DNA of 64,000 nt from Azospira sp. I13 (GTDB lineage Bacteria; Pseudomonadota; Gammaproteobacteria; Burkholderiales; Rhodocyclaceae). A program made the translations under genes and the position numbers. Below, piece after piece: positions 1-64,000 of this stretch (position 1 is the stretch's first letter; every line of letters begins with the position of its first letter). Below the pieces are notes generated by a model. It worked only from the letters and a program-made list of their open reading frames with translations, ran no database searches and was not told the DNA's origin. The stretch covers positions 77,401 to 141,400 of the forward strand of contig NZ_BFBP01000011.1 in assembly GCF_003112695.1 (NCBI RefSeq), in the 5' to 3' direction.

Positions 1-2
1 TC

Positions 3-548
3 GATTTGCTGCGCCCCCACACCTCCCAGGGGGGCCGCGGACTGCTCCGGGAAGGCATGGGACTTCTTCCCGACCATCCAACCTACCCGGCCTCATACGC
101 CCGCTTCCTGGCCCATTACGAGGCTGGAATCTGTCATCAGACCGTGCTTTTTCCCGGCATGGCCGCCGCACTTGAAGAGCTGGAACGCCACAGCATCCCC
201 TGGGGCGTTGTCACCAACAAGAGCCTGCACCTCACCCACCTCCTGCTGGAGAAAATGGGTCTGGCCCGGCGTTGTGCCTGTATTGTCGGTGGCGACTCGA
301 CGCCCCACCCCAAACCAGCCCCAGACCCCCTGCTGCTGGCAGCACAGCAGATTCGGCTCTCCCCGCAGGCCTGCCTCTACCTGGGAGATGATGTGCGAGA
401 CGTCCAGGCCGGCAATGCCTGCGCCATGACCACCGTCGCCGTGCGCTGGGGCTATCTGGGTACCGCCAGTCGCCCCGAAGACTGGGGTGCCCACCATCTC
501 ATCGACCACCCCTGCGAAATTCCCGGTCTTCTCGGCCTGCCGTGCTAG
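3..548 (+). CDS. gph: Phosphoglycolate phosphatase, HAD family (5' end outside window)
   Basis: The frame is open from the window edge, so the N-terminus, including the DxDGTL nucleophile motif, is missing. The visible part reads HTSQGGRGLLREG, typical of the cap region of Gph enzymes. It then has the motif II threonine in WGVVTNK, the motif III lysine in HPKPAPDPLL and the motif IV acidic pair in YLGDDVRDVQAG. These fit a HAD hydrolase that removes phosphate from 2-phosphoglycolate formed in DNA repair or oxygenase side reactions. A related HAD phosphatase such as a MupP-type N-acetylmuramic acid phosphatase is possible, because the two are close in sequence. It ends 72 nt before tmRNA on the same strand. 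Confidence 0.85.
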   Translation, partial: DLLRPHTSQGGRGLLREGMGLLPDHPTYPASYARFLAHYEAGICHQTVLFPGMAAALEELERHSIPWGVVTNKSLHLTHLLLEKMGLARRCACIVGGDSTPHPKPAPDPLLLAAQQIRLSPQACLYLGDDVRDVQAGNACAMTTVAVRWGYLGTASRPEDWGAHHLIDHPCEIPGLLGLPC

Positions 549-620
549 AATTCGTGTCGCGTTAGGAACTTCTGGCCGAAAGGCCGATCTACCGCATACA
601 AGCTGACACCGATTTCACCT

Positions 621-981
621 GGGGCCGACCTGGCTTCGACGTGGGTTGCGAAGCAGCGCAGGGCATACCGAGGCCCAGTTACCTCGTAAATCCATCTGGA
701 AGCAACTAAACGCCAACGACGAGCGTTTCGCTCTCGCCGCTTAACCCGGCGAGCTCTGCACCGGTACTCTGATGGGCCGGGCTGGGCAACCAGCAGCAGA
801 GTCATTCACATCAGATAAGGTCGATCTCCGCCACGTGGAAAGACTCGAAAATTTCAGTGGATCGTCTGTCACCAGCCTGCCCGTCGGCGGGTGACCGGCT
901 AAATCAAACGGCGAGGCTAAGTATGTAGAACTGTCTGTAGAGGACTTGCGGACGGGGGTTCGATCCCCCCCGGCTCCACCA
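621..981 (+). ncRNA. ssrA: tmRNA
   Basis: One-piece tmRNA. The 5' end begins GGGGCCGACCTGGCTTCGAC and the 3' end is the tRNA-like TTCGATCCCCCC arm followed by CCA at 979-981. The resume codon is GCC at 712 and the tag frame reads ANDERFALAA, stopping at TAA 742-744. Ending in ALAA matches the degradation signal used by ClpXP. It rescues stalled ribosomes together with SmpB, which is not in this window. A rho-independent terminator follows directly. tmRNA 3' ends are common integration sites, but no integrase lies nearby. Confidence 0.97.
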
Positions 982-987
982 AATAAG

Positions 988-1019
988 AGGCCCGAATGCG
1001 AAAGCATCCGGGCCTTTTT
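988..1019 (+). terminator. Terminator of ssrA
   Basis: An AGGCCCGaATGC stem with a GAAA loop and the arm GCATcCGGGCCT is followed by a run of five T. It starts a few bases after the tmRNA CCA end. The following stretch to about 1150 holds no gene that I can support. Confidence 0.9.
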
Positions 1020-1150
1020 CTTTATATCTCGGTCTATTTGCGGCTGAATTGCGAATATCGTTTTACAGCGTTGCCCGGCCCAGAACGCTTCCCTCCTCAC
1101 CGGATGGGCCGGTAATCACACCTGAAACTGGGCTCAACGATCTCCGGGTG

Positions 1151-1186
1151 AAAAAAAAAACGGCAGGCTGAGACCTGCCGTTTTTT
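1151..1186 (-). terminator. Terminator of clpB
   Basis: A CGGCAGG/CCTGCCG stem is flanked by ten A on the left and six T on the right, so it can work in both directions. On the minus strand it lies just beyond the clpB stop codon. Confidence 0.88.
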
Positions 1187-1211
1187 GCTGTTCCAGCCGA
1201 GAGGCCGGTAC

Positions 1212-3797
1212 TCACGCCTTACTAAAGCGCATTACTCCGCCCTGGTCGCAAGTCACCTGGATGGTGTCCTTGGGTCCGAAATTACCTTCGAGAATCTGCT
1301 TGGCCAGGGGGTTCTCGATGTGCTGCTGGATGGCCCGCTTCAGCGGACGGGCACCGAAGACCGGGTCGAAGCCGGCCTTGGCCAGTTCGTCCAGGGCAGA
1401 GTCGGAGACTTCCAGGCGCATTTCCAGCTGGGCCACGCGCTTCTCCAGATAGCCGAGCTGGATGCGGGCGATGTTGCGGATGTTCTTTTCGTCCAGGCTG
1501 TGGAAGACCACGGCCTCGTCGATGCGGTTGATGAACTCGGGACGGAAGTAGGTCTTCACTTCGCCCATCACCGCCAGCTTCACTACCTGATAGTCGTCGC
1601 CGGCCATCTGCTGGATCATCTGGCTGCCCAGGTTGGAGGTCATGACGATCACCGTGTTCTTGAAATCCACGGTGCGGCCCTGGCCGTCGGTCATGCGGCC
1701 GTCGTCGAGCACCTGCAAGAGCACGTTGAAGACGTCCGGGTGGGCCTTTTCCACCTCGTCCAGCAGGATCACGCTGTAGGGCTTGCGGCGCACGGCTTCC
1801 GTCAGGGTGCCGCCCTCTTCATAGCCAACGTAGCCCGGAGGCGCGCCGATGAGGCGGGCCACGGAGTGCTTCTCCATGAACTCACTCATGTCGATGCGGA
1901 TCAGGTGCTCTTCGGAATCGAAGAGGAACTCGGCCAGGGCCTTGCACAGCTCGGTCTTGCCGACGCCGGTGGGGCCCAGGAAGAGGAAGGAGCCGTAGGG
2001 CCGGTTGGGGTCGCTCAAACCGGCGCGGGAGCGGCGGATGGCGTCGGACACCAGGCGCACGGCCTCGTCCTGGCCCACCACCCGGTTGTGCAGGCGGTCT
2101 TCCATTTTCAGCAGCTTGTCCCGCTCACCCTGCATCATCTTGGAGACGGGAATGCCGGTGGCCCGGCTCACCACTTCAGCGATTTCCTCGGCGCCCACCT
2201 GGGTGCGCAGCAGCTTGTTCTGCTGCTGTCCACCTTCGCTGGCCTTCTCGGCCACCTTGAGCTGGGCTTCGAGCTGGGGCAGCTTGCCGTATTGCAGTTC
2301 GGCCACCTTTTCCAGCTTGCCTTCGCGCTGCAGCTTGGCGATCTCGGCCTTGATCTTGTCGATCTCTTCCTTGACGTGGGCGGCGCCGTGGACCTGGGCC
2401 TTCTCGGCCTTCCACACTTCCTCCAGGTCGGAATATTCCTTCTGCAGCTTGGCGATTTCGTCCTCGATCAGGCCGAAGCGCTTCTTCGAGGCTTCGTCCT
2501 TCTCCTTCTTCACAGCTTCCCGCTCGATCTTCAGCTGGATGATGCGGCGGTCCAGCTTGTCCATCACTTCCGGCTTGGAGTCGATTTCCATCTTGATGCG
2601 GGCGGCGGCCTCGTCGATGAGGTCGATGGCCTTGTCCGGCAGGAAGCGGTCGGTGATGTAGCGGTGACTCAGTTCTGCCGCGGCGACGATGGCCGGGTCG
2701 GTGATGTCCACGCCGTGGTGCAGCTCGTACTTCTCCTGCAGGCCGCGCAGGATGGCGATGGTGGCCTCCACGGAAGGCTCATCCACCAGCACCTTCTGGA
2801 AGCGGCGCTCCAGGGCGGCATCCTTCTCGATGTACTTGCGGTATTCGTCCAGGGTGGTGGCGCCGATGCAGTGCAGCTCGCCCCGGGCCAGGGCGGGCTT
2901 GAGCATGTTGCCGGCATCGATGGCGCCCTCGGCCTTGCCGGCGCCGACCATGGTGTGAATTTCGTCAATGAAGAGAATGATGCGGCCTTCATCCTTGGCG
3001 ATGTCGTTGAGCACGGCCTTGAGGCGCTCCTCGAACTCGCCCCGGTATTTGGCGCCGGCCAGTAGGCCAGCCATGTCCAGCACCAGCACCTTCTTGCCCT
3101 TCAGGGTTTCCGGCACCTCGTCATTGACGATGCGCTGGGCCAGGCCCTCGACGATGGCGGTCTTGCCGACGCCGGGCTCGCCGATCAGCACCGGGTTGTT
3201 CTTGGTACGGCGCTGCAAAATTTGAATGGCGCGACGGATTTCGTCGTCCCGGCCGATCACCGGGTCCAGCTTGCCCTGGGCGGCCCGCTCGGTGAGGTCC
3301 ACGCAGTATTTCTTCAAGGATTCACGCTGGCCTTCGGCCTCCTGGCTGTCCACGCCCTGGCCGCCGCGCACGGCATCGATGGCGGCTTCCAGGGGTTTCT
3401 TCTCCAGGCCGTATTGTTTGGCAATGCGCGCGGTCTCCCCCTTGTCGCCGGTGAGGGCGAGCAAGAACATTTCACTGGCGATGAACTGGTCGCCCCGCTT
3501 CTGGGCTTCCTTGTCGGTGAGGTTGAGCAGGTTGGTCAGGTCCCGGCCCACGGTGACATCGCCGCCGTGGCCTTCCACCTTGGGCAGGCGGGCGATGGCC
3601 TGTTCCAGGGCGGTGCGCAAGGGCGGCACGTTGGCGCCGGCCCGGGCCAGCAGGGAGGTGGTGCCGCCATCATCCTGGTTAAGCAGAGCCAGCAGCAGGT
3701 GGCTGGGGTCGATGAACTGGTTGTCGGCACCGATAGCCAGGCTCTGGGCATCGGAGAGGGCTTGCTGGAATTTGGTGGTGAACTTGTCGAAACGCAT
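1212..3797 (-). CDS. clpB: ATP-dependent chaperone ClpB (disaggregase)
   Basis: 861 residues, the usual ClpB length. In order: a Clp N-terminal repeat domain ([18 protein letters not shown]), AAA module 1 with Walker A GEPGVGKT and Walker [12 protein letters not shown], a long middle coiled coil rich in K/E (about residues 405-530), then AAA module 2 with [14 protein letters not shown] and Walker [15 protein letters not shown]. There is no ClpP-binding IGF loop. It is a cytoplasmic hexamer that pulls proteins out of aggregates with DnaK. The frame stays open 43 codons further upstream, but ATG 3797 was chosen because of the GAAAGGA ribosome site, the family start MRFDKFT, and because a sigma-32 promoter sits inside the longer frame. 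Confidence 0.97.
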
Positions 3798-3839
3798 GGC
3801 GTGCAATCCTTTCGCAAACGCGGAATCGGTATGGCCCCT

Positions 3840-3867
3840 ACATGGGGGTGGCCCGGGCCATTTCAAT
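3840..3867 (-). promoter_or_regulatory. Heat-shock (sigma-32) promoter of clpB
   Basis: Read on the minus strand: ATTGAAA (3867-3861), 13 nt, then CCCCATGT (3847-3840). The RpoH consensus is CTTGAAA and CCCCATNT with 11-16 nt between them. The site is about 45 nt upstream of the clpB ATG. Confidence 0.85.
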
Positions 3868-4152
3868 TGGCCATCGAAAAATTCCGTGATGTCTTCGTCC
3901 AGACTATCCCGCGCAACCCATGCCACCTGCCTAATTTTTATGAAGGTCCGCGCCAGTAAAGGAGATCAGAGGCATTCCCCGTGGAGCCCCAGGCCATCCG
4001 GGACCTACCTCGACTCAATGAGCTGCTGGTGAGCTGCCTGGGAATTGCTGCTGCAACCTTCCTTTCGGCTAGAATTGCCCCAACAGTCTTCGCACTGCAT
4101 ACCAATAACCATGTCGGCGTCAGTTCCCGGGGCGCCACCGGAGGGAGACAAA

Positions 4153-5793
4153 ATGAGTTCTGGCACCCCCACATCCATTCGTACCAAGTTTCTCTGGCTC
4201 ACCGGCATTACCGTGCTGAGCTTGGCAGTACTCTTTGCCGTAGTCTTGTCTACGGAGAGATCCCTGCTGCTGCAGGATCGCCAGGAGAAGGTACGCAATC
4301 TGGTGGAAGTCGCCCACGGGCTGGTGGCCCACTTCGACAAGCAGGCCCAGACCGGCAAGCTCACCCAGGAAGAAGCCCGCTTGGCCGCCATCGCCGCCAT
4401 CAAGGAGCTGCGCTACGACAAGGTCGAATATTTCTGGATAAACGACCTGCAGGACCTGATGGTGATGCACCCCATCAAGCCGGATATGGACGGCAAGAAG
4501 CTGGACCAGTTGAAGGACAAGGCCGGCAAGCTGCTTTTCGTCGAATTCAATCAGACCGTGAAAACCAAGGGGGGCGGTTTCGTCGAATACCTCTGGCCCA
4601 AGCCTGGTTTTGAGGATCCGGTGCCGAAGATTTCCTACGTCAAGGGCTACGAGCCCTGGGGCTGGGTTATCGGCAGCGGCATCTACATTGACGATGTGAA
4701 TGCCATCTTCAAGCAGGAAGCCATCAAGTTCCTGCTCTGGGGCCTGGCCATTGGCGGCCTGATCAGTGTTTCCCTCTTCCTGGTACGGCGTAACCTGCTG
4801 AGCCTGTTGGGCGGCGAACCTCACGAAGCCACTGCCATCACCAAGCGCATCGCCGCCGGCGACCTGACCGTGGATATCCGTACCCAGCCCGGCGATACCA
4901 CCAGCCTCATCGCCAGCATGAAGGAAATGCAGGAAACCCTGCGGAACATGATCGGCAACATCGTCGGGGATGCCGAGCAGCTTTCCAGCGCTGCCGCCCA
5001 ACTCTTCCAGGCCTCGGAGGAAGTCTCCGCGTCCGCCCGGGAACAGAGCGAAGCAGCCTCTTCCATGGCCGCCGCCATGGAAGAAATGACGGTGAGCATC
5101 GACCAGGTCGGGGAAAACGCCAAAGAGGCCCACGCCATCAGCATCCAGTCCGGCGACCACTCCCAGGAAGGCACCGTGGTTATCCACAACGCCGCCCAGG
5201 AAATGCGCCAGATCGCCCAGGCGGTTCAGTCCTCCTCCAGCATCATTGAAGAGCTGGGCCGCCAGTCCGACCAGATCACCTCCATCGTCAAGACCATCAA
5301 GGAAATCGCCGACCAGACCAACCTGCTGGCCCTCAATGCCGCCATTGAGGCTGCCCGGGCCGGCGAACAGGGCCGGGGCTTCGCCGTCGTAGCCGACGAG
5401 GTGCGCAAGCTGGCCGAACGCACCAGTTCCTCCACCCAGGAGATCGGTGAAACCATCGGCAAGATCCAGGCAGGCACCCGGGATGCAGTGGCGAGCATGG
5501 AACAGGGCGTCAGCCAGGTTGAAAATGGCGTGGAACTGGCCAACCAGGCGGGTGAATCCATCAATCAGATTCGCGATGGGGCCCTGCGGGTGACCCAGGT
5601 GGTCAATGACATCACCACCTCCATCCGGGAACAGGGTAGTACCTCCAGCGACATCGCCCAGAGCATCGAGCGCATTGCCCGCATGTCGGAAGACAGCTCC
5701 AACGCCATCGCCCACACTGCCCAGGCAGCGCGCCATCTGCAGGAACTTTCCATCTCCCTGCACGGTGCAGTCAGCCGCTTCAAGACCCGTTAA
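4153..5793 (+). CDS. Methyl-accepting chemotaxis protein with single-Cache sensor
   Basis: 546 residues. A first membrane helix lies at about 10-31. A periplasmic sCache_2-type domain follows ([15 protein letters not shown], then [13 protein letters not shown]). A second helix spans about 193-212, then a HAMP domain, and a cytoplasmic signalling hairpin with its tip in [20 protein letters not shown] (about residues 385-425). It signals to CheA/CheW. Such Cache domains often bind small organic acids, but the ligand here is unknown. No CheB/CheR-binding pentapeptide is seen at the C-terminus. ATG 4153 is preferred over in-frame starts upstream because GGAGGGAGA lies just before it. No che genes are adjacent. 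Confidence 0.92.
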
Positions 5794-5842
5794 GCCAGCG
5801 TTTTTTGCCCTCTGACACAGGGCCCGGAAACTGAAAAAAATT

Positions 5843-5875
5843 AGGCCGTGCAGCAATTGCTGCACGGCCTTTTCC
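5843..5875 (+). terminator. Terminator after the chemoreceptor gene
   Basis: A 28-bp perfect palindrome, AGGCCGTGCAGC AATT GCTGCACGGCCT, is followed by TTTTCCTTT and preceded by seven A. It can end transcription in both directions between convergent genes. Confidence 0.88.
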
Positions 5876-5915
5876 TTTCCCCGGCCCAGACAACCGACCG
5901 CCTTTCCTGGGCCTC

Positions 5916-5960
5916 AAAAAGCCAGGGGCGGGGCCACCCCAAAAGGTCGCCCCGCCCCTG
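5916..5960 (-). terminator. Terminator of htpG
   Basis: On the minus strand a 12-bp stem (CAGGGGCGGGGC / GCCCCGCCCCTG) closes a 14-nt loop and is followed by GGCTTTTTG. It starts 17 nt past the htpG stop codon. Confidence 0.75.
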
Positions 5961-5976
5961 TATTCCCTGAAAGGGC

Positions 5977-7893
5977 TTACTTGCCGCCGAGGGACAGGGC
6001 CAGCATCAGGTCATTGATGCGCTTGACGAAGCCGGCCGGGTCTTCCAGCTGGCCGCCTTCGGCCAGTTGGGCCTGCTCGAACAGCAGGTTGGCCCAGTCG
6101 TCGAAACGGGCTTCTTCGTACTTCAAGCGCTGCACCGCCGGGTGGTGGGGATTGATCTCCAGGATGGGCTTGACCTCCGGGGCCTTCTGGCCGGCGGCCT
6201 TGAGCATGCGCGCCAGGTTGCCGGAAAGGTCGTGTTCGTCAGCCACCAGGCAGGAAGGGGAATCGGTCAGGCGGTGGGTAATGCGCACGTCCTTGACCCG
6301 GGCTTCCAGGGCCTGCTTCACCTTGTCGGTGAGGTCCTTGTACTCGCCGGCTTCCTTTTCCTGTTCCTTCTTCTCGGCCTCGTCTTCCAGCTTGCCCAGA
6401 TCCAGGCCGCCCTTGGCTACGGACTGCAGCTGCTTGCCGTCGAATTCGGTGAGGTGGCCCACCACCCATTCGTCGACGCGGTCAGAAAGCAGCAGCACCT
6501 CGATGCCCTTCTTGCGGAAGATTTCCAGGTGGGGGCTGTTCTTGGCGGCGAGGAAGGTCTCGGCCGTGACGTAGTAGATCTTCTCCTGGCCTTCCTTCAT
6601 GCGGGAGACGTAGTCAGCCAGGGAGACGGTCTGCTCGGTGGTGTCATGGTGGGTGGAGGCGAAGCGCAGCAGCTTGGCGATGCGTTCCTTGTTGGCGAAG
6701 TCCTCACCCACGCCTTCCTTCAGCACATTGCCGAATTCCTTCCAGAAACCGGCGTACTTTTCCTTCTCGGCGGCGTCGTCGCTGTCGGCCAGGCCTTCCA
6801 GCAGGGACAGCACCTTTTTCACGCAGCCGCCGCGGATGGTTTCGATATCCTTGCTCTGCTGCAGAATTTCCCGGGAGACGTTGAGCGGCAGGTCGGCGGA
6901 ATCCACCACCCCGCGCACGAAGCGCATGTAAAGGGGCATCAGCTGCTCGGCGTCGTCCATGATGAAGACGCGCTTCACATACAGCTTCACGCCGTGGCGG
7001 GCGTTGCGGTCCCACATGTCGAAGGGAGCCCGGGCGGGGATGTAGAGCAGTTGGGTGTATTCCTGCTTGCCTTCCACCTTGGCGTGGATCCAGCCCAGGG
7101 GGTTCTCGAAGTCGTGGGCGACGTGCTTGTAGAACTCCTGGTACTGCTCTTCCGTGATGTCGCTCTTGGGGCGAGCCCACAGGGCATTGGCCTGGTTGAT
7201 GGTTTCCAGTTCGCCGGTGGGGACCTGCTCATTCTTTTCCTCGTCCCACTTCTCCCCTTCCATCTGGATGGGCAGGGTGATGTGGTCGGAGTACTTGCGG
7301 ATGATGGACTTGATCTTCCAGGCGTTGAGGAAGTCGTCCTCGCCGTCCTTCAAGTGCAGGATGACGTCGGTGCCGCGGCTGGCCTTCTCCACCATTTCCA
7401 CGGAGTAGTCGCCGGCCCCTTCGGATTCCCACTTCACCGCCTGGTTGTTTTCCAGGCCGGCACGGCGGGAGATGACGGTGACCTTGTCGGCGACGATGAA
7501 GGCGGAGTAGAAGCCGACACCGAACTGGCCGATGAGGTGAGCATCCTTCTGAGCATCACCGGAGAGGGAGGCGAAGAATTCCTTGGTGCCGGACTTGGCG
7601 ATGGTACCCAGGTGGGCCACGGCTTCCTCACGGGAGAGGCCGATGCCGTTGTCGGAAATGGTCAGGGTGCGGGCCGCCTTGTCGAAGGCGAGGCGAATCT
7701 TCAGTTCGCTGTCATCACCATAAAGGCCGTTGTTGTTGAGGGCCTCGAAGCGCAGCTTGTCGCAGGCATCGGAAGCGTTGGAGACGAGTTCGCGGAGGAA
7801 GATTTCCTTGTTGCTGTAAAGGGAATGGATCATCAGCTGCAGCAGCTGCTTGACCTCTGCCTGAAAGCCGAGGGTTTCCTTGGGTGCGCCCAT
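5977..7893 (-). CDS. htpG: Molecular chaperone HtpG (bacterial Hsp90)
   Basis: 638 residues, full length. The N-terminal GHKL ATPase domain shows [14 protein letters not shown] (the N-box with the catalytic region), DNGIGLS (G1) and [11 protein letters not shown] (G2, lid). The middle domain with [13 protein letters not shown] and the C-terminal dimerisation domain follow. It acts as an ATP-driven dimer in the cytoplasm. ATG 7893 is chosen over an in-frame start 30 codons upstream because GGAGT precedes it and the protein begins with the family-like [14 protein letters not shown]. Confidence 0.97.
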
Positions 7894-7971
7894 GCAAGAC
7901 TCCGTGGGTAAAGATTGGGATGAAAGGGTGCTTCCGAAGCGGCCGGGGGCCGCCACGGAAGTTCTTTCCCC

Positions 7972-7999
7972 ACATGGGGGCAAGCCTCAGGATTTCAAG
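7972..7999 (-). promoter_or_regulatory. Heat-shock (sigma-32) promoter of htpG
   Basis: On the minus strand: CTTGAAA (7999-7993), 13 nt, CCCCATGT (7979-7972), an essentially perfect RpoH promoter 79 nt upstream of htpG. The -35 element contains the TGA stop codon of the upstream diguanylate cyclase gene. Confidence 0.92.
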
Positions 8000-10601
8000 A
8001 GGGGGTGCCGCCCGGGGCGGCATAGATGGCCTGATTGCGGCCACCGCGCTTGGCTTCGTAAAGGGCGCCGTCGGCCCGGGCCAGCAGATGGTCGATATTG
8101 GCATCCTGGTCAGCCAGGATGGTGACGCCAATACTGATGGTGACGTTGAGCACCACTTCGTTGGTGACCCGCATGGATTCGTTGGCCACCGCCAGGCGCA
8201 GGCGTTCTGCTGCCTGCATGGCACCGGTGCCTTCGGTCTCCGGCAGGATGACGGCAAACTCTTCACCCCCCAGGCGGCCGCAGACATCGATGCTGCGCAG
8301 TTCCCGGGAGATGATGGCGGCCACCACCTTGAGGGCCACGTCGCCTGCCGCGTGGCCATGGGTATCGTTGATGCGCTTGAAGTGATCCACATCCAGCATC
8401 AGCACGGCGATGCAGCGGTCCTGGCGCCGGGCCCGGACAATCTCCGCCTCCCCCTGTTCCAGGAAGCGGGAGCGGTTGAACAGGCCGGTCAGGGTATCCA
8501 CCGTCGCCAGACGATGCAGGGACTCCATGGAGCGAGCCCGGTCGATGGCAATGGCCGACAGGCGGCAGGCGTGGTCGATCACATCCTTCTCGTAGCGGCT
8601 GGGCCGCCGGCTCTGGCGGAAATACAGGGATACGGTGCCCAACACTTCCTTGCCCGGCGACACGATGGGGGTGGACCAGGCGCTCTTCAGACCGAGGGCG
8701 GAGGCGAACTCCCGGCAATCCTGCCACTGGGGGGAATCGTCGATATGTTCGGCAATGACCTGTTTGCCGGTGCTCATGGCGGCGGCGCAGGCGCAGACCT
8801 CCGGGTTGTCCGGGCAGTTCTCCCCGACGTCGCGGCAGGTACGGCGCAGGCTGGGAGCCGCCCCCAGCACCAGCCGCCGGCTTTCCGGCTGGAGCAGCAG
8901 TACGGCGCAGAAGGATTCACCGATGAGGGATTCCACCCGGCTGCACAAGGCCTCCAGCACCACATGGAGGGAAGCGTCACTGGCAATCAGTTCCAGCACA
9001 TGGCGTTCGGCGGCTAGCAAGTGCTCCGTCTGCTTGCGCTCGGAAATGTCGGTGGCACTGCCGATGAGCAGGCGCCGCCCGCCCAGGTCCACGCCCCGCT
9101 TGTAGGAGAGCAGGTAGCGTTCGCCCTTGGCGGTGGCATGTTTTTCCTCCCGCCCCATGACCTTCTTGGCAGCCAGGGCCTTGATGTCGTCGTGGCGCAT
9201 GCGGGCCGCCAGATCCGGGCTGTACAGCTCGAAATCGCTCTTGCCCACCACCTCGTGCTTGTCGTGGCCGACGAAGGCCGCAGCGGCCTCGTTCATGACC
9301 AGATAGCGGCCGTCCTCGTCCTTGACGAAGACCATCACCGGCAGGGTATCCAGGATCATTTCGGTGAGGCTGGACTGCTGCTCCAGGCGCTGACGGCTTT
9401 CCTTCAGGTCTTCCCGCACCCGCTTCTGCTCGGTGATATCGGTGAACACGCAGACGTAATTGATGACCTGGCCGCCCTCCCCCTTCACCGCCGTGATGGT
9501 GAGGCTTTCCGGATACAGCTCGCCATTCTTGCGCCGGTTCCAGATTTCACCGCTCCACACAGCGAAGGTATCCAGGTTGGCATACAACTGGCGGTAGAAC
9601 TCGCCATCGTGCAGGCCGGACTTGAGCAGGCGGGTGTCCTGGCCGACGGCTTCCTCGATGGCATAGCCGGTGATGGCGGTGAAAGCCGGATTGACGGACT
9701 GGATCACCCGCTCGGCATTGACGATCATGATGGCCTGCTGGCTCGACTCGGCCACCTTGGAGGCCAGCAGCAGGGCATGACGGGACTGCTGCAGGCGCTG
9801 GTTCTGCTCCTGCAGGGCCTGGCGCAGCTCGGCCACGTATTCCTGCTCCACGCTATCGAGAATATCGGCGTAGGACAGCAGGCCACTGACCTGGCCGTTG
9901 TCATCCATCACCCCCAGGTGGCGGATACGGCGATCGTTGAAGATCTTGCGCGCGTGGTAAAGGGTGGAATTGCGCGGCACCGTGATCAGCGGAAAGGTCG
10001 CCACTTCGCCCGCGGTACGGCCCAGGGCCTCCTGGCCGATCAGACGCAGCACGTCCCGGGCGGTGAGAATGCCCAGGTGGCCGCCACTCTGAACGATGGC
10101 CGCATCACCCCGGGTTTCCCGCAGCCGTACCACCACCTCCGCCATGGGGGTTTCGCCGGGCACCTGCAGCGGCAGGTTCTTCAGCACCGAGCCCACGTTG
10201 CGCATGTGCACGTAGAACTCCACCCCCTGGTGGTTCACGATGTCCGTCTGGGAAACAATGCCCAGGCGCCTGCCATTTTCGTCCACCACCAGCAGGTGGC
10301 GCATGCGCTCCTGCTTAAAGCGGATGGCCGCATCGGCCACCGTATCCGTCTCCCGCACCGTTTTCACCGGCGCGCTCATGACCCGGGAAACAGGCATGGC
10401 CAGGGATTCGGGATCGGAAAAATTCAGGGAGAGGGCATCCCGCTCCGTCCAGATGCCGCAGACCTGGCCCCCATCCACCACCAGGATGGAGCCGCAGCGG
10501 GATTCATGCATCCGCCCTGCCGCCTCCGCCACCGTGGTCCGCGGCGGGCACTCCAGGAGTTCATGGCGCAGTATCTGGGAGATGGGCAGGTCGTAGTGCA
10601 T
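7995..10601 (-). CDS. Diguanylate cyclase with CBS pairs, two PAS and one GAF domain
   Basis: 868 residues, no membrane helix seen. Two CBS pairs occupy about residues 1-260 (several repeats of ITARDVLRLI/LGVMDDNGQVSGLLS type). A short coiled coil, PAS (about 285-400) and PAS (about 408-530) follow, then GAF (about 535-690) and GGDEF. The active loop is GGEEF (about 776-780) with an RSID inhibitory site just before it, so it should make c-di-GMP with product feedback. CBS pairs usually sense adenine nucleotides. The GAF carries an unusual Cys cluster (C589, C596 and two more near 603-605). It lies 24 nt downstream of greB and could be co-transcribed with it. Confidence 0.92.
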   Translation of the reverse strand: MHYDLPISQILRHELLECPPRTTVAEAAGRMHESRCGSILVVDGGQVCGIWTERDALSLNFSDPESLAMPVSRVMSAPVKTVRETDTVADAAIRFKQERMRHLLVVDENGRRLGIVSQTDIVNHQGVEFYVHMRNVGSVLKNLPLQVPGETPMAEVVVRLRETRGDAAIVQSGGHLGILTARDVLRLIGQEALGRTAGEVATFPLITVPRNSTLYHARKIFNDRRIRHLGVMDDNGQVSGLLSYADILDSVEQEYVAELRQALQEQNQRLQQSRHALLLASKVAESSQQAIMIVNAERVIQSVNPAFTAITGYAIEEAVGQDTRLLKSGLHDGEFYRQLYANLDTFAVWSGEIWNRRKNGELYPESLTITAVKGEGGQVINYVCVFTDITEQKRVREDLKESRQRLEQQSSLTEMILDTLPVMVFVKDEDGRYLVMNEAAAAFVGHDKHEVVGKSDFELYSPDLAARMRHDDIKALAAKKVMGREEKHATAKGERYLLSYKRGVDLGGRRLLIGSATDISERKQTEHLLAAERHVLELIASDASLHVVLEALCSRVESLIGESFCAVLLLQPESRRLVLGAAPSLRRTCRDVGENCPDNPEVCACAAAMSTGKQVIAEHIDDSPQWQDCREFASALGLKSAWSTPIVSPGKEVLGTVSLYFRQSRRPSRYEKDVIDHACRLSAIAIDRARSMESLHRLATVDTLTGLFNRSRFLEQGEAEIVRARRQDRCIAVLMLDVDHFKRINDTHGHAAGDVALKVVAAIISRELRSIDVCGRLGGEEFAVILPETEGTGAMQAAERLRLAVANESMRVTNEVVLNVTISIGVTILADQDANIDHLLARADGALYEAKRGGRNQAIYAAPGGTPS

Positions 10602-10625
10602 GGCAACGCCTTTGCTGAATGGCCT

Positions 10626-11183
10626 TTACGGGATGGCCTCGTAGCGGACTTCGACGATCTCGATTTCCCGCATGCCCACCGGGCTCTGGAAACGGACCGA
10701 ATCCCCTTCGCGGGCCTTGATCAGGGCCCGGGCCAGGGGGGAAATCCAGCTGATGTGGCCGCGACCGATATCGGTCTCGTCCACGCCGACAATACGGTAG
10801 GTCTGCTCCTGGCCGGCTTCATCGGCAATGGTGACGGTGGCGCCGAAGAAGACCTGGTCGGTGGCCTCCCGCTGTTCCGGGTCCACCACCAGGGAATTGT
10901 CCAGGCGCTTGGTGAGGAAACGGATGCGCCGGTCGATTTCCCGCAGACGCTTCTTGCCGTAGAGATAGTCGCCGTTTTCCGAGCGGTCGCCGTTGGAGGC
11001 GGCCCAGGCCACCACTTCCACCACCTTCGGCCGTTCCACCTTGAGCAGGCTTTCCAGCTCCGCCTTGAGGCGGGCATGGCCGACCGGCGTCATGTAGTTC
11101 TTGGTGCCGACAGGCAGGCGCTGGGCAGGCTCGAGTTCGTCCTCTTCCGCGTCGTCTGTTTCTTTGGTGAAAGCCTTGCTCAT
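10626..11183 (-). CDS. greB: Transcription elongation factor GreB
   Basis: 185 residues. An N-terminal coiled coil carries the acidic tip segment NGDRSENGDYLYGKKRLREIDRR, the GreB signature, and a C-terminal FKBP-like fold follows (WISPLARALIKAREGDSVRF). It inserts into the RNA polymerase secondary channel and stimulates cleavage of backtracked RNA. An N-terminal extension of about 29 acidic residues (KETDDAEEDELEPAQ) precedes the usual start, as in several betaproteobacterial GreB proteins. The gene lies in its own interval downstream of the hydrogenase operon. Confidence 0.93.
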   Translation of the reverse strand: MSKAFTKETDDAEEDELEPAQRLPVGTKNYMTPVGHARLKAELESLLKVERPKVVEVVAWAASNGDRSENGDYLYGKKRLREIDRRIRFLTKRLDNSLVVDPEQREATDQVFFGATVTIADEAGQEQTYRIVGVDETDIGRGHISWISPLARALIKAREGDSVRFQSPVGMREIEIVEVRYEAIP

Positions 11184-11273
11184 GGAAAGGGGGAATGAAG
11201 CGCCAAAGGAGAGGCCAAAAGGTACGCTGCAACGTGGGCCAAAAATCGCGCTGAAGCATGTGTGAAATATTAC

Positions 11274-11288
11274 GCACTATGATAGTGC
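11274..11288. promoter_or_regulatory. GCACTAT-G-ATAGTGC palindrome upstream of greB
   Basis: A perfect 7-bp inverted repeat with one central base, 91 nt upstream of greB. It resembles NtrC-type sites (TGCAC-N5-GTGCA): on the minus strand it reads TGCACTATCATAGTGC. No sigma-54 promoter with correct GG-N10-GC spacing was found downstream, so the bound protein is unknown. Confidence 0.45.
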
Positions 11289-11375
11289 AAAACCCCTGCT
11301 CCGTCCTGAAGCGTATGGCGCAATTTTTCCCTGCCGCAGCGAAATCTCCCCTGCAAACCCTGGGGGCTGACCCCA

Positions 11376-11954
11376 TCAGAGGCGGCCGAGAAAACCTCGG
11401 AGAAAACCCCGTCGGCGGGCATCGGGAATTTCCGCCTCGGCGGATTCGGCGGATTCGGCCAGCGGGGTCGTAGCATTCGCCGCCGCGGGTGCGGGTGGTG
11501 GCGGGGTAAGCAGGGTTTCCAGGGCCTCCCCGGCCGCCTGGATCGCCTCGGCCTGGGCGGAAAATTGAGGCACCGGGGCCAGCAGCACGCAATACTGGAG
11601 CGGCCCCAGTTGCGGATCGTCCTCACCGATGAATTCCAGCTCCCCGGCCGGCAGGGCCACCCGGCGGCGCAGGCCCTGGCCCAGGTCCTGCCACAAATCG
11701 CCGCCCCCGGGCACCAGATAGACGTGGAGAAACCAGGGCGTCAGCACCACCCCCAACCAGTCGCCGGCCACCCGGTGGAAAGGCAGGGCTGCCACTTCCA
11801 GGGCTTCGTTGAGGAACGGCAGACCGGCCATGGCGGTCTGCCGCACGGTCTGGAAATGGCTGGACAGCCGGGGGGCAGGATCGTCCGCCCAGGGCACGGC
11901 CGGCCGCACCGGCGGCGGTTGCCAGGCAGGAACCCGGGGACGGACGCCACTCAT
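11376..11954 (-). CDS. hybE: [NiFe]-hydrogenase assembly chaperone HybE
   Basis: 192 residues. The core reads LPFLNEALEVAALPF followed by WLGVVLTPWFLHVYLVPGG, the HybE/HupJ signature. The C-terminus ends RRGFLRGFLGRL, also typical. The family helps assemble the hydrogenase and keeps the small subunit from premature Tat export. The low-complexity stretch before the tail (AAGEALETLLTPPPPAPAAANA) is probably a linker. ATG 11954 lies 4 nt past the hypC stop and is the last gene of the operon. Confidence 0.88.
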   Translation of the reverse strand: MSGVRPRVPAWQPPPVRPAVPWADDPAPRLSSHFQTVRQTAMAGLPFLNEALEVAALPFHRVAGDWLGVVLTPWFLHVYLVPGGGDLWQDLGQGLRRRVALPAGELEFIGEDDPQLGPLQYCVLLAPVPQFSAQAEAIQAAGEALETLLTPPPPAPAAANATTPLAESAESAEAEIPDARRRGFLRGFLGRL

Positions 11955-11958
11955 GGCA

Positions 11959-12243
11959 TCAATGCCGGTTGAGGTCGGCGAAATGCCGGGCCGGGTCGTA
12001 ATCCCCGTCCAGGGATTCGGCCAGGGCCGCCAGGGCATCCTCGATCAGGCGGCGCTCGTCTTCCTCCACCACTTCCTTGGCCAGGCCAAGGGAAGCGAGA
12101 ATCCAGGTGCCCACCGGCTGGGGGCCGAGCAGCATCATGTTGACCCGCTCCCGGCGGAAGTGCTCCCCCTCCCCCCGCTCCACCCAGGCGAAATCCCCCT
12201 CGCCTTCCAGTTCGACGATCTGCATGGGAATGGAGAGGCACAT
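11959..12243 (-). CDS. hypC: Hydrogenase maturation chaperone HypC/HybG
   Basis: 94 residues beginning MCLSIPMQIVELEG. Cys2, exposed after removal of the initiator Met, is the residue that carries the Fe(CN)2CO precursor in HypC proteins. The family would hand that cofactor with HypD to the large-subunit precursor. The start codon overlaps the hybD stop by one base (TGATG), showing coupled translation. Position in the operon corresponds to the hybG paralogue of E. coli. HypA, HypB, HypD, HypE and HypF are not in this window. Confidence 0.92.
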   Translation of the reverse strand: MCLSIPMQIVELEGEGDFAWVERGEGEHFRRERVNMMLLGPQPVGTWILASLGLAKEVVEEDERRLIEDALAALAESLDGDYDPARHFADLNRH

Positions 12244-12755
12244 CAGGCATGCTCCCCGGCGACGGGCTCGGCCATCACGCCGGCCTTGGCCAGTTCAGCC
12301 ACCACCAGGGCCAGCATCTCTGGCACCCGAGCTTCGGCTTCCGCCGTAAGCGCCATGCCGGTATCGAGGGAAACGGGCTGAAGGCCGATCAGGGAAACAT
12401 GCTTGGGTGCCTGCTCCGTCAGCTCCAGAGCCGCCAGCAGGTCGGAAAGGCCAATCTGGTGGGGGGAAATCTTGGTGCGGAAAAAGGCCGGCACCTCGTC
12501 CCCCTGCAGCAGCACCACCGAACCGGGAGGCTGGCCGACACGCACGGCGTCGGCAATGATCAGGGCATCCAGCCCCTCCAGGGGCTCCAGCAATTCCATG
12601 CCGGCCGTGCCGCCATCCAGGACCAGCACGTGGTCCGGCAGGCGGTAACGGGACTGCAGGGCTTCGATGACGCGGACACCGATGCCTTCATCGGTGAGAA
12701 GAATGTTGCCGACGCCGAGGACGGCAATACGGGGAGCGTGGAGAGCGGAATTCAT
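12243..12755 (-). CDS. hybD: Hydrogenase large-subunit maturation protease HybD/HyaD
   Basis: 170 residues. The sequence shows VLGVGNILLTDEGIGV with the Ni-binding Glu, the VLDGGTAGMELL segment with the second acidic ligand, and the third ligand His near SPHQIGLSDLL. This endopeptidase removes the C-terminal extension of the large subunit after nickel insertion. It lies downstream of hybC, separated by 133 nt that include a terminator-like hairpin, so the maturation genes may be expressed below the structural genes. Confidence 0.94.
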   Translation of the reverse strand: MNSALHAPRIAVLGVGNILLTDEGIGVRVIEALQSRYRLPDHVLVLDGGTAGMELLEPLEGLDALIIADAVRVGQPPGSVVLLQGDEVPAFFRTKISPHQIGLSDLLAALELTEQAPKHVSLIGLQPVSLDTGMALTAEAEARVPEMLALVVAELAKAGVMAEPVAGEHA

Positions 12756-12827
12756 GGGCTGGACTTTAATCCTTCAAGGGAAATCGTGGTTTGAGGCAGC
12801 GCAAGAAAGGGGCGGGCCGGCCCGGAA

Positions 12828-12859
12828 ATAAAACGGCGGCTCCCCCGGAGCCGCCGTTT
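12828..12859 (-). terminator. Hairpin between hybC and hybD
   Basis: A 13-bp perfect stem AAACGGCGGCTCC / GGAGCCGCCGTTT with a CCC loop, followed on the minus strand by a short TTTTATTT. It may act as a partial terminator or an RNA stabiliser separating the structural from the maturation genes. Confidence 0.7.
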
Positions 12860-12888
12860 CCCCAAACCGGGGCAGCCTCACCACAGGC

Positions 12889-14601
12889 TCAAGCGGCCTT
12901 CACTTTCACCACTTGATCATTTTCCTTGTCCACCACATGCACGGCACAGGCCAGGCAGGGGTCGAAGGAGTGCACGGTACGCAGGACTTCCAGGGGCTTC
13001 TCGGGATCGGCCACCGGGTTGTCCAGCAGGCAGGCCTCGTAGGCGCCGGAAACATCCTTTTCGTTGCGCGGGCCGGCGTTCCAGGTGGTGGGCACCACGC
13101 ACTGGTAGTTCTTGATCTTGCCGTCGTCGATCACCACCCAGTGGGAGAGCACGCCGCGGGGCGCTTCGTGGAAGCCGACGCCGGCGATCTCGCCCTTCGG
13201 GAAGGTGGGCTTGTTGAAGGTCTTGAGGTCGCCCTTGCCCATGTTGGCCAGGAGCAGGTCCCACTGGTGGGCCAGTTCGTCCACCTGGACGCAGGCCACC
13301 ACCGCCCGGGAGGCATGACGGCCGATGGTGGAGTGCATGGCATCCAGGCCGATCTTGGTTTTGGCCAGGGAAGACACCGTATCCAGGGCCAGGGTGGCGT
13401 ACTTCTTGGTGGGCTCGTGGCCGGCGGCCAGCATGGCCAGCATGCGGGCCAGGGGGCCAACCTGGGCAGGCTTGCCGTAGAAAGTGGGGGACTTCAGCCA
13501 GGAATACTTGCCGTCGTCCTGGAAGTCCGTGTAGTTCGGGGTGGTCTCGCCCTTGTAGGGGTGCAGGGTGGCCTTGTCGCCGTCCTTGTAGGAATACCAG
13601 GCGTGCTTCACGGCCTCGGAGACGCCGGCTTCGAAGTACTTGTCACCGAACTGGGTGATGGGCTTGAAGGTGCTGATGTCGGCGTTCTGGATGTAGCCGC
13701 CGGGCAGGGCGAACTGGGTACCCTTGCCGTCCAGGGGCAGGTCGGGCACGGAGAGGTACTCGACGATGCCGCGGCCGATCTTGGTCCATTCGGGGTAATG
13801 GGCGCCGACCACGGCCACGTCGGGCAGATAGACCTGCTTGACGAACTCGTCCAGCTTTTCGATCCATTCCTTCACCGCCAGCAGGCGTTCCACCGTCAGC
13901 ACGGACTGGGAATCCACCGCCAGGGGGTTGGCCACACCGCCCACGGCCACGTTCTGGATGTGAGGAGACTTGGAACCGAGGACGGAAACGATCTTGGAGG
14001 CGTAGCGCTGGATTTCCAGAGCCTGCAGGTAGTGGGCCACGGCGATCAGGTTCACTTCCGGCGGCAGCTTCATGGCCGGGTGGCCCCAGTAGCCGTTGGT
14101 GAAGATGCCCAGCTGGCCGGTCTTGACGAAGCCGGCGAGCTTTTCCTTGATCTTGCGGAACTCGTGCTTGCCGTTGCGGTTCCACGGCGAGAGGCTCTCG
14201 GCCAGGGCGGAAGCCTTGTCCGGATCGGCCTGCAGGGCGGAGACCACATCTACCCAGTCCAGGGCGGAGAGGTGGTAGAAGTGCACGATGGAGTCATGCA
14301 GGTTGTGGGCGGTGATGATCATGTTGCGGATGTACTGGGCATTCACCGGGATTTCCAGCTTCAGCGCATCTTCCACAGCCCGCACGGAGCAGATGGCATG
14401 GACGGTGGTGCACACGCCGCAGATACGCTGGGTGATGGCCCAGGCGTCGCGGGGGTCGCGACCGATGAGAATGTTCTCCACGCCGCGCCACATCTGGCCG
14501 GAGGACCAGGCCTTGGTCACCTTGCCGCCATTCACTTCCACGTCCACCCGCAGGTGGCCTTCAATACGGGTCACCGGGTCAATGGTTACGCGCTTGGTCA
14601 T
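12889..14601 (-). CDS. hybC: [NiFe]-hydrogenase large subunit (Hyb type)
   Basis: 570 residues. The N-terminal MTKRVTIDPVTRIEGHLRVDVEV and the L1 motif RICGVCTTVHAICSV give two nickel-binding cysteines. The C-terminal L2 motif DPCLACAVH gives the other two. After that His lies a 15-residue tail (VVDKENDQVVKVKAA) that HybD is expected to cut off. It oxidises H2 to protons and electrons at the NiFe(CN)2CO centre, on the periplasmic face after co-export with the Tat-signal-bearing small subunit. Spacing to hybB is 21 nt. The operon order (O-A-B-C) points to the group 1c Hyb-type rather than the group 1d cytochrome b type. Confidence 0.97.
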   Translation of the reverse strand: MTKRVTIDPVTRIEGHLRVDVEVNGGKVTKAWSSGQMWRGVENILIGRDPRDAWAITQRICGVCTTVHAICSVRAVEDALKLEIPVNAQYIRNMIITAHNLHDSIVHFYHLSALDWVDVVSALQADPDKASALAESLSPWNRNGKHEFRKIKEKLAGFVKTGQLGIFTNGYWGHPAMKLPPEVNLIAVAHYLQALEIQRYASKIVSVLGSKSPHIQNVAVGGVANPLAVDSQSVLTVERLLAVKEWIEKLDEFVKQVYLPDVAVVGAHYPEWTKIGRGIVEYLSVPDLPLDGKGTQFALPGGYIQNADISTFKPITQFGDKYFEAGVSEAVKHAWYSYKDGDKATLHPYKGETTPNYTDFQDDGKYSWLKSPTFYGKPAQVGPLARMLAMLAAGHEPTKKYATLALDTVSSLAKTKIGLDAMHSTIGRHASRAVVACVQVDELAHQWDLLLANMGKGDLKTFNKPTFPKGEIAGVGFHEAPRGVLSHWVVIDDGKIKNYQCVVPTTWNAGPRNEKDVSGAYEACLLDNPVADPEKPLEVLRTVHSFDPCLACAVHVVDKENDQVVKVKAA

Positions 14602-14622
14602 TTTGGGTTTCTCCTTGAATTC

Positions 14623-15789
14623 TTAGTGAGCGGCTTTTTCCACGGCAGGCTCGGCGGCCAGTACCGGGAAACGGCGGGTGATGACGATGTAGCCGAAGAC
14701 CTCGATGGCGAACATGCCAAAGGTCACCAGCATTTCGGGAACGGAGGGGAAGTAGTGCCAGCCGTCGCCGGTTTCGTAACCCACCAGGTAGGAATTGATG
14801 CGCAGCAGGACGCCGCCCAGCATCAGTAGCACGGCGCCAACAAAGAGGCGGGCCGGGTTGCGGCGAGACTTTTCACCCCCCAGCAGGATCAGGGGCAGGA
14901 TGAAGCAGATCATCTCGAGCCAGAACATGAAGGCCTGCAGGGTTCCCTCGAAGGCCCGGGGCAGTGCCCCCCGCACCACCAGGTCGCCAACGCGCACTGC
15001 CAGGAAGACCGCCAGCATGCCCAGCATCACCTTGGAAAGCGGGGTCAGGATGTGGGTCTCCATCTGCCGGCGGAAGCCGGCGGCGGCCATGCAGGATTCA
15101 AACAGGATCACGGCGTAGCCGATGGTGATGGCAGAGAGCAGGTAGATCAGCGGCAGGGCCATGGATTGCCACAGGGGATGCACCTGGGTGCCCATCACCA
15201 CCAGCAGGGAGCCGAGGGAGGACTGGTGCATCATGGGCAGCACGGTGCCCAGGGCGATGAAGAAGAACATCACCTTGTTGAGCTTCTTGCGCTTGGCATC
15301 CATGCCCCACTTCTCCATGAAGGTGGGGGAAAACTCGATCCACATCACCACGATGTAGAGGGAGATGCACAAAGCCACTTCGAACATCACCGAGTTGGCC
15401 GAGGCGTAGCCCGGCGTGAGGATGTGCCAAAAATTCCACCAGCGGCCCAGGTCGAAGATGACGCCGACGCCGGCCAGGGTGTAGCCAAACAGCGAGGCCA
15501 GCAGCGCCGGGCGCACCAGGGGGTGATATTCGCCACGGTTGAAGATGTAGACCAGCATGGCCACGGAGAAGCCGCCGCAGGCAAAGGCGGAACCGATGAC
15601 CACGTCCCCCACCACCCAGAGGCCCCAGGGGTAGCCGTCGTTGAGGTTAGTGACGGCCCCCAGGCCGAAGACGAAACGGATCAGGATGATGGCCAGAGCC
15701 ACCACGATCAGGGTCGCCGCGCTGAGGGTCACCGGGGTGAGGAGCTTGCCGCCGACGGGGGCGGGTGCAGCATGTTGATGTGCAGACAT
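14623..15789 (-). CDS. hybB: Hydrogenase membrane subunit HybB (NrfD/PsrC family)
   Basis: 388 residues, about nine to ten hydrophobic helices (for example LIVVALAIILIRFVFGLGAV, VVIGSAFACGGFSVAMLVYIF). NDGYPWGLWVVGDVV and PALLASLFGYTLAGVGVIFDLGRWWNFW are typical of the NrfD/HybB family. It anchors the hydrogenase and passes electrons from the HybA clusters to quinone. It carries no haem ligands of the HyaC cytochrome b type that I can recognise. The gene starts 13 nt after hybA ends. Confidence 0.95.
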   Translation of the reverse strand: MSAHQHAAPAPVGGKLLTPVTLSAATLIVVALAIILIRFVFGLGAVTNLNDGYPWGLWVVGDVVIGSAFACGGFSVAMLVYIFNRGEYHPLVRPALLASLFGYTLAGVGVIFDLGRWWNFWHILTPGYASANSVMFEVALCISLYIVVMWIEFSPTFMEKWGMDAKRKKLNKVMFFFIALGTVLPMMHQSSLGSLLVVMGTQVHPLWQSMALPLIYLLSAITIGYAVILFESCMAAAGFRRQMETHILTPLSKVMLGMLAVFLAVRVGDLVVRGALPRAFEGTLQAFMFWLEMICFILPLILLGGEKSRRNPARLFVGAVLLMLGGVLLRINSYLVGYETGDGWHYFPSVPEMLVTFGMFAIEVFGYIVITRRFPVLAAEPAVEKAAH

Positions 15790-15802
15790 TGCGATCTCTC
15801 CC

Positions 15803-16771
15803 TTACAGCTCGTCGTCGTCAGGCTTGACGTTGCGCTTGGCGAAGTAGGTCATGGCGCCAAGTACGGCCAGGGGCATGACCAGGCCGCCATAGAGCGTGT
15901 GTTGCAGGGTTTCCGATTTGGAAGAGGCGGAACGCTCGGGCAGGGGCTTGTGGCCGACCTTCTCGAAGGGCACGGCAGAGAGCTTGATGACCTGGGTGCC
16001 CCCCACTTCCTTCTCGCCATAGAGGTGCTGCACGTAATGGCCCACCACGTTTTCGTAGCTCTGGTCCTTGCCCCCCAGCTGACCGCGCTGAAACACGGTT
16101 TTGCTGCCGGGCTTGAGGGCCAGACGCCGCGCGGCTTCCACCTTGAGGTCGGCAACCTTGCCGTAAAGGGTGGCGCCGGTGGGGCAGACTTCGGCACAGG
16201 CGGCGTACTTGCCTTCCGGCAGGCGGTGGCGGCACAGCTCGCACTTGCCGATCTTGCCGGTAGCGGAGGAGTAGTCGTACTTGGGAATGCCGAAGGGGCA
16301 GGCGGCCACGCAGTAACGGCAGCCGATGCAGGCATCGGCGTTGTAGCCGACGATGCCGGTGACCGGATCCTTGGTCATGGCCGACACCGGGCAGGCCGAA
16401 ACGCAGGAAGGATCGTTGCAATGCAGGCAGGAAGTCTTCATGAAGGCGTAGCCGTTATCCGGATCGTCCTTCGTCTGCATGGTGCCGTTGCGGAACATCT
16501 TGATGACGTTGAAGGTCTTGGCGGTGGTATCCAGCGGGGTATCCCACAGCTGTTCCGGCGTGGAGAATTCCACCGGATTGCCATTCACCTCCTTGCAGGC
16601 GGCGACGCAGGCCTTGCAGCCGACGCACAGGGTGGCGTCGAAGAGCAGGCCCAAGGCGCCTTCGGGCTGGGGCAGATTGTCCCGGGCACAGACCGGCTGA
16701 CTCACCGCGGCCGTAGCCACGGCGGCTCCGCCCGCCAGCGCCCCTTTCAGGAAATTGCGACGGGAGCTCAT
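15803..16771 (-). CDS. hybA: Hydrogenase Fe-S subunit HybA
   Basis: 322 residues from ATG 16771, starting MSSRRNFLKGALAGG, a Tat signal. Four ferredoxin-type cysteine groups follow: CVGCKACVAAC, CLHCNDPSCVSACP, CIGCRYCVAACP and CELCRHRLPEGKYAACAEVCP. Together they bind four 4Fe-4S clusters. A C-terminal membrane helix LYGGLVMPLAVLGAMTYFA is present, as in E. coli HybA. It carries electrons from HybO to HybB. An upstream GTG at 16777 overlaps the hybO stop, but the AAGG ribosome site spaces better to ATG 16771. Confidence 0.95.
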   Translation of the reverse strand: MSSRRNFLKGALAGGAAVATAAVSQPVCARDNLPQPEGALGLLFDATLCVGCKACVAACKEVNGNPVEFSTPEQLWDTPLDTTAKTFNVIKMFRNGTMQTKDDPDNGYAFMKTSCLHCNDPSCVSACPVSAMTKDPVTGIVGYNADACIGCRYCVAACPFGIPKYDYSSATGKIGKCELCRHRLPEGKYAACAEVCPTGATLYGKVADLKVEAARRLALKPGSKTVFQRGQLGGKDQSYENVVGHYVQHLYGEKEVGGTQVIKLSAVPFEKVGHKPLPERSASSKSETLQHTLYGGLVMPLAVLGAMTYFAKRNVKPDDDEL

Positions 16772-16773
16772 GG

Positions 16774-17961
16774 TCACACCTTCTCGGCGGGTTTCTGATC
16801 GGCGGCGGCCTTCTTCTCTGCCTTTTCAGCCTCCTCGGCAGCGTGGGAGAGACCCAGGTTCTTCGCCACCATGGCACCGGCCCCGGCAGCCGCCCCGGCC
16901 ACGGCGGCCAGCACGGCAGCGGCACCGAGGGAGGCGCCCTTGCCCTGCTCTTCCACGATGCGCGGGAAGGAAGCCGGCGGCGCGTAGGTCATGACCTTGG
17001 CGGTCTGGTGAATCGGCTTGGTGAAGCCCACGCCCTCCTCCGTACAGCCGATGCAGGGGTGGCCACAGCCCACGGGCCAGGTACCGGCGCCGGCATCGCC
17101 GAAGAGGATGGTCGGGCAGTTGGCGTAGGTCTCGGGCCCCTTGCAGCCCAGCTTGTAGAGGCAGTAGCCCTTGCGGTGGCCATCGTCGCCGAACTCCATG
17201 GCGAAGCGGCCGGCGTCGAAGTGGGCGCGGCGCTCACAGTTTTCATGCACCAGGCGGGAATAGGCGAACTTCGGCCGGCCTAGTTCATCCACCGGCGGCA
17301 ACTGGCCGAAGGTGAGGAAGTGCACCACGGTGGAAAGGAAGTTGTAGGGGTTGGGCGGGCAGCCGGGAATGGTCACCACCGGCTTGTCGATGATCTTGTT
17401 CACCCCCACGGCCCCGGTGGGGTTGGGGTCGGTGGCGGGCATACCGCCCCAGGAAGCACAGGAGCCGATGGCGATGACGGCCGCTGCATCGACGGCGCAT
17501 TCCTTGACGATCTCGATGGCGGTCTTGCCGCCCACCTTGCAGTAGATACCGCCATCCTTGGTTGGGATGGCCCCTTCCACCACCAGCAGGTACTGGCCCT
17601 TGTTGGCCTTCATGGCGGCCTGCTTGGCGGCCTCGATCTGGTGGCCGGCAGCGGCGAAGAGAGTCTCGTGGTAATCGAGGGAGATGACGTCGAGAATCAG
17701 CTTCTCGATGGTCGGATGCTCGGCCCGCAGCATGGATTCGGTACAGCCCGTGCATTCCTGGAAGTGCAGCCAGATGACGGAGGGGCGTTTCTTTTCCGCC
17801 ACCGCCTCGGCCACCGCGGCTTCGGCCCCGGCCGGCAGGCCCAGGGTGGCGGCCATGGCCGTACAGAACTGCATGAATTCCCGCCGGCCCATTTCCAGGC
17901 GGTTGGCCGCCGCAACGACGTGCTCGTGGTTTTCCAGGGACTGGAGATTGTGCTCTTGCAT
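16774..17961 (-). CDS. hybO: [NiFe]-hydrogenase small subunit HybO
   Basis: 395 residues. A Tat signal has the core GRREFMQFCTAMAATLGL near residue 26. Cluster ligands are seen in ECTGCTES, IGSCASWGG and IPGCPPNP (proximal), GCKGPETYANCP and HPCIGCTEEG (medial/distal). A C-terminal hydrophobic stretch (AAAVLAAVAGAAAGAGAMVA) should anchor it, and a charged K/E/A-rich tail follows. It is exported folded with HybC. ATG 17961 is preferred over an in-frame start 11 codons upstream because GAGG precedes it. It heads the operon. Confidence 0.96.
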   Translation of the reverse strand: MQEHNLQSLENHEHVVAAANRLEMGRREFMQFCTAMAATLGLPAGAEAAVAEAVAEKKRPSVIWLHFQECTGCTESMLRAEHPTIEKLILDVISLDYHETLFAAAGHQIEAAKQAAMKANKGQYLLVVEGAIPTKDGGIYCKVGGKTAIEIVKECAVDAAAVIAIGSCASWGGMPATDPNPTGAVGVNKIIDKPVVTIPGCPPNPYNFLSTVVHFLTFGQLPPVDELGRPKFAYSRLVHENCERRAHFDAGRFAMEFGDDGHRKGYCLYKLGCKGPETYANCPTILFGDAGAGTWPVGCGHPCIGCTEEGVGFTKPIHQTAKVMTYAPPASFPRIVEEQGKGASLGAAAVLAAVAGAAAGAGAMVAKNLGLSHAAEEAEKAEKKAAADQKPAEKV

Positions 17962-18050
17962 GGCCTCACCCTCGGTCTGTTGCCCCGTTCCCACGGGGTT
18001 ATTTGAACGACAGCGCGGGGTTGCCGCGCCCTTATTAAGGGAATACCACT

Positions 18051-18065
18051 ACAAGAACCGTGCCA
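18051..18065 (-). promoter_or_regulatory. Sigma-54-like promoter of the hyb operon
   Basis: On the minus strand TGGCACGGTTCTTGT, against the consensus TGGCACG-N4-TTGC. The -24 element is perfect; the -12 GC is GT. It lies 90 nt upstream of hybO. Hydrogenase structural operons of several proteobacteria are sigma-54 dependent, which supports but does not prove the call. Confidence 0.55.
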
Positions 18066-18089
18066 GCTTCCATTTACCGTTGCAAATCA

Positions 18090-18106
18090 GTGAAATGACA
18101 TTTCAC
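18090..18106. promoter_or_regulatory. 17-bp palindrome upstream of hybO
   Basis: GTGAAATG-A-CATTTCAC is a perfect inverted repeat in an AT-rich 350-bp interval between hybO and the iron-type binding protein gene. A looser related pair, ATTTCACATACCG (18100-18112) and the reverse complement of CGGTGTATGAAAT further right (about 18141-18153), may be further half-sites. It lies about 50 bp upstream of the sigma-54-like start, so an activator site is plausible. Confidence 0.5.
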
Positions 18107-18244
18107 ATACCGCAGTGCACCATGAAAAAGCCGCAAGCACGGTGTATGAAATACGCCAAAAGTGACAACTTTGTTTCCACCTCACTCCAACTCCCCGCAT
18201 TCCTCGGCTATCGCTCCAACGCCCTTCTTCCTTCGCCATAACGC

Positions 18245-18263
18245 AAGAAGCATTCTCATTTAC
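18245..18263. promoter_or_regulatory. Weak Fur-box-like sequence
   Basis: The reverse complement reads AAATGAGAATGCTTCTTG, partly matching the Fur 7-1-7 motif TGATAAT-N-ATTATCA. It lies about 60 bp before the iron-type binding protein gene. The match is incomplete. Confidence 0.35.
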
Positions 18264-18319
18264 ACCGCTTCAACCCGCAGATAGAATCTGACACATTCCT
18301 GACCAACCGGAGTCTTTCC

Positions 18320-19339
18320 ATGACCCTGCGTCTTCCCCTGCTGGCCGGCGCCCTGGCCGCTGCCCTCTCCCTGAATCTCCAGGCCGAAGAGAACGTGCTG
18401 AACCTCTATTCCGCCCGCCACTACCAGACGGACGAAAAGCTCTACGAGAATTTCACCAAGCAGACCGGCATCAAGATCAACCGCATCGAAGGCAAGGAAG
18501 AAGAGCTGCTGGAACGCATCAAGAACGAAGGCGCCAACAGCCCCGCCGACGTGCTGCTGACGGTGGACGCCTCCCGCCTGGCCCTGGCCCACGAACTGGG
18601 CCTGTTCGCCCCGGTCAAGTCCAAGGTCCTGGAATCCCGCATCCCGGCCAACCTGCGCACCGACGACTGGTTCTCCTTCTCCACCCGCGCCCGGGTCATC
18701 GTCTACAACAAGGCGGCCCTGAAGGCGGAAGACGTGCAGAACTACGACGATCTGGCCAACCCCAAGCTCAAGGGCCAGGTCTGTACCCGCTCCGGCGCCC
18801 ACCCCTACAACCTGTCCCTGATGGCCTCCATCATCGCCAACCAGGGCGAAGCCAAGGCCGAAGCCTGGGCCAAGGGCGTGGTGGCCAATTTCGCCCGTGC
18901 CCCCAAGGGTGGCGACACCGACCAGATCAAGGCCGTAGCCGCCGGCGAGTGCGGCGTCACCATCTCCAACACCTATTACGTCGCCCGCCTGCTGCGCTCC
19001 GACAAGGCGGAAGACAAGAAGATCATGGAAAAGGTGGCAGTGGTCTGGCCCAACCAGAAGACCAGCGGCACCCACATCAACATCTCCGGCGCCGGCATGC
19101 TCAAGCACGCCCCCCATCAGGGTGCGGCGGTGAAGTTCCTGGAGTATCTGGCCTCCGACGAGGCCCAGCGCTACTTTGCCGACGGCAACAACGAATGGCC
19201 CGTGGTCGCCAGCCTCAAGGTCAGCAACCCGGCCCTGGAAAGTCTCGGCAAGTTCAAGGCCGATGCCCTGCCCGTGGGCTCCCTGGCCATGTACCGGGCC
19301 AAGGCCCAGATCCTCTTTGACCGGGCCGGCTACCGCTAA
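18320..19339 (+). CDS. Periplasmic Fe(3+)-type ABC transporter binding protein
   Basis: 339 residues with a signal peptide cut after about residue 22 (LNLQA|EENVLN). The mature start VLNLYSARHYQTDEKLYENF and later GDTDQIKAVAAGECGVTISNTYYVARL are typical of FbpA/FutA ferric-ion binding proteins; the tyrosine pair in SNTYYVA provides iron ligands in that family. It should deliver iron to an inner-membrane permease, but no permease or ATPase gene is adjacent. It is divergent from hybO across a 358-bp AT-rich interval. A GGAGT ribosome site precedes ATG 18320. Confidence 0.9.
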   Translation: MTLRLPLLAGALAAALSLNLQAEENVLNLYSARHYQTDEKLYENFTKQTGIKINRIEGKEEELLERIKNEGANSPADVLLTVDASRLALAHELGLFAPVKSKVLESRIPANLRTDDWFSFSTRARVIVYNKAALKAEDVQNYDDLANPKLKGQVCTRSGAHPYNLSLMASIIANQGEAKAEAWAKGVVANFARAPKGGDTDQIKAVAAGECGVTISNTYYVARLLRSDKAEDKKIMEKVAVVWPNQKTSGTHINISGAGMLKHAPHQGAAVKFLEYLASDEAQRYFADGNNEWPVVASLKVSNPALESLGKFKADALPVGSLAMYRAKAQILFDRAGYR

Positions 19340-19420
19340 GCACGAGCAGTCATTGCGGGCAGACACTGCCCGCACCGGCCACCCTACCGGTAGCCTCCGG
19401 TATTTCCCGATGTAAGCCCC

Positions 19421-19451
19421 TCGCCCCCGCACTGCCGGGGGCGATGTTTTT
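19421..19451 (+). terminator. Terminator of the binding protein gene
   Basis: TCGCCCCCGCACTGCCGGGGGCGA forms a stem of about nine base pairs and is followed by TGTTTTT. The rest of 19340-19599 shows only a short GCGGGCAGACACTGCCCGC hairpin and no gene. Confidence 0.8.
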
Positions 19452-19599
19452 CATCACTGCAAATATTCTGGATGACTGGCCACGGCCAGCGATTGCTTGC
19501 TCCGGCCAAGGCGGCCGGGCCTTCTTACCCATCCCTCACCCGCCCCACCCTGGCCATCACGACCCGGCCGCTCGGCCCAAGGTCGGGGTCAGTCCTGGA

Positions 19600-19992
19600 T
19601 CAGTAGCACATCACCAGCTTGCCGTTGGGGCTGCGGCAGTAAGTCACCCCGTCGGGTCCGACCACCGTGGTGCCCTTGCCGTCCTTGTGGGGCTGGTAGT
19701 AGCGGTAGCTGGGGCTGCGGGTGGAAGTACTGGGGCGCTGGGGCAAGGGCTGCACCCCGGTGGTGGGAATGCCCTGGTTGGCCGGCCCCTGCTCGATGAT
19801 GGTGGCCGCAGGCGGCGCCTTGCGGTAGGGATACAGGCCCGGTGCGCCCTGGCCGCCGCCGATGGGCTGCTCCTGGGGCAGCTGGTAGATCTGGGTGCCG
19901 TTGTTCTGGGCCAGCAGGGGTCCGCCGAGCATCCCCAGGCACAAGCCGAGGCAGAGGCGGGTCAGCACGGTGGTGGCGGTTCGGGGAAACAT
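19600..19992 (-). CDS. Small secreted protein of unknown function
   Basis: 130 residues from ATG 19992. A clear signal peptide (LTRLCLGLCLGMLGGPLLAQ) is followed by a low-complexity region rich in Q, P, G and T. A short conserved-looking C-terminus reads TTVVGPDGVTYCRSPNGKLVMCY, with two Cys that could pair in the periplasm. I do not recognise the family. The frame extends 28 codons further upstream, but that would bury the signal peptide. Confidence 0.7.
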   Translation of the reverse strand: MFPRTATTVLTRLCLGLCLGMLGGPLLAQNNGTQIYQLPQEQPIGGGQGAPGLYPYRKAPPAATIIEQGPANQGIPTTGVQPLPQRPSTSTRSPSYRYYQPHKDGKGTTVVGPDGVTYCRSPNGKLVMCY

Positions 19993-20078
19993 GGCATCAC
20001 TCCTGAGCAAAGACTGAAAAAAGGGGAAAAAGGCCGGCCACACGGAGCCGGCACCGGCAACGCCCCCTTGCTTCAAGT

Positions 20079-20552
20079 CTAGTGGGCGCTGCGCGCCATC
20101 GCCAGTTCGCGGATGAGGGCCACCGTGTCCAGGTCCGAGGCATGATACGCGGACTTTATGTAATCAACATAGGCAGAAGCTTCCGGATCGCTGCCCGGGT
20201 CGCCGAAGGAGGTTTCGTAGGTAAAGCGCAGGAAAAGGCGCCCTTCCGCCGGCTCCTCAATGCGGATGGTCAGGGTGCCGCCGGCGTGGTCGGCGGTGCG
20301 CTGGGTTTCGAAGCACACCCATTCCGCTTCCAGGAAGCTGGCCCGGTCGCGGATCTGGGCGGCGCCGAAGACCAGCAGCCGCTCCACCGCCCCCACCTCG
20401 CGGGAGAGGATGCGGCATTCCGCCAGCCCCGGCAGGAAAGGTACGGAATCCTCCACCCGGGCCATCAGCCCGGCCCAGACCTGGCTGCGGTCCAAGGTGA
20501 AATCGAGGGGATTGTCCAGGTCGTTGATCTCGACCAGATGTTCGAAACGCAT
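20079..20552 (-). CDS. AtaL-like (DUF1857) SRPBCC-fold protein
   Basis: 157 residues. The pattern MRFEHLVEIND...SQVWAGLMARVEDSVPFLPGLAECRIL and the later GTLTIRIEEP, FLRFTYETSF match the DUF1857/AtaL family of START-like folds, which bind hydrophobic ligands. The function here is unknown. The start is taken at ATG 20552 because GGAGG is 7 nt before it; the earlier ATG 20558 overlaps the yaaA stop (ATGA) and sits too close to the same ribosome site. It is almost certainly co-translated with yaaA. Confidence 0.82.
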   Translation of the reverse strand: MRFEHLVEINDLDNPLDFTLDRSQVWAGLMARVEDSVPFLPGLAECRILSREVGAVERLLVFGAAQIRDRASFLEAEWVCFETQRTADHAGGTLTIRIEEPAEGRLFLRFTYETSFGDPGSDPEASAYVDYIKSAYHASDLDTVALIRELAMARSAH

Positions 20553-20554
20553 GC

Positions 20555-21331
20555 TCATTCCTCCACCCGGCGCCGGAAGACATAGGTATCGCCATCGGAA
20601 ACCTCCGGCACGAAGGCATAGCCGTCCAGGTTGAAGCCCTGCAGGCCTTCCGGCTGGCTCAGTCCGTGGCTGGCGGCATAGCGCACCATGAGGCCCCGGG
20701 CCCGCTTGGAGTAGAAGCTGATGATCTTGTAACGGCCGCCCTTCCAGTCCTCGAAGACGCAATTGACGATACGGGCCTTCAGGGCCTTGGGCTTGACCGA
20801 CTTGAAGTATTCCTCGGAGGCCAGATTCACCAGCACCGCCGGGCCGCTTTCCGGCAGGTCGGCGTTCAGGGCCTGGGTAATCTCCTCGCCCCAGAAGGCG
20901 TAGAGGTCCTTGCCGACGGCATTGGCCAACTTGGTGCCCATCTCCAGGCGATAAGGCTGGATCAGGTCCAGGGGCCGCAGCAGGCCGTAGAGGCCGGAAA
21001 GGATGCGCAGGTGCTGCTGGCACCAGACCAGGGCAGCCGGCGCCAGGCTGGCCGCATCCAGGCCCTCATAGACATCGCCGTTGAAGGCCAACAGGGCCTG
21101 CTTGGCATTGTCCAGCGTGAAGGGCGGTGCCCAGTCGGCGTAGCGGGTGACATTGAGCACCGCCAGGGCATCGGAAATATCCATGAGCCGGGAAAGCTCG
21201 GCGGGCGGCAGCTCCCGCAGGCGTTCCACCAGCAGGCGGGAGCGGGCCAGAAAGGCCGGCTGGCTGTATTCCGTCGTCACGGGCGGGGTGTCGAAATCCA
21301 GGCTCTTGGCCGGAGAGATCACAAAAAGCAT
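20555..21331 (-). CDS. yaaA: Peroxide stress protein YaaA
   Basis: 258 residues, the family length. It begins [17 protein letters not shown] and contains [37 protein letters not shown] and the C-terminal [19 protein letters not shown], all YaaA hallmarks. In E. coli YaaA lowers free iron and DNA damage under H2O2 stress. It is divergent from the PF10136 gene, with only 45 bp between the start codons, so the two promoters overlap. Confidence 0.94.
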
Positions 21332-21376
21332 GGCAAAATCTTCAATCGGAAAGCACAAAACAACAAGGCAAACATT

Positions 21377-23473
21377 ATGACACGCCCCCTTTTCAAACTT
21401 TCCACTGCATCCTCCCAATCCCCGGATGCCCTGCTGGAAGCCCTGGGCAACCTCAACGCCTCCCCCGATGCCGACCCCACCCCGCTCCTGGTCCAGCTGG
21501 TGGACACCCTGCGCCCCCGCCGGGCCGACGACGTGGAGAGCGCCACCCAGGCCCTGCGGGCCCTCTGCTACCTGCTGCAAACCCGGGCCGACCTGCGGGG
21601 CCACCTGCGGCTGGCCATCCTGCGGCTCTTCGCCGAGAAGAAGCAGGTTTCCCTATACGTGGATTCCGGCGTGTTCCCCAACACCGGCTTTTTCTCGGAA
21701 ACCGCCCGCCGCCTTTCCCGCACCCTGCTGCCGGATGTGGTCTCCCGGGATTACCTGAAGGACCTGCTGGGCCTGTTCTTCCACGACCCCGCTGACGAAC
21801 GCTGGGTGGAAGGCACTCCGGACGAAGACTGGCTGGCCCTGTTCACCCTCCTCGACCTGGCCCCGGGGCACAGCGTCAGCGGCGCCCCCATGGCCCCGGC
21901 CCTGGCCCAGCTGCTGGAAGGCCTGCTGGTCATTTCCTACCGCATCAGCGCCATCGGCCTGGAGCCGGAACTGCTGCGGGTGGAACCGAGCATCGAGAAT
22001 TTCGAATCCCCCTTCCTCGCCCAGAACGCCGAAATGCTGCGCTTCCTCAAGCAGTTCGAGCAGTGGTGGCGGGAACCGGATTTCCAAGCGGAAGACGACC
22101 GCCAGCTGCAAGTGCTCTTCGACCAGTGCCGCAGCATCGGCGACCGCATCCGCAACCGGGCCGCCCGGGAAGGCACCAGCCTTTCCCTCACCTTCCACCT
22201 GCAACGCCTGCGCCAGCACCTGGAGCGGGCCGAATCCCTCCTGGAGCTGCTGCGGGAATTCCGCCGCGAACGCAGCCTGGAGGCCGCCCTGCCCCAGGCC
22301 GTGGCTCTCTTCAAGGCCCTGGTGCGGGCCGAGTGCCGCAAGAACGACCTGAAGACCTACTGGCGCCAGAACGTCGAACTGCTGGCCCGCCGGGTGACGG
22401 AAAACGCCGGCCGCACCGGCGAGCACTACATCACTGAAAGCCGCAGCGAATACTTTGCCCTGCTGCGCTCGGCCCTGCTCGGCGGCTTCGTTATCGCCTT
22501 CATGGCCCTCAACAAGCTGGAGCTGGCCAAGCTGCACCTGCCGCCCCTCACCGAGGCCCTGGCCTTCTGCCTTAACTACGGCCTGGGCTTCGTCCTCATC
22601 CACATCCTCCACGGCACCGTCGCCACCAAGCAGCCAGCCATGACCGCCAATGCCATCGCCGCCAGCATCGACGAGGCCACCGGCCCCGGCGGCAGCGCCA
22701 AGCCGCGCAACCTGGAAAATCTGGCCGGCCTGGTGGCCCGCACCTGCCGCAGCCAGATGGCGGCCATCATCGGCAACATCGGCCTGGCCATTCCCATGGC
22801 CATGGTCATCGCCTTTATCGCCAACCAGCTGGCCGGCGGCCACCTGATCGGGCCGGAAAAGGCCGAGCACCTGCTGGCGGACGTGCACCCCTGGCACAGC
22901 GGCGCCATCCTCTACGCCGGGGTGGCCGGGGTCTGCCTCTTCCTCGCCGGGCTGATCGCCGGCTACTACGACAACCTGGCCGCCTACAACCGCATTCCCC
23001 AGCGCCTGATGCAGCTCGACTGGCCCAAGCGCCTGTTCGGCGAGGCCCGCCTGTGGCGGGTCGCCAACTATGTGGAAAACAACCTGGGGGCCCTGGCCGG
23101 CAACTTCTTCTTCGGCTTTCTCCTCGGCGGCATGACCGCCATCGGCACCCTCTTCGGCCTGCCGGTGGATATCCGCCACATCGCCTTCTCTTCCGCCTAC
23201 CTGGGCTACGCTGCCGTCGCCCTGGATTTCGCCATGCCCTGGCAAACCCTGGCTCTGGCGGGCCTGGGGGTGGCCGCCGTGGGCCTGAGCAACCTGGCGG
23301 TGAGCTTCTCCCTGGCCCTCTACGTGGCCCTCAAGGCCCGCCAGGTCTCCTTCGCCCAGGGCCGCCATCTGGTGGCCAGCCTGGCCCGGCGCTTCTGGCG
23401 CAGCCCGGGGGAATTCCTGCTGCCGCCCCGGGCCCTGCCCGCAGAAGAATCCCGGGACCCGGCGGCGGGTTGA
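21377..23473 (+). CDS. PF10136 ('site-specific recombinase' Gcr-like) membrane protein
   Basis: 698 residues. The N-terminal about 350 residues are soluble and helical with the [22 protein letters not shown] signature. The C-terminal half has about six to seven hydrophobic helices ([73 protein letters not shown]). The Pfam family is named after a gonococcal 'site-specific recombinase', yet no tyrosine- or serine-recombinase active site is visible and the protein is plainly integral to the membrane. I would describe it as a conserved membrane protein of unknown function. It ends 56 nt before the DUF2863 gene. Confidence 0.85.
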
Positions 23474-23529
23474 TAGAATCCCGCCTTCGCTGCGTTTTTG
23501 CCGCCCCTTTTTCCCTTGAACGGTTCCCC

Positions 23530-24717
23530 ATGAAACGACCCCGCTTCGGCTCCCGCTCCCGTGTCTCCCGCGACGTCTCCCAGCTTTCCTGGCTGGCCGT
23601 CGGCCTTGCCGAATCCGGGAGCAAGCTGGAAGACGCCTTCTGGGAAAGCCGCCTGGCCCTGCTGGTGGAACAGCTGCTGGCCGACGGCGACGAGGAGGAA
23701 CTGACCACCACCCTGGATCGCCTCTACGACAGCCACCCCCAGGCCCACGACGAGCTGGCCGACATGGTGGAATCCCGGGCCGAATCCATTCGTGTCAGCC
23801 ACCAGGGCCAGGATTACGACGTGCTGCTGGTGGCGGTGCCGGTGCTGGCCTGGTCCCGTTTCGGCATTCCCGCCCCCAGTATTCCCGCCGACACCCTGGG
23901 TGCCCTCAAGGCCCAGCTCTGCGGCCACGTGCTGGCCTCCCAGGCCCGGGTGGCCCTGGTGGATTTCCTCTTCAGCCCGGACCAGTTGCCCCGCAGCTAC
24001 ACCGACACCCACCGCCTGACCCAGGACCTGGGCCGCTGCGCCCTGGCCGGCCAGGACATGGCCCTGGACACCCGGGAAATGCCCGAGACCAACCGCTTCC
24101 TCTCCGACACCCGCTACCTGCTGGCCGCCATCGCCGTGCCCCGCAATACGCCCCTCTTCTACTGGCATGAAAGCCACGAGAGCGAAGGCAGCCGCGAGGT
24201 GGCCCGCCAGCAATGGCGCCAGCAGGGCGGCGGCGCCCTGGAGCCCCTGCTCGCCGGCTGCGCCTTCGAGCCCCTGCTGCCCGACGCCTACCATGCGGCC
24301 TGCCGCCAGGCCGACAAGGATTCCCGCCCCTATTCCCTCAAGGCCTCCGTGGCCTTCCTGCAGACCGCCCTGGGCATCACCCCGGACCAGCTGAAGGTGG
24401 CCATCGGCCCCTTCCACGACCAGCGCCTGGAGGAATACCGCCTCGGCTTCTCCCTGCGGGAACGGCCGGAAACGGTGATCCACGGCGTCGTCTGGGCCCT
24501 CCTCGGCGATGAGGACGAGAACACCGACGCCGTCGGCGAAATGAGCGCCCTGCTGCGGGAATGCGGCATCACCGAGATCGTCGCCCACGACCACCGCTTC
24601 CCCCTCGAGTTCTGCGACGACTGCGGCGCCCCCCTCTACCCCAACGGCGAGGGCGAGCTGATGCACACCGACATGCCGGAAGAGCCGGCCAGCCACGCCC
24701 CCCGCGTCCTGCACTGA
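23530..24717 (+). CDS. DUF2863 family protein
   Basis: 395 residues, soluble. It contains SWLAVGLAESGSKLEDAFWE near the start, and RPYSLKASVAFLQTALGITPDQLKVAIGPFHDQRLEEYRLGF in the middle. A C-terminal half zinc ribbon FCDDCGAPLYPNGEGELMH closes the protein. DUF2863 is largely restricted to betaproteobacteria and has no assigned function. It probably shares the transcript of the PF10136 gene and ends at a terminator-like hairpin. Confidence 0.88.
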   Translation: MKRPRFGSRSRVSRDVSQLSWLAVGLAESGSKLEDAFWESRLALLVEQLLADGDEEELTTTLDRLYDSHPQAHDELADMVESRAESIRVSHQGQDYDVLLVAVPVLAWSRFGIPAPSIPADTLGALKAQLCGHVLASQARVALVDFLFSPDQLPRSYTDTHRLTQDLGRCALAGQDMALDTREMPETNRFLSDTRYLLAAIAVPRNTPLFYWHESHESEGSREVARQQWRQQGGGALEPLLAGCAFEPLLPDAYHAACRQADKDSRPYSLKASVAFLQTALGITPDQLKVAIGPFHDQRLEEYRLGFSLRERPETVIHGVVWALLGDEDENTDAVGEMSALLRECGITEIVAHDHRFPLEFCDDCGAPLYPNGEGELMHTDMPEEPASHAPRVLH

Positions 24718-24730
24718 CCCTGCCCCACCA

Positions 24731-24765
24731 CCGGGCGGCGCACTCTGCGTCGCCCGGGCCTTTCC
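24731..24765 (+). terminator. Hairpin terminator after the DUF2863 gene
   Basis: CCGGGCGGCGCA CTC TGCGTCGCCCGG (12-bp stem with one G-T pair) followed by GCCTTTCCTTC. It isolates the upstream genes from the LexA-controlled cassette. Confidence 0.65.
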
Positions 24766-24941
24766 TTCACCCGCCCCCCGTTTTTCCTTCCTGCTTTTTC
24801 CCTGCTTCTCCCCTGCTTTTCCTCGCTGCGCCCTTCGCTCCCTCGTACCACCTTCTCCCCGCCTCGCCTTCCTTTCCGGGTATCGCTGCTGCCAGACCGC
24901 CAGCGCCCGCCGAAACGAGATACGCCTTGCCACGCCATGAC

Positions 24942-24961
24942 TACTGTACGAAAATACAGTA
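24942..24961 (+). promoter_or_regulatory. LexA operator (SOS box) of imuA-imuB-dnaE2
   Basis: TACTGTACGAAAATACAGTA contains CTGT-N8-ACAG, the gammaproteobacterial/betaproteobacterial LexA consensus, in a 20-bp nearly symmetric setting 60 bp before imuA. It explains induction of the cassette by DNA damage. Confidence 0.92.
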
Positions 24962-25020
24962 AATCAGTTTTCCTCTACCGGCACAGCCCGTGCCCCTATG
25001 TATTCCCGACGCCAACGCCC

Positions 25021-25782
25021 ATGCCCTCTGCCTCCAGCCTTCCCCAGCGGGAGCCGCCCCGGCCCGATGCCGGGGGGCTTGCCGAACTGCTGGCCCGCCC
25101 GGATATCTGGCGGGGCGACCGGCTGGCCGCCAGCCCCCGGCCCGGCCTGCCCACCGGCCACCCGGCGCTGGACCGGCTGCTGCCCGGCGGCGGCTGGCCC
25201 CGGGGCGCCCTGAGCGAATTCCTCGCCACCCCGGAGGTGGGCGTCACCGGACTCCTGGCGCCGGCCCTGGCCGCCCTGGCCGGGCCCTTGCTCTTCGTCA
25301 ATCCGCCCTGGCCCCTGCACGCCCCCGGCTGGCAGGCCGCCGGATTTGCCGCCGGGCGCCTGGCGGTGGTGGAGGCCAACGGCAAGGAAGGCGCCTGGGC
25401 CTGCGAAGTGGCCCTGGAAGAAGGCGGATTTGCCGCCCTGCTGGCCTGGCTGCCGGACATCGACGCCAAGGGCCTGCGCCGGCTGCAACTGGCCGCCGCC
25501 GGCCAGCCGGGCCTGGCCTGCATCCTGCGGCCCCCGGCCCGGGCCCGGGAGCCCTCCCCGGCGCCCCTGCGCCTCAGCCTGGAAAACGCCCCCCGGGGCC
25601 TGCGGGTGCGCCTGCTCAAACGCCGGGGCGGCGACGGCCTGGCGGAGCAGCCCCTCATCCTCACCCCGGCCCTGGCCGTCACCGCCCTTCTGGAACGCGA
25701 TCGTGCTCTGGCTCTCCCTGCGCTTCCCCTGCCTGCCCCTGGACGCCCTGGCGCTGCCGCCCGCACCCCGGCCCACGCCTGA
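25021..25782 (+). CDS. imuA: SOS mutagenesis protein ImuA (RecA/SulA-like)
   Basis: 253 residues. The stretch GLPTGHPALDRLLPGGGWPRGALSEFLATPEVGVTGLLAPAL resembles the RecA/ImuA core, with the P-loop degraded. AALLAWLPDIDAKGLRRLQLAA and RLLKRRGGDGLAEQPLIL match the C-terminal half of ImuA. ImuA family proteins work with ImuB and DnaE2 in error-prone bypass of DNA lesions. ATG 25021 is the only reasonable start, 60 nt after the LexA operator, and no strong ribosome site precedes it. The 3' end overlaps imuB by 80 nt. Confidence 0.88.
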   Translation: MPSASSLPQREPPRPDAGGLAELLARPDIWRGDRLAASPRPGLPTGHPALDRLLPGGGWPRGALSEFLATPEVGVTGLLAPALAALAGPLLFVNPPWPLHAPGWQAAGFAAGRLAVVEANGKEGAWACEVALEEGGFAALLAWLPDIDAKGLRRLQLAAAGQPGLACILRPPARAREPSPAPLRLSLENAPRGLRVRLLKRRGGDGLAEQPLILTPALAVTALLERDRALALPALPLPAPGRPGAAARTPAHA

Positions 25783-27676
25783 GGCTGACGGGGCTCCGCC
25801 CCCACTCCAGTCCCAATCCTTGCCTTCGCCCCGCTCCTCCCCCCGGGCAGCGGCCAGCCAGGGCCGGGTGGTGGCGGCCAACGGCCCCGCCCGGGAGCGA
25901 GGCATCCACCCCGGCATGGGCCTGGCCTCGGCCTGGGGCCTGGCACCCGAACTGGCCGTGCACGAACGGGATCCGGCGGCGGAGAGCGCCGCCCTGGCGG
26001 GCCTGGCCTGCTGGGGCTTCAACTTCACTCCCCAGGTCTGCCTCGACCCACCCGCCGGCCTGCTGCTGGAAATCGGCGGCTGCCTGCGCCTCTTCGGCGG
26101 CCTGGAGGCCCTGGTCAGTCAGGTGGCGGAACAAGCCCGGCGCCAGGGCTACACCCTGGCCTGGGGCCTGGCCCCGACCCCCCTGGCCGCCCGCTGGCAG
26201 GCCAACGTCGCCCCCTGGCTGGAACCCCTGGCCGAGGAAGGGGAAAGCGGTGCCGGGCAGCAGGACGTTCAGGAAGGCAAGGAGGCGGCAGCGGCCAGCG
26301 CGATAGGCAAGCCCACTCCGCCAGCCACGGCCCGGCAGCAGCGGGGCCAACCGCCGGCCGCCCTGGCCGGCGGCGCATCCCGGCCCATCGCCACAGCCAC
26401 CCGTAGCGCCGCCGACTCAAACGCTGCCGCCCAAACTGCCAGCCGGAAGGGGGTGGGGAGTACCGGCCCAAGCCTGGCCACGCCCATTCCCCCGGCCAGC
26501 CCGGCCACCGCCGCACCTGGGGCTGATGCGCTTGATCCGGCGGACAGCACCATCCCGGGCGACCTTCCCGACGCCGGGGCCCTGGGCGACCCTCGCAACC
26601 TCCCCCGGCTCCTCGCCCCCCTGCCTCTGGATTGTCTGGAACTGCCGCCGGCCCAGGCCCGGCGCCTGGGCAATTTCGGCCTGCGCCGGGTCGGCGACCT
26701 GCTGGCCCTGCCCCGCAGCGGCCTCAACCAGCGTCTGGGCCTGGGGCTGACGACCCAACTGGCCCGGGCCCTGGGGGAAATTCCCGATTCCCGGCCCCGC
26801 TTTCCCTACCCGGAAACCTTCCGCCAGGGCCTGGAACTGCCGGCCCGGGTGGAGGACGCCGGCGCCCTGCGCTTCGCCGCCCGGCGCCTGCTGCAACAGC
26901 TCCAGGGCTGGCTGGCCCGGCGCAGCGGCGGCATTTCCCGCTGCACCCTGGAACTGCACCACGAGCAATACGGCCCGGCCATCCTCCGCCAGGGCCGCCG
27001 GGGTCGCCCGCCCACCCTCCTGGTGCTCGGCTTTGCCGGCCTGACCCGGGACGGCGCCCGGCTCGAGCGGGTGCTGGCCGAACGCCTGGCCCAACTGCCC
27101 CTGGCGGCCCCGGTGGAAGCCCTCTGCCTGGTGGCGGACCAGATCGGCGAGCTGCCGGGCCAGGATCAAGCCCTGCCCGGCCAGGGCAGCGACGGCGCCC
27201 TGGCCGACGACCCGCCCGCCAGCGCCCAACGGGCCGCCCTCACCCTGGAGCGCCTCAAGGCCCGCCTGGGGGACGCCCGGGTGTACGGCCTCACCCACGT
27301 GGCGGACCACCGCCCGGAGCAGGCCACCCGCAAACGCCCGCTGGACGGCGACCTTGCCCTGGCCACCCCGGAGAAGCAGGCTACAAGCCAGTCTCCCGGG
27401 GCACCCCCGCAAGGTCCGCGCCCCTTGTGGCTTCTGGAGCATCCTCAAGCCCTGGGCGAAACCCAGGGCCGCCCCCGGCACGGCGGCCCCCTGCAACTCC
27501 TGGCCGGCCCCGAGCGCATCGAAAGCGGCTGGTGGGACGAAGGCGAAAGCAGCGACGGCCTTCCAGCCCCCGGCGATTTGCGCCGCGACTACTTCGTCGC
27601 CCGCAACCCGGCCGGCGAATGGCTATGGGTGTTCCGGGATGAAACCGGCTGGTTCCTCCACGGCAGGTTCGCATGA
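25703..27676 (+). CDS. imuB: ImuB, catalytically dead Y-family polymerase adaptor
   Basis: 657 residues, much longer than the roughly 470-520 usual. GTG 25703 gives VLWLSLRFPCLPLDAL, the family start (MLWLALHFP). The finger and palm parts read GRVVAANGPARERGIHPGMGL and PPAGLLLEIGGCLRLFGG, and the little finger follows. The Y-family metal acidic residues are absent, as in other ImuB. The protein recruits DnaE2 to the sliding clamp. About residues 177-296 are a low-complexity A/P/G/S/T-rich insertion between palm and helix-hairpin-helix (LPPAQARRLGNFGLRRVGDLLALP). Smaller insertions lie near 30 and 490-510. Confidence 0.88.
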   Translation: MLWLSLRFPCLPLDALALPPAPRPTPEADGAPPPLQSQSLPSPRSSPRAAASQGRVVAANGPARERGIHPGMGLASAWGLAPELAVHERDPAAESAALAGLACWGFNFTPQVCLDPPAGLLLEIGGCLRLFGGLEALVSQVAEQARRQGYTLAWGLAPTPLAARWQANVAPWLEPLAEEGESGAGQQDVQEGKEAAAASAIGKPTPPATARQQRGQPPAALAGGASRPIATATRSAADSNAAAQTASRKGVGSTGPSLATPIPPASPATAAPGADALDPADSTIPGDLPDAGALGDPRNLPRLLAPLPLDCLELPPAQARRLGNFGLRRVGDLLALPRSGLNQRLGLGLTTQLARALGEIPDSRPRFPYPETFRQGLELPARVEDAGALRFAARRLLQQLQGWLARRSGGISRCTLELHHEQYGPAILRQGRRGRPPTLLVLGFAGLTRDGARLERVLAERLAQLPLAAPVEALCLVADQIGELPGQDQALPGQGSDGALADDPPASAQRAALTLERLKARLGDARVYGLTHVADHRPEQATRKRPLDGDLALATPEKQATSQSPGAPPQGPRPLWLLEHPQALGETQGRPRHGGPLQLLAGPERIESGWWDEGESSDGLPAPGDLRRDYFVARNPAGEWLWVFRDETGWFLHGRFA

Positions 27677-27933
27677 GCCGGCACCCTCACGGGCGGCTCC
27701 CGGCCCAGGACGACGCAAGCCGTACCGCCAGCGGCCTTCCCGCCAGCCTTCCCATCCGCCTCCCGGCCAGCCTGTCTCCGGCAACAGCCCGAGGGAACGA
27801 CAGCCCCCGGCGCCCCAGCCGCCTGCCGCCTTCCAACTGGGCACTTTCCAACAGGGCACTTCCTCGCCCGGCCCGCCTTGCCACACGCCGGCCAAGGCAT
27901 CGCACCACCGCTCCCGCCAGCAGAAGCCGCTGA
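27673..27933 (+). CDS. Questionable 86-codon reading frame between imuB and dnaE2
   Basis: It starts at ATG 27673 overlapping the imuB stop (ATGA) and ends at TGA 27931, 3 nt before the dnaE2 ATG and in the same frame as dnaE2. The product is rich in R, S, P and A with no recognisable domain. In GC-rich DNA such frames arise by chance, so this may be just a long spacer; it may also be a coupling peptide that leads ribosomes from imuB into dnaE2, which has no good ribosome site of its own. Confidence 0.3.
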   Translation: MSRHPHGRLPAQDDASRTASGLPASLPIRLPASLSPATARGNDSPRRPSRLPPSNWALSNRALPRPARLATRRPRHRTTAPASRSR

Positions 27934-27936
27934 ACC

Positions 27937-30900
27937 ATGCCGCTCCCGGAAACCTCCCCACCGCCGGCCCTGCCCGACTACGCCGAGCTGCACTGCCTCT
28001 CCAACTTCTCCTTCCTGCGCGGTGCCTCCCACCCGGAGGAACTGGTGCAGCGGGCCGTGGAGCTGGGCTACGGCGCCCTGGCCGTCACCGACGAATGCGC
28101 CTTCGCCGGCTCGGTGCGGGCCCACGTGGCGGCCAAGGCAGTGGGCCTCAAGCTCATCCACGGCACCGAGATCGTGCTGGCCGACGGCCTCAAGCTGGTG
28201 CTGCTGGCGCAAAACCGGGAGGGCTACGGCAACCTTTCGGCCCTCGTCACCCTGGCCCGGCGCCGGGCCGAGAAAGGCGCCTACCGCCTCACCCGGGGCG
28301 ACCTGGAAGGCTTCGGCCCCAGCGGCGCCCTGCCCGACTGCCTGGCCCTGTGGGTGCCCGGCCCCACCGCCAATAGCATTGATCGCACCGATCACGCCGC
28401 CATCGCCAACACGGTCCCCCCAGCCAATGCAGCCGACGCCAGCAACGCCGCCGCCATTGCCGACGGCCGCTGGCTGGCCCAGCGTTTTCCGGGCCGGGCC
28501 TGGCTGGCCGTGGAACTCCACGCCGGGCCGGACGACCGGGGCCGCCTGGAGCAACTGCAACAACTGGCCGCCGACTGCGGCCTGCCGCTGCTTGCGGCGG
28601 GCGACGTACACATGCACAGCCGCGCCCGCCGGCCCCTGCAGGACGTGCTCACCGCCCTGCGCCTCAACACCACGGTCTTCGCCGCCGGCCACGCCCTCCA
28701 CCCCAACGGCGAACGCCACCTGCGCCCCCGCCTGCGCCTGGCCCGGCTCTACCCGCCCGAGCTGCTGGCCGAAACCCTGGCCGTGGCGGCCCGCTGCACC
28801 TTCTCCCTGGACGAGCTGCGCTACGAATACCCGGAAGAAGTGGTGCCCCACGGCCTCACCCCCGCCGCCTACCTGCGCCAGGAGGTGGAAGCGGGCCTCG
28901 TTGTGCGCTACCCGGCAGGGGTGCCGGAGAAGGCCCGGGCCCAGGTGGAATACGAGCTGGGCCTCATCGCCCGGCTGCAATACGAGGCCTACTTCCTCAC
29001 CGTGTACGACATCGTGCGCTTTGCCCGCAGCCGGGAAATCCTCTGCCAGGGCCGGGGCTCCGCCGCCAACTCGGCGGTGTGCTATGCCCTGGGCATCACC
29101 GAGGTGGACCCGGCCAAATCCGAACTGCTGTTCGAGCGCTTCATCTCCGCCGAGCGGGGCGAGCCGCCGGATATCGACGTGGATTTCGAGCACCAGCGGC
29201 GGGAGGAAGTCATCCAGTACCTCTACGCCAAATACGGCCGGGAGCGGGCCGCCCTCACCGGCGCCCTCATCACCTACCGCACCCGGGGGGCGCTGCGGGA
29301 TGCAGGCCGGGCCCTGGGCTTCGGCCGGGAGCAGATTGATGCCCTCGCCAACACCCTGGCCTGGTGGGATAGGCAGGACGAACTGCCCGAGCGCCTGCGG
29401 GCCGTGGGCCTGGACCCGGAAAGCCCCCGGGTGGCCAAGTGGCTGGCGGTGAGCCGCGCCCTGCGGGGGTTTCCAAGGCACCTGTCGCAGCACGTGGGCG
29501 GCTTCGTCATCTCCCGCGGCCCCCTGTCGCGGCTGGTGCCCATCGAAAACGCCGCCATGGCCGAGCGCAGCGTCATCCAGTGGGACAAGGACGACATCGA
29601 CGCCCTGGGCCTGATGAAGGTGGATGTGCTGGCCTTGGGCATGCTCTCCGCCATCCGCCGCGCCCTCGACATGCTCGGCGCCCGGGACGGCAGGCCGGTG
29701 CGGTTGCAGGACATTCCCCGGGAATCGAAAGCGGTGTACGACATGCTCTGCCGGGGCGACAGCCTGGGCATCTTCCAGGTGGAATCCCGGGCCCAGATGG
29801 CCATGCTGCCGCGCCTCAAGCCGCGCCAGTTCTACGATCTGGTGGTGCAGGTGGCCATCGTGCGGCCCGGCCCCATCCAGGGCGACATGGTCCATCCCTA
29901 CCTGAAGCGGCGCCACGGCGAAGAGAGAATCGAGAAAATCTCCCCGGCGGTGGACAAGGTGCTGCAACGCACCTACGGCGTGCCCATCTTCCAGGAGCAG
30001 GTGATGCAGCTGGCCGTGGTGGCCGCCGGCTTCACCCCGGGCGAGGCAGACCAGCTGCGCCGGGCCATGGCCGCCTGGAAGCGCAAGGGCGGCCTGGAGC
30101 CCTTCGAGCAGAAGCTCATCCGCGGGATGCAGGAACGGGGCCTGCCCGAATCCTTCGCCCGGCGCATCTTCGAGCAGATCAAAGGCTTCGGCGACTACGG
30201 CTTTCCCGAATCCCACGCCGCCAGCTTCGCCATCCTGGTTTATTTCTCCGCCTGGCTGAAACGCTTCGAGCCCGCCGCCTTCCTCTGCGGCCTGCTCAAC
30301 GCCCACCCCATGGGCTTCTACGCCCCCGCCCAACTGGTGCAGGACGCCCAGCGCCACGGCGTCACCGTGCTGCCGCCGGACGTCACCCACAGCGCCTGGG
30401 AATCCCTGCTGGTGGAACTGCTGCCCGATCATCCCCCCGCCCGCCCCCGCACCGTACGCCTGGGCCTGCGGGAAATCGCCGGCTTCAACCAGGCCGCCGC
30501 CGAACGCATCGTCGCCGCCCGGCAAGAAGGCCCCTTCCAATCCGTGGCCGACCTGGCCGCCCGGGCCGGGCTACAACGCCCGGAACTGGAACGCCTCGCC
30601 GCCGCCAATGCCCTCCACGCCCTGGCCGGCCACCGCCGCGCCGCCGCCTGGGAAAGCGCCGCCGTGGAAAACACCGGCCAGCCCCGCCACCATGGCAGCC
30701 GCAGCGGCCATGACCAGGAAGGGGAAAAGAGAAAGGGAAGAGGAAGCGCCAAAGCCCTGGGCAGACGCAGCGGCGCCAGCGATGCCACCCACGCAACAGG
30801 CCGCAGCAAAAACGGGATGGACCAGAGGGACAAGGGAGACGAAAGGGGCCACGCCCCCGCCCTCCCCATCCAGGGCGACCTCTTCTCCGCCCTGCCCCCG

Positions 30901-31353
30901 CCCGTGGAAGCGCCGCCGCCCCTGCCGCCCCCCACGGAAGGCGAAGACCTGGTGGCCGACTACGCCACCCTGGGCCTCACCCTGGGCCGCCATCCCCTGG
31001 CCCTGCTGCGGGATCGCCTCACGGCGGGCCGCTTCATCACCGCCGCCGAACTGCGGGCCGCGCCGGACAAGAAACTGGCCCGGGCCGCCGGCATCGTCAC
31101 CCACCGCCAGCGCCCCGGCACCGCCAGCGGCATCGTCTTCGTCACCATGGAAGACGAAACCGGCCCCATCAACGTCATCCTCCGTCCCGAACTGGTGGAA
31201 AAACAGCGCCGCGAAACCCTGGCCGCCCGCCTCCTGGGCGTCTACGGCCAACTCGAATCCCGCCACGGCGTCACCCATCTGGTGGCCAAACGGCTGGTGG
31301 ATCTGACGCCCCTACTGGGCCGGCTGGCGACCCGGAGTCGGGATTTTCATTAA
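27937..31353 (+). CDS. dnaE2: Error-prone DNA polymerase III alpha subunit DnaE2 (ImuC)
   Basis: 1138 residues against about 1030-1080 in the family. An N-terminal PHP domain (YAELHCLSNFSFLRGASHPEELV) leads into the polymerase core, with the catalytic acidic motif PPDIDVDFEHQRREEVIQY near 411 and MKVDVLALGML near 565. The tandem HhH and C-terminal OB-fold (GIVFVTMEDETGPINVILRPEL) follow. It performs mutagenic translesion synthesis with ImuA/ImuB. Low-complexity insertions lie at about 142-178 (TANSIDRTDHAAIANTVPPA) and 900-985 (charged, with GEKRKGRGSAK). A decayed copy of its 3' end lies at 44.46-44.80 kb. Confidence 0.95.
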   Translation: MPLPETSPPPALPDYAELHCLSNFSFLRGASHPEELVQRAVELGYGALAVTDECAFAGSVRAHVAAKAVGLKLIHGTEIVLADGLKLVLLAQNREGYGNLSALVTLARRRAEKGAYRLTRGDLEGFGPSGALPDCLALWVPGPTANSIDRTDHAAIANTVPPANAADASNAAAIADGRWLAQRFPGRAWLAVELHAGPDDRGRLEQLQQLAADCGLPLLAAGDVHMHSRARRPLQDVLTALRLNTTVFAAGHALHPNGERHLRPRLRLARLYPPELLAETLAVAARCTFSLDELRYEYPEEVVPHGLTPAAYLRQEVEAGLVVRYPAGVPEKARAQVEYELGLIARLQYEAYFLTVYDIVRFARSREILCQGRGSAANSAVCYALGITEVDPAKSELLFERFISAERGEPPDIDVDFEHQRREEVIQYLYAKYGRERAALTGALITYRTRGALRDAGRALGFGREQIDALANTLAWWDRQDELPERLRAVGLDPESPRVAKWLAVSRALRGFPRHLSQHVGGFVISRGPLSRLVPIENAAMAERSVIQWDKDDIDALGLMKVDVLALGMLSAIRRALDMLGARDGRPVRLQDIPRESKAVYDMLCRGDSLGIFQVESRAQMAMLPRLKPRQFYDLVVQVAIVRPGPIQGDMVHPYLKRRHGEERIEKISPAVDKVLQRTYGVPIFQEQVMQLAVVAAGFTPGEADQLRRAMAAWKRKGGLEPFEQKLIRGMQERGLPESFARRIFEQIKGFGDYGFPESHAASFAILVYFSAWLKRFEPAAFLCGLLNAHPMGFYAPAQLVQDAQRHGVTVLPPDVTHSAWESLLVELLPDHPPARPRTVRLGLREIAGFNQAAAERIVAARQEGPFQSVADLAARAGLQRPELERLAAANALHALAGHRRAAAWESAAVENTGQPRHHGSRSGHDQEGEKRKGRGSAKALGRRSGASDATHATGRSKNGMDQRDKGDERGHAPALPIQGDLFSALPPPVEAPPPLPPPTEGEDLVADYATLGLTLGRHPLALLRDRLTAGRFITAAELRAAPDKKLARAAGIVTHRQRPGTASGIVFVTMEDETGPINVILRPELVEKQRRETLAARLLGVYGQLESRHGVTHLVAKRLVDLTPLLGRLATRSRDFH

Positions 31354-31425
31354 GGCCTGGCGGACTGGGATGTAGGCGGAAGAAAGACTATTCCGGCAGA
31401 CGACAGTCGATAACCCGTATCTGCC

Positions 31426-33330
31426 TCAGCGATGAGAGGCTACCCTCAGACAGTTACGCCCGGATTGCTTGGCTTCATAAAGCGCCTGATCTGCCCGCGT
31501 GAATGTGGCCTCCAAGTTATCGGGTGGAGCACCCAGTTCAGATATGCCCAAACTGATGGTGAACCTAAGTTGTTTCTCGGGAAGATCGACCGCGCAGGCA
31601 CGCACCGCATCAAGAATTCGTTCCCCAAGAATGGCGGCTCCCTCGCCATCGGTACCAGGGAGCACCACACCGAATTCTTCGCCCCCCAAGCGGCCTAAAA
31701 CGTCGGTTTTACGCAGTACGGAAGCGACCGCCTCAACGAGTTTCTTGAGGACGATATCGCCGACCGGATGCCCATACGTGTCATTGATGCTTTTGAACTT
31801 GTCCGCGTCAAGAATCATGAGACTGACGGGGTGACCAAGGCGTTGGGCCAGAGCGGCTAAATTATCGGCTTCGCTCGTGAATGCTCTTCGATTCAATACC
31901 CCCGTCAGGCCATCTGTGGTGGCCAGGCGTTGCAGCTCCTGTTCTACGATCTTGCGCTCACTGATATCGCGAATGATCCCAACGTGCAGCCGAACCCCTC
32001 CCTCATCCGTCGTGCCAACGCTGACTTCTATCGGGAATTCTCGTCCATCTTTGGCACGACCCAGAACCTCCCGCCCTCTGGCCATGGCTCGAACGGCCTC
32101 TCCATTATTCGTTGCCTCCACCAACCCCTGGTGTTCATCCGCAAAATTCGGGGGCATCAAGCACCCCAGTGGTTGGCCAACGATTTCCTCGTTGGCGTAG
32201 CCAAACATATTTTCCGCGGCCTTGTTGAATTCCCGAATAAGCCCATCGCTGCCAATGACAACCACGGCATCCAGGGCCGTGTTCATGAAAATTCTGGCTT
32301 GGGCCTCTCTTTGATGGAGTTCTGCCGTGCGCTCGACGACGCGCTGCTCCAAATTCCGATTAGCAGTCTCCAGATCCCGTAAGGCCTGACGGCGGCGCTG
32401 ATATTGCCGAAGTGCAATCCCCGCGAGCCATACAAGCAGTGCGTTGCTACTGAGAGCAATGATCCAGTAGTTAAAGATGCTTTGGTGCCATCGGGCCAAC
32501 ACCTTATCGACATCTGCCGTTGCCATTACGCTAACGGGAAATTTCTCCGAGGTTGCATAGGCGCCAAATCCCTGGGGATCGCCAAAGCGGGTCGAATCAC
32601 TGATCTCACCTTTTTCAGCCGGACCATTCGGATTGGCAAGAGCGGTAACGTTATGCCAAAGGTTTTCCCGACATGCCTGAGAGTCTGGAAGACAGGCGAT
32701 GGCCCTGCCCCGGTGATGAACGAGCCGCAGGGTATAGCCATCCGGCAAGGCCGCATCGCTGAGTAAACGGCTGATTTCCATCGGCTCAATGCCGGCAGCA
32801 ATGACCCCCAGAAACCGATTGCCATCGTTCACGACTCTACGGCTGACCGGAATGAACAGGGCGTTGTCCAGCCGGCTTTTGATGGGATCACCGATGTAGA
32901 GCCCTTGGTCCCAGCGAGAGGCGACTTGCTGAAAATATTCCCGGTCAGCGACATTGGCACGGGGAGCGGGGAAATCTGCCGACAACTCGGCAAGATCACC
33001 GTTGCTACGAACCAAAAACAACCACCGAAGACTCGGAGTAATGGCATGACGCCGGACCAGCAGTCGATGCACGTAATTGTCGGGGCGCTCAGCAATACCC
33101 CCCCTGGCACTCACCACTTCGCCAATGCCAGAGAGCGTTCGGTCATAGGTATCCAGAAGTTGCTCGACTCGACCGAGAATGACATCCGTCGCATTGCGTA
33201 GTCTGGTTTTCGCATCCATCAGCACCTCTTCCCTGGCATCCACGGCCATGGTGTAGAGACGTAGATCAACCAAGACAATCAGCAGGAGAAGCAACAATAC
33301 CCAGCGCAAACTTTCCCGAAGTGCAGACAC
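31426..33330 (-). CDS. Membrane diguanylate cyclase, dCache-PAS-GGDEF
   Basis: 634 residues. A membrane helix lies at about 11-28, then a periplasmic double-Cache domain (VADREYFQQVASRWDQGLYIGDPIKSR) and a second helix near 290-311. A short coiled coil, one PAS domain (AQARIFMNTALDAVVVIGSDGLI) and a GGDEF domain follow. The active loop is GGEEF near 547, and RKTD upstream forms the inhibitory site, so it is an active c-di-GMP synthase with feedback control. The base composition is lower in GC than the flanking dnaE2. It faces away from the kinase gene, with 147 bp between starts. Confidence 0.93.
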   Translation of the reverse strand: MSALRESLRWVLLLLLLIVLVDLRLYTMAVDAREEVLMDAKTRLRNATDVILGRVEQLLDTYDRTLSGIGEVVSARGGIAERPDNYVHRLLVRRHAITPSLRWLFLVRSNGDLAELSADFPAPRANVADREYFQQVASRWDQGLYIGDPIKSRLDNALFIPVSRRVVNDGNRFLGVIAAGIEPMEISRLLSDAALPDGYTLRLVHHRGRAIACLPDSQACRENLWHNVTALANPNGPAEKGEISDSTRFGDPQGFGAYATSEKFPVSVMATADVDKVLARWHQSIFNYWIIALSSNALLVWLAGIALRQYQRRRQALRDLETANRNLEQRVVERTAELHQREAQARIFMNTALDAVVVIGSDGLIREFNKAAENMFGYANEEIVGQPLGCLMPPNFADEHQGLVEATNNGEAVRAMARGREVLGRAKDGREFPIEVSVGTTDEGGVRLHVGIIRDISERKIVEQELQRLATTDGLTGVLNRRAFTSEADNLAALAQRLGHPVSLMILDADKFKSINDTYGHPVGDIVLKKLVEAVASVLRKTDVLGRLGGEEFGVVLPGTDGEGAAILGERILDAVRACAVDLPEKQLRFTISLGISELGAPPDNLEATFTRADQALYEAKQSGRNCLRVASHR

Positions 33331-33477
33331 TATCCATCCCCAAGTTGATTTTTCGAGCCTGATCTGAATAGCGTTTGGGACAAGCTATGCTAGCTTACGG
33401 TCCAGCGTAGTTCAGGGGCTACATCTTTACGCGGCAACCATAGCAGTATCCCCATCAGTTTCACAAAGACAAAAATC

Positions 33478-34986
33478 ATGAAATCAGGGAAAGAGGAATC
33501 GTTGTCGATAGAACGTCTGATTGAGGATTTGAGACAAAAAAATAGGGATCTCAAATCAATCCTCGACAACATGCCGTCGATGATTGGTTATTGGGATCGC
33601 AACTGTATCAATCGTTTCGGCAACTATGCTTACCGGATTTGGTTTGGCATCGATCCCGAGACCATGCCCGGGCGACATATCCGAGAGGTGATCGGGGAAG
33701 ATCGCTATAAGCTCAATCTCCCCTACATTGAGGCCGCTCTGGCTGGACAATTTCAGTCGTTCGAACGAATGATTCCTCTCCCTGATGGGGAGATTCGGCA
33801 TTCTCTGGCGAACTATATCCCGGATATTGTGGATGGACAGGTACAGGGCTTTTATGTGCTTGTGTCCGATATCACCCCCTTGAAGCGGGCTCAGAGTGAG
33901 CTTCGGGCCAGTGAGGAAAGATACCGGGCAGTCGTCGAAGACCAGACTGAGGTCATTTCCCGTTTCCGTCCGGATGGCAGGCTGGTTTTCGTCAATGATG
34001 TTTATTGTCGAGTTTTTGCTAAAACTCGACGGGAGTTGCTGCCTGGGAGTTGGATGCCCGTGGCCCATCCTGATGACCTTCCTATGGTGGAGCGGCGTCT
34101 GAAGGAGCTAACTCCGGCTAATCCGCTAGTCGTAATCGAAAACCGGGTCTATTCCGGCCAGGGAAGACTGATGTGGATGCAGTTCGTTAACCGGGGTTTT
34201 TTTGATCAGTCAGGGATGTTGCGTGAGATTCAGTCAGTGGGCCGGGACATCACGGAGCGAAAACAAGCAGAGGAGTCCCTGGCGCAGGCCAGAGCAGAAC
34301 TTGAGCGGAGAGTGGAGGAGCAGACCAAGCAGTTACGCCAGATGTCCTTGCAACTGGCCTTTGTAGAAGAGCGGGAGCGTCAAAGCATTGCTCGTGATTT
34401 GCATGATGAGTTGGGTCAAGTCCTTCACGTAATGAAGCTCAAGTTGGACCGATTGAGCAAAGACGGGATACCCGACACATTGATTCAGGATTTGCATGGA
34501 TTAGTGGCTGATGCCAGTCGTCAGGTTCGAACGCTGACATCCCAATTAAGTCCTCCCGTGCTACTCAGTCTTGGGTTGGGTCCAGCCTTGCACACGCTTG
34601 GCGACGAGTTGCTTCAGCGTTATCAATTGAAGGTTATTTGCCATATAGAGGCTGGGACACCTCCCATCAATCAAACCCAGGCAGCGATCTTGTACCGGGC
34701 GGCTAGAGAGCTTCTGATTAATGCCGCCAAGCATTCGGGCACAAATTTGGCTGTACTGACCATGCAGCAGTCCGCAGATACTTTGTGCATATCTGTGAGT
34801 GACCAGGGGCGCGGAATGAACGTGAATCAAATCCCCGCCCAAGAAGCAGGGGGGTTCGGCTTGGCCAGCGTACGTGAACGCATACAGTCTCTTGGTGGAC
34901 GCATCCAGTTTGACAGCGCTGATGGTGATGGTTGCTGCATCACCATGTGCATTCCTCTCAAAAACATTACCACCGTCAATGTGTAA
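33478..34986 (+). CDS. PAS-PAS histidine kinase, NarX/UhpB-like
   Basis: 502 residues, no membrane helix. Two PAS domains (SILDNMPSMIGYWDRNCINRFGN, then YRAVVEDQTEVISRFRPDGRLVF) are each followed by PAC-like motifs. A coiled coil and a HisKA_3 dimerisation segment with the phospho-acceptor His309 in SIARDLHDELGQ follow. A HATPase domain with AARELLINAAKHSG (N-box) and DQGRGMN (G1) closes the protein. It should phosphorylate the response regulator encoded 2 nt downstream. A soluble PAS kinase of this kind senses an internal cue such as redox state; the ligand is unknown. Confidence 0.93.
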   Translation: MKSGKEESLSIERLIEDLRQKNRDLKSILDNMPSMIGYWDRNCINRFGNYAYRIWFGIDPETMPGRHIREVIGEDRYKLNLPYIEAALAGQFQSFERMIPLPDGEIRHSLANYIPDIVDGQVQGFYVLVSDITPLKRAQSELRASEERYRAVVEDQTEVISRFRPDGRLVFVNDVYCRVFAKTRRELLPGSWMPVAHPDDLPMVERRLKELTPANPLVVIENRVYSGQGRLMWMQFVNRGFFDQSGMLREIQSVGRDITERKQAEESLAQARAELERRVEEQTKQLRQMSLQLAFVEERERQSIARDLHDELGQVLHVMKLKLDRLSKDGIPDTLIQDLHGLVADASRQVRTLTSQLSPPVLLSLGLGPALHTLGDELLQRYQLKVICHIEAGTPPINQTQAAILYRAARELLINAAKHSGTNLAVLTMQQSADTLCISVSDQGRGMNVNQIPAQEAGGFGLASVRERIQSLGGRIQFDSADGDGCCITMCIPLKNITTVNV

Positions 34987-34988
34987 CC

Positions 34989-35633
34989 ATGGCTATTCGA
35001 TTTTTGCTGGCGGATGACCACCGCATGTTCCGGGAAACCCTTTGCCATATGCTGGAGGGAGTTCCTGACCTGGAGTTGCTAGGGCAGGTAGGGTCTGGGA
35101 AAGAACTACTTGATGTTCTGGCTCGGGTTAAAGCTGACCTGGTGGTCCTTGATGTGGGGTTGCCAGACATGTCGGGAATCGAGCTGGCTAGGAAAGTCCG
35201 TTCAGCCCATCCTTTGGTTTTTATTGTGGCGCTGTCCGGATATACAGATCGACTTTTCGTCGACGAAATGCTCAAGGCAGGGGCAAAAGGGTATGTCGCA
35301 AAGTCTGCCGGAGCCGATGATTTGGTAAGGGCCATGCGAGCCGTGATAGAGGGAAATGTCTTCCTTTCTCCGGAAGTGGCTGCAGTTCTTATGCCCGATG
35401 TCGGTGAAAATGGTGAAGCGCCATTGTCCCTACTGGGCAAACGTGAAAGAGAAATCCTCGGCCTGCTTGCCAGCGGCAAGACTTCTCCCGATATTGCGCT
35501 GTTACTGGGTATTTCGGTCGGGACAGTGCAAGTCCATCGCCGGAATATCAAGGCCAAGCTGGGACTGCGGTCGGTAGCGGATCTGACCCGCTATGCAATC
35601 CGTCAAGGCTTGGCTCACAGTCAGCAAGGATAA
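34989..35633 (+). CDS. NarL/FixJ-family response regulator
   Basis: 214 residues from ATG 34989. The receiver domain has FLLADDHRMF (acidic pocket), the phospho-acceptor Asp55 in VVLDVGLPDMSG, and the conserved Lys in KGYVAKSAG. A LuxR-type helix-turn-helix follows, GKREREILGLLASGKTSPDIALLLGISVGTVQVHRRNIKAKLGL. It is the evident partner of the upstream kinase (2-nt spacing). A 7-2-7 NarL-type palindrome begins 7 nt after its stop codon, which suggests it controls the downstream chemoreceptor gene or itself. Confidence 0.94.
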   Translation: MAIRFLLADDHRMFRETLCHMLEGVPDLELLGQVGSGKELLDVLARVKADLVVLDVGLPDMSGIELARKVRSAHPLVFIVALSGYTDRLFVDEMLKAGAKGYVAKSAGADDLVRAMRAVIEGNVFLSPEVAAVLMPDVGENGEAPLSLLGKREREILGLLASGKTSPDIALLLGISVGTVQVHRRNIKAKLGLRSVADLTRYAIRQGLAHSQQG

Positions 35634-35639
35634 GATTAG

Positions 35640-35655
35640 TACCCAGAAATGGGTA
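35640..35655. promoter_or_regulatory. NarL-type 7-2-7 binding site
   Basis: TACCCAG-AA-ATGGGTA. The NarL/NarP 7-2-7 consensus is TACYYMT-N2-AKRRGTA; only one position in the left half differs. It lies 184 bp before the Aer-like gene and directly after the regulator gene. Confidence 0.55.
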
Positions 35656-35838
35656 TTCAGATTATCGGTTTGGCGGAATTGTTAGCTTCGGTGTCGGCCC
35701 TTATCCTCCAGATAGGGACTATTACATTTCTCTTATCCTTCAAAACCCGCGTATTTGCTGGTTTTCCGACGATAGTCCCTGGATTTTCGCGCCATTCCAG
35801 CTGTTCCGGAGTGGCCTTAGAAATATTGGGACCTTCCG

Positions 35839-37473
35839 ATGAGAAACAACCAGCCTGTTACAAAAATAGAGACACTGTTGCCAGAAGGGGAGTTCATTTA
35901 TTCCCGGACGGATTCGAAGGGGCAAATTACTGAGGCTAACGAGGCTTTTGCTCATATCAGTGGATATGAGCGGGATGAAATGCTGGGGCAGCCCCACAAC
36001 ATGGTGCGCCATCCCGACATGCCGCCTCAAGCATTTCAGGACATGTGGCAGGATCTCAAGGCTGGCTTGCCGTGGCGTGGTTTGGTCAAAAATCGCCGGA
36101 AGGACGGAGGCTTTTACTGGGTCGTGGCAAATGCCTCTCCGGTTCGTGAGCACGGCCAAGTGGTGGGGTACCAGTCCGTGCGTTCCCGTCCGTCACGGGA
36201 TGAAGTGGCCGCCGCAGATGCTGCTTACAAGCGCTTGAAAGCTGGGGATACGAGTATCAAGGTTCTGCACGGGCGGATAGTCCCCAGCCATCGCTCCATA
36301 TGGAGTCGGCTGGGTAGCCTTGGCACCCTGTCCTGGATCATCGGCCTGGCATTGCTGGGCATGAGTCTGACCCTGCTGGCCATGCCGAACATTCCGCCCC
36401 ATATGGCGGATGATGTGGCCTATTTCTTGGGAGGAGTAGGCGGCCTGCTCGGAATTTACTTCCTGGCAGTATTCATGCCCCGTTTACGCAGCGACTTGAA
36501 TGCTACCGGGGCTTATCTTGATCGCTTGCTGATGACGGGAGACCTCAAGAATCAGTTCAAGCTCGAACGTCAGGATGAACTAGGTGAGGTAATGCGGAAA
36601 GTCAGCCAGTTTGTTTCCTGGATTCAGTCTACCGTCCAGGGCATTGGTGATGCCGCGACCCAGGTCAATCGTGTAGCCCTGGAGGTTAGTCAAGGTGTTC
36701 ACAATGTTCACGAGTCAGCCAGGGTCCAAAGTGATGCAACCTCATCTGCAGCTGCCGGCATCGAGGAAATAACTGTCTCAATCGGCGAAGTGGCTAGCCA
36801 TGCTGCTGCAACGCGGGATAGTGCTTCGGTAGCGGCAGATGTTTCGGCACAAGGGGCTGATCTGTCAGCGCAAGCTTGTGCAACGATTCTTGCTCTGGCC
36901 GACACGGTTAAGAATTCCGCCGCACAAGTGGAGCTATTGGGTAACCAGTCAGAAGAGATTTCTCGTATTACCGGGGTAATCAAGGAAATCGCTGATCAAA
37001 CCAACCTTCTGGCATTGAATGCAGCCATTGAAGCAGCCCGTGCTGGAGAGCAAGGCCGAGGTTTTGCCGTGGTGGCGGATGAAGTCCGAAAACTGGCCGA
37101 ACGTACGGCAAAGGCTACGGAAGAAATTAGCACCATGATCCAGTCTGTGCAGTCTGAGACTAGCAAGGCTGTAGAGGGTATGCGATCCGGAGCCCAGCAG
37201 GTCGAAAGTGGCGTTCAACTGGTCCAGGAGGCACAGTCGTCCCTCCATGAAATCAATCAACAGATGGCCAGAACCGTGGAAATGGTGAATGACATCTCCC
37301 ACTCTTCTGATGAGCAGCAACAGGCCATGACCCTGATGGCCCAAAATGTTGAACGGGTTGCAGCCATGACCGAACAGAACATGGCAGTCGTTATCCAGAC
37401 GGATACGACGGTCAACTATTTGAATGATGTCGTTGATCGGATGCGAAAGGCTGTTGCACAGTATTCCGTCTAA
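35839..37473 (+). CDS. Aer-like aerotaxis/energy-taxis receptor
   Basis: 544 residues. An N-terminal PAS domain with [25 protein letters not shown] and [18 protein letters not shown] and [18 protein letters not shown] is the Aer pattern, which binds FAD. A short membrane region of two helices (about 155-215) anchors it, then HAMP-like and the signalling domain [27 protein letters not shown]. It directs motility along redox or oxygen gradients. It lies 205 nt after the response regulator gene and belongs to the same lower-GC signalling block. Confidence 0.93.
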
Positions 37474-37622
37474 ATTTTCATGGACTCGACTGATTGGGAA
37501 TCCGATCTCGAAGCGCCCATCGGGCAATCTCGCTGAATCTGGATAGCTACAACGAATCACTGATACATTTCGCGACACATGTTTCGCACAAGAACCTCTG
37601 CAGGAGGTCCTTTACTTTTCTA

Positions 37623-37693
37623 ACCAGGTCCGGGACAAAGATTAACCTGGTAGGCACAAGATGATTTTGAGGCATGCTTGATCTGGCATGCCT
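37623..37693. repeat. Two inverted repeats upstream of the HD-GYP gene
   Basis: ACCAGGT (37623-37629) pairs with ACCTGGT (37645-37651), and AGGCATGC (37670-37677) pairs perfectly with GCATGCCT (37686-37693). They sit in the 263-bp interval between the Aer-like gene and the HD-GYP start. They could be a terminator of the former without a T-run, or operators of the latter. Confidence 0.4.
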
Positions 37694-38064
37694 ATTACTA
37701 TCCGATTTCCAATTTGATCGCCTGATTGAGGCTTGAATGGTTATGGCTGTTGCAGAGCGTTTTACAAGAATATCGATTACGTCGGCACTGATAATAAATA
37801 TTGCAGCATTAACCATTGTGGTGGGAGCTCTTTGCGCTTGGTTTGTGACGACCCTTGGTACTCGATACATCCACCACCAGGAAAGTGTGCGGCTTGCTGA
37901 AATGGGGCGGCATATTGCTGGTGCCATATCGCATGCCATGCAGGAACGGGAGGCAGAGGTTCGCGGAATCAGGGACCTTTTCGAGAACGAATTGGCGAGT
38001 TCCTCTGATTCACAAAAGCGAGAGGTAATGAATCGAGCTCGCAGTGCTCGTCAGCATTTTTCTT

Positions 38065-39095
38065 GGCTCTGTCGCAATTAAGCGTTGGTAGCGCTACCTA
38101 CCGCCTCCTGCAGGCAATGCAGGGGCTGGATGTGGTGTTGATAGCGTTCGAGGATGCGACGCCAGGCAAGGTAGTCGGGGAGATAGCGGGTGGCAACGCC
38201 ATGAAACCTGGCCATCCATTCCTTGAGCCGGTGGTGATAGGCATTGACGTTCTGGATGTGGAAAGCACCGGCCCGGACACGCCGGCCCGGGAGGTTGCGA
38301 ACAACCTGATGGGTGATGCTGCAACGACGGGCAAAGGAGGCATAGACGCCGGCCCCATCACTACAGAGAACGGCCTCGGCATCCACCAGGGGTTGCAAGG
38401 CCGCGATGACGTGATCAGCATCCAGTTTGGCCAGCTGAAAGTCTGCCGTATGCCCTTCCCGGTCCCGCACCACCATCACCGGAATCTGATCGGGCCCGGT
38501 GCCTCGCGTCACCCCGATGCCGCCGCGTCGGCGTGCCGGCCTGGGGAGATGGCGTTGTCCCTTGAAGGACTGGAGGAAGAACGTCTCATCCACTTCGACG
38601 ATGCCTTGTTCGTGCAAGGCCTGATGACCTATTGCGGCCTTCAGGAACCGGTGTCGCCACAGGAAGGCCGTATTCTTGGCAATGCCGCATTGCCTGGCGG
38701 CAGCCCGGATGGAGACCCCATCAATCAGGGCCTGAGCGTAATCCCACCAACGATCGGCCTTGTGCAGCCGGGCCAGGTGCGTGGCCGATAGTGCATTACT
38801 GGTACGCCGACAGACCTTGCAACGATAACGTTGCACTCCCCGCTGCCGGCCCCAGCCGATCAACTGACTGACAGGAGCCTGGCAATGAGGACAGCCCTTC
38901 ACTTCGGGCAAGACCTCGGATAACCGATCCAGCCTTGCAGGTTGCCCCAATGCGGCCTGGAGACGCGATCGTTGCCGGCCATTGAGCTGGGATACCTGGC
39001 TCAGCAAATGCCCGAATTCAACCCGGTTCATGGCCAACCTCCTCGTTACCTCTCTTCCTTCACTTTAGGTAACAACTCGGTTCTGCGACAGAGCC
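38065..39095 (-). mobile_element. IS1595-family insertion sequence, 1031 bp
   Basis: Terminal inverted repeats GGCTCTGTCGCA (38065-38076) and its complement TGCGACAGAGCC (39084-39095) bound one transposase gene. Direct target duplications TTTTTCTT lie at 38057-38064 and 39096-39103; 8 bp is the family norm. Both ends and the target copies are identical, so the element looks recent and probably intact. Confidence 0.96.
38078..39031 (-). CDS. IS1595-family transposase
   Basis: 317 residues from ATG 39031 (ribosome site GAGGAGG). An N-terminal zinc ribbon (CPHCQAPVS...QRYRCKVC) and a helix-turn-helix ([23 protein letters not shown]) precede the ISXO2-like catalytic domain. VEVDETFF supplies the first acidic residue and LCSDGAGVY the second. 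[35 protein letters not shown] is the typical C-terminal segment of the family. It runs opposite to the interrupted HD-GYP gene. Confidence 0.94.
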
Positions 39096-40633
39096 TTTTT
39101 CTTGGATGGGGGTCGTCGGTACAGACGGACTGATTGCACTAGGCACCGAAGGATTGCTTGAAGGGAACAGCGTTGCTGGGCGTAACTGGTTTGAGGGGGC
39201 CAAGCATTCATCGATCTTCTTTGGGAATGTACATCCAGCAAGTCTATTGGCCGATCACATACGGAATGAAGATGGAGCCCCCTTTTACTTGCTGGACATT
39301 GCACTGCCTTTACGTAGTAAAGATGGAGAGGTGGTCGCTGTTCTGGGGAGTCACTTCAACTGGAAGATGATCGAGGAGGTGGTGACTCGGGTTGTCGGCA
39401 CCTCCGCTGGTGCAGGACACCTTTCGGCTGCAGTGGTGTCAGGCAATGGAGATATCCTTTACGACACCCAACGGACTGAGGGCAATGTTGAAACTGTCCT
39501 TTCCAAATTAACCGAAGTTAATTGGACCGAGGGTTTGTGGCTGTCAGATACCGGGACATATTTGATGTCCTCCACCCAGGTTCCAACTCATGACTCTTTC
39601 GATGGCCTGGGTTGGCACATTGTGGTCCGTGAGCCAGTAGAGATCGTAGGAAGTGAAATTTCCTCAATGAAATGGCAGGTAATTGGGATCAGCCTGATTG
39701 TCGGACTGCTTTTTTCCTGCCTGGGGATTTTTGCAGTCCGGCCAATCGTGCGGCCCTTGAAGCGTTTGGTTGCTGATCTGGATCATTTTGGCGAGACGGA
39801 AGTCTTGCCGGCACCACGGCAGATCAGTGCGGTTACGGAGATTGCCGAGCTCAATGGTTCTTTCTTGCTGATGGCCGCCAGGGTCTCTGCTCATGGAGAA
39901 GTCTTGCGTGATACGCAAGTCGAAATTGTTCGGGCCTTGGGTCGGGCGGGAGAGTTCCGCGATAACGAAACTGGTGGTCACGTCATTCGCATGAGTATCT
40001 GCTGTAGGCGCTTGGCAGAATTGTCAGGTAAAAGTGCCCAAGAGGCCGAGATGCTTGGTTTGGCGAGTCAAATGCATGATATTGGGAAGATTGGCATCCC
40101 TGATCATATTTTGCTTAAGCCAGGGAAGTACGATGCAAACGAACGGGCCGTGATGGAGCGCCATTGTGAAATTGGTGCTCGTATTTTGACCGGAGTTGAT
40201 ACGCCTCTTACCGCTATGGCTAGAACCATTGCCCTAACTCATCACGAAAAGTGGGATGGTAGTGGTTACCCAAAACGACTGGTCGGTGAAGAAATCCCCT
40301 TTGAGGGGCGAGTCACGGCAATATGTGACGTCTTCGATGCTTTGCTGTCATCCAGGCCATATAAACAGGCGTGGCCGATTGACAGGGTGATCGAGTTTTT
40401 TGAGGAGCAGTCGGGCCGTCATTTCGATCCAACGCTCGTTGGAGTATTTCTTGAGCATCTGGATGAGTTTGTGGCTTTGCGTCAAAAAATCTTAGATTGA
40501 ATTCCTAAGCGAACTGAATTTCTAGTGTAGAGCTGCAATGACGGTGAAACTGGAGGTGTGAGCTGCTCCCCTTTCCCGTCGCAGCCGCAAAAAGCGCTCT
40601 GCCACGTCCACCTGGCCGCAGCCGACGGAAAAA

Positions 40634-42163
40634 CTACAGGCTTTCGATATCTGCCCGGAGCTGATCGGCCCGCGTCTGGACCTCGGCCAAGGCGGCGGGG
40701 GCCATTTTCGCCAATTGGCGATAGACCATGCCCAGCCGCGGGTTGGCACCCAGGCGCTCCCGGTGGCGGGCGAAAAAGTCCCAGTACAGCGCATTGAATG
40801 GGCAGGCCCGCTCCCCGACCCGGGCTTTCCGGTCGTAATGGCAGCCCTTGCAGTAATCGCTCATGCGGTCGATGTAGGCGGCGCTGGATACATAGGGCTT
40901 GGTCGCCAGCTTGCCGCCGTCGGCGAACTGGCTCATGCCCACCGTGTTGGGCAATTCAACCCATTCGAAGGCGTCGATATAGACGCCGAGATACCAGCGA
41001 TGCACCGCCGCCGGGTCCAGCCCGGCCAACAGGGCGAAGTTGCCGATGACCATGAGGCGCTGGATGTGGTGGGCGTAGGCATGGTCCAGGGATTGGCCGA
41101 TGGCGTGGGCCAGGCAACGCATTTTCGTTTGCCCGCTCCAGAACCACCCGGGCAGGGGCCGCTGGTGATTGAAGGCGTTGTGCTCGGCGTAGCCGGGCAT
41201 GTGGGCCCAATACACGCCCCGCACGTATTCGCGCCAGCCGAGAATCTGGCGGATAAAACCCTCTGCGGCGGCCAGGGGCACCTGTCCCGCGGCATGGGCC
41301 GCCTCCACCCGGGCCACCACCTCCCGGGGATTGAGCATTTTGGTGTTGAGCGCGAAAGACAGCAGGGAATGGAAGAGGCGCCAGGCCCGATAGGTCAGGG
41401 CATCCTGAAAATCGCCGAAATGGGGCAGCGCCTCGCTGATGAAGTCATCCAGCTGCTGCAGGGCCTCCGCCCGGTTCAGGGGCCAGCGGAATTGCGCGGC
41501 AGCCAGCTCGCCAAAGCTGGCCACCCCCGCCTGCAAGATGGCCTGCCATAGCGCCGAATGGTCGTGGGTGCCGCGCCAGTCCGCCGGCTCCCGAGGGAGC
41601 CCGGGCCAGGGCTTGCGGTTGTCGTGGTCAAAATTCCACTGCCCGCCCAGGGGCTTGCCCGGAGCGGCCAGCAGCACCCCATGGCGACTGCGCATCTGGC
41701 GGTAGAAATGCTCCATCAGCCATTGGGAGCGCCCGGCGAAAAGCTGGGCGGCTTCATCCCGCCGGGTATAGAAATGCTCGCTCTCCACCATCCAGGCGGG
41801 AATGGGCAGCTGGCTGGCGTACTCGGCCAGCTGCCGATCCAGCCGCCACTCGTCCGGCGCCTGGTATTCAAAGGCCCGCGCCCCATGGCGGGCGATCAGC
41901 CCATCCAGATTGGCCGGCAGGGATTGCTGGTTGGCCGGATCGTCAATGCGCAGGTAATGCACCCGATGGCCGGCCGCCTCCAGTTGCCGCGCGAAGTCGC
42001 GCATGGCGGCGAAGATGGCGATGATCTTCTGGGCGTGATGCAGGACGTAATCCGTCTCCTGGCGCACCTCCATCAGCACATAAACGACCTGGGGATCAGG
42101 GGAGCGGAACCAGGAGTGTTGCGGATTGAGTTGGTCGCCCAGAACAAGGCGCAGGGTGGTCAT
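40634..42163 (-). CDS. FeS-type bacterial cryptochrome / (6-4) photolyase (PhrB-like)
   Basis: 509 residues. The start MTTLRLVLGDQLNPQHSWF is that of the FeS-BCP clade. The C-terminal FAD domain shows WREYVRGVYWAHMPGY, HHIQRLMVIGNFALLAGLDP and WVELPNTVGMSQFADGG. Four cysteines fit the 4Fe-4S site: one in KMRCLAHAI and three in YCKGCHYDRKARVGERACPF. The family repairs (6-4) photoproducts or acts as a light sensor. The frame extends 12 codons upstream, but ATG 42163 matches the family start. A 133-nt interval to the HD-GYP gene holds no supported gene. Confidence 0.93.
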   Translation of the reverse strand: MTTLRLVLGDQLNPQHSWFRSPDPQVVYVLMEVRQETDYVLHHAQKIIAIFAAMRDFARQLEAAGHRVHYLRIDDPANQQSLPANLDGLIARHGARAFEYQAPDEWRLDRQLAEYASQLPIPAWMVESEHFYTRRDEAAQLFAGRSQWLMEHFYRQMRSRHGVLLAAPGKPLGGQWNFDHDNRKPWPGLPREPADWRGTHDHSALWQAILQAGVASFGELAAAQFRWPLNRAEALQQLDDFISEALPHFGDFQDALTYRAWRLFHSLLSFALNTKMLNPREVVARVEAAHAAGQVPLAAAEGFIRQILGWREYVRGVYWAHMPGYAEHNAFNHQRPLPGWFWSGQTKMRCLAHAIGQSLDHAYAHHIQRLMVIGNFALLAGLDPAAVHRWYLGVYIDAFEWVELPNTVGMSQFADGGKLATKPYVSSAAYIDRMSDYCKGCHYDRKARVGERACPFNALYWDFFARHRERLGANPRLGMVYRQLAKMAPAALAEVQTRADQLRADIESL

Positions 42164-42308
42164 GGTTGTTCCTGGCAATCCTGACCATGGGGCCGGCAAC
42201 GCCCGGCGCCATGGGGAAGATCAATCATCGGCCCCAAGTCTCAGCCGAAAACGGGATGGGGCGGCGCCGGCCAAGCGGGGGGAAAACCGTCCGCGGCAGC
42301 CGGCAGGC

Positions 42309-42851
42309 TTAGGGCTGGTCGGCCCGGTTTTGCTCGACCCAGATCAGCTTGTCGGTGGCAAAGCCCAGGGCCTGGGCCTGACTGAGCAGGCGCTCCCGTA
42401 CCTCCCCCGGCAGGGTCTTGTCCCGGGCGAGAATCCACAGGTAGTCCCGATCCGGGCCAGACACCAGGGACCAGCGGTAGTCCGGGTCCAGGGCGATCAC
42501 GTGGTAGCCCCCATAGAAGGGGCCGAAGAAGGACACCTTGAGGGAACCCACCGTGCTGTCGCCCAGGAACAAGGCCCGGCCAATGGCCTCCTGCCACGCC
42601 TGGCGCCGGGTGTTGTAGCCCCGGTTGATCACCTTCACGCTGCCGTCCTCCTGCAACTGGTAGACGGCCTGCACATCGCTCATGCCCCGTTCGAAGGAAT
42701 GGTCCAGCCGGGCAATTTCATACCACTGGCCCAGGTAACGATTCACCTCAAAGCCCGTCACCGGACGCACCCCCTCGGGCGGCGCCGTGGCACATCCCGC
42801 CAGGGTCAGGGCAGAGAAAGCGGCAAGCAGCAGGATGCGGAAAAACGACAT
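42309..42851 (-). CDS. blc: Outer-membrane lipocalin, Blc-like
   Basis: 180 residues from ATG 42851. A lipoprotein signal ends LTLAG|C (Cys near residue 20). The lipocalin motif YLGQWYEIARLDHSFERGM follows, then VKVINRGYN and LKVSFFGPFYGGYHVIALDPDYRWSLVSGPDRDYLWILAR, as in Blc. Such proteins carry lipids at the outer membrane and respond to envelope stress in E. coli. The association of a Blc-like gene with a photolyase gene on the same strand recurs in other bacteria; here the spacing is 145 nt. Confidence 0.92.
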   Translation of the reverse strand: MSFFRILLLAAFSALTLAGCATAPPEGVRPVTGFEVNRYLGQWYEIARLDHSFERGMSDVQAVYQLQEDGSVKVINRGYNTRRQAWQEAIGRALFLGDSTVGSLKVSFFGPFYGGYHVIALDPDYRWSLVSGPDRDYLWILARDKTLPGEVRERLLSQAQALGFATDKLIWVEQNRADQP

Positions 42852-43041
42852 GGGACGATTCCAAAAACGAAGGAAGACGGGCAAGTTTACCTGCATTTTT
42901 CCGCTAGCCAGCGGCAGCACTGACGGCCCAACCATCGGCCCCGAAGCCCCCGAGCCGCTTCCTGGGCGTCTGTGGCTAGCGGCAAGTCCGCCACCCGCGC
43001 CCATGGAACGTCGCAGCGAGGTCGGGACGCTCACAAGGGAC

Positions 43042-44346
43042 TCAGCCTAGCCGGGCAATGCGGGAGGCGGCTTCATCCATACGCTGGCTGATCGCCTCGA
43101 TGCAGGGAGCGAACCTGCCGGAGAAGCCATTGCAATCCCGCACCCGGGCCAGGAAGGTTTCAGCCAACGCCAAGGCCTCGCGCCAAATGGCGCCATCGAC
43201 CGAAGCCGACAGCGAAAGCGGCGAAAGCGCATCAGCCACCACGCCGCTACTTCTCGGCGCAAACCCCATGGGCAACATGTCGTAGGCCGGTGCCAGCCGA
43301 TACGGGCGGCCTTCACCACTGAGAAACGACAAGTTCCCCCCGTGCATGTCCGTATTGCCGATCAAGGTGCCAAAGGCCCACAGCCGCGCCGAACCGGCGA
43401 CGGCGTCGGGGTGAACATGGCCATCCGCCACCAGGCGGCGCACCAGGGAGGGCCAAGGCGCCGACGCATCGCCCACGTACTCCGCCTCCAAGGCACGCAG
43501 GGAGAAGACGCCCACGCGGCCCAGCTTGCCGACGCGGTCAAAGCGCGGCACCTCCAGAAAGCGCTGGCCGCCGAAATCAAACACCTCGGTTTCCACCCCC
43601 AGCACCGCCAGGGCCAGATGCTCGGCCAAGAGGAGATCACGCCACCGCTCGCTAACCGGGTTGTCGTCCGGTGCCGAAAACTTCACCAGCACATGACCAC
43701 GGGCGGAATAGGCACAGAACTTCGGCTGCTCCCCCCCGGCCGAAGAGCCGGGAACCTCCCCGGCGCCAACGGCCCGGGCCAGGGCGGGGTATTCGGCCTC
43801 CCGATCCAGGGGAGACGGTTCCGCCATGCCAATGAAACGGTCGCGGGACAAATCCCCGATCAGCAGGTTGCCAATGGCGTCATGGCCATGGGCCAGGAGC
43901 GCCCGGATCACCTCCCCATCGCCCCAATGCTCCGGGTTGCCCGGCAACCCCAGGGCGCCCGCATAAGCGGCGGCATAGGCCCGACCGAGATAGCCCTGGG
44001 GCCGCATATCCAACAACCACCACGGCAACCCATCGCTATGCAGCGTCACCCCATCGGCCTGCACCATGACAAACCCCGTCGGGCGAACCGGCACGAGCTG
44101 GCCCAACTCCCGAATCTGCCCCGCCTCGCTGACACGGAAGATCGGCGCCGCCGTAAAGCCGCGCGCAGCATCCCGCAGGGCATAACGAATAGCGGCCCCG
44201 GCGCCGATACGCACCACCTCATCCCCCAACGCCGCCAGCGCTCGGGACATGGTCGGCTGGCTAATCCCCGCCTTTTCAACAAGTTGGCGAGACGACAGCG
44301 GCCCCTGCCCAAGCAGAAGACGAAGGGAATCGGAATGGCGAGTCAT
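43042..44346 (-). CDS. yjjJ: HipA-like kinase with N-terminal winged helix (YjjJ type)
   Basis: 434 residues. The first 60 residues form a winged helix-turn-helix (LSSRQLVEKAGISQPTMSRALAAL). The rest is a HipA-like kinase with GEQPKFCAYSARGHVLVKFS (ATP-binding lysine region), GNTDMHGGNLSFL (catalytic Asp) and LAPAYDMLP (metal-binding Asp). E. coli YjjJ has the same fused layout and acts without a separate HipB antitoxin gene next to it; here no HipB gene is adjacent either. Whether it is toxic or regulatory is unknown. It ends close to 42 kb genes of normal composition and starts next to the dnaE2 remnant. Confidence 0.88.
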   Translation of the reverse strand: MTRHSDSLRLLLGQGPLSSRQLVEKAGISQPTMSRALAALGDEVVRIGAGAAIRYALRDAARGFTAAPIFRVSEAGQIRELGQLVPVRPTGFVMVQADGVTLHSDGLPWWLLDMRPQGYLGRAYAAAYAGALGLPGNPEHWGDGEVIRALLAHGHDAIGNLLIGDLSRDRFIGMAEPSPLDREAEYPALARAVGAGEVPGSSAGGEQPKFCAYSARGHVLVKFSAPDDNPVSERWRDLLLAEHLALAVLGVETEVFDFGGQRFLEVPRFDRVGKLGRVGVFSLRALEAEYVGDASAPWPSLVRRLVADGHVHPDAVAGSARLWAFGTLIGNTDMHGGNLSFLSGEGRPYRLAPAYDMLPMGFAPRSSGVVADALSPLSLSASVDGAIWREALALAETFLARVRDCNGFSGRFAPCIEAISQRMDEAASRIARLG

Positions 44347-44457
44347 GGTGATGAATGACTAAATGAATAGAGAAATGAATAACTATTCTAGCCACCCAGG
44401 AGATACCCGTCACGGCATTTTCCGCAACCGGCGCGGCGGCAGCATGAGGAGAACAAG

Positions 44458-44796
44458 CCCCCTGGGCCGGCTGCGGAACGCTTAACGGCGGGCCGCTTCA
44501 TCACCGCTGCCGAACTGCGGGCCGCGCCGGACAAAAACTGGCCCGGGCCGCCGGCATCGTCACTCACCGGCACCACCAGCGGCATCGTCTTCGTCACCAT
44601 GGAAGACGCCCATCAACGTCATCCTCCGCCCCAAACTGGTGGAAAAACAGCGCCGCGAAACCCTGGCCGGCAGCCTGCTAGGAGTCTACGGCCAACTCGA
44701 ATCCCGCCACGGGGTGACCCATCTGGTGGCCAAGCGGCTGGTGGATCTGACGCCGCTACCGAGGAGCTGGTGACGCGGGGGCAGGATTTTCATTAG
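44458..44796 (+). pseudogene. Decayed second copy of the dnaE2 3' end
   Basis: It aligns base by base with dnaE2 31000-31353, same strand: shared runs include GCGGGCCGCTTCATCACCG, GGCATCGTCTTCGTCACCAT and AACTCGAATCCCGCCACGG, down to the final GATTTTCATTA plus G. Deletions of about 1, 11, 8 and 1 nt break the frame. Upstream of about 44458 the similarity stops. It is too diverged for a very recent duplication, so either an old copy decayed here or a different dnaE2 was once present. It sits between the yjjJ start and the AT-rich segment. Confidence 0.92.
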
Positions 44797-44845
44797 AGAA
44801 CTGTTATTGACCAGAAATACAGGTCGAAAGCCATGTTCCAATTGC

Positions 44846-44873
44846 TTGACAACATGCATAATGCGTATGCAAT
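44846..44873 (+). promoter_or_regulatory. Likely sigma-70 promoter with an internal palindrome
   Basis: TTGACA (44846), 16 nt, TGCAAT (44868). The spacer contains TGCATA-ATGCG-TATGCA (44855-44871), an operator-like inverted repeat overlapping the promoter, which suggests repression. It is about 200 nt before the only gene of the AT-rich segment. The leader to 45078 is AT-rich and shows no other gene. Confidence 0.5.
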
Positions 44874-45078
44874 ATGGAAACATTTAATTACGCTGATATT
44901 AAACCAACCGTAGTTTTGAGGTTACCCGGTTTGTTTGTTGATAACTTAGAGATATGAATAAAATAACCACAAAAACATTGCAGCACAAACCATTCCAATC
45001 ACCCATTCTACAACATATCAAATAATCATATATTTTAACAATTAAACAACATTTCATATAACCATCTAGAGGGAGCTT

Positions 45079-46137
45079 ATGGAAGCTATAGACTCAAAAA
45101 AAACCAAGCAAATTATATCACTTTCTACAATACTAATTATGTTTGTTGGAATTATAGGAGTACTAGCTGCCGCTTACTATTCTGAGGTCCGTGCGCCTTC
45201 TCCTGGCAGCGTCGCCTACGCCTTCACAGCTGGACTGACCACGCTCAGTGTGGCTCTAGTAGGTTTTGCGATATTTAGTTTTGCTCTCGACACAAAGAAT
45301 TGGCGCGACTACTTTTCCGACAGAATTAAGGAAATTGTCATTGACAGCAATTACCTAAAAATGCTTGATGCTGAAACTCTCAAAAGCCTTCAGATAAACG
45401 TCCTAAAAGCTCAATTCAACAATCCAAGGATTGATAAGGAAGATGGATTCCTCAGTTACTTCCATCAAAATCTGCACCGCTATATCTCTGAACCTTATCG
45501 TGAGGATGTGTCAACAGAAGTATTAATGCGTGATTCAGTAACAAGCCCGGACTGCTATGAGGTTACGGATAAAGTTATTTATGTGTGTCGTTCATCATCA
45601 AATAAAATCCAGCCAGCCATTAATTGGTGTGCCGATGCAGATGAATTCCATGAAATTTCGAGCATGACGATTTCTGTCCAATATCCAGGAAATCATTCTC
45701 AAAAAGGGAAGACCGAAGTCGTCAAGAAAAGTAACGATAACGCAGAACTCCAAAAGGGCTTCACCGTCTCACTTGAGAAATACGAAAGCATTGATAATCT
45801 CGTCGTAATCGTGGAGTCCACCTACCTTGTGAAGAAAGGAAAGTTTCAATATTGGCAGATGGCGCATCCAACACGAAACTTCGATATCACAATCACTTAC
45901 CCCCCGGGAGCAACAATTCAGTTCAAGACATTAGTATTAGAAGATGTTGTAAGCCAAATAACCCACGAGGATGGGTATCTTAAATTCAAATATGACTCTT
46001 GGTTGTTGCCACAAAGTGGTATCGCTTGGCTAATCACACCAGCTGTTTGTGTATCAAAAAGTGTCTGTTTTGGAGGGGCTGGGGGCAATGCCCAGCCCAA
46101 TGGTGCTGAGGATGCTTCACTACCAACCAGCTCGTAA
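45079..46137 (+). CDS. Unrecognised two-TM protein in an AT-rich segment
   Basis: 352 residues, start after AGAGGGAGC. Two membrane helices (about 13-33 IISLSTILIMFVGIIGVLAAA and 47-70 TAGLTTLSVALVGFAIFSFAL) are followed by a soluble, probably beta-rich domain (ISSMTISVQYPG, GFTVSLEKYESIDNLVVIVES, RNFDITITYPPGATIQFKTLVL). I do not recognise the family. The layout recalls the 2TM plus beta-rich effectors of some phage-defence loci, but no nucleotide cyclase or other defence gene is adjacent. AT-richness and codon use differ sharply from the flanks, a sign of transfer. The last about 25 residues (FGGAGGNAQPNGAEDASLPTSS) are GC-rich and cover a GGGCTGGG/CCCAGCCC hairpin, so the original end may have been lost. 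Confidence 0.7.
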   Translation: MEAIDSKKTKQIISLSTILIMFVGIIGVLAAAYYSEVRAPSPGSVAYAFTAGLTTLSVALVGFAIFSFALDTKNWRDYFSDRIKEIVIDSNYLKMLDAETLKSLQINVLKAQFNNPRIDKEDGFLSYFHQNLHRYISEPYREDVSTEVLMRDSVTSPDCYEVTDKVIYVCRSSSNKIQPAINWCADADEFHEISSMTISVQYPGNHSQKGKTEVVKKSNDNAELQKGFTVSLEKYESIDNLVVIVESTYLVKKGKFQYWQMAHPTRNFDITITYPPGATIQFKTLVLEDVVSQITHEDGYLKFKYDSWLLPQSGIAWLITPAVCVSKSVCFGGAGGNAQPNGAEDASLPTSS

Positions 46138-46277
46138 TCCTGAGCCTTGACATTGAATGTCTGCATTTCCTAATCGGCGAGAACTTCTTTGGGTCATTCG
46201 TTCTTTCCACCGAACTCAAGCCAGAAGAACGACTCTGGTAGACTCGCCACCTCCCGATTCAAAGAATCTGCAGCACC

Positions 46278-46868
46278 ATGCCCTCCCCCACCCTCGCCCA
46301 ACAACTCACCTTCCTCCGCGAAATCGACCGGCTGAAAAGCGTGGTCCGCCTGACGCCCCTGCTCGACCGCTCGCGGCGGGAGAACAGTGCGGAGCATTCC
46401 TGGCATCTGGCGCTTTATGCCCTGGTGCTGGCGGAACATGCGGCGGGGGAGGTGGATGTGCTGCGGGTGGTGAAGATGCTGCTGATCCACGACATCGTGG
46501 AGATCGACGCGGGGGATGTGCCCTTCCATGTGCCGGAGACTCATGCGGGGCAGGCGGAGCGGGAACGGCTGGCGGCGGAGCGCCTCTTCGGCCTGCTGCC
46601 GGAGGCCCAGGCGGCGGAGTTCCGCGAGCTGTGGTTTGAGTTCGAGGCGGCGGAGAGCGACGATGCCAGATTCGCCAAGGCCCTGGACCGCTTTCAGCCC
46701 ATGCTGCACAACGCCGCCACCGACGGCGGCACCTGGGTGGAATGCGCCGTCACCCTGGAGCAGGTGAAAAGCCGCTGCCAGCCCCCCATCGCCAAGGGTT
46801 CGCCGACCCTGTGGGAAGCGGCGGAGCAAATGGCCGAAGCCCACTTCAATCCGCCCAAGGCGGATTGA
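46278..46868 (+). CDS. HD-domain phosphohydrolase, YfbR-like
   Basis: 196 residues. Metal ligands are seen in ENSAEHSWHLALYALVLAEH (His), MLLIHDIVEIDAGDV (His-Asp) and, later, AKALDRFQPMLHN (Asp). This is the HD_3 pattern of 5'-deoxynucleotidases and related enzymes; the substrate is not certain. A TTGACA box followed after 17 nt by CTAATC at about 46148-46176 could be its promoter, overlapping a GACATT-G-AATGTC palindrome. Confidence 0.88.
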   Translation: MPSPTLAQQLTFLREIDRLKSVVRLTPLLDRSRRENSAEHSWHLALYALVLAEHAAGEVDVLRVVKMLLIHDIVEIDAGDVPFHVPETHAGQAERERLAAERLFGLLPEAQAAEFRELWFEFEAAESDDARFAKALDRFQPMLHNAATDGGTWVECAVTLEQVKSRCQPPIAKGSPTLWEAAEQMAEAHFNPPKAD

Positions 46869-46882
46869 ATCACCCTCTGTAA

Positions 46883-47125
46883 CTAGTGGTTCCGCATCAG
46901 GGTACTGACCGCAATATCTTCGTCGATATCCGGCCAATGAACGCCGATGCCCTTGCCGATCAGTCGCCAGTTATGGCGCTGGCTGGGGGAAGCGTCACGC
47001 AAACGCGGGAACCACTCCAAGGGCGCTGAAATCTCCCGGCCATCGGCCAGGATGAAATGCAATGCCGCCTCATCGACGGAAACGTCGACGGCATGGGCGT
47101 CCAGCTTAACCGCCAAAGTGCTCAT
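46883..47125 (-). CDS. DUF2442 family protein
   Basis: 80 residues from ATG 47125 (GGAG ribosome site). The pattern VSVDEAALHFILADGREISAPLEWFPRLRDAS and GIGVHWPDIDEDIAVSTLM is DUF2442. Such proteins are commonly paired with DUF4160 proteins and proposed to form toxin-antitoxin-like modules, without proof. Its start lies inside the end of the DUF4160 frame (20-nt overlap). Confidence 0.9.
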   Translation of the reverse strand: MSTLAVKLDAHAVDVSVDEAALHFILADGREISAPLEWFPRLRDASPSQRHNWRLIGKGIGVHWPDIDEDIAVSTLMRNH

Positions 47126-47342
47126 CCCATTTCTCCAGAAAAAGTGCCCGGTGTTCAATTACCAACGCGCGGATTTTCGTCAATTCATGACTCCGAAAAC
47201 CTTCCGACATCGCCAGGTTCACCGGATTCAACCAATACTTTGCTGTCTTATCGCCATGTTCCACATGGATATGGGGCGGTTCCGCTCCCTCACCACTGAA
47301 GAAGAAAAATCGGAACCCCAGGACAGTAAGGATCGTAGGCCT
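47106..47342 (-). pseudogene. DUF4160 family protein with no normal start codon
   Basis: The frame encodes PTILTVLGFRFFFFSGEGAEPPHIHVEHGDKTAKYWLNP...SEGFRSHELTKIRALVIEHRALFLEKWDEHFGG, a complete DUF4160 domain of normal length. Family members begin MPTI; here the codon in the Met position (47342-47340) is AGG, and no ATG, GTG or TTG lies in frame close upstream before the permease gene. A T-to-G change could have destroyed the start, or an unusual start is used. The C-terminus overlaps the DUF2442 start. The coordinates assume the family start position. Confidence 0.7.
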
Positions 47343-47401
47343 GGGGCAAAGTCTAGCAAGTCTGATAGGCGGGAGGCAGCCGCCCTCCCAAGGGCAGAAT
47401 C

Positions 47402-48343
47402 CTACAGTCCCAGCCAATACAGACACAGCGACACCGTCAGCAGCGACCCCAGAGTAGTCAACAGGATCACCCGCGCCACCAGGGCGCCTTCGCGGCCGTA
47501 GAAGCTGGCCAGCATGAAGGGACCGGTGCCGGTGGGCAGGGCGCTCAGCAGCAGGGCCGAGTTGGCCCATAGGGCAGGCAGCTCGAAGACGCGGAAGGCG
47601 AGAAAGGCCGTCACCAGGGGTTGCAGCAGCAGCTTGGCCAGCACCAGGCCCAGGGTGCCGTCCCGCCGGCCTTCCTGCTTCTGGGCCAGGAACAGGCCCA
47701 GGGAGACCAGGGCGCAAGGAGTGGCCGCCGTGCCCAGCAGGGTGAGGAACTGGCTGGCGGGGCCCGGCAGGGGCGCGCCGCCCATGGCCCAGGCAGCCCC
47801 CAGCACCGGGGCCACCAGCAGGGGGTTTTTCGCCAGGGAGCGGCCCACCTTGGCGCAGGCCCGCAGGGGGTGGAGTTGCTGGTGGTTGGCCCGCTGTAGG
47901 GCGATCTCCACCAGCACAATGCCCAGGGCGAACAGGGCGCAGGCGACGATCAGGGTGGCGACGATGGCGGGCAGCAGGCCCGGCTCCCCCAGCAGCAGCA
48001 CGCACAGGGGAATGCCGAGGAAGCCGGTGTTGGCGTAGGCGGCGCTGAGGCCGTCGATGCTGGCATCGGCCAGGGGGCGGCGCTGATAGAGCCGGCAGGC
48101 CACGGTGGCGGCGAACACCAGCACGCAGCCGGCGCTCACCGAGACGATGAAGCCCGGGTGCCAGATCTGTTCCCAGGTAGCGGTCGCCGTGACCTTGAAG
48201 AGCAGCGCCGGCAGGGCCAGCCAGACGACGAAGCGGTTGAGTTCGCCGGAGGCCGCCTCCCCCAGGACGCCGCTGCGGCGGCAGAGGTAGCCGGCCAGGA
48301 TGAGGGCGAAGATGGGCAGGACGACGTTGAGGATGGAGGACAT
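47402..48343 (-). CDS. AEC-family permease (malonate/auxin-efflux-carrier type)
   Basis: 313 residues with about ten membrane helices in two halves. Typical segments are VLPIFALILAGYLCRRSGVL at the start, GLSAAYANTGFLGIPLCVLLLG after the first half and LSALPTGTGPFMLASFYG near the end. The AEC family exports or imports small organic acids and similar compounds; the substrate is unknown. A LysR gene starts 107 bp away in the opposite direction and likely regulates it. Confidence 0.92.
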   Translation of the reverse strand: MSSILNVVLPIFALILAGYLCRRSGVLGEAASGELNRFVVWLALPALLFKVTATATWEQIWHPGFIVSVSAGCVLVFAATVACRLYQRRPLADASIDGLSAAYANTGFLGIPLCVLLLGEPGLLPAIVATLIVACALFALGIVLVEIALQRANHQQLHPLRACAKVGRSLAKNPLLVAPVLGAAWAMGGAPLPGPASQFLTLLGTAATPCALVSLGLFLAQKQEGRRDGTLGLVLAKLLLQPLVTAFLAFRVFELPALWANSALLLSALPTGTGPFMLASFYGREGALVARVILLTTLGSLLTVSLCLYWLGL

Positions 48344-48450
48344 GGCCGCAGCGGTGCAGGAAGGGGGAAAGATGGGGCCAGCTTAGGATTTCCAACCAAT
48401 ACCGTCCAATGCTATATATGCCGCCAATCAATACCTGATGCGTATCAATC

Positions 48451-49329
48451 ATGGACCTTCGCCAGCTGCGCTACTTCGTGGCCCTTGCCGACACCCTGCA
48501 TTTCGGCCGGGCCGCCGCCCTGCTGCACATTTCCCAACCGCCCCTGAGCCGGCAGATCGCCGCCCTGGAGGAGGAGTTGGGGGTGCTGCTGTTCAAGCGC
48601 ACCTCCCGCCAGGTGGAGCTGACGGCGGCGGGCAGCCATTTCCACGACCAGGCCCGGCGCATTCTCGCTTCGGTGGACACGGCGGTGCGCAGTACCCAGG
48701 CCACGGAGCGGGGCGAACGGGGCGCCCTGCGGGTGGCCTTCACCATGGCGGCCGCCTGGAGCGTGCTGCCGCCCCTGATCCGCCGCTATGGCGACCAGTT
48801 TCCGGCGGTGGACCTGCAACTGGCCGAGGTGCTGCCCCGGGAGCTGAACGACCTGCTCATCTCCGGCCAGGCCGATGTGGGCATCGCCTTCCCCTGGCAG
48901 CGCCCGCCGGGGCTGGAATACCGGGGCGTGTTCGCCGAGCCGCTGTGCGCCGTGCTGCCGGCCGATCATGCCCTGGCGGCCAAGGCGGACCTCACCGTGG
49001 GCGACCTGGCCGGCGAGCCTTTCATCACCTTCCCCGCCGCCACGGCGCCGGCCCTGCATGAGCTGGTGATCGGCTGCTGCCGCGCCCACGGCTTCGAGCC
49101 CCGCATCCGCCTGGAAACCCATTTGCAGCAGACCATCGTCAATCTGGTGGGGGAAGGCCTGGGGGTCTCCCTGGTGCCCCAATCCCTGGGCAAGATGCAG
49201 TTGCCCAACGCGGTCTTCCGCCCCGTGCCGGGCACGCCCCAGGTGGAACAAGGCCTGATCTGGGCCGCCGGCAACGACAACCCCTGCCTGGCAGGTTTTC
49301 TCGCCGCAGCACAGGCGTTTGTCGCCTAG
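48451..49329 (+). CDS. LysR-family regulator, divergent from the AEC permease
   Basis: 292 residues. The N-terminal helix-turn-helix is LRYFVALADTLHFGRAAALLHISQPPLSRQIAALEEELGVLLF. The effector-binding domain (GALRVAFTMAAAWSVLPPLIRRY, LISGQADVGIAF, GLGVSLVPQSLG) resembles the BenM/CatM subgroup, which responds to aromatic or organic acids. The 107-bp shared promoter interval is relatively AT-rich (CAATACCGTCCAATGCTAT), fitting an operator there. Confidence 0.92.
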   Translation: MDLRQLRYFVALADTLHFGRAAALLHISQPPLSRQIAALEEELGVLLFKRTSRQVELTAAGSHFHDQARRILASVDTAVRSTQATERGERGALRVAFTMAAAWSVLPPLIRRYGDQFPAVDLQLAEVLPRELNDLLISGQADVGIAFPWQRPPGLEYRGVFAEPLCAVLPADHALAAKADLTVGDLAGEPFITFPAATAPALHELVIGCCRAHGFEPRIRLETHLQQTIVNLVGEGLGVSLVPQSLGKMQLPNAVFRPVPGTPQVEQGLIWAAGNDNPCLAGFLAAAQAFVA

Positions 49330-49361
49330 GCGCCGGCTACATCAAGGCGAACGGATATCGA

Positions 49362-49483
49362 AAAGCGAAACACCAAGACGCCAAGGGCCACCAAGTTTCA
49401 CCAAGGCGAAGCGATGATGCAGGAGCAAGGGCTGGCTTTCCTTGGTGCATCTTGGCCTTCTTGGTGTCTTGGTGGTTCGCTTT
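49362..49483. repeat. Palindromic CACCAAG repeat element
   Basis: The left arm (49362-49406) has ACCAAGACGCCAAGG then CACCAAGTTTCACCAAGG. The right arm (49438-49483), read on the other strand, has GCGAACCACCAAGACACCAAG then AAGGCCAAGATGCACCAAGG. The arms match imperfectly over about 45 nt around a loop of about 30 nt. It is a dispersed-repeat-like element with the heptamer CACCAAG or CTTGGTG on each arm, located between the LysR gene and the end of the PPOX gene. Confidence 0.75.
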
Positions 49484-49511
49484 GGTTTTATGGCCAAGGT
49501 TCTCTGACAAG

Positions 49512-50174
49512 TTATTGAGGTAGTTCCCGATCAAAGCGGGTCGGCGGGACTTCCGCCACCACGCTGCCCTCCTCCGCCACCGGCGCGCCGGGCACGGTAT
49601 TCAAGGGAATGACGCCGGCCCATACCGGCCAGGTCAGGTCTTCCGCGTCATCCTTGACGCCCCAGTTGCGCACCTTGGCCGAAGCCTCCGCCAGGGGGAT
49701 GCGCAGCAGGCCGGTGGCATTCAGCTCCTTGTCGTTGATGGGCCGCAGGGTGGCCCAGCGCCCGGGGTAGAGTCCGTCGATGAAGGCTTCCAGGCTGCGC
49801 GTCTTTTCCGCCGCGTCGGTCACCAGCTCGAACTGGCCGTAGATCACCACGGCGCGGTAGTTCATGGAGTGGTGCATGGCCGAGCGGGCCAGCACCAGGC
49901 CGTCGGCCAGGGCGATGGTGACGCAGGCCTCGCCTTCCACCAGGGCCTTGAGCATCCGGGAAGCCTTGGCGCCGTGGATGTAGAGGTGGTCACCCTCGCG
50001 CCAGTGGATGGTGGGCATGGCGTGCACCGCCCCGTCGATCTGGAAGGCCACGGTGCAGATGGGGGCGGCGTCCACGATGGCGGCGATGGTGTCGCTATCG
50101 TAATGGGCCCGCTCAGGCAGGCGACGCACGCGGGTGCGGGAAGACGGGGCGGAAGGAGCAGTGGATTCGGACAT
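49512..50174 (-). CDS. Pyridoxamine 5'-phosphate oxidase-family flavoprotein
   Basis: 220 residues. APICTVAFQIDGAVHAMPTIHWREGDHLYIHGAKASRMLKAL is the FMN-binding split-barrel pattern of PPOX-like proteins, and YRAVVIYGQFELVTDAAEKTRSLEAFIDGLYPGRW is typical of the subgroup that is controlled by MocR regulators. The enzymatic role is unknown. ATG 50174 is used; ATG 50189 is possible, and neither has a clear ribosome site. It is divergent from the MocR gene. Confidence 0.85.
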   Translation of the reverse strand: MSESTAPSAPSSRTRVRRLPERAHYDSDTIAAIVDAAPICTVAFQIDGAVHAMPTIHWREGDHLYIHGAKASRMLKALVEGEACVTIALADGLVLARSAMHHSMNYRAVVIYGQFELVTDAAEKTRSLEAFIDGLYPGRWATLRPINDKELNATGLLRIPLAEASAKVRNWGVKDDAEDLTWPVWAGVIPLNTVPGAPVAEEGSVVAEVPPTRFDRELPQ

Positions 50175-50271
50175 GGGGCAGAACGCCATTGAAGTAAAAG
50201 GAATGGCCCCAGACTAAGGCTCCGGTGGTACCTTGCGTAGTGCCACAAAACTACGGATTCATGGAGCCACG

Positions 50272-51723
50272 ATGGAACTGGACTGGCTGCTCGCCCCGCC
50301 CCTGCCCGACGCCGTACCCCGCCAGCGGTTGCTCTACCACCGCCTGCGGGAGGCCATTCTGGCTGGTCGCCTGGCGCCGGGTACCCGCCTGCCCGCCAGC
50401 CGTCAGCTGGCCCAATCCCTCGCCATCGCCCGCAACACGGTGCTTTTTGCCTACGAGCAGTTGCTCAGCGAAGGTTGCCTGCTGGCGGACCGCCAGGGCA
50501 CCCGGGTGGCGCCCCTGGCCCTGGGGGCGATGACGCAGCGAGCCGAAACAACGCCCGCCGCGCCTCTACAACTCTCCACCCGAGCCGCCGCCGCCCTGCA
50601 ACCGGGGCCGGTGCGGGAGACTGCCGCCCTGCCCTTCGCCCCCGGCACGCCGGATTACGGCGCCTTTCCCTTTCGCGCCTGGCGGGCCTGCCTGGAGCGG
50701 GCCTGGCGGGAGGCGGGCTGGCGCCAGCTGGGCTACGCCGCCCACGGCGGCGACCCGGATCTGCGCCAGGCCCTGGCCAGCCACCTCACCACGGTGCGCG
50801 GGCTGGCGGTCAGCCCGGAGCAGGTCGTCATCACCAGCGGCACCCAGGCCGCTCTGGACCTCTGCGCCCGGCTGCTGGCAGATAACGGCGATACGGTGTG
50901 GGTGGAAAACCCGGGCTACTTCGCCGCCCGCGTCGCCTACGGCCTGGCCGGGCTGGCCATTCACGACGTGGCGGTGGATGGGGAGGGACTGGCGCCCACG
51001 AAAGCCGATTGGCGCGACCAGCCGCCGCGCCTGGTGATGATCACCCCTTCCCACCAGTACCCCACCGGTCGGGTCATGTCCCTGGCCCGACGCCTGACGC
51101 TGATCGAGCGGGCCCGCCGTTGCGGCGCCTGGATCATCGAGGACGACTACGACAGCGAATTTCGCCGCGCCGGCCCGGCGCCCCCGGCGCTCTTCGGCCT
51201 GCAACCCGATGCGCCGGTGGTCTATGTGGGCACCTTCAGCAAGACCCTCTACCCGGGCCTGCGCCTCGGCTATCTGGTGCTGCCCAAGGCCATCGCCGCC
51301 GACTTCACCCTGGCCGCCGCCCAGGCCACCCGGGCCGGCCAGGGCATCGAGCAGCGGGCCCTGGCGGATTTCATGGCCCGGGGCAGTTACACCGCCCACC
51401 TGCGCAAGATGCGCAGCCGCTACGCCGCCCGGCAGGCGGCTCTGAGAGCGGCGCTACGGCAAACCTTGGGGGCGGAGATTGAAATCTCCGGCGGCGAGGC
51501 GGGCCTGCATCTGGTGCTGTGGCTGCCGCCCGAAGTGAAGGATACGGAGGTGGCCGCCCGGGCCGCCAAACTGGGCCTGGCGCCCCGCCCCTTAAGCGCC
51601 TATGCCCGGCCGCCGGTGGCCTGCAACGGCCTGGTGCTGGGCTACGGCAATCTGGAAGAAGCACGGGCGATGGAAGCGGTGCGCCGGCTGGCCCTGGCCA
51701 TCCACGGCGACGGCGCGGTGTAG
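50272..51723 (+). CDS. MocR/PdxR-type regulator (GntR helix-turn-helix with aminotransferase fold)
   Basis: 484 residues from ATG 50272 (GGAG ribosome site). The N-terminal GntR winged helix is RQRLLYHRLREAILAGRLAPGTRLPASRQLAQSLAIARNTVLFAYEQL. A fold-type-I aminotransferase domain follows with IEDDYDSEFR and GTFSKTLYPGLRLGYLVLP, where the Lys binds PLP. In this family PLP modulates DNA binding. The adjacent divergent PPOX gene is the evident target. The 97-bp interval contains CCTTGCGTAGTGCCACAAAACTACGG, in which CGTAGT and its near complement AACTACG form a likely operator. Confidence 0.92.
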   Translation: MELDWLLAPPLPDAVPRQRLLYHRLREAILAGRLAPGTRLPASRQLAQSLAIARNTVLFAYEQLLSEGCLLADRQGTRVAPLALGAMTQRAETTPAAPLQLSTRAAAALQPGPVRETAALPFAPGTPDYGAFPFRAWRACLERAWREAGWRQLGYAAHGGDPDLRQALASHLTTVRGLAVSPEQVVITSGTQAALDLCARLLADNGDTVWVENPGYFAARVAYGLAGLAIHDVAVDGEGLAPTKADWRDQPPRLVMITPSHQYPTGRVMSLARRLTLIERARRCGAWIIEDDYDSEFRRAGPAPPALFGLQPDAPVVYVGTFSKTLYPGLRLGYLVLPKAIAADFTLAAAQATRAGQGIEQRALADFMARGSYTAHLRKMRSRYAARQAALRAALRQTLGAEIEISGGEAGLHLVLWLPPEVKDTEVAARAAKLGLAPRPLSAYARPPVACNGLVLGYGNLEEARAMEAVRRLALAIHGDGAV

Positions 51724-51787
51724 GAAAGTCGGTGGTGCGGGAGCGTTGAGGTGGGGCTGGGTTGTCGCCGAGGTCCAGGCAAAACGT

Positions 51788-51825
51788 GGCCTACCTGGCC
51801 TACCTGGCCTACCTGGCCCACCTAG
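51788..51825 (+). repeat. Tandem 9-nt repeat (CCTACCTGG)
   Basis: About four head-to-tail copies of GGCCTACCT, the last one changed to CCCACCTAG. It lies in the short space between the converging MocR and AraC-family genes. Confidence 0.7.
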
Positions 51826-51846
51826 TCCAGTAGGGCGGTGACTGGC

Positions 51847-52800
51847 TCAGGCCTTGCCACTACGCCACTGCACCGGCGTTTTACCCACATGCTGGCGAAA
51901 GAGGCGGATGAAGAAGCTGACATTGTCGTAGCCCACTTCGAAGGCCACTTCCTGCACGGTCATGCCGGTGGCGATGAGCAGCTTCTTGGCCCGGTCGACG
52001 CGCACCTTTTGCAGATAGACGATGGGCGAGACCCCGGCGGCTTCCTGGAAGCGGCGCTTCAGGGTGCGCTCCCCCAGGCCGCAGTGGTGGGCGATGGCCG
52101 CGAGGCCCAGCTTTTCGCTGTGGTGGGCTTCGATCCAGTCCTGGGCCTTGAGAATGGCTTCGTCCGTATGGTTGCGGTGGCCCGGCAGGATGGGCCGCAG
52201 CCGGCCCGGCTCCGCCAGCAGCAGGTGGGTGGCACAAAGCTGAGAAAAGGCATCGCCCCGCTGCTGGGCGACGATTTCCAGCAGGGCATCGAAACCGCCG
52301 TTCATGGAGCCGGTGGTGTAGATGCCCTCGCTCTGGCGGAAGGAATCGTGGGTGGCAAAGCGGCAGGCCGGGTAGCGTTTGTTGAGCAGGCGCACGAAGG
52401 CCCAGTGGGTGGCCAGCAGCAGCCCATCCACCAAGCCGGTGGCGGCCAGCAGGGCCGAGGCGGTGGTCATGGCCACCACCGGCACCCGGGCCTGGAGGTG
52501 GGCGGCCAGCCAGGCGGCCAGGCGTTTATCGTCGTCGTGCTGGGCCACCAGGCGTGGCCCTTCCATGGCGGGGACGATCACCAGGTCGTAGCGGTCTGCC
52601 GGCGCCATGGGGCCATCGACTTGCAGGGCAGCGCCGCCGGCCAGGGTCACGGGGCCGCCATCGGGCGAGAGCACGGCCACCTCGTAGAAGGGCGCCAGGC
52701 CCTGGTGACTTTCCAGCAGGGCGACGACTCTGAAGAAATCCCGGGCGGCAAAGAGGCTCATACCCCAACAGCCGTCATAGGCCAGAATGGCAATACGCAT
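51847..52800 (-). CDS. GlxA-type transcriptional regulator (DJ-1/PfpI domain plus AraC helix-turn-helix)
   Basis: 317 residues from ATG 52800, with GGGAGG 5 nt before it. An N-terminal DJ-1/PfpI-like domain (RIAILAYDGCWGMSLFAARDFF) lacks the usual nucleophilic Cys elbow (VVAMTTASALLAATGLVDG), so it is a sensor domain. Two AraC helix-turn-helix units follow, LGLAAIAHHCGLGERTLKRRFQEAAGVSPIVYLQ and MTVQEVAFEVGYDNVSFFIRLFRQHVGKTPVQWR. The target is unknown. Confidence 0.9.
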   Translation of the reverse strand: MRIAILAYDGCWGMSLFAARDFFRVVALLESHQGLAPFYEVAVLSPDGGPVTLAGGAALQVDGPMAPADRYDLVIVPAMEGPRLVAQHDDDKRLAAWLAAHLQARVPVVAMTTASALLAATGLVDGLLLATHWAFVRLLNKRYPACRFATHDSFRQSEGIYTTGSMNGGFDALLEIVAQQRGDAFSQLCATHLLLAEPGRLRPILPGHRNHTDEAILKAQDWIEAHHSEKLGLAAIAHHCGLGERTLKRRFQEAAGVSPIVYLQKVRVDRAKKLLIATGMTVQEVAFEVGYDNVSFFIRLFRQHVGKTPVQWRSGKA

Positions 52801-53111
52801 AAGCACCTCCCTCTTTCACTGATTTTTGTTGGCCCGATCAGACTATCATTTTTCCCCATGGGAGATGGGGCTTGGGCGGCGTAGCGGCTAACATCGACGG
52901 ACATCCAGAACCCCGCCGCCTGAATGCCTTCGCTATGCCGTCGCGGCACCAACGCCGCACCATCGCGACGCGATCACAGCGCCATGGCGGCGCCACGGCG
53001 GGGCCATACGAACGAAACAGCAACGAGATAGCAACGAGACATCAACGAAGCAGCAGCGCGACGACAACGCTGCAACAACGCCTGCCGACAGCCGCCCCCG
53101 GAGTTTTCACC
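52801..53111. other. 311-bp interval between divergent regulator and hydrolase genes
   Basis: I see no gene here. The part next to the AraC-family gene is AT-richer (CTGATTTTTGTTGGCCCGAT) and likely holds its promoter. The rest repeats CAACGA-like units (around 53030-53085) and has a GCGACGCGATCACAGCGCC stretch. A reading frame runs through, but its composition is unlike the hydrolase it would extend. Confidence 0.5.
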
Positions 53112-53951
53112 ATGCATTCCCCCAGCCCCCACCCTGCCGACGCCCCGGCCATCAGCAGCCAGGAACATGGCATCGACCTGCCCCAGGGCCGACTCTACGC
53201 CCGCAGCTGGCAGCCCGAAGCGGTGCCCGGCCAGACGTCCCCCCAGCCCCGGGCCGCCATCCTGCTCTTTCACGATTCCCTGGGCAGCGTCGATCTGTGG
53301 CGCGATTTTCCCGCCCAGCTGGCCGCCACCACCGGGCGCCGGGTGGTGGCTTACGACCGCCTGGGCTTCGGCCGTTCCGCCGCCCGCACCGGCAGTCTGG
53401 GGGTTGATTTCATCGCCGAAGAGGCCCGCAGCATTTTCCCCGCCCTGCGCCAGGCCCTCGGGCTGGAACACTGCATTCCCTACGGCTACAGCGTTGGTGG
53501 CGGCATGGCGGCGGCCTGTGCGGCGCTGCATCCCCAAGGGTGTACGGCCCTCATCACCCAGTCGGCCCAAGCCTTTGTCGACGAGGGCGTGCGGCAGGGC
53601 ATCCGCGCAGCGGAAACCGCCTTCGCCCAGCCGGGCCAGCGGGAGCGCCTGAGCAAGTACCACGGCGACAAGACGGAATGGGTGCTGCGGGCCTGGATCG
53701 ACACCTGGCTGTCCTCGGACTTCGCGCCCTGGCGCATCGACACCACCGCCACGGCCATCCCCTGCCCCCTGCTGGTGATCCACGGCGAGCAGGATGAATA
53801 CGGCTCCCTCGCCCATCCCCAGACCATCGCCAGCCTGGGCAGGGAGACAACGGAATTGCTGCTGCTCCCCGACTGCTACCACGTGCCCCACCGGGAACAT
53901 CCCCAGCGGGTGCTGGCGGCGGTGCAGCGTTTTCTGGCGCCGCTGGCATAA
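53112..53951 (+). CDS. Alpha/beta hydrolase
   Basis: 279 residues from ATG 53112 (GGAG 8 nt before). The oxyanion region is ILLFHDSLGSVDLWRDFPAQLA. The nucleophile elbow is GYSVGG. The acidic residue is in LLVIHGEQDEYGS and the His in DCYHVPHREHP. It belongs to the broad alpha/beta fold; whether it is an esterase or a C-C hydrolase cannot be said. No signal peptide is seen. Confidence 0.88.
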   Translation: MHSPSPHPADAPAISSQEHGIDLPQGRLYARSWQPEAVPGQTSPQPRAAILLFHDSLGSVDLWRDFPAQLAATTGRRVVAYDRLGFGRSAARTGSLGVDFIAEEARSIFPALRQALGLEHCIPYGYSVGGGMAAACAALHPQGCTALITQSAQAFVDEGVRQGIRAAETAFAQPGQRERLSKYHGDKTEWVLRAWIDTWLSSDFAPWRIDTTATAIPCPLLVIHGEQDEYGSLAHPQTIASLGRETTELLLLPDCYHVPHREHPQRVLAAVQRFLAPLA

Positions 53952-54046
53952 GGGCGCGTTGCCGCGTTGCCATACTGGGCGACGCAAGGAATGGCGGTGG
54001 TGCAGGCTGCTCGAGCCGCTCAAGTCACTCGGGCCACTCGGGCCGC

Positions 54047-54676
54047 TCAAACAGCCGCTGGAAGCCCCTCGGCAAGGGGCCAGCTGACCAGCCCATCCTG
54101 CGGCGCCTTGAAGGCGGCCAGCCGCTGCATCATGGCCGGTTTGGGGCGCGCCACTTCCCCCGCTTCGTAGGCCAGTACCTGCAAGCCCTGTTGCCGGGCG
54201 AAATCCAGCAGCTCGCCGGGTTGCAGGAGAAAGTCGGGCCGGCTGGGCTTGCCGAAACGCTCGTTGCCCGCCATGAAGGTTTCGTAGATCAGCAGCCCGC
54301 CGGGCAGCAGGCATTCGGCCAGATACGGCAAGAGGGGCCGGTGCAGGTAATGGGTGACGACAATGCCGCCGAACTGCCGCCCGGCCAGGGGCCAGTCGCC
54401 CCCTTCCAGGTCGGCCTGGAGCGTCGTGAGGCCAGCCACGTCCGCCAGGCTGGCCAGGGCCTCCCCATCCCGATCCACCGCCAGCACCCGATGCCCCTGC
54501 GCCGCCAGCCAGCGCCCGTGGCGCCCCCGGCCACAGGCCAGATCCAGCACCGCGGATGCGGCCGGAAGGGTGGCGGCAAAACGGCAGACCCAGGCGGAGG
54601 GGGCAGCCACCGGGTCTGACGAACTCGGAGAAACAGGCACGACAGGGTTGGCAGGGGGCAACGGAAACTCCTTCAT
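54047..54676 (-). CDS. Class I SAM-dependent methyltransferase
   Basis: 209 residues from ATG 54676. Motif I is VLDLACGRGRHGRWLAAQGH, followed by the acidic VLAVDRD end of strand 2. GLLIYETFMAGNERFGKPSRPDFLLQPGELLDFA is the TehB/tellurite-resistance-like pattern. The substrate is unknown. The frame is open for 53 codons further upstream, but that extension shows no domain. Confidence 0.85.
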   Translation of the reverse strand: MKEFPLPPANPVVPVSPSSSDPVAAPSAWVCRFAATLPAASAVLDLACGRGRHGRWLAAQGHRVLAVDRDGEALASLADVAGLTTLQADLEGGDWPLAGRQFGGIVVTHYLHRPLLPYLAECLLPGGLLIYETFMAGNERFGKPSRPDFLLQPGELLDFARQQGLQVLAYEAGEVARPKPAMMQRLAAFKAPQDGLVSWPLAEGLPAAV

Positions 54677-54936
54677 CAAAAGCCTGAAAAGGCGCGCCGC
54701 AGAAACGCTGCCGCCCACCGGCAAGCTACCGGCAGGCCAACTCGCCAGCGGGTGGGCATCGCCTTCGCAAAGGCTGGCAGTGTTACGCGGCACCGGCAGG
54801 AAGGCAACCGCGCCGGCGTGCATATCCATCGCCACCGTGTCTCGTCTTCGCCCGTGGGGGCTGCACGGAGAGGGGCTGGCCGGTTATAGTCGGCTCCTGC
54901 CCATTTTCACCTTGCTGCCCCACCGGCCCGAAACCC

Positions 54937-55182
54937 ATGTTCGCCCGCCTGCTCCAGTGGTTCCTCCCCCGCCCCCCGGCTCCGGCTGTGCCGCCTTCGG
55001 CGGAGGCCCAGGCGCTGGCCCTGATCGCCGCCATTGATCGGGGCGGCATTCCCCTCAATGTGGCCCGGGTCAATCACATCGCCCGGGAACTGGGCCTGGA
55101 GGTAAGCGCCAAAGCCCCGGTGGAAGACACCATTGCCCGCATCCGCGCCGCCTGCAAGCGCATGGCCCCGCCGGGTAATTGA
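54937..55182 (+). CDS. Small conserved-looking protein, unknown function
   Basis: 81 residues. A short hydrophobic N-terminus with prolines (MFARLLQWFLPRPPAPAVPP) is followed by a helical domain, AQALALIAAIDRGGIPLNVARVNHIARELGLEVSAKAPVEDTIARIRAAC. The second part resembles small helix-turn-helix or ligand-like units but no family is certain. Codon use fits a real gene. Confidence 0.7.
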   Translation: MFARLLQWFLPRPPAPAVPPSAEAQALALIAAIDRGGIPLNVARVNHIARELGLEVSAKAPVEDTIARIRAACKRMAPPGN

Positions 55183-55436
55183 GGGCCTCGGCCCGGCTGC
55201 CTGAGATGGCCTGTTGAGACACCCCTCCTGGTGCTTTGCTCCTTGATAACCACGCCGCTGATCCCTCCTGGCTCCGCCTTCTGCAGCCCACCCGCAAAAC
55301 CGGACGAAGGGCCGCTAACCCTGGAATTGCGTGAGAGAGTGCCTTGGATTCCGCCAATTTCGCGGCGTAAGATGAAATCAGAAGCCTGCACGGGCCAGCC
55401 CATGGCCCGTCGGATAGCAGGCCAGGGAGGCTTTTC

Positions 55437-58400
55437 ATGACACTCCGTCGGCAATCCTTGCGTACCCGCCTGGTGCTGGGGGTACTTTTCGCCACGGTTC
55501 TCTCCATGGGCGGCGTTGCCTACGTGGTGGGCAATTACCTGCGCCAGGACATGGAGGCGGCCATCTCCGCCCAGCAGTTCTCCACCGTTTCCCTCATCGC
55601 CAGCGAAATCGACCGCTCCGTGCAGGAGCGCCTGACGGTGCTGGGCGCCGCGGCCCGCAGCCTGGCCGCAACGGGGCCGCTGGACAGTCACCAGGCCGGG
55701 GAATTCCTCCGCCAGCAAGCCCCCCTCGGCGCCCTCTTCAACTGGGGGCTGATCATCGTCGATGCGGAGGGACTGGCCATCGCCAGCGAACCCCGCGCCC
55801 TCGACCGAACCGGTACCCATTATGGCGACCTGCCGTTCATGGGGACCTTGCTTCGGCAGGGAGAAAGCGTCGTCACCGAACCCATGCGGGGCAAGCGCAC
55901 CGGGGTGCCGGTACTGAACATCGCCGTGCCCATCAAGGACAAGGAGGGCCGAGTGCGGGGGGCGGTGATGGGCATCACCAACCTGGACCAGCCCAACTTC
56001 CTCGACGAGATCAGCACCGCCAAATACGGCAAGACTGGGGACTTTCTTCTCACTGCGCCCAAGGCCCGCATGGGCATCGCCTCTTCGGACAAGCGGCGGG
56101 TCATGAAGGCGGGGCCGCCGCCGGGGGTGAACCCGGTATACGACCATTACCTGGCCGGCAACGAAGGCTCCGGTGTGGCGGTCAGCTCCCGGGGGGTGGA
56201 GGAACTGTCGTCTTCCAAGCGCATTCCCAGCACCGGCTGGCTGATGCAATCGGTGCTCCCCACCGAGGAAGCCTTCGCGCCGGTGCGGGCCATGCAGCAT
56301 CGCCTGCTGTTGACGACCCTGGCCCTCACCCTGTTGATGGCCGCCGTTGCCTGGTGGTGGCTGCGGCGCCAGCTGCACCCCCTGGAGGAAGCCGCGGGCC
56401 TGCTCGACCGCATGCGGGACGGCGTGCTGCCACGGCAGGCGCTGCCGGTACGCCGCCAGGATGAGATCGGCCAGATGGCCAACGCCTTCAACGGCCTGCT
56501 GGAAGTGATCGTCGCCCAGGAAGCGGAAGCGGCGGAAAACGCGGCCAACCGGCGCCTGCGCAAGATTCTCTCCCATGTGCCCGGCATGGTCTTCCAGTAC
56601 CGTTTCCACCCCGATGGCAATGGCAGCTTTCCCTTTGCCAGCCAGGCCGTGCGCGACATCTACGGGGTCAGCCCGGAAGCGCTGGAAGCCGACGCCGGGA
56701 AGATTCGCGCCATGCAGCACCCCGATGACGCCGACCACTTCTTCACCGCCCTGCGCCAATCCGCCGCCAGCCTGTCGCCCTGGCAGGTGGACTACCGCAT
56801 CCGCACCGCCGATGGCCGGGAGAAGTGGCTCCACGTCGATGCGGTGCCGGAGGTGGATGGCGATGGCGGCAACGAGGGCCACGTCACCTGGTACGGCTTC
56901 GTCACCGATGTGACCGCCACCAAGGCCATGGAATCGGAGCTGCGCATTGCCGCCGCCACCTTCGAAAGTCAGGAGGGCATTTTCATCACCGACGCCCGGG
57001 GCGTGATCCTGCGGGTGAACCGGGCCTTCACCAAGATCACCGGCTACAGCGATCAGGAGGCCATCGGCCAGACCCCGGCCTTCCTCAAATCAGGACGCCA
57101 TGACCGGGAGTTCTACGCCGCCCTCTGGCAAGCCCTCCTCGAAGACGGCTTCTGGTGGGGGGAAATCTGGAACCGGCGCAAGGGCGGCGACATCTACGCC
57201 GAGTGGGTGACCATTTCCGCCGTGCGCGATACCGATGGCCGCATCACCCATTTCGTCGCCGCCTTCACCGACATCACCGAGCACAAGAAGGCGGAGGAGC
57301 GCATCCACAGCCTGGCCTTCTTCGACCCCCTGACCAACCTGCCCAACCGGCGGCTACTGCTTGACCGCATCCGCCAGTCCCTGGCCAGCAGCCAGCGCAG
57401 CCGCCAGTACGGGGCCGTGATCTTCATGGACCTGGATCACTTCAAGGTACTCAACGACACCCGGGGCCACGACGTGGGGGACGAACTGCTGCTCCTCGCC
57501 GCCCAGCGCCTGAGCGCCTGCGTGCGGGAAGGCGACACGGTGGCCCGTCTGGGGGGCGACGAATTCATCGTCCTGCTCCAGGACCTGGGCCAGGAAACCC
57601 GGGAAGCCGCCGCCCTGGCGGAAATGGTGGCGGAAAAGCTGCGCGCCGCCCTCAACGAGCCCTACGACCTGGGGGGCTACCAGCACCGCCTTTCTTCCAG
57701 CATCGGCGTCACTCTCTTCCTGGACAAGGAACCCGGGGTGGATGTGCTGCTCAAGCAGGCAGACCTGGCCCTCTACGAAGCCAAGGCCGCCGGCCGCAAC
57801 ACCGTGCGCTTCTTCGACCCGGCCATGCAGCAGGAGCTGTTCGACCGCGCCGCGGTGGAAAGCGGCCTGCGCCAGGCCCTGAGCCAGGGCGGCCTGCAGC
57901 TTTACTACCAGCCCCAGGTGGATAGCAGCGGCCGGGTCATCGGCATGGAGGCCCTGCTGCGCTGGTTCGATGCCACGGGGAAATCCATCCCGCCGGGAGA
58001 CTTCATTCCCCTGGCGGAAGAAACCGGCCTCATCCTGCCCCTCGGCGACTGGGTGCTGGAATCGGCCTGCGCCCAGCTCCAGGCCTGGTCCGACGACCCG
58101 CTGCTGGGCCCGCTGCCCCTGGCCATCAACGTCAGCCCCCGGCAATTCGGCCTGCCCACCTTCGTGGACCAGGTGAAGGACTACCTCGCCCGCTATGCCA
58201 TCGCCCCCCGGCGCCTCAAGCTGGAGCTGACGGAAAGCGTGGTGCTCGGCAACGTCGAAGAAGTCATCGTGCGCATGGAAGCCCTGCAGGCCATCGGCGT
58301 CTCCTTCGCCCTGGACGACTTCGGCACCGGCTACTCCTCCCTCTCCTACCTCAAGCGCCTGCCCATCGACCAGGTAAAAATCGACCGGGGCTTCGTACGG

Positions 58401-58619
58401 GACGTGGTGGAAAACCCGGACGACGGCGCCATCGTCGCCGCCATCGTCGCCCTGGGGGAAACCCTGCAACTGGCTGTCATCGCCGAAGGGGTGGAAACCC
58501 AGGCCCAATGCGCCTTCCTGGAAAACTGCGACTGTCGGGTGTACCAGGGCTTCCTCTTCGCCCGCCCCATGCCGGCAGAAGACTTCGCCGGCTTCGTGCG
58601 GCAGCATAACGGCGCCTGA
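55437..58619 (+). CDS. dCache-HAMP-PAS-PAS-GGDEF-EAL c-di-GMP enzyme
   Basis: 1060 residues, start after GGGAGG. Two membrane helices (about 9-30 and 284-306) flank a periplasmic double-Cache domain. HAMP and two PAS domains (about 385-620) follow. The GGDEF domain has an intact GGDEF near 706 and REGD upstream as inhibitory site. The EAL domain has [29 protein letters not shown] and AEGVETQAQ, all needed for catalysis. Both making and breaking of c-di-GMP are possible. The 254 bp before it contain no gene and no recognised riboswitch. Confidence 0.94.
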
Positions 58620-58778
58620 TCGAGCGCCTCAGCGCCTCCACAATATTTCCCCTGGCAAAGCAGGTTGCCGCCCTTGCTCCACTTGGCATTCCCCTGCTTT
58701 CCAGAGGGCTGGCTTGACCAAGACGGCAAGCACAATGGCATTATTCGGCATATCCCTTACTCCGGTGATACGCAGAAA

Positions 58779-59609
58779 ATGGCCAGAAAGAAATCCACCG
58801 TCTTTGAAGACCTCATCGAAATAGCCGCGGCACTCCCCTGGCAAGCCGGTATCGGCCTGGCCTTCGTTTCCTATGTAGGCTTTCATTACCTGGCGGGGCT
58901 GCCCCCACCTTCATTCGTCGCAACTGACCTGAGGGGCTTCGGTCAGGCCGTGAGTTCTGGCCTGGGCAAGCAGATGCTCATCGTCATCGGTTCGTTCTTG
59001 CAGTACGTCTTCCCAGCCGCCTTTTTGCTCGGCGCGGGCTTCTCGTTTTTCAAACGACAACGTCAGGAAAAGCTCCATGCCTGGGTCGCCGAAAGCCCCA
59101 GCCAAAGCCGGCTTGAAGCCATGTCATGGCGGGAATTCGAGGGTCTGGCTGCTGCCATGTTTCGCGACAAGGGATTTAAGGTGATCGAGCGGGGAGGCAC
59201 AGGGCCGGACGGCGGCGTGGATCTCGAACTGCGTGCCGGCCAGGACAAGTACCTGGTGCAATGCAAACAGTGGAAGACCCGCAAGGTGGGGGTTGCCACG
59301 GTCAGAGAGCTTTATGGCGTCATGGCGGCGGAAGGCGCCGTCGGTGGATTTGTCGTGGCATCCGGCGCGTTCACCGAGGAGGCACTTCGCTTTGCTGAAG
59401 GACGCTCGATTGAGCTGGTCGCCACCGAGAAAGTCCTTAGCATGATCAGCGGTACGGCCCCTGCCAATTCCCTCGCCGCCGATACCCCTTGCTGCCCGGC
59501 ATGCGGGCAATCCATGGTGATGCGTACCAGTAAGCGAGGTCAGAACAGTGGCTCCCGTTTCTGGGGCTGTCCTCGCTACCCCCAGTGCAAGGGAACTCGG
59601 GCCGCTTAG
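58779..59609 (+). CDS. Membrane-anchored Mrr-like restriction endonuclease with topoisomerase zinc ribbon
   Basis: 276 residues from ATG 58779. Two membrane helices lie at about 18-40 and 68-90. A PD-(D/E)XK nuclease core follows: MSWREFEGLAAAMFRDKGFKVIERGGTGPDGGVDLELRAGQDKYLVQCKQWK. The catalytic residues are the Asp near 146 and QCK. A C-terminal topoisomerase-type zinc ribbon has CCPACGQSMVMRTSKRGQNSGSRFWGCPRYPQC, four Cys. Mrr enzymes cut modified DNA; the membrane anchor suggests action on incoming DNA. No methyltransferase or specificity gene is next to it. Confidence 0.88.
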   Translation: MARKKSTVFEDLIEIAAALPWQAGIGLAFVSYVGFHYLAGLPPPSFVATDLRGFGQAVSSGLGKQMLIVIGSFLQYVFPAAFLLGAGFSFFKRQRQEKLHAWVAESPSQSRLEAMSWREFEGLAAAMFRDKGFKVIERGGTGPDGGVDLELRAGQDKYLVQCKQWKTRKVGVATVRELYGVMAAEGAVGGFVVASGAFTEEALRFAEGRSIELVATEKVLSMISGTAPANSLAADTPCCPACGQSMVMRTSKRGQNSGSRFWGCPRYPQCKGTRAA

Positions 59610-59738
59610 AAAGTCACCATCCCCTGCCCGGCAGACACGTGGGCAGAGAAAAACCGCCAGCAGGGCGAACACTGGATGCGGAGACGGCAGATCAATGGCC
59701 TGCAAGGGCACCATGATTACGCCACCGTCACACTGCCC

Positions 59739-60695
59739 TCAACGATAGTCGATCACCGACCCATCGGCGCGGCGCAGTACGATCTGGTCGCTGCGCTGGA
59801 TGCCCGCCACGGCCCGGCGGCAGAGTTCGAGGAAATGCTGGATGCCCCGGGTGCGGAATTTCTGGCGGTGGATGATGAAGTGGAACTGGCGCCGCAGATT
59901 GAGCCCGGGGGAAGGCAGTTCCACCAGGCTGCCGCGGCGGAAGGCTTCCTTGAGGGCTAGGCGGGAAATGCAGCCGATGCCCAGGCCGGCTTCCACGGCA
60001 CGCTTGATGGCCTCCGTGTGCTCCAGTTCCAGGGCGACCCGCAGCCGGGGCAGGCGGGGACCGAGGGCGGATTCCAGGGTCTGGCGGGTGCCGGAGCCGG
60101 GTTCCCGCAGAATCCAGGGTTCCGCCAGGAGGTCGTCGAGGGTGGCGTCCTGCTTGCCGGCCAGGGCATGGTCCGGGCCGGCGAAGACCGCCAGTTCGTC
60201 TTCGATCCAGGGGCTGGCTTCCAGGTCCGGGTGCTGGCAAACCCCTTCGATGAGGCCGAAATCCAGTTCGAAATTGGCCACCTGGCGGATCACCGTGGCG
60301 GTGTTATGCACCTCCAGATGCACCTGGCCCCGATAGGCCTCGGGCCGGCCACCCATGAATTCCCCCAGCAACAGGGGCGCCAGGTAGTTGCCGATGGTCA
60401 GGGTGGCGCCCAGGCGCAGGGGGCCGCCCTCCCCCTCGCCTTGCAGCAGGCCCTCGATGTCCCGCCCCTGGTCCAGCAGGGCCTGGGCCCGGGGCAGCAC
60501 CTGGCGCCCCAGTTCGTTGAGCTGCAGGCGCTTGCCGTGGCGGTCGAAGAGTCGGGTGTCGAACTGCCGCTCCAGTTCGTTGAGGCTCATGCTGACCGCC
60601 GATTGGGAGAGGGAAAGGCTCTCCGCCGCCTGGGAAACGCTTTCCTGGCGGGCCACGGCAACAAAGGATTCCAGCTGGCGCAAGGTGAATTTCAT
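59739..60695 (-). CDS. LysR-family regulator divergent from fpr (FinR-like)
   Basis: 318 residues. The helix-turn-helix is LESFVAVARQESVSQAAESLSLSQSAVSMSLNELERQF. The effector domain has LRLGATLTIGNYLAPLLLGEF and EPWILREPGSGTRQTLE, typical of the CysB/CbbR-like group. In Pseudomonas the LysR protein FinR is divergent from fpr and controls it; the layout is the same here. A 38-bp interval contains a perfect 10-bp inverted repeat that both genes share. Confidence 0.88.
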   Translation of the reverse strand: MKFTLRQLESFVAVARQESVSQAAESLSLSQSAVSMSLNELERQFDTRLFDRHGKRLQLNELGRQVLPRAQALLDQGRDIEGLLQGEGEGGPLRLGATLTIGNYLAPLLLGEFMGGRPEAYRGQVHLEVHNTATVIRQVANFELDFGLIEGVCQHPDLEASPWIEDELAVFAGPDHALAGKQDATLDDLLAEPWILREPGSGTRQTLESALGPRLPRLRVALELEHTEAIKRAVEAGLGIGCISRLALKEAFRRGSLVELPSPGLNLRRQFHFIIHRQKFRTRGIQHFLELCRRAVAGIQRSDQIVLRRADGSVIDYR

Positions 60696-60712
60696 GACGG
60701 CAGGCCTCGCTT

Positions 60713-60750
60713 ATCGAATTAACTGAATAATTATATAAATTTAATTCGAT
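60713..60750. promoter_or_regulatory. Divergent operator between the LysR gene and fpr
   Basis: ATCGAATTAA (60713-60722) and TTAATTCGAT (60741-60750) are perfect inverted arms around an 18-bp A/T spacer. It begins 18 bp from the LysR start and 106 bp from fpr. Its size and symmetry fit a LysR tetramer site that also represses its own gene. Confidence 0.75.
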
Positions 60751-60855
60751 TAATAAATATGAGAATGGCTCTTAAAATCCGCTCCAAGCTCTGAGCCCTT
60801 ACGTAACCCCGGCCCCGTAACCCTTCACCGTATCCACGATCTGCGAAAGCCCACC

Positions 60856-61632
60856 ATGTCCGGATTCATCCACGAAGAAGTCACCAGCGTCCATCATTGG
60901 AACGACAGCCTGTTCAGCTTCAAGACCACCCGTGACCCGGGCCTGCGCTTTCGCACCGGCCAGTTCGTGATGATCGGCCTGGAAGTGGAAGGCCGGCCCC
61001 TGATGCGTGCCTACAGCATCGCCAGCGCCCACTACGAAGAACACCTGGAGTTCTTCAGCATCAAGGTGCAGAACGGCCCCCTCACCTCCCGGCTCCAGCA
61101 CTTGCAGCCCGGTGACAAGATGCTGGTCAGCCGCAAGCCCACCGGCACCCTGGTGCTGGACGACCTGAAGCCCGGCAAGCACCTCTATCTGCTGGGCACC
61201 GGCACCGGCCTGGCCCCTTTCCTTTCCGTCATTCGCGACCCGGAAGCCTACGAGCGCTTCGACAAGATCGTGCTGATCCACGGCGTGCGCACCGTCAGCG
61301 AGCTGGCCTACTCCAACTTCATCGAGAACGAGCTGCCCAATAACGAGTTCTTCGGCGATCTGGTGCGGGAAAAGCTGATCTACTACCCCACCGTCACCCG
61401 CGAACCCTTCCGCAACCAGGGCCGCCTCACCGACCTGCTGGAAGGCGGCCAGCTGTGCGCCCAGATCGGCCTGCCCCAGATCAACCCGGAAACCGACCGG
61501 GCCATGCTCTGCGGCAGCCCGGCCATGCTGGAAGACACCAGCGCCATGCTGGATCGCCTCGGCTTCCACGTTTCCCCCCACATCGGCACCCCTGGCGACT
61601 ACGTCATCGAACGGGCTTTCGTGGAAAAATAA
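60856..61632 (+). CDS. fpr: Ferredoxin/flavodoxin--NADP(+) reductase
   Basis: 258 residues, the size of bacterial Fpr. FAD is bound through RAYSIASA, and NADP(H) through LLGTGTGLAPFLSVI and IHGVRTVSELAYSNF. The C-terminus reads MLCGSPAMLEDTSAMLDRLGF...GDYVIERAFVEK. It moves electrons between NADPH and ferredoxin or flavodoxin and is often part of the oxidative-stress response. ATG 60856 follows GCCCACC rather than a strong ribosome site. Confidence 0.94.
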   Translation: MSGFIHEEVTSVHHWNDSLFSFKTTRDPGLRFRTGQFVMIGLEVEGRPLMRAYSIASAHYEEHLEFFSIKVQNGPLTSRLQHLQPGDKMLVSRKPTGTLVLDDLKPGKHLYLLGTGTGLAPFLSVIRDPEAYERFDKIVLIHGVRTVSELAYSNFIENELPNNEFFGDLVREKLIYYPTVTREPFRNQGRLTDLLEGGQLCAQIGLPQINPETDRAMLCGSPAMLEDTSAMLDRLGFHVSPHIGTPGDYVIERAFVEK

Positions 61633-61654
61633 GGCGCCTCGACGTGCCAAGGAA

Positions 61655-61679
61655 ACCGGGCCTGGTGCCCGGTTTTTTA
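61655..61679 (+). terminator. Terminator of fpr
   Basis: ACCGGGC-CTGGT-GCCCGGT stem-loop followed by TTTTTT. It lies 22 nt past the fpr stop codon. Confidence 0.9.
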
Positions 61680-61830
61680 TTGCCGGATACAGTCGCAACG
61701 TACCTCCGGTTTTCTGGCGCCTGGTTTGGTTTTCCCGGGTCTTCCCTGGCTTTCTCCGCCCCTCTTCTGCACCACTCTCGCACCACGCCGCCCGGCGGTG
61801 ACATGACGCCATGGCCGGCGCTTTCCATGT

Positions 61831-61870
61831 GCGGTACTAAAACTTGATTCAAATCAAGTTTTAGTACCGC
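61831..61870. promoter_or_regulatory. FNR-type box inside a 40-bp perfect palindrome
   Basis: The arms GCGGTACTAAAACTTGATT (61831-61849) and AATCAAGTTTTAGTACCGC (61852-61870) pair base for base around a CA centre. The middle 14 bp, TTGATTCAAATCAA, is an exact FNR/Anr site (TTGAT-N4-ATCAA). It is centred 143 bp before the Crp/Fnr regulator gene. A GATTAA at 61881 is at about the -10 position for an FNR-activated (class II) start near 61892. Confidence 0.85.
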
Positions 61871-61993
61871 TAACTGACTGGATTAAAAAGGAAAAAATAG
61901 AACACCCCCAGCCACCTCCGGGCGCCCTGCGGCGGCAGGCAGCATCCGACCCTTGTTGCATAAAAACTACAGCAGCATCAATGGGGGTAGAGG

Positions 61994-62719
61994 ATGGAAA
62001 TCACGGACGGGGAATGCATTGGCTTGCCAACGCTTATGGAGGTCCTGCTGGCAGCACTGAAGGACCCGCAAATCGCTCACCGGGTCAGCAGCGAACGCTG
62101 GGCGCCGGGGACCCACTGGCAATCCTGCCACAATGGCAAACAGAGTATTTTCGTCGTTCGGCATGGTCGCCTGGAACTGGCGGTGATGGATGCGGAGGGC
62201 CGGGAAAGGTCCCTGCGGGTGCTGGCCGAATCGGAACTGTTCGGCACCGAGGCCCTGTCGGCGCTCTCCGCGCCGTCCGGTACCGCCGGTGAGGCGCCCC
62301 GGCAGGATTACGGCATTCGCGCCGTCACCTATTCCGAGGTGCTGCAGATTCCCCTCGACGTGGTCGATCAGCTGATCATCCGTCTGCCCCTCTTCCGCAA
62401 GGCCCTGACCAACAGCATCGCCAACCACATCTGGGCCCTGGAACGGGAACGGGAACACGGCCGTTCCATGCCCACAAACAACCGCCTGCTGTGCTACCTG
62501 CGCTGCGGCGAGAACGGCCACCAGCCCCAGCAGAAGCCTCTCGGCAAGGCCACCCTGCCCATGCAGCTGCTGGCTCGGCGCATCGGTTGCAGCGCCGGCC
62601 ACCTCTCCCGCTCGGTCAGCACCATGGTGAGGGAAGGCGTTCTGCTGCGCCAGGATGGGCGCCTGCAGCTGAAGGGCGATGGGGAAATGCGCTACGCCTT
62701 CTGCGAAGGCTGCGCCTAG
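61994..62719 (+). CDS. Crp/Fnr-family transcriptional regulator
   Basis: 241 residues. An N-terminal cyclic-nucleotide-binding-like barrel (TLMEVLLAALKDPQIA, FVVRHGRLELAVMDAEGRERSLRVLAESELFGTEALSA) is followed by a dimer helix and a winged helix-turn-helix, LPMQLLARRIGCSAGHLSRSVSTMVREGVLLR. The recognition helix has GHLSR where FNR has ETISR, so the Glu that reads TTGAT is missing. Cysteines occur near the start (GECIG), in QSCHNG, LLCYLRCGENG and at the C-terminus FCEGCA, which could suit redox or metal sensing. It has a long leader of about 100 nt after the presumed start. Confidence 0.88.
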   Translation: MEITDGECIGLPTLMEVLLAALKDPQIAHRVSSERWAPGTHWQSCHNGKQSIFVVRHGRLELAVMDAEGRERSLRVLAESELFGTEALSALSAPSGTAGEAPRQDYGIRAVTYSEVLQIPLDVVDQLIIRLPLFRKALTNSIANHIWALEREREHGRSMPTNNRLLCYLRCGENGHQPQQKPLGKATLPMQLLARRIGCSAGHLSRSVSTMVREGVLLRQDGRLQLKGDGEMRYAFCEGCA

Positions 62720-62821
62720 GAGCCGGAGGCGACTGTTTTCCGGCCACCTTTCCCGGCCCCACTTTACGGGGACAACCCTCGACGCCGCCATGTGAGGTGG
62801 AACGGAGCTGAACGGCCCGGA

Positions 62822-62842
62822 CACCGGGATGCGCTCCCGGTG
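62822..62842. terminator. Hairpin between the Crp/Fnr gene and glyA
   Basis: CACCGGGA-TGCGC-TCCCGGTG, an 8-bp stem between converging genes. No T-run follows, so termination is not certain. Confidence 0.4.
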
Positions 62843-62860
62843 CCCGGCGGCGATGCAAGG

Positions 62861-64000
62861 TCAGTACGGCAGGGGAAAGCGGCGGCAGAGTTCCGCCACC
62901 TGCCCTCGGACCGTGTCGGCCACCGCTGGATCCGGCTTTTCCGGGTTGTCGGTCAGGGCCTGGAGCAGGTGCACGATCATGCCGCCGATCTGGCGGAATT
63001 CCGCTGCGCCAAAGCCCCGGCTGGTGCCGGCCGGGCTACCGACGCGGATGCCGGAGGTGACCATGGGTTTTTGCGGGTCGTGGGGAATGGCGTTCTTGTT
63101 GAGGGTGATGCCCACCTGCTCCAGGGCCTTTTCCACCACGTTGCCGGTCAGTTGCAGGGGGCGCAGGTCGGCCACCGCCAGATGGGTATCGGTGCCGCCG
63201 GAAACAATGCGCAGACCACCGGCCACCAGGGCATCGGCCAGGGCCTGGGCATTTTCCACCACCCGGGCGGCATAGCCACGGAATTCCGGTTGCAGGGCCT
63301 CGCCGAAGGCCACGGCCTTGGCGCCGATCACATGCATCAGGGGCCCGCCTTGCAGGCCGGGGAAAACGGCGGAATCGATGGCCTTGCCGAGGGCCGCGTC
63401 GTTGCTCAGGATGAGGCCGCCCCGGGGCCCGCGCAGGGTCTTGTGGGTAGTGGAAGTCACCACGTCGGCGTAAGGCAGGGGCGACGGATGGGCGCCGCCG
63501 GCGACCAGGCCGGCAAAGTGGGCCATATCCACCAGCAGCCGCGCCCCGACCCGGTCGGCAATGCGACGGAATGCGGCGAAATCGAGAATGCGGGAATAGG
63601 CGGAGCCACCGGCAATGATCAGCTTCGGCCGGTGTTCATAGGCCAGGTGCTCCACCTCCGCCATGTCGATGCGGTGGTTGTCCGCCCGCACGCCGTAGGC
63701 GACGCCGCGAAACCATTTGCCCGACTGGTTCATCGGTGCGCCGTGGGTGAGGTGGCCGCCGGCGGCCAGGCCCAGGCCGAGAATGGTGTCGCCGGGTTGC
63801 AGCAGGGCGAGATAGACGGCCTGGTTGGCCTGGCTGCCGGAATGAGGCTGCACGTTGGCGTAGGCGCAGTCGAAGAGGCGCCTGGCCCGTGCAATGGCCA
63901 GGGCCTCCACCCCATCCACCAGCCCGCAGCCGCCGTAGTAGCGCCGCCCCGGGTAGCCTTCCGCATATTTGTTGGTCAGCACCGAGCCCTGCATTTCCAG
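62861..64000 (-). CDS. glyA: Serine hydroxymethyltransferase (N-terminus outside window)
   Basis: The frame is open to the right edge; about the first 35-45 residues lie beyond 64000. The visible part begins [20 protein letters not shown], binds PLP through the Lys in [14 protein letters not shown], and ends with RFPLPY. It exchanges one carbon between serine and tetrahydrofolate. It is shorter at the C-terminus than E. coli GlyA; whether this is the only glyA of the genome cannot be judged. Confidence 0.95.

Follow-up and report, generated by a model that had tools for sequence, protein, structure and literature searches.

Organization of the regulator locus

The DNA analysed, referred to throughout as the window, is a single stretch of 64,000 nucleotides. 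Within it, a gene for a Crp/Fnr-type regulator (positions 61994-62719, + strand) lies downstream of a ferredoxin-NADP reductase-like gene (fpr, 60856-61632, + strand). The best model for the latter, NF008178, matches below its cut-off. The regulator is 241 amino acids long, with a cNMP-binding domain, the recognition helix SAGHLSR and a C-terminal CEGC. Between the genes is a 40 bp inverted repeat (61831-61870) that carries an FNR-type box. Note that fpr and the regulator gene are on the same strand and that no gene begins at the other side of the box. Separating fpr from the box is a further inverted repeat followed by a T run (61653-61680, + strand). This is kept in the sister species, G002, and, from its sequence, is a probable intrinsic terminator of fpr; the terminator scan did not list it. 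An Rfam match to SorX (61606-61680), spanning the 3' end of fpr and the terminator-like repeat, scored 21 bits against a gathering threshold of 46.6 and was taken as chance. Divergent from fpr is a LysR-type regulator gene (59739-60695), which is over the NF008095 cut-off. It is also related to the YeiE model, scoring below the cut-off in that case. Elsewhere in the source genome, a second fpr-like frame (L094, G000:C3:241569-242315) has one TGA inside the match, reflecting either a broken gene, a frame edge or a sequencing error.

An exact FNR-type box is embedded in a perfect palindrome

The 40 bp repeat, GCGGTACTAAAACTTGATTCAAATCAAGTTTTAGTACCGC, consists of two 19 bp arms around a central CA. 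The arms are 100% complementary and 38 of the 40 bases are paired. An exact FNR-type box, TTGATTCAAATCAA, forms the 14 bp core in the middle of the palindrome (61844-61857), and symmetry continues past this core for 13 bp per side. These were the main claims of an earlier note on this DNA and both were reproduced in full. The span given in that note ended at 61892, which is 22 bases beyond the palindrome, and the additional stretch is presumed promoter DNA. We distinguish the inner 22 bp (AAACTTGATTCAAATCAAGTTT, 61840-61861) from the left and right outer arms (GCGGTACTA, 61831-61839, and TAGTACCGC, 61862-61870). None of these elements is assigned to a strand.

With spacers of up to 6 bases allowed, no other perfect inverted repeat in the window is as long, and the runners-up have arms of 14 and 13. 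The second-longest palindrome, by arm length, is the perfect 28 bp sequence AGGCCGTGCAGCAATTGCTGCACGGCCT at 5843-5870. In 20 simulated 64 kb windows, with the same dinucleotide frequencies and spacer limit, the longest arms were 8 to 11, compared to 19 in the real sequence. Similarly, all nine outer pairs matched in only 0.011% of 100,000 arm shuffles. Long perfect repeats are also found in 546 kb of other loci (a set that counts overlapping and viral loci) and one of these has 19 bp arms. Twelve of the 20 longest repeats listed for those loci end in at least three T and are terminator-like. Hence, length alone does not make the palindrome unique.

The picture differs if the box is considered together with its arms. 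We compared 37 distinct TTGAT-N4-ATCAA sites for which flanking DNA was available: 22 exact boxes from three genomes of the genus, one AACTTGATNNNNATCAAGTT site from the wider family, and 14 new sites. The new sites were drawn from 25, using a pattern that required one extra flanking pair and so favours longer extension. Symmetry beyond the core was 13 bp at the site described here and 5 bp at the next best. Two sites extend 4 bp, one being the G002 ortholog, and the others 3 bp or less. Hence, of the 37 boxes, only this one is flanked by arms of such length. In other respects the site resembles any FNR-type box (TTGATNNNNATCAA): it has the exact consensus, a cognate FNR is encoded, it is upstream of a gene, and it is kept in a congener. 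What differs is perfect symmetry for 13 bp past the core, against 5 bp or less at the 36 sites compared. It is difficult to dismiss the nine additional matched pairs as having no meaning.

The FNR-sized core is conserved but the outer arms are not

The gene order fpr, box, regulator and glyA is common to the source genome and G002. In an alignment of the intergenic DNA, the core AAACTTGATTCA(A/C)ATCAAGTTT is present in both species, with 21 of 22 bases identical. Hence, the putative FNR operator is also present at the orthologous place. Conversely, each outer arm is identical at just 3 of 9 positions. Of the nine outer pairs in G002, four are symmetric, a value reached by 18% of shuffles and no more than expected by chance. 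The third congener genome has no match to the regulator and the comparison therefore covers two species only; between these, the regulators are 84% identical. In the aligned sequences, conservation is visible on the FNR-sized core and not on the outer arms. The outer symmetry is most likely lineage-specific and would not be needed for FNR binding. In the wider family, AACTTGATNNNNATCAAGTT is present in 3 of 395 genomes. Two of the occurrences are the present site and its ortholog in G002, and the third is in G277, where symmetry extends 3 bp beyond the core.

At class II promoters, FNR binds a site near position -41.5, and the -10 element is found at about the spacing seen here for the sequence TGGATT (61879-61884, + strand). 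This candidate weak -10 element matches TATAAT at 3 of 6 positions and is part of ACTGGATT, which is kept downstream of the box in both species with no change in length. In each, TGGATT begins 21 bases past the box. Five bases beyond TGGATT, the source genome has TAAAAA, matching TATAAT at 4 of 6 positions, and this is not kept in G002. A general promoter scan identified no promoter at the site.

FNR and related boxes elsewhere in the genome

The source genome encodes FNR (L128), which scores 253.7 bits against the NF008365 cut-off of 228. The protein has the cluster motif CxxCx5C (CSNCNLQELC), a further cysteine, and the recognition helix LETVSR. Hence, both the cluster cysteines and an E..SR helix are in place. 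Other CRP/FNR proteins in the genome, L134 and L140 for example, also have E..SR helices and, judging by these, could bind the box too. FNR is thus the likeliest binder and not the sole candidate. Furthermore, in PMC1274295 the DNR of Pseudomonas is described as binding a sequence that resembles the FNR box, and orthologs of DNR are named in beta-proteobacteria. None of the proteins was assigned as a DNR ortholog in our analysis, and the site alone therefore does not separate FNR from a DNR-like binder.

Exact TTGAT-N4-ATCAA sequences number 11 in the source genome, 5 in G001 and 6 in G002; the corresponding counts for a reversed control pattern are 0, 1 and 0. Within the genus, some boxes precede genes of anaerobic type: the distance is approximately 95 bp for a cytochrome cd1 frame, 75 bp for a di-haem cytochrome c peroxidase, and 150 bp for a 4Fe-4S protein, which we take to be CcoG. 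One G001 box is separated by about 550 bp from a frame of the COX1 oxidase family. Further boxes have a Rieske ring-hydroxylating oxygenase-like frame or a chemotaxis frame nearby. Besides the box described here, the source genome has 10 exact boxes, and five of these are flagged as inside predicted frames (one such frame is doubtful). Hence, since boxes occur within frames, or beside oxygenase-like or chemotaxis genes, an exact match is no proof of use. Both species also have an exact FNR box about 1.7 kb before another paralog of the regulator (G000:C22:25405 and G002:C2:452135, at L066 and L071). A neighbouring 4Fe-4S gene may be the target instead.

The downstream regulator has an unusual recognition helix

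The earlier note had placed the box upstream of a Crp/Fnr regulator with an odd recognition helix. The cNMP-binding domain agrees with this assignment, and the placement is kept in G002. The helix, SAGHLSR, aligns where FNR has KLETVSR, and is the same in the G002 protein. Here, glycine replaces the specificity glutamate found at position E181 of CRP, equivalent to E209 in FNR numbering, and this bears out the description of the helix as odd. The serine and arginine of the helix are kept.

Close orthologs of the regulator were found in only two genomes, both of one genus. A search of PDB sequences gave no match at an E value of 0.001. An AlphaFold model, built from the single sequence, had a mean pLDDT of 37 and was left out of the analysis. 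Members of this Crp/Fnr group (61994-62719, L005-L008, L021-L023, L025 and L077-L087) share a CYxxC motif and a cysteine-bearing C-terminus. The latter reads CPxGC in most, CEGC in the regulator and L021, and CPC in L022 and L023. From these motifs, the group may be one that senses thiols or metals. The G002 paralog L021 has a different perfect palindrome of 20 bp, AACGTGACGTACGTCACGTT, approximately 90 bp before its start (L021:1328-1347). The related gene in the source genome, L020, has TATCGGCGTTGCCGATA upstream instead.

Could the regulator bind the inner TTGAT box and so control its own gene? The box is directly upstream of that gene in both species and, as noted, two helix residues are retained. 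The identity of the residue at the E181 position argues otherwise. PMC1274295 reports a correlation between position 181 of CRP and base A6 of the site, with motifs that shift when the residue is replaced. Hence, with glycine rather than glutamate in SAGHLSR, we do not expect the regulator itself to recognize TTGAT and, on the strength of the helix, it probably does not. A survey of homologues points the same way. For 20 of 24 loci, we searched the 350 bases preceding the open frame together with its first 150 bases; L020, L004 and L024 (wrong frame), and L003 (the stretch missed the box), were excluded. The box was near the start of one of the 20, the window regulator itself (L002). Thus, TTGA-N6-TCAA is absent near the starts of the 19 others, and it is also absent throughout the 3.6 kb paralog loci L020-L025. 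We consider simple autoregulation of this kind distinctly unlikely.

Alternative roles for the palindrome

A different possibility, raised by the earlier note, is that the site is a composite operator. FNR would bind the inner sequence, and another dimer, which might be the encoded regulator controlling its own gene, would occupy the outer arms, GCGGTACT and AGTACCGC. The perfect 9 bp outer symmetry, so rarely reproduced by shuffling, is consistent with this. Similarly, a recognition helix unlike that of FNR would require another sequence, and the distinct palindrome upstream of L021 fits with self-regulation through gene-specific palindromes. However, the arms are not conserved in G002, even though the regulator there is 84% identical and has the same helix. 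Furthermore, the half site, GGTACTAAAACTTGA, has 17 other matches in the genome, all with 3 mismatches, whereas the reversed control pattern has 74. The half site thus recurs nowhere else above background. The proposal of a second operator does not withstand these two observations well, and we regard it as unlikely.

The palindrome might instead act as a switch, with supercoiling extruding two hairpins, destroying the FNR site and gating the promoter. In the source genome, the calculated hairpin has an 18 bp stem, a 4-base loop and an energy of -18.5 kcal/mol as single-stranded DNA, and none of 200 shuffles was as good. In G002 the stem is only 9 bp and the energy is -6.9 kcal/mol; both energies are single-strand values only. 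The strength of the structure is not conserved and we rejected the idea of a conserved long hairpin. In E. coli, promoter regions are reported to be enriched in inverted repeats that could form cruciforms (PMC6060812). Our site resembles these, since it is a long and nearly perfect inverted repeat close to a presumed promoter. It differs in that a protein-binding consensus explains the conserved part. On these calculations, a cruciform is physically possible at the source-genome site, but a regulatory switch of this type seems very doubtful. No conserved feature favours a second binder or a cruciform, and both have low probability.

Finally, the sequence is intergenic and could form a long hairpin, as would a mobile or repeated element, or a terminator. 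The earlier note had suggested a count of further copies. Allowing up to 3 mismatches, the inner 30 bp is found once in the 3.79 Mb genome. Hence, the palindrome is not a repeat element, or a member of a repeat family, in the source genome. Many copies would have counted against the reading given in the note, which thus passes one of the two refutation tests set there. With 60 bp around the palindrome as the query, there were no phage matches, and nine plasmid records matched weakly and in part, each over less than 80% of the query. A plasmid search with the 1 kb region gave no match. Eight stretches of viral contigs contain the exact 16-mer half site (two are identical in the part printed) and none of the eight extends into the palindrome. 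A scan of contigs from other genomes gave only a partial match, in Yersinia similis, and none of the papers available for a text search contained a run of 23 letters taken from the site. We rejected a repeat or mobile element, given the single copy, the lack of phage matches and the weak, partial plasmid matches. An intrinsic terminator was also rejected. Such a terminator would have a GC-rich stem and then a T run. There is no T run past the stem, where TAACTGACTGG comes next, and the palindrome is absent from the terminator scan list. Besides, a separate terminator-like repeat is already located 3' of fpr. Together, we find the mobile element and terminator readings scarcely credible.

FNR as the predicted activator of the regulator gene

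We favour a model in which FNR activates the regulator gene from an operator formed by the inner 22-24 bp, and the outer symmetry is a lineage-specific feature without a conserved role. From the sequence comparisons, we put the probability of this at about 0.62. Without oxygen, the canonical FNR of the genome would bind TTGATTCAAATCAA, the centre of which is approximately 41.5 bp upstream of a predicted transcription start near 61892. FNR would then be a class II activator of the Crp/Fnr-type regulator gene, and the regulator would form a second tier of anaerobic control.

The outer 9 bp on each side would be a lineage-specific extension of the repeat, possibly made by template switching. PMC8604942 describes homogenization of inverted-repeat arms by this process. 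Template switching should keep one ancestor-like arm and, since both arms are identical to G002 at just 3 of 9 positions, there is no direct support for it here; such an origin is possible. Otherwise, the site looks ordinary. Its long mirror arms, and hence the outer symmetry, are the one unexplained local feature.

We also considered a two-state promoter, in which the FNR operator is nested within a palindrome, new in one species, that can form a cruciform or be doubly bound. This is a speculative reading that we think improbable. If true, oxygen, via FNR, and supercoiling or a second dimer would compete for the same 40 bp, with the sister species keeping the FNR part only. If, as we favour, FNR controls a regulator with an unusual recognition helix, the organism would have a two-tier anaerobic circuit. 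In addition, the box is common to two species and the long palindrome is in one. This is a small natural experiment, in which any effect of flanking symmetry on activation by FNR is measurable.
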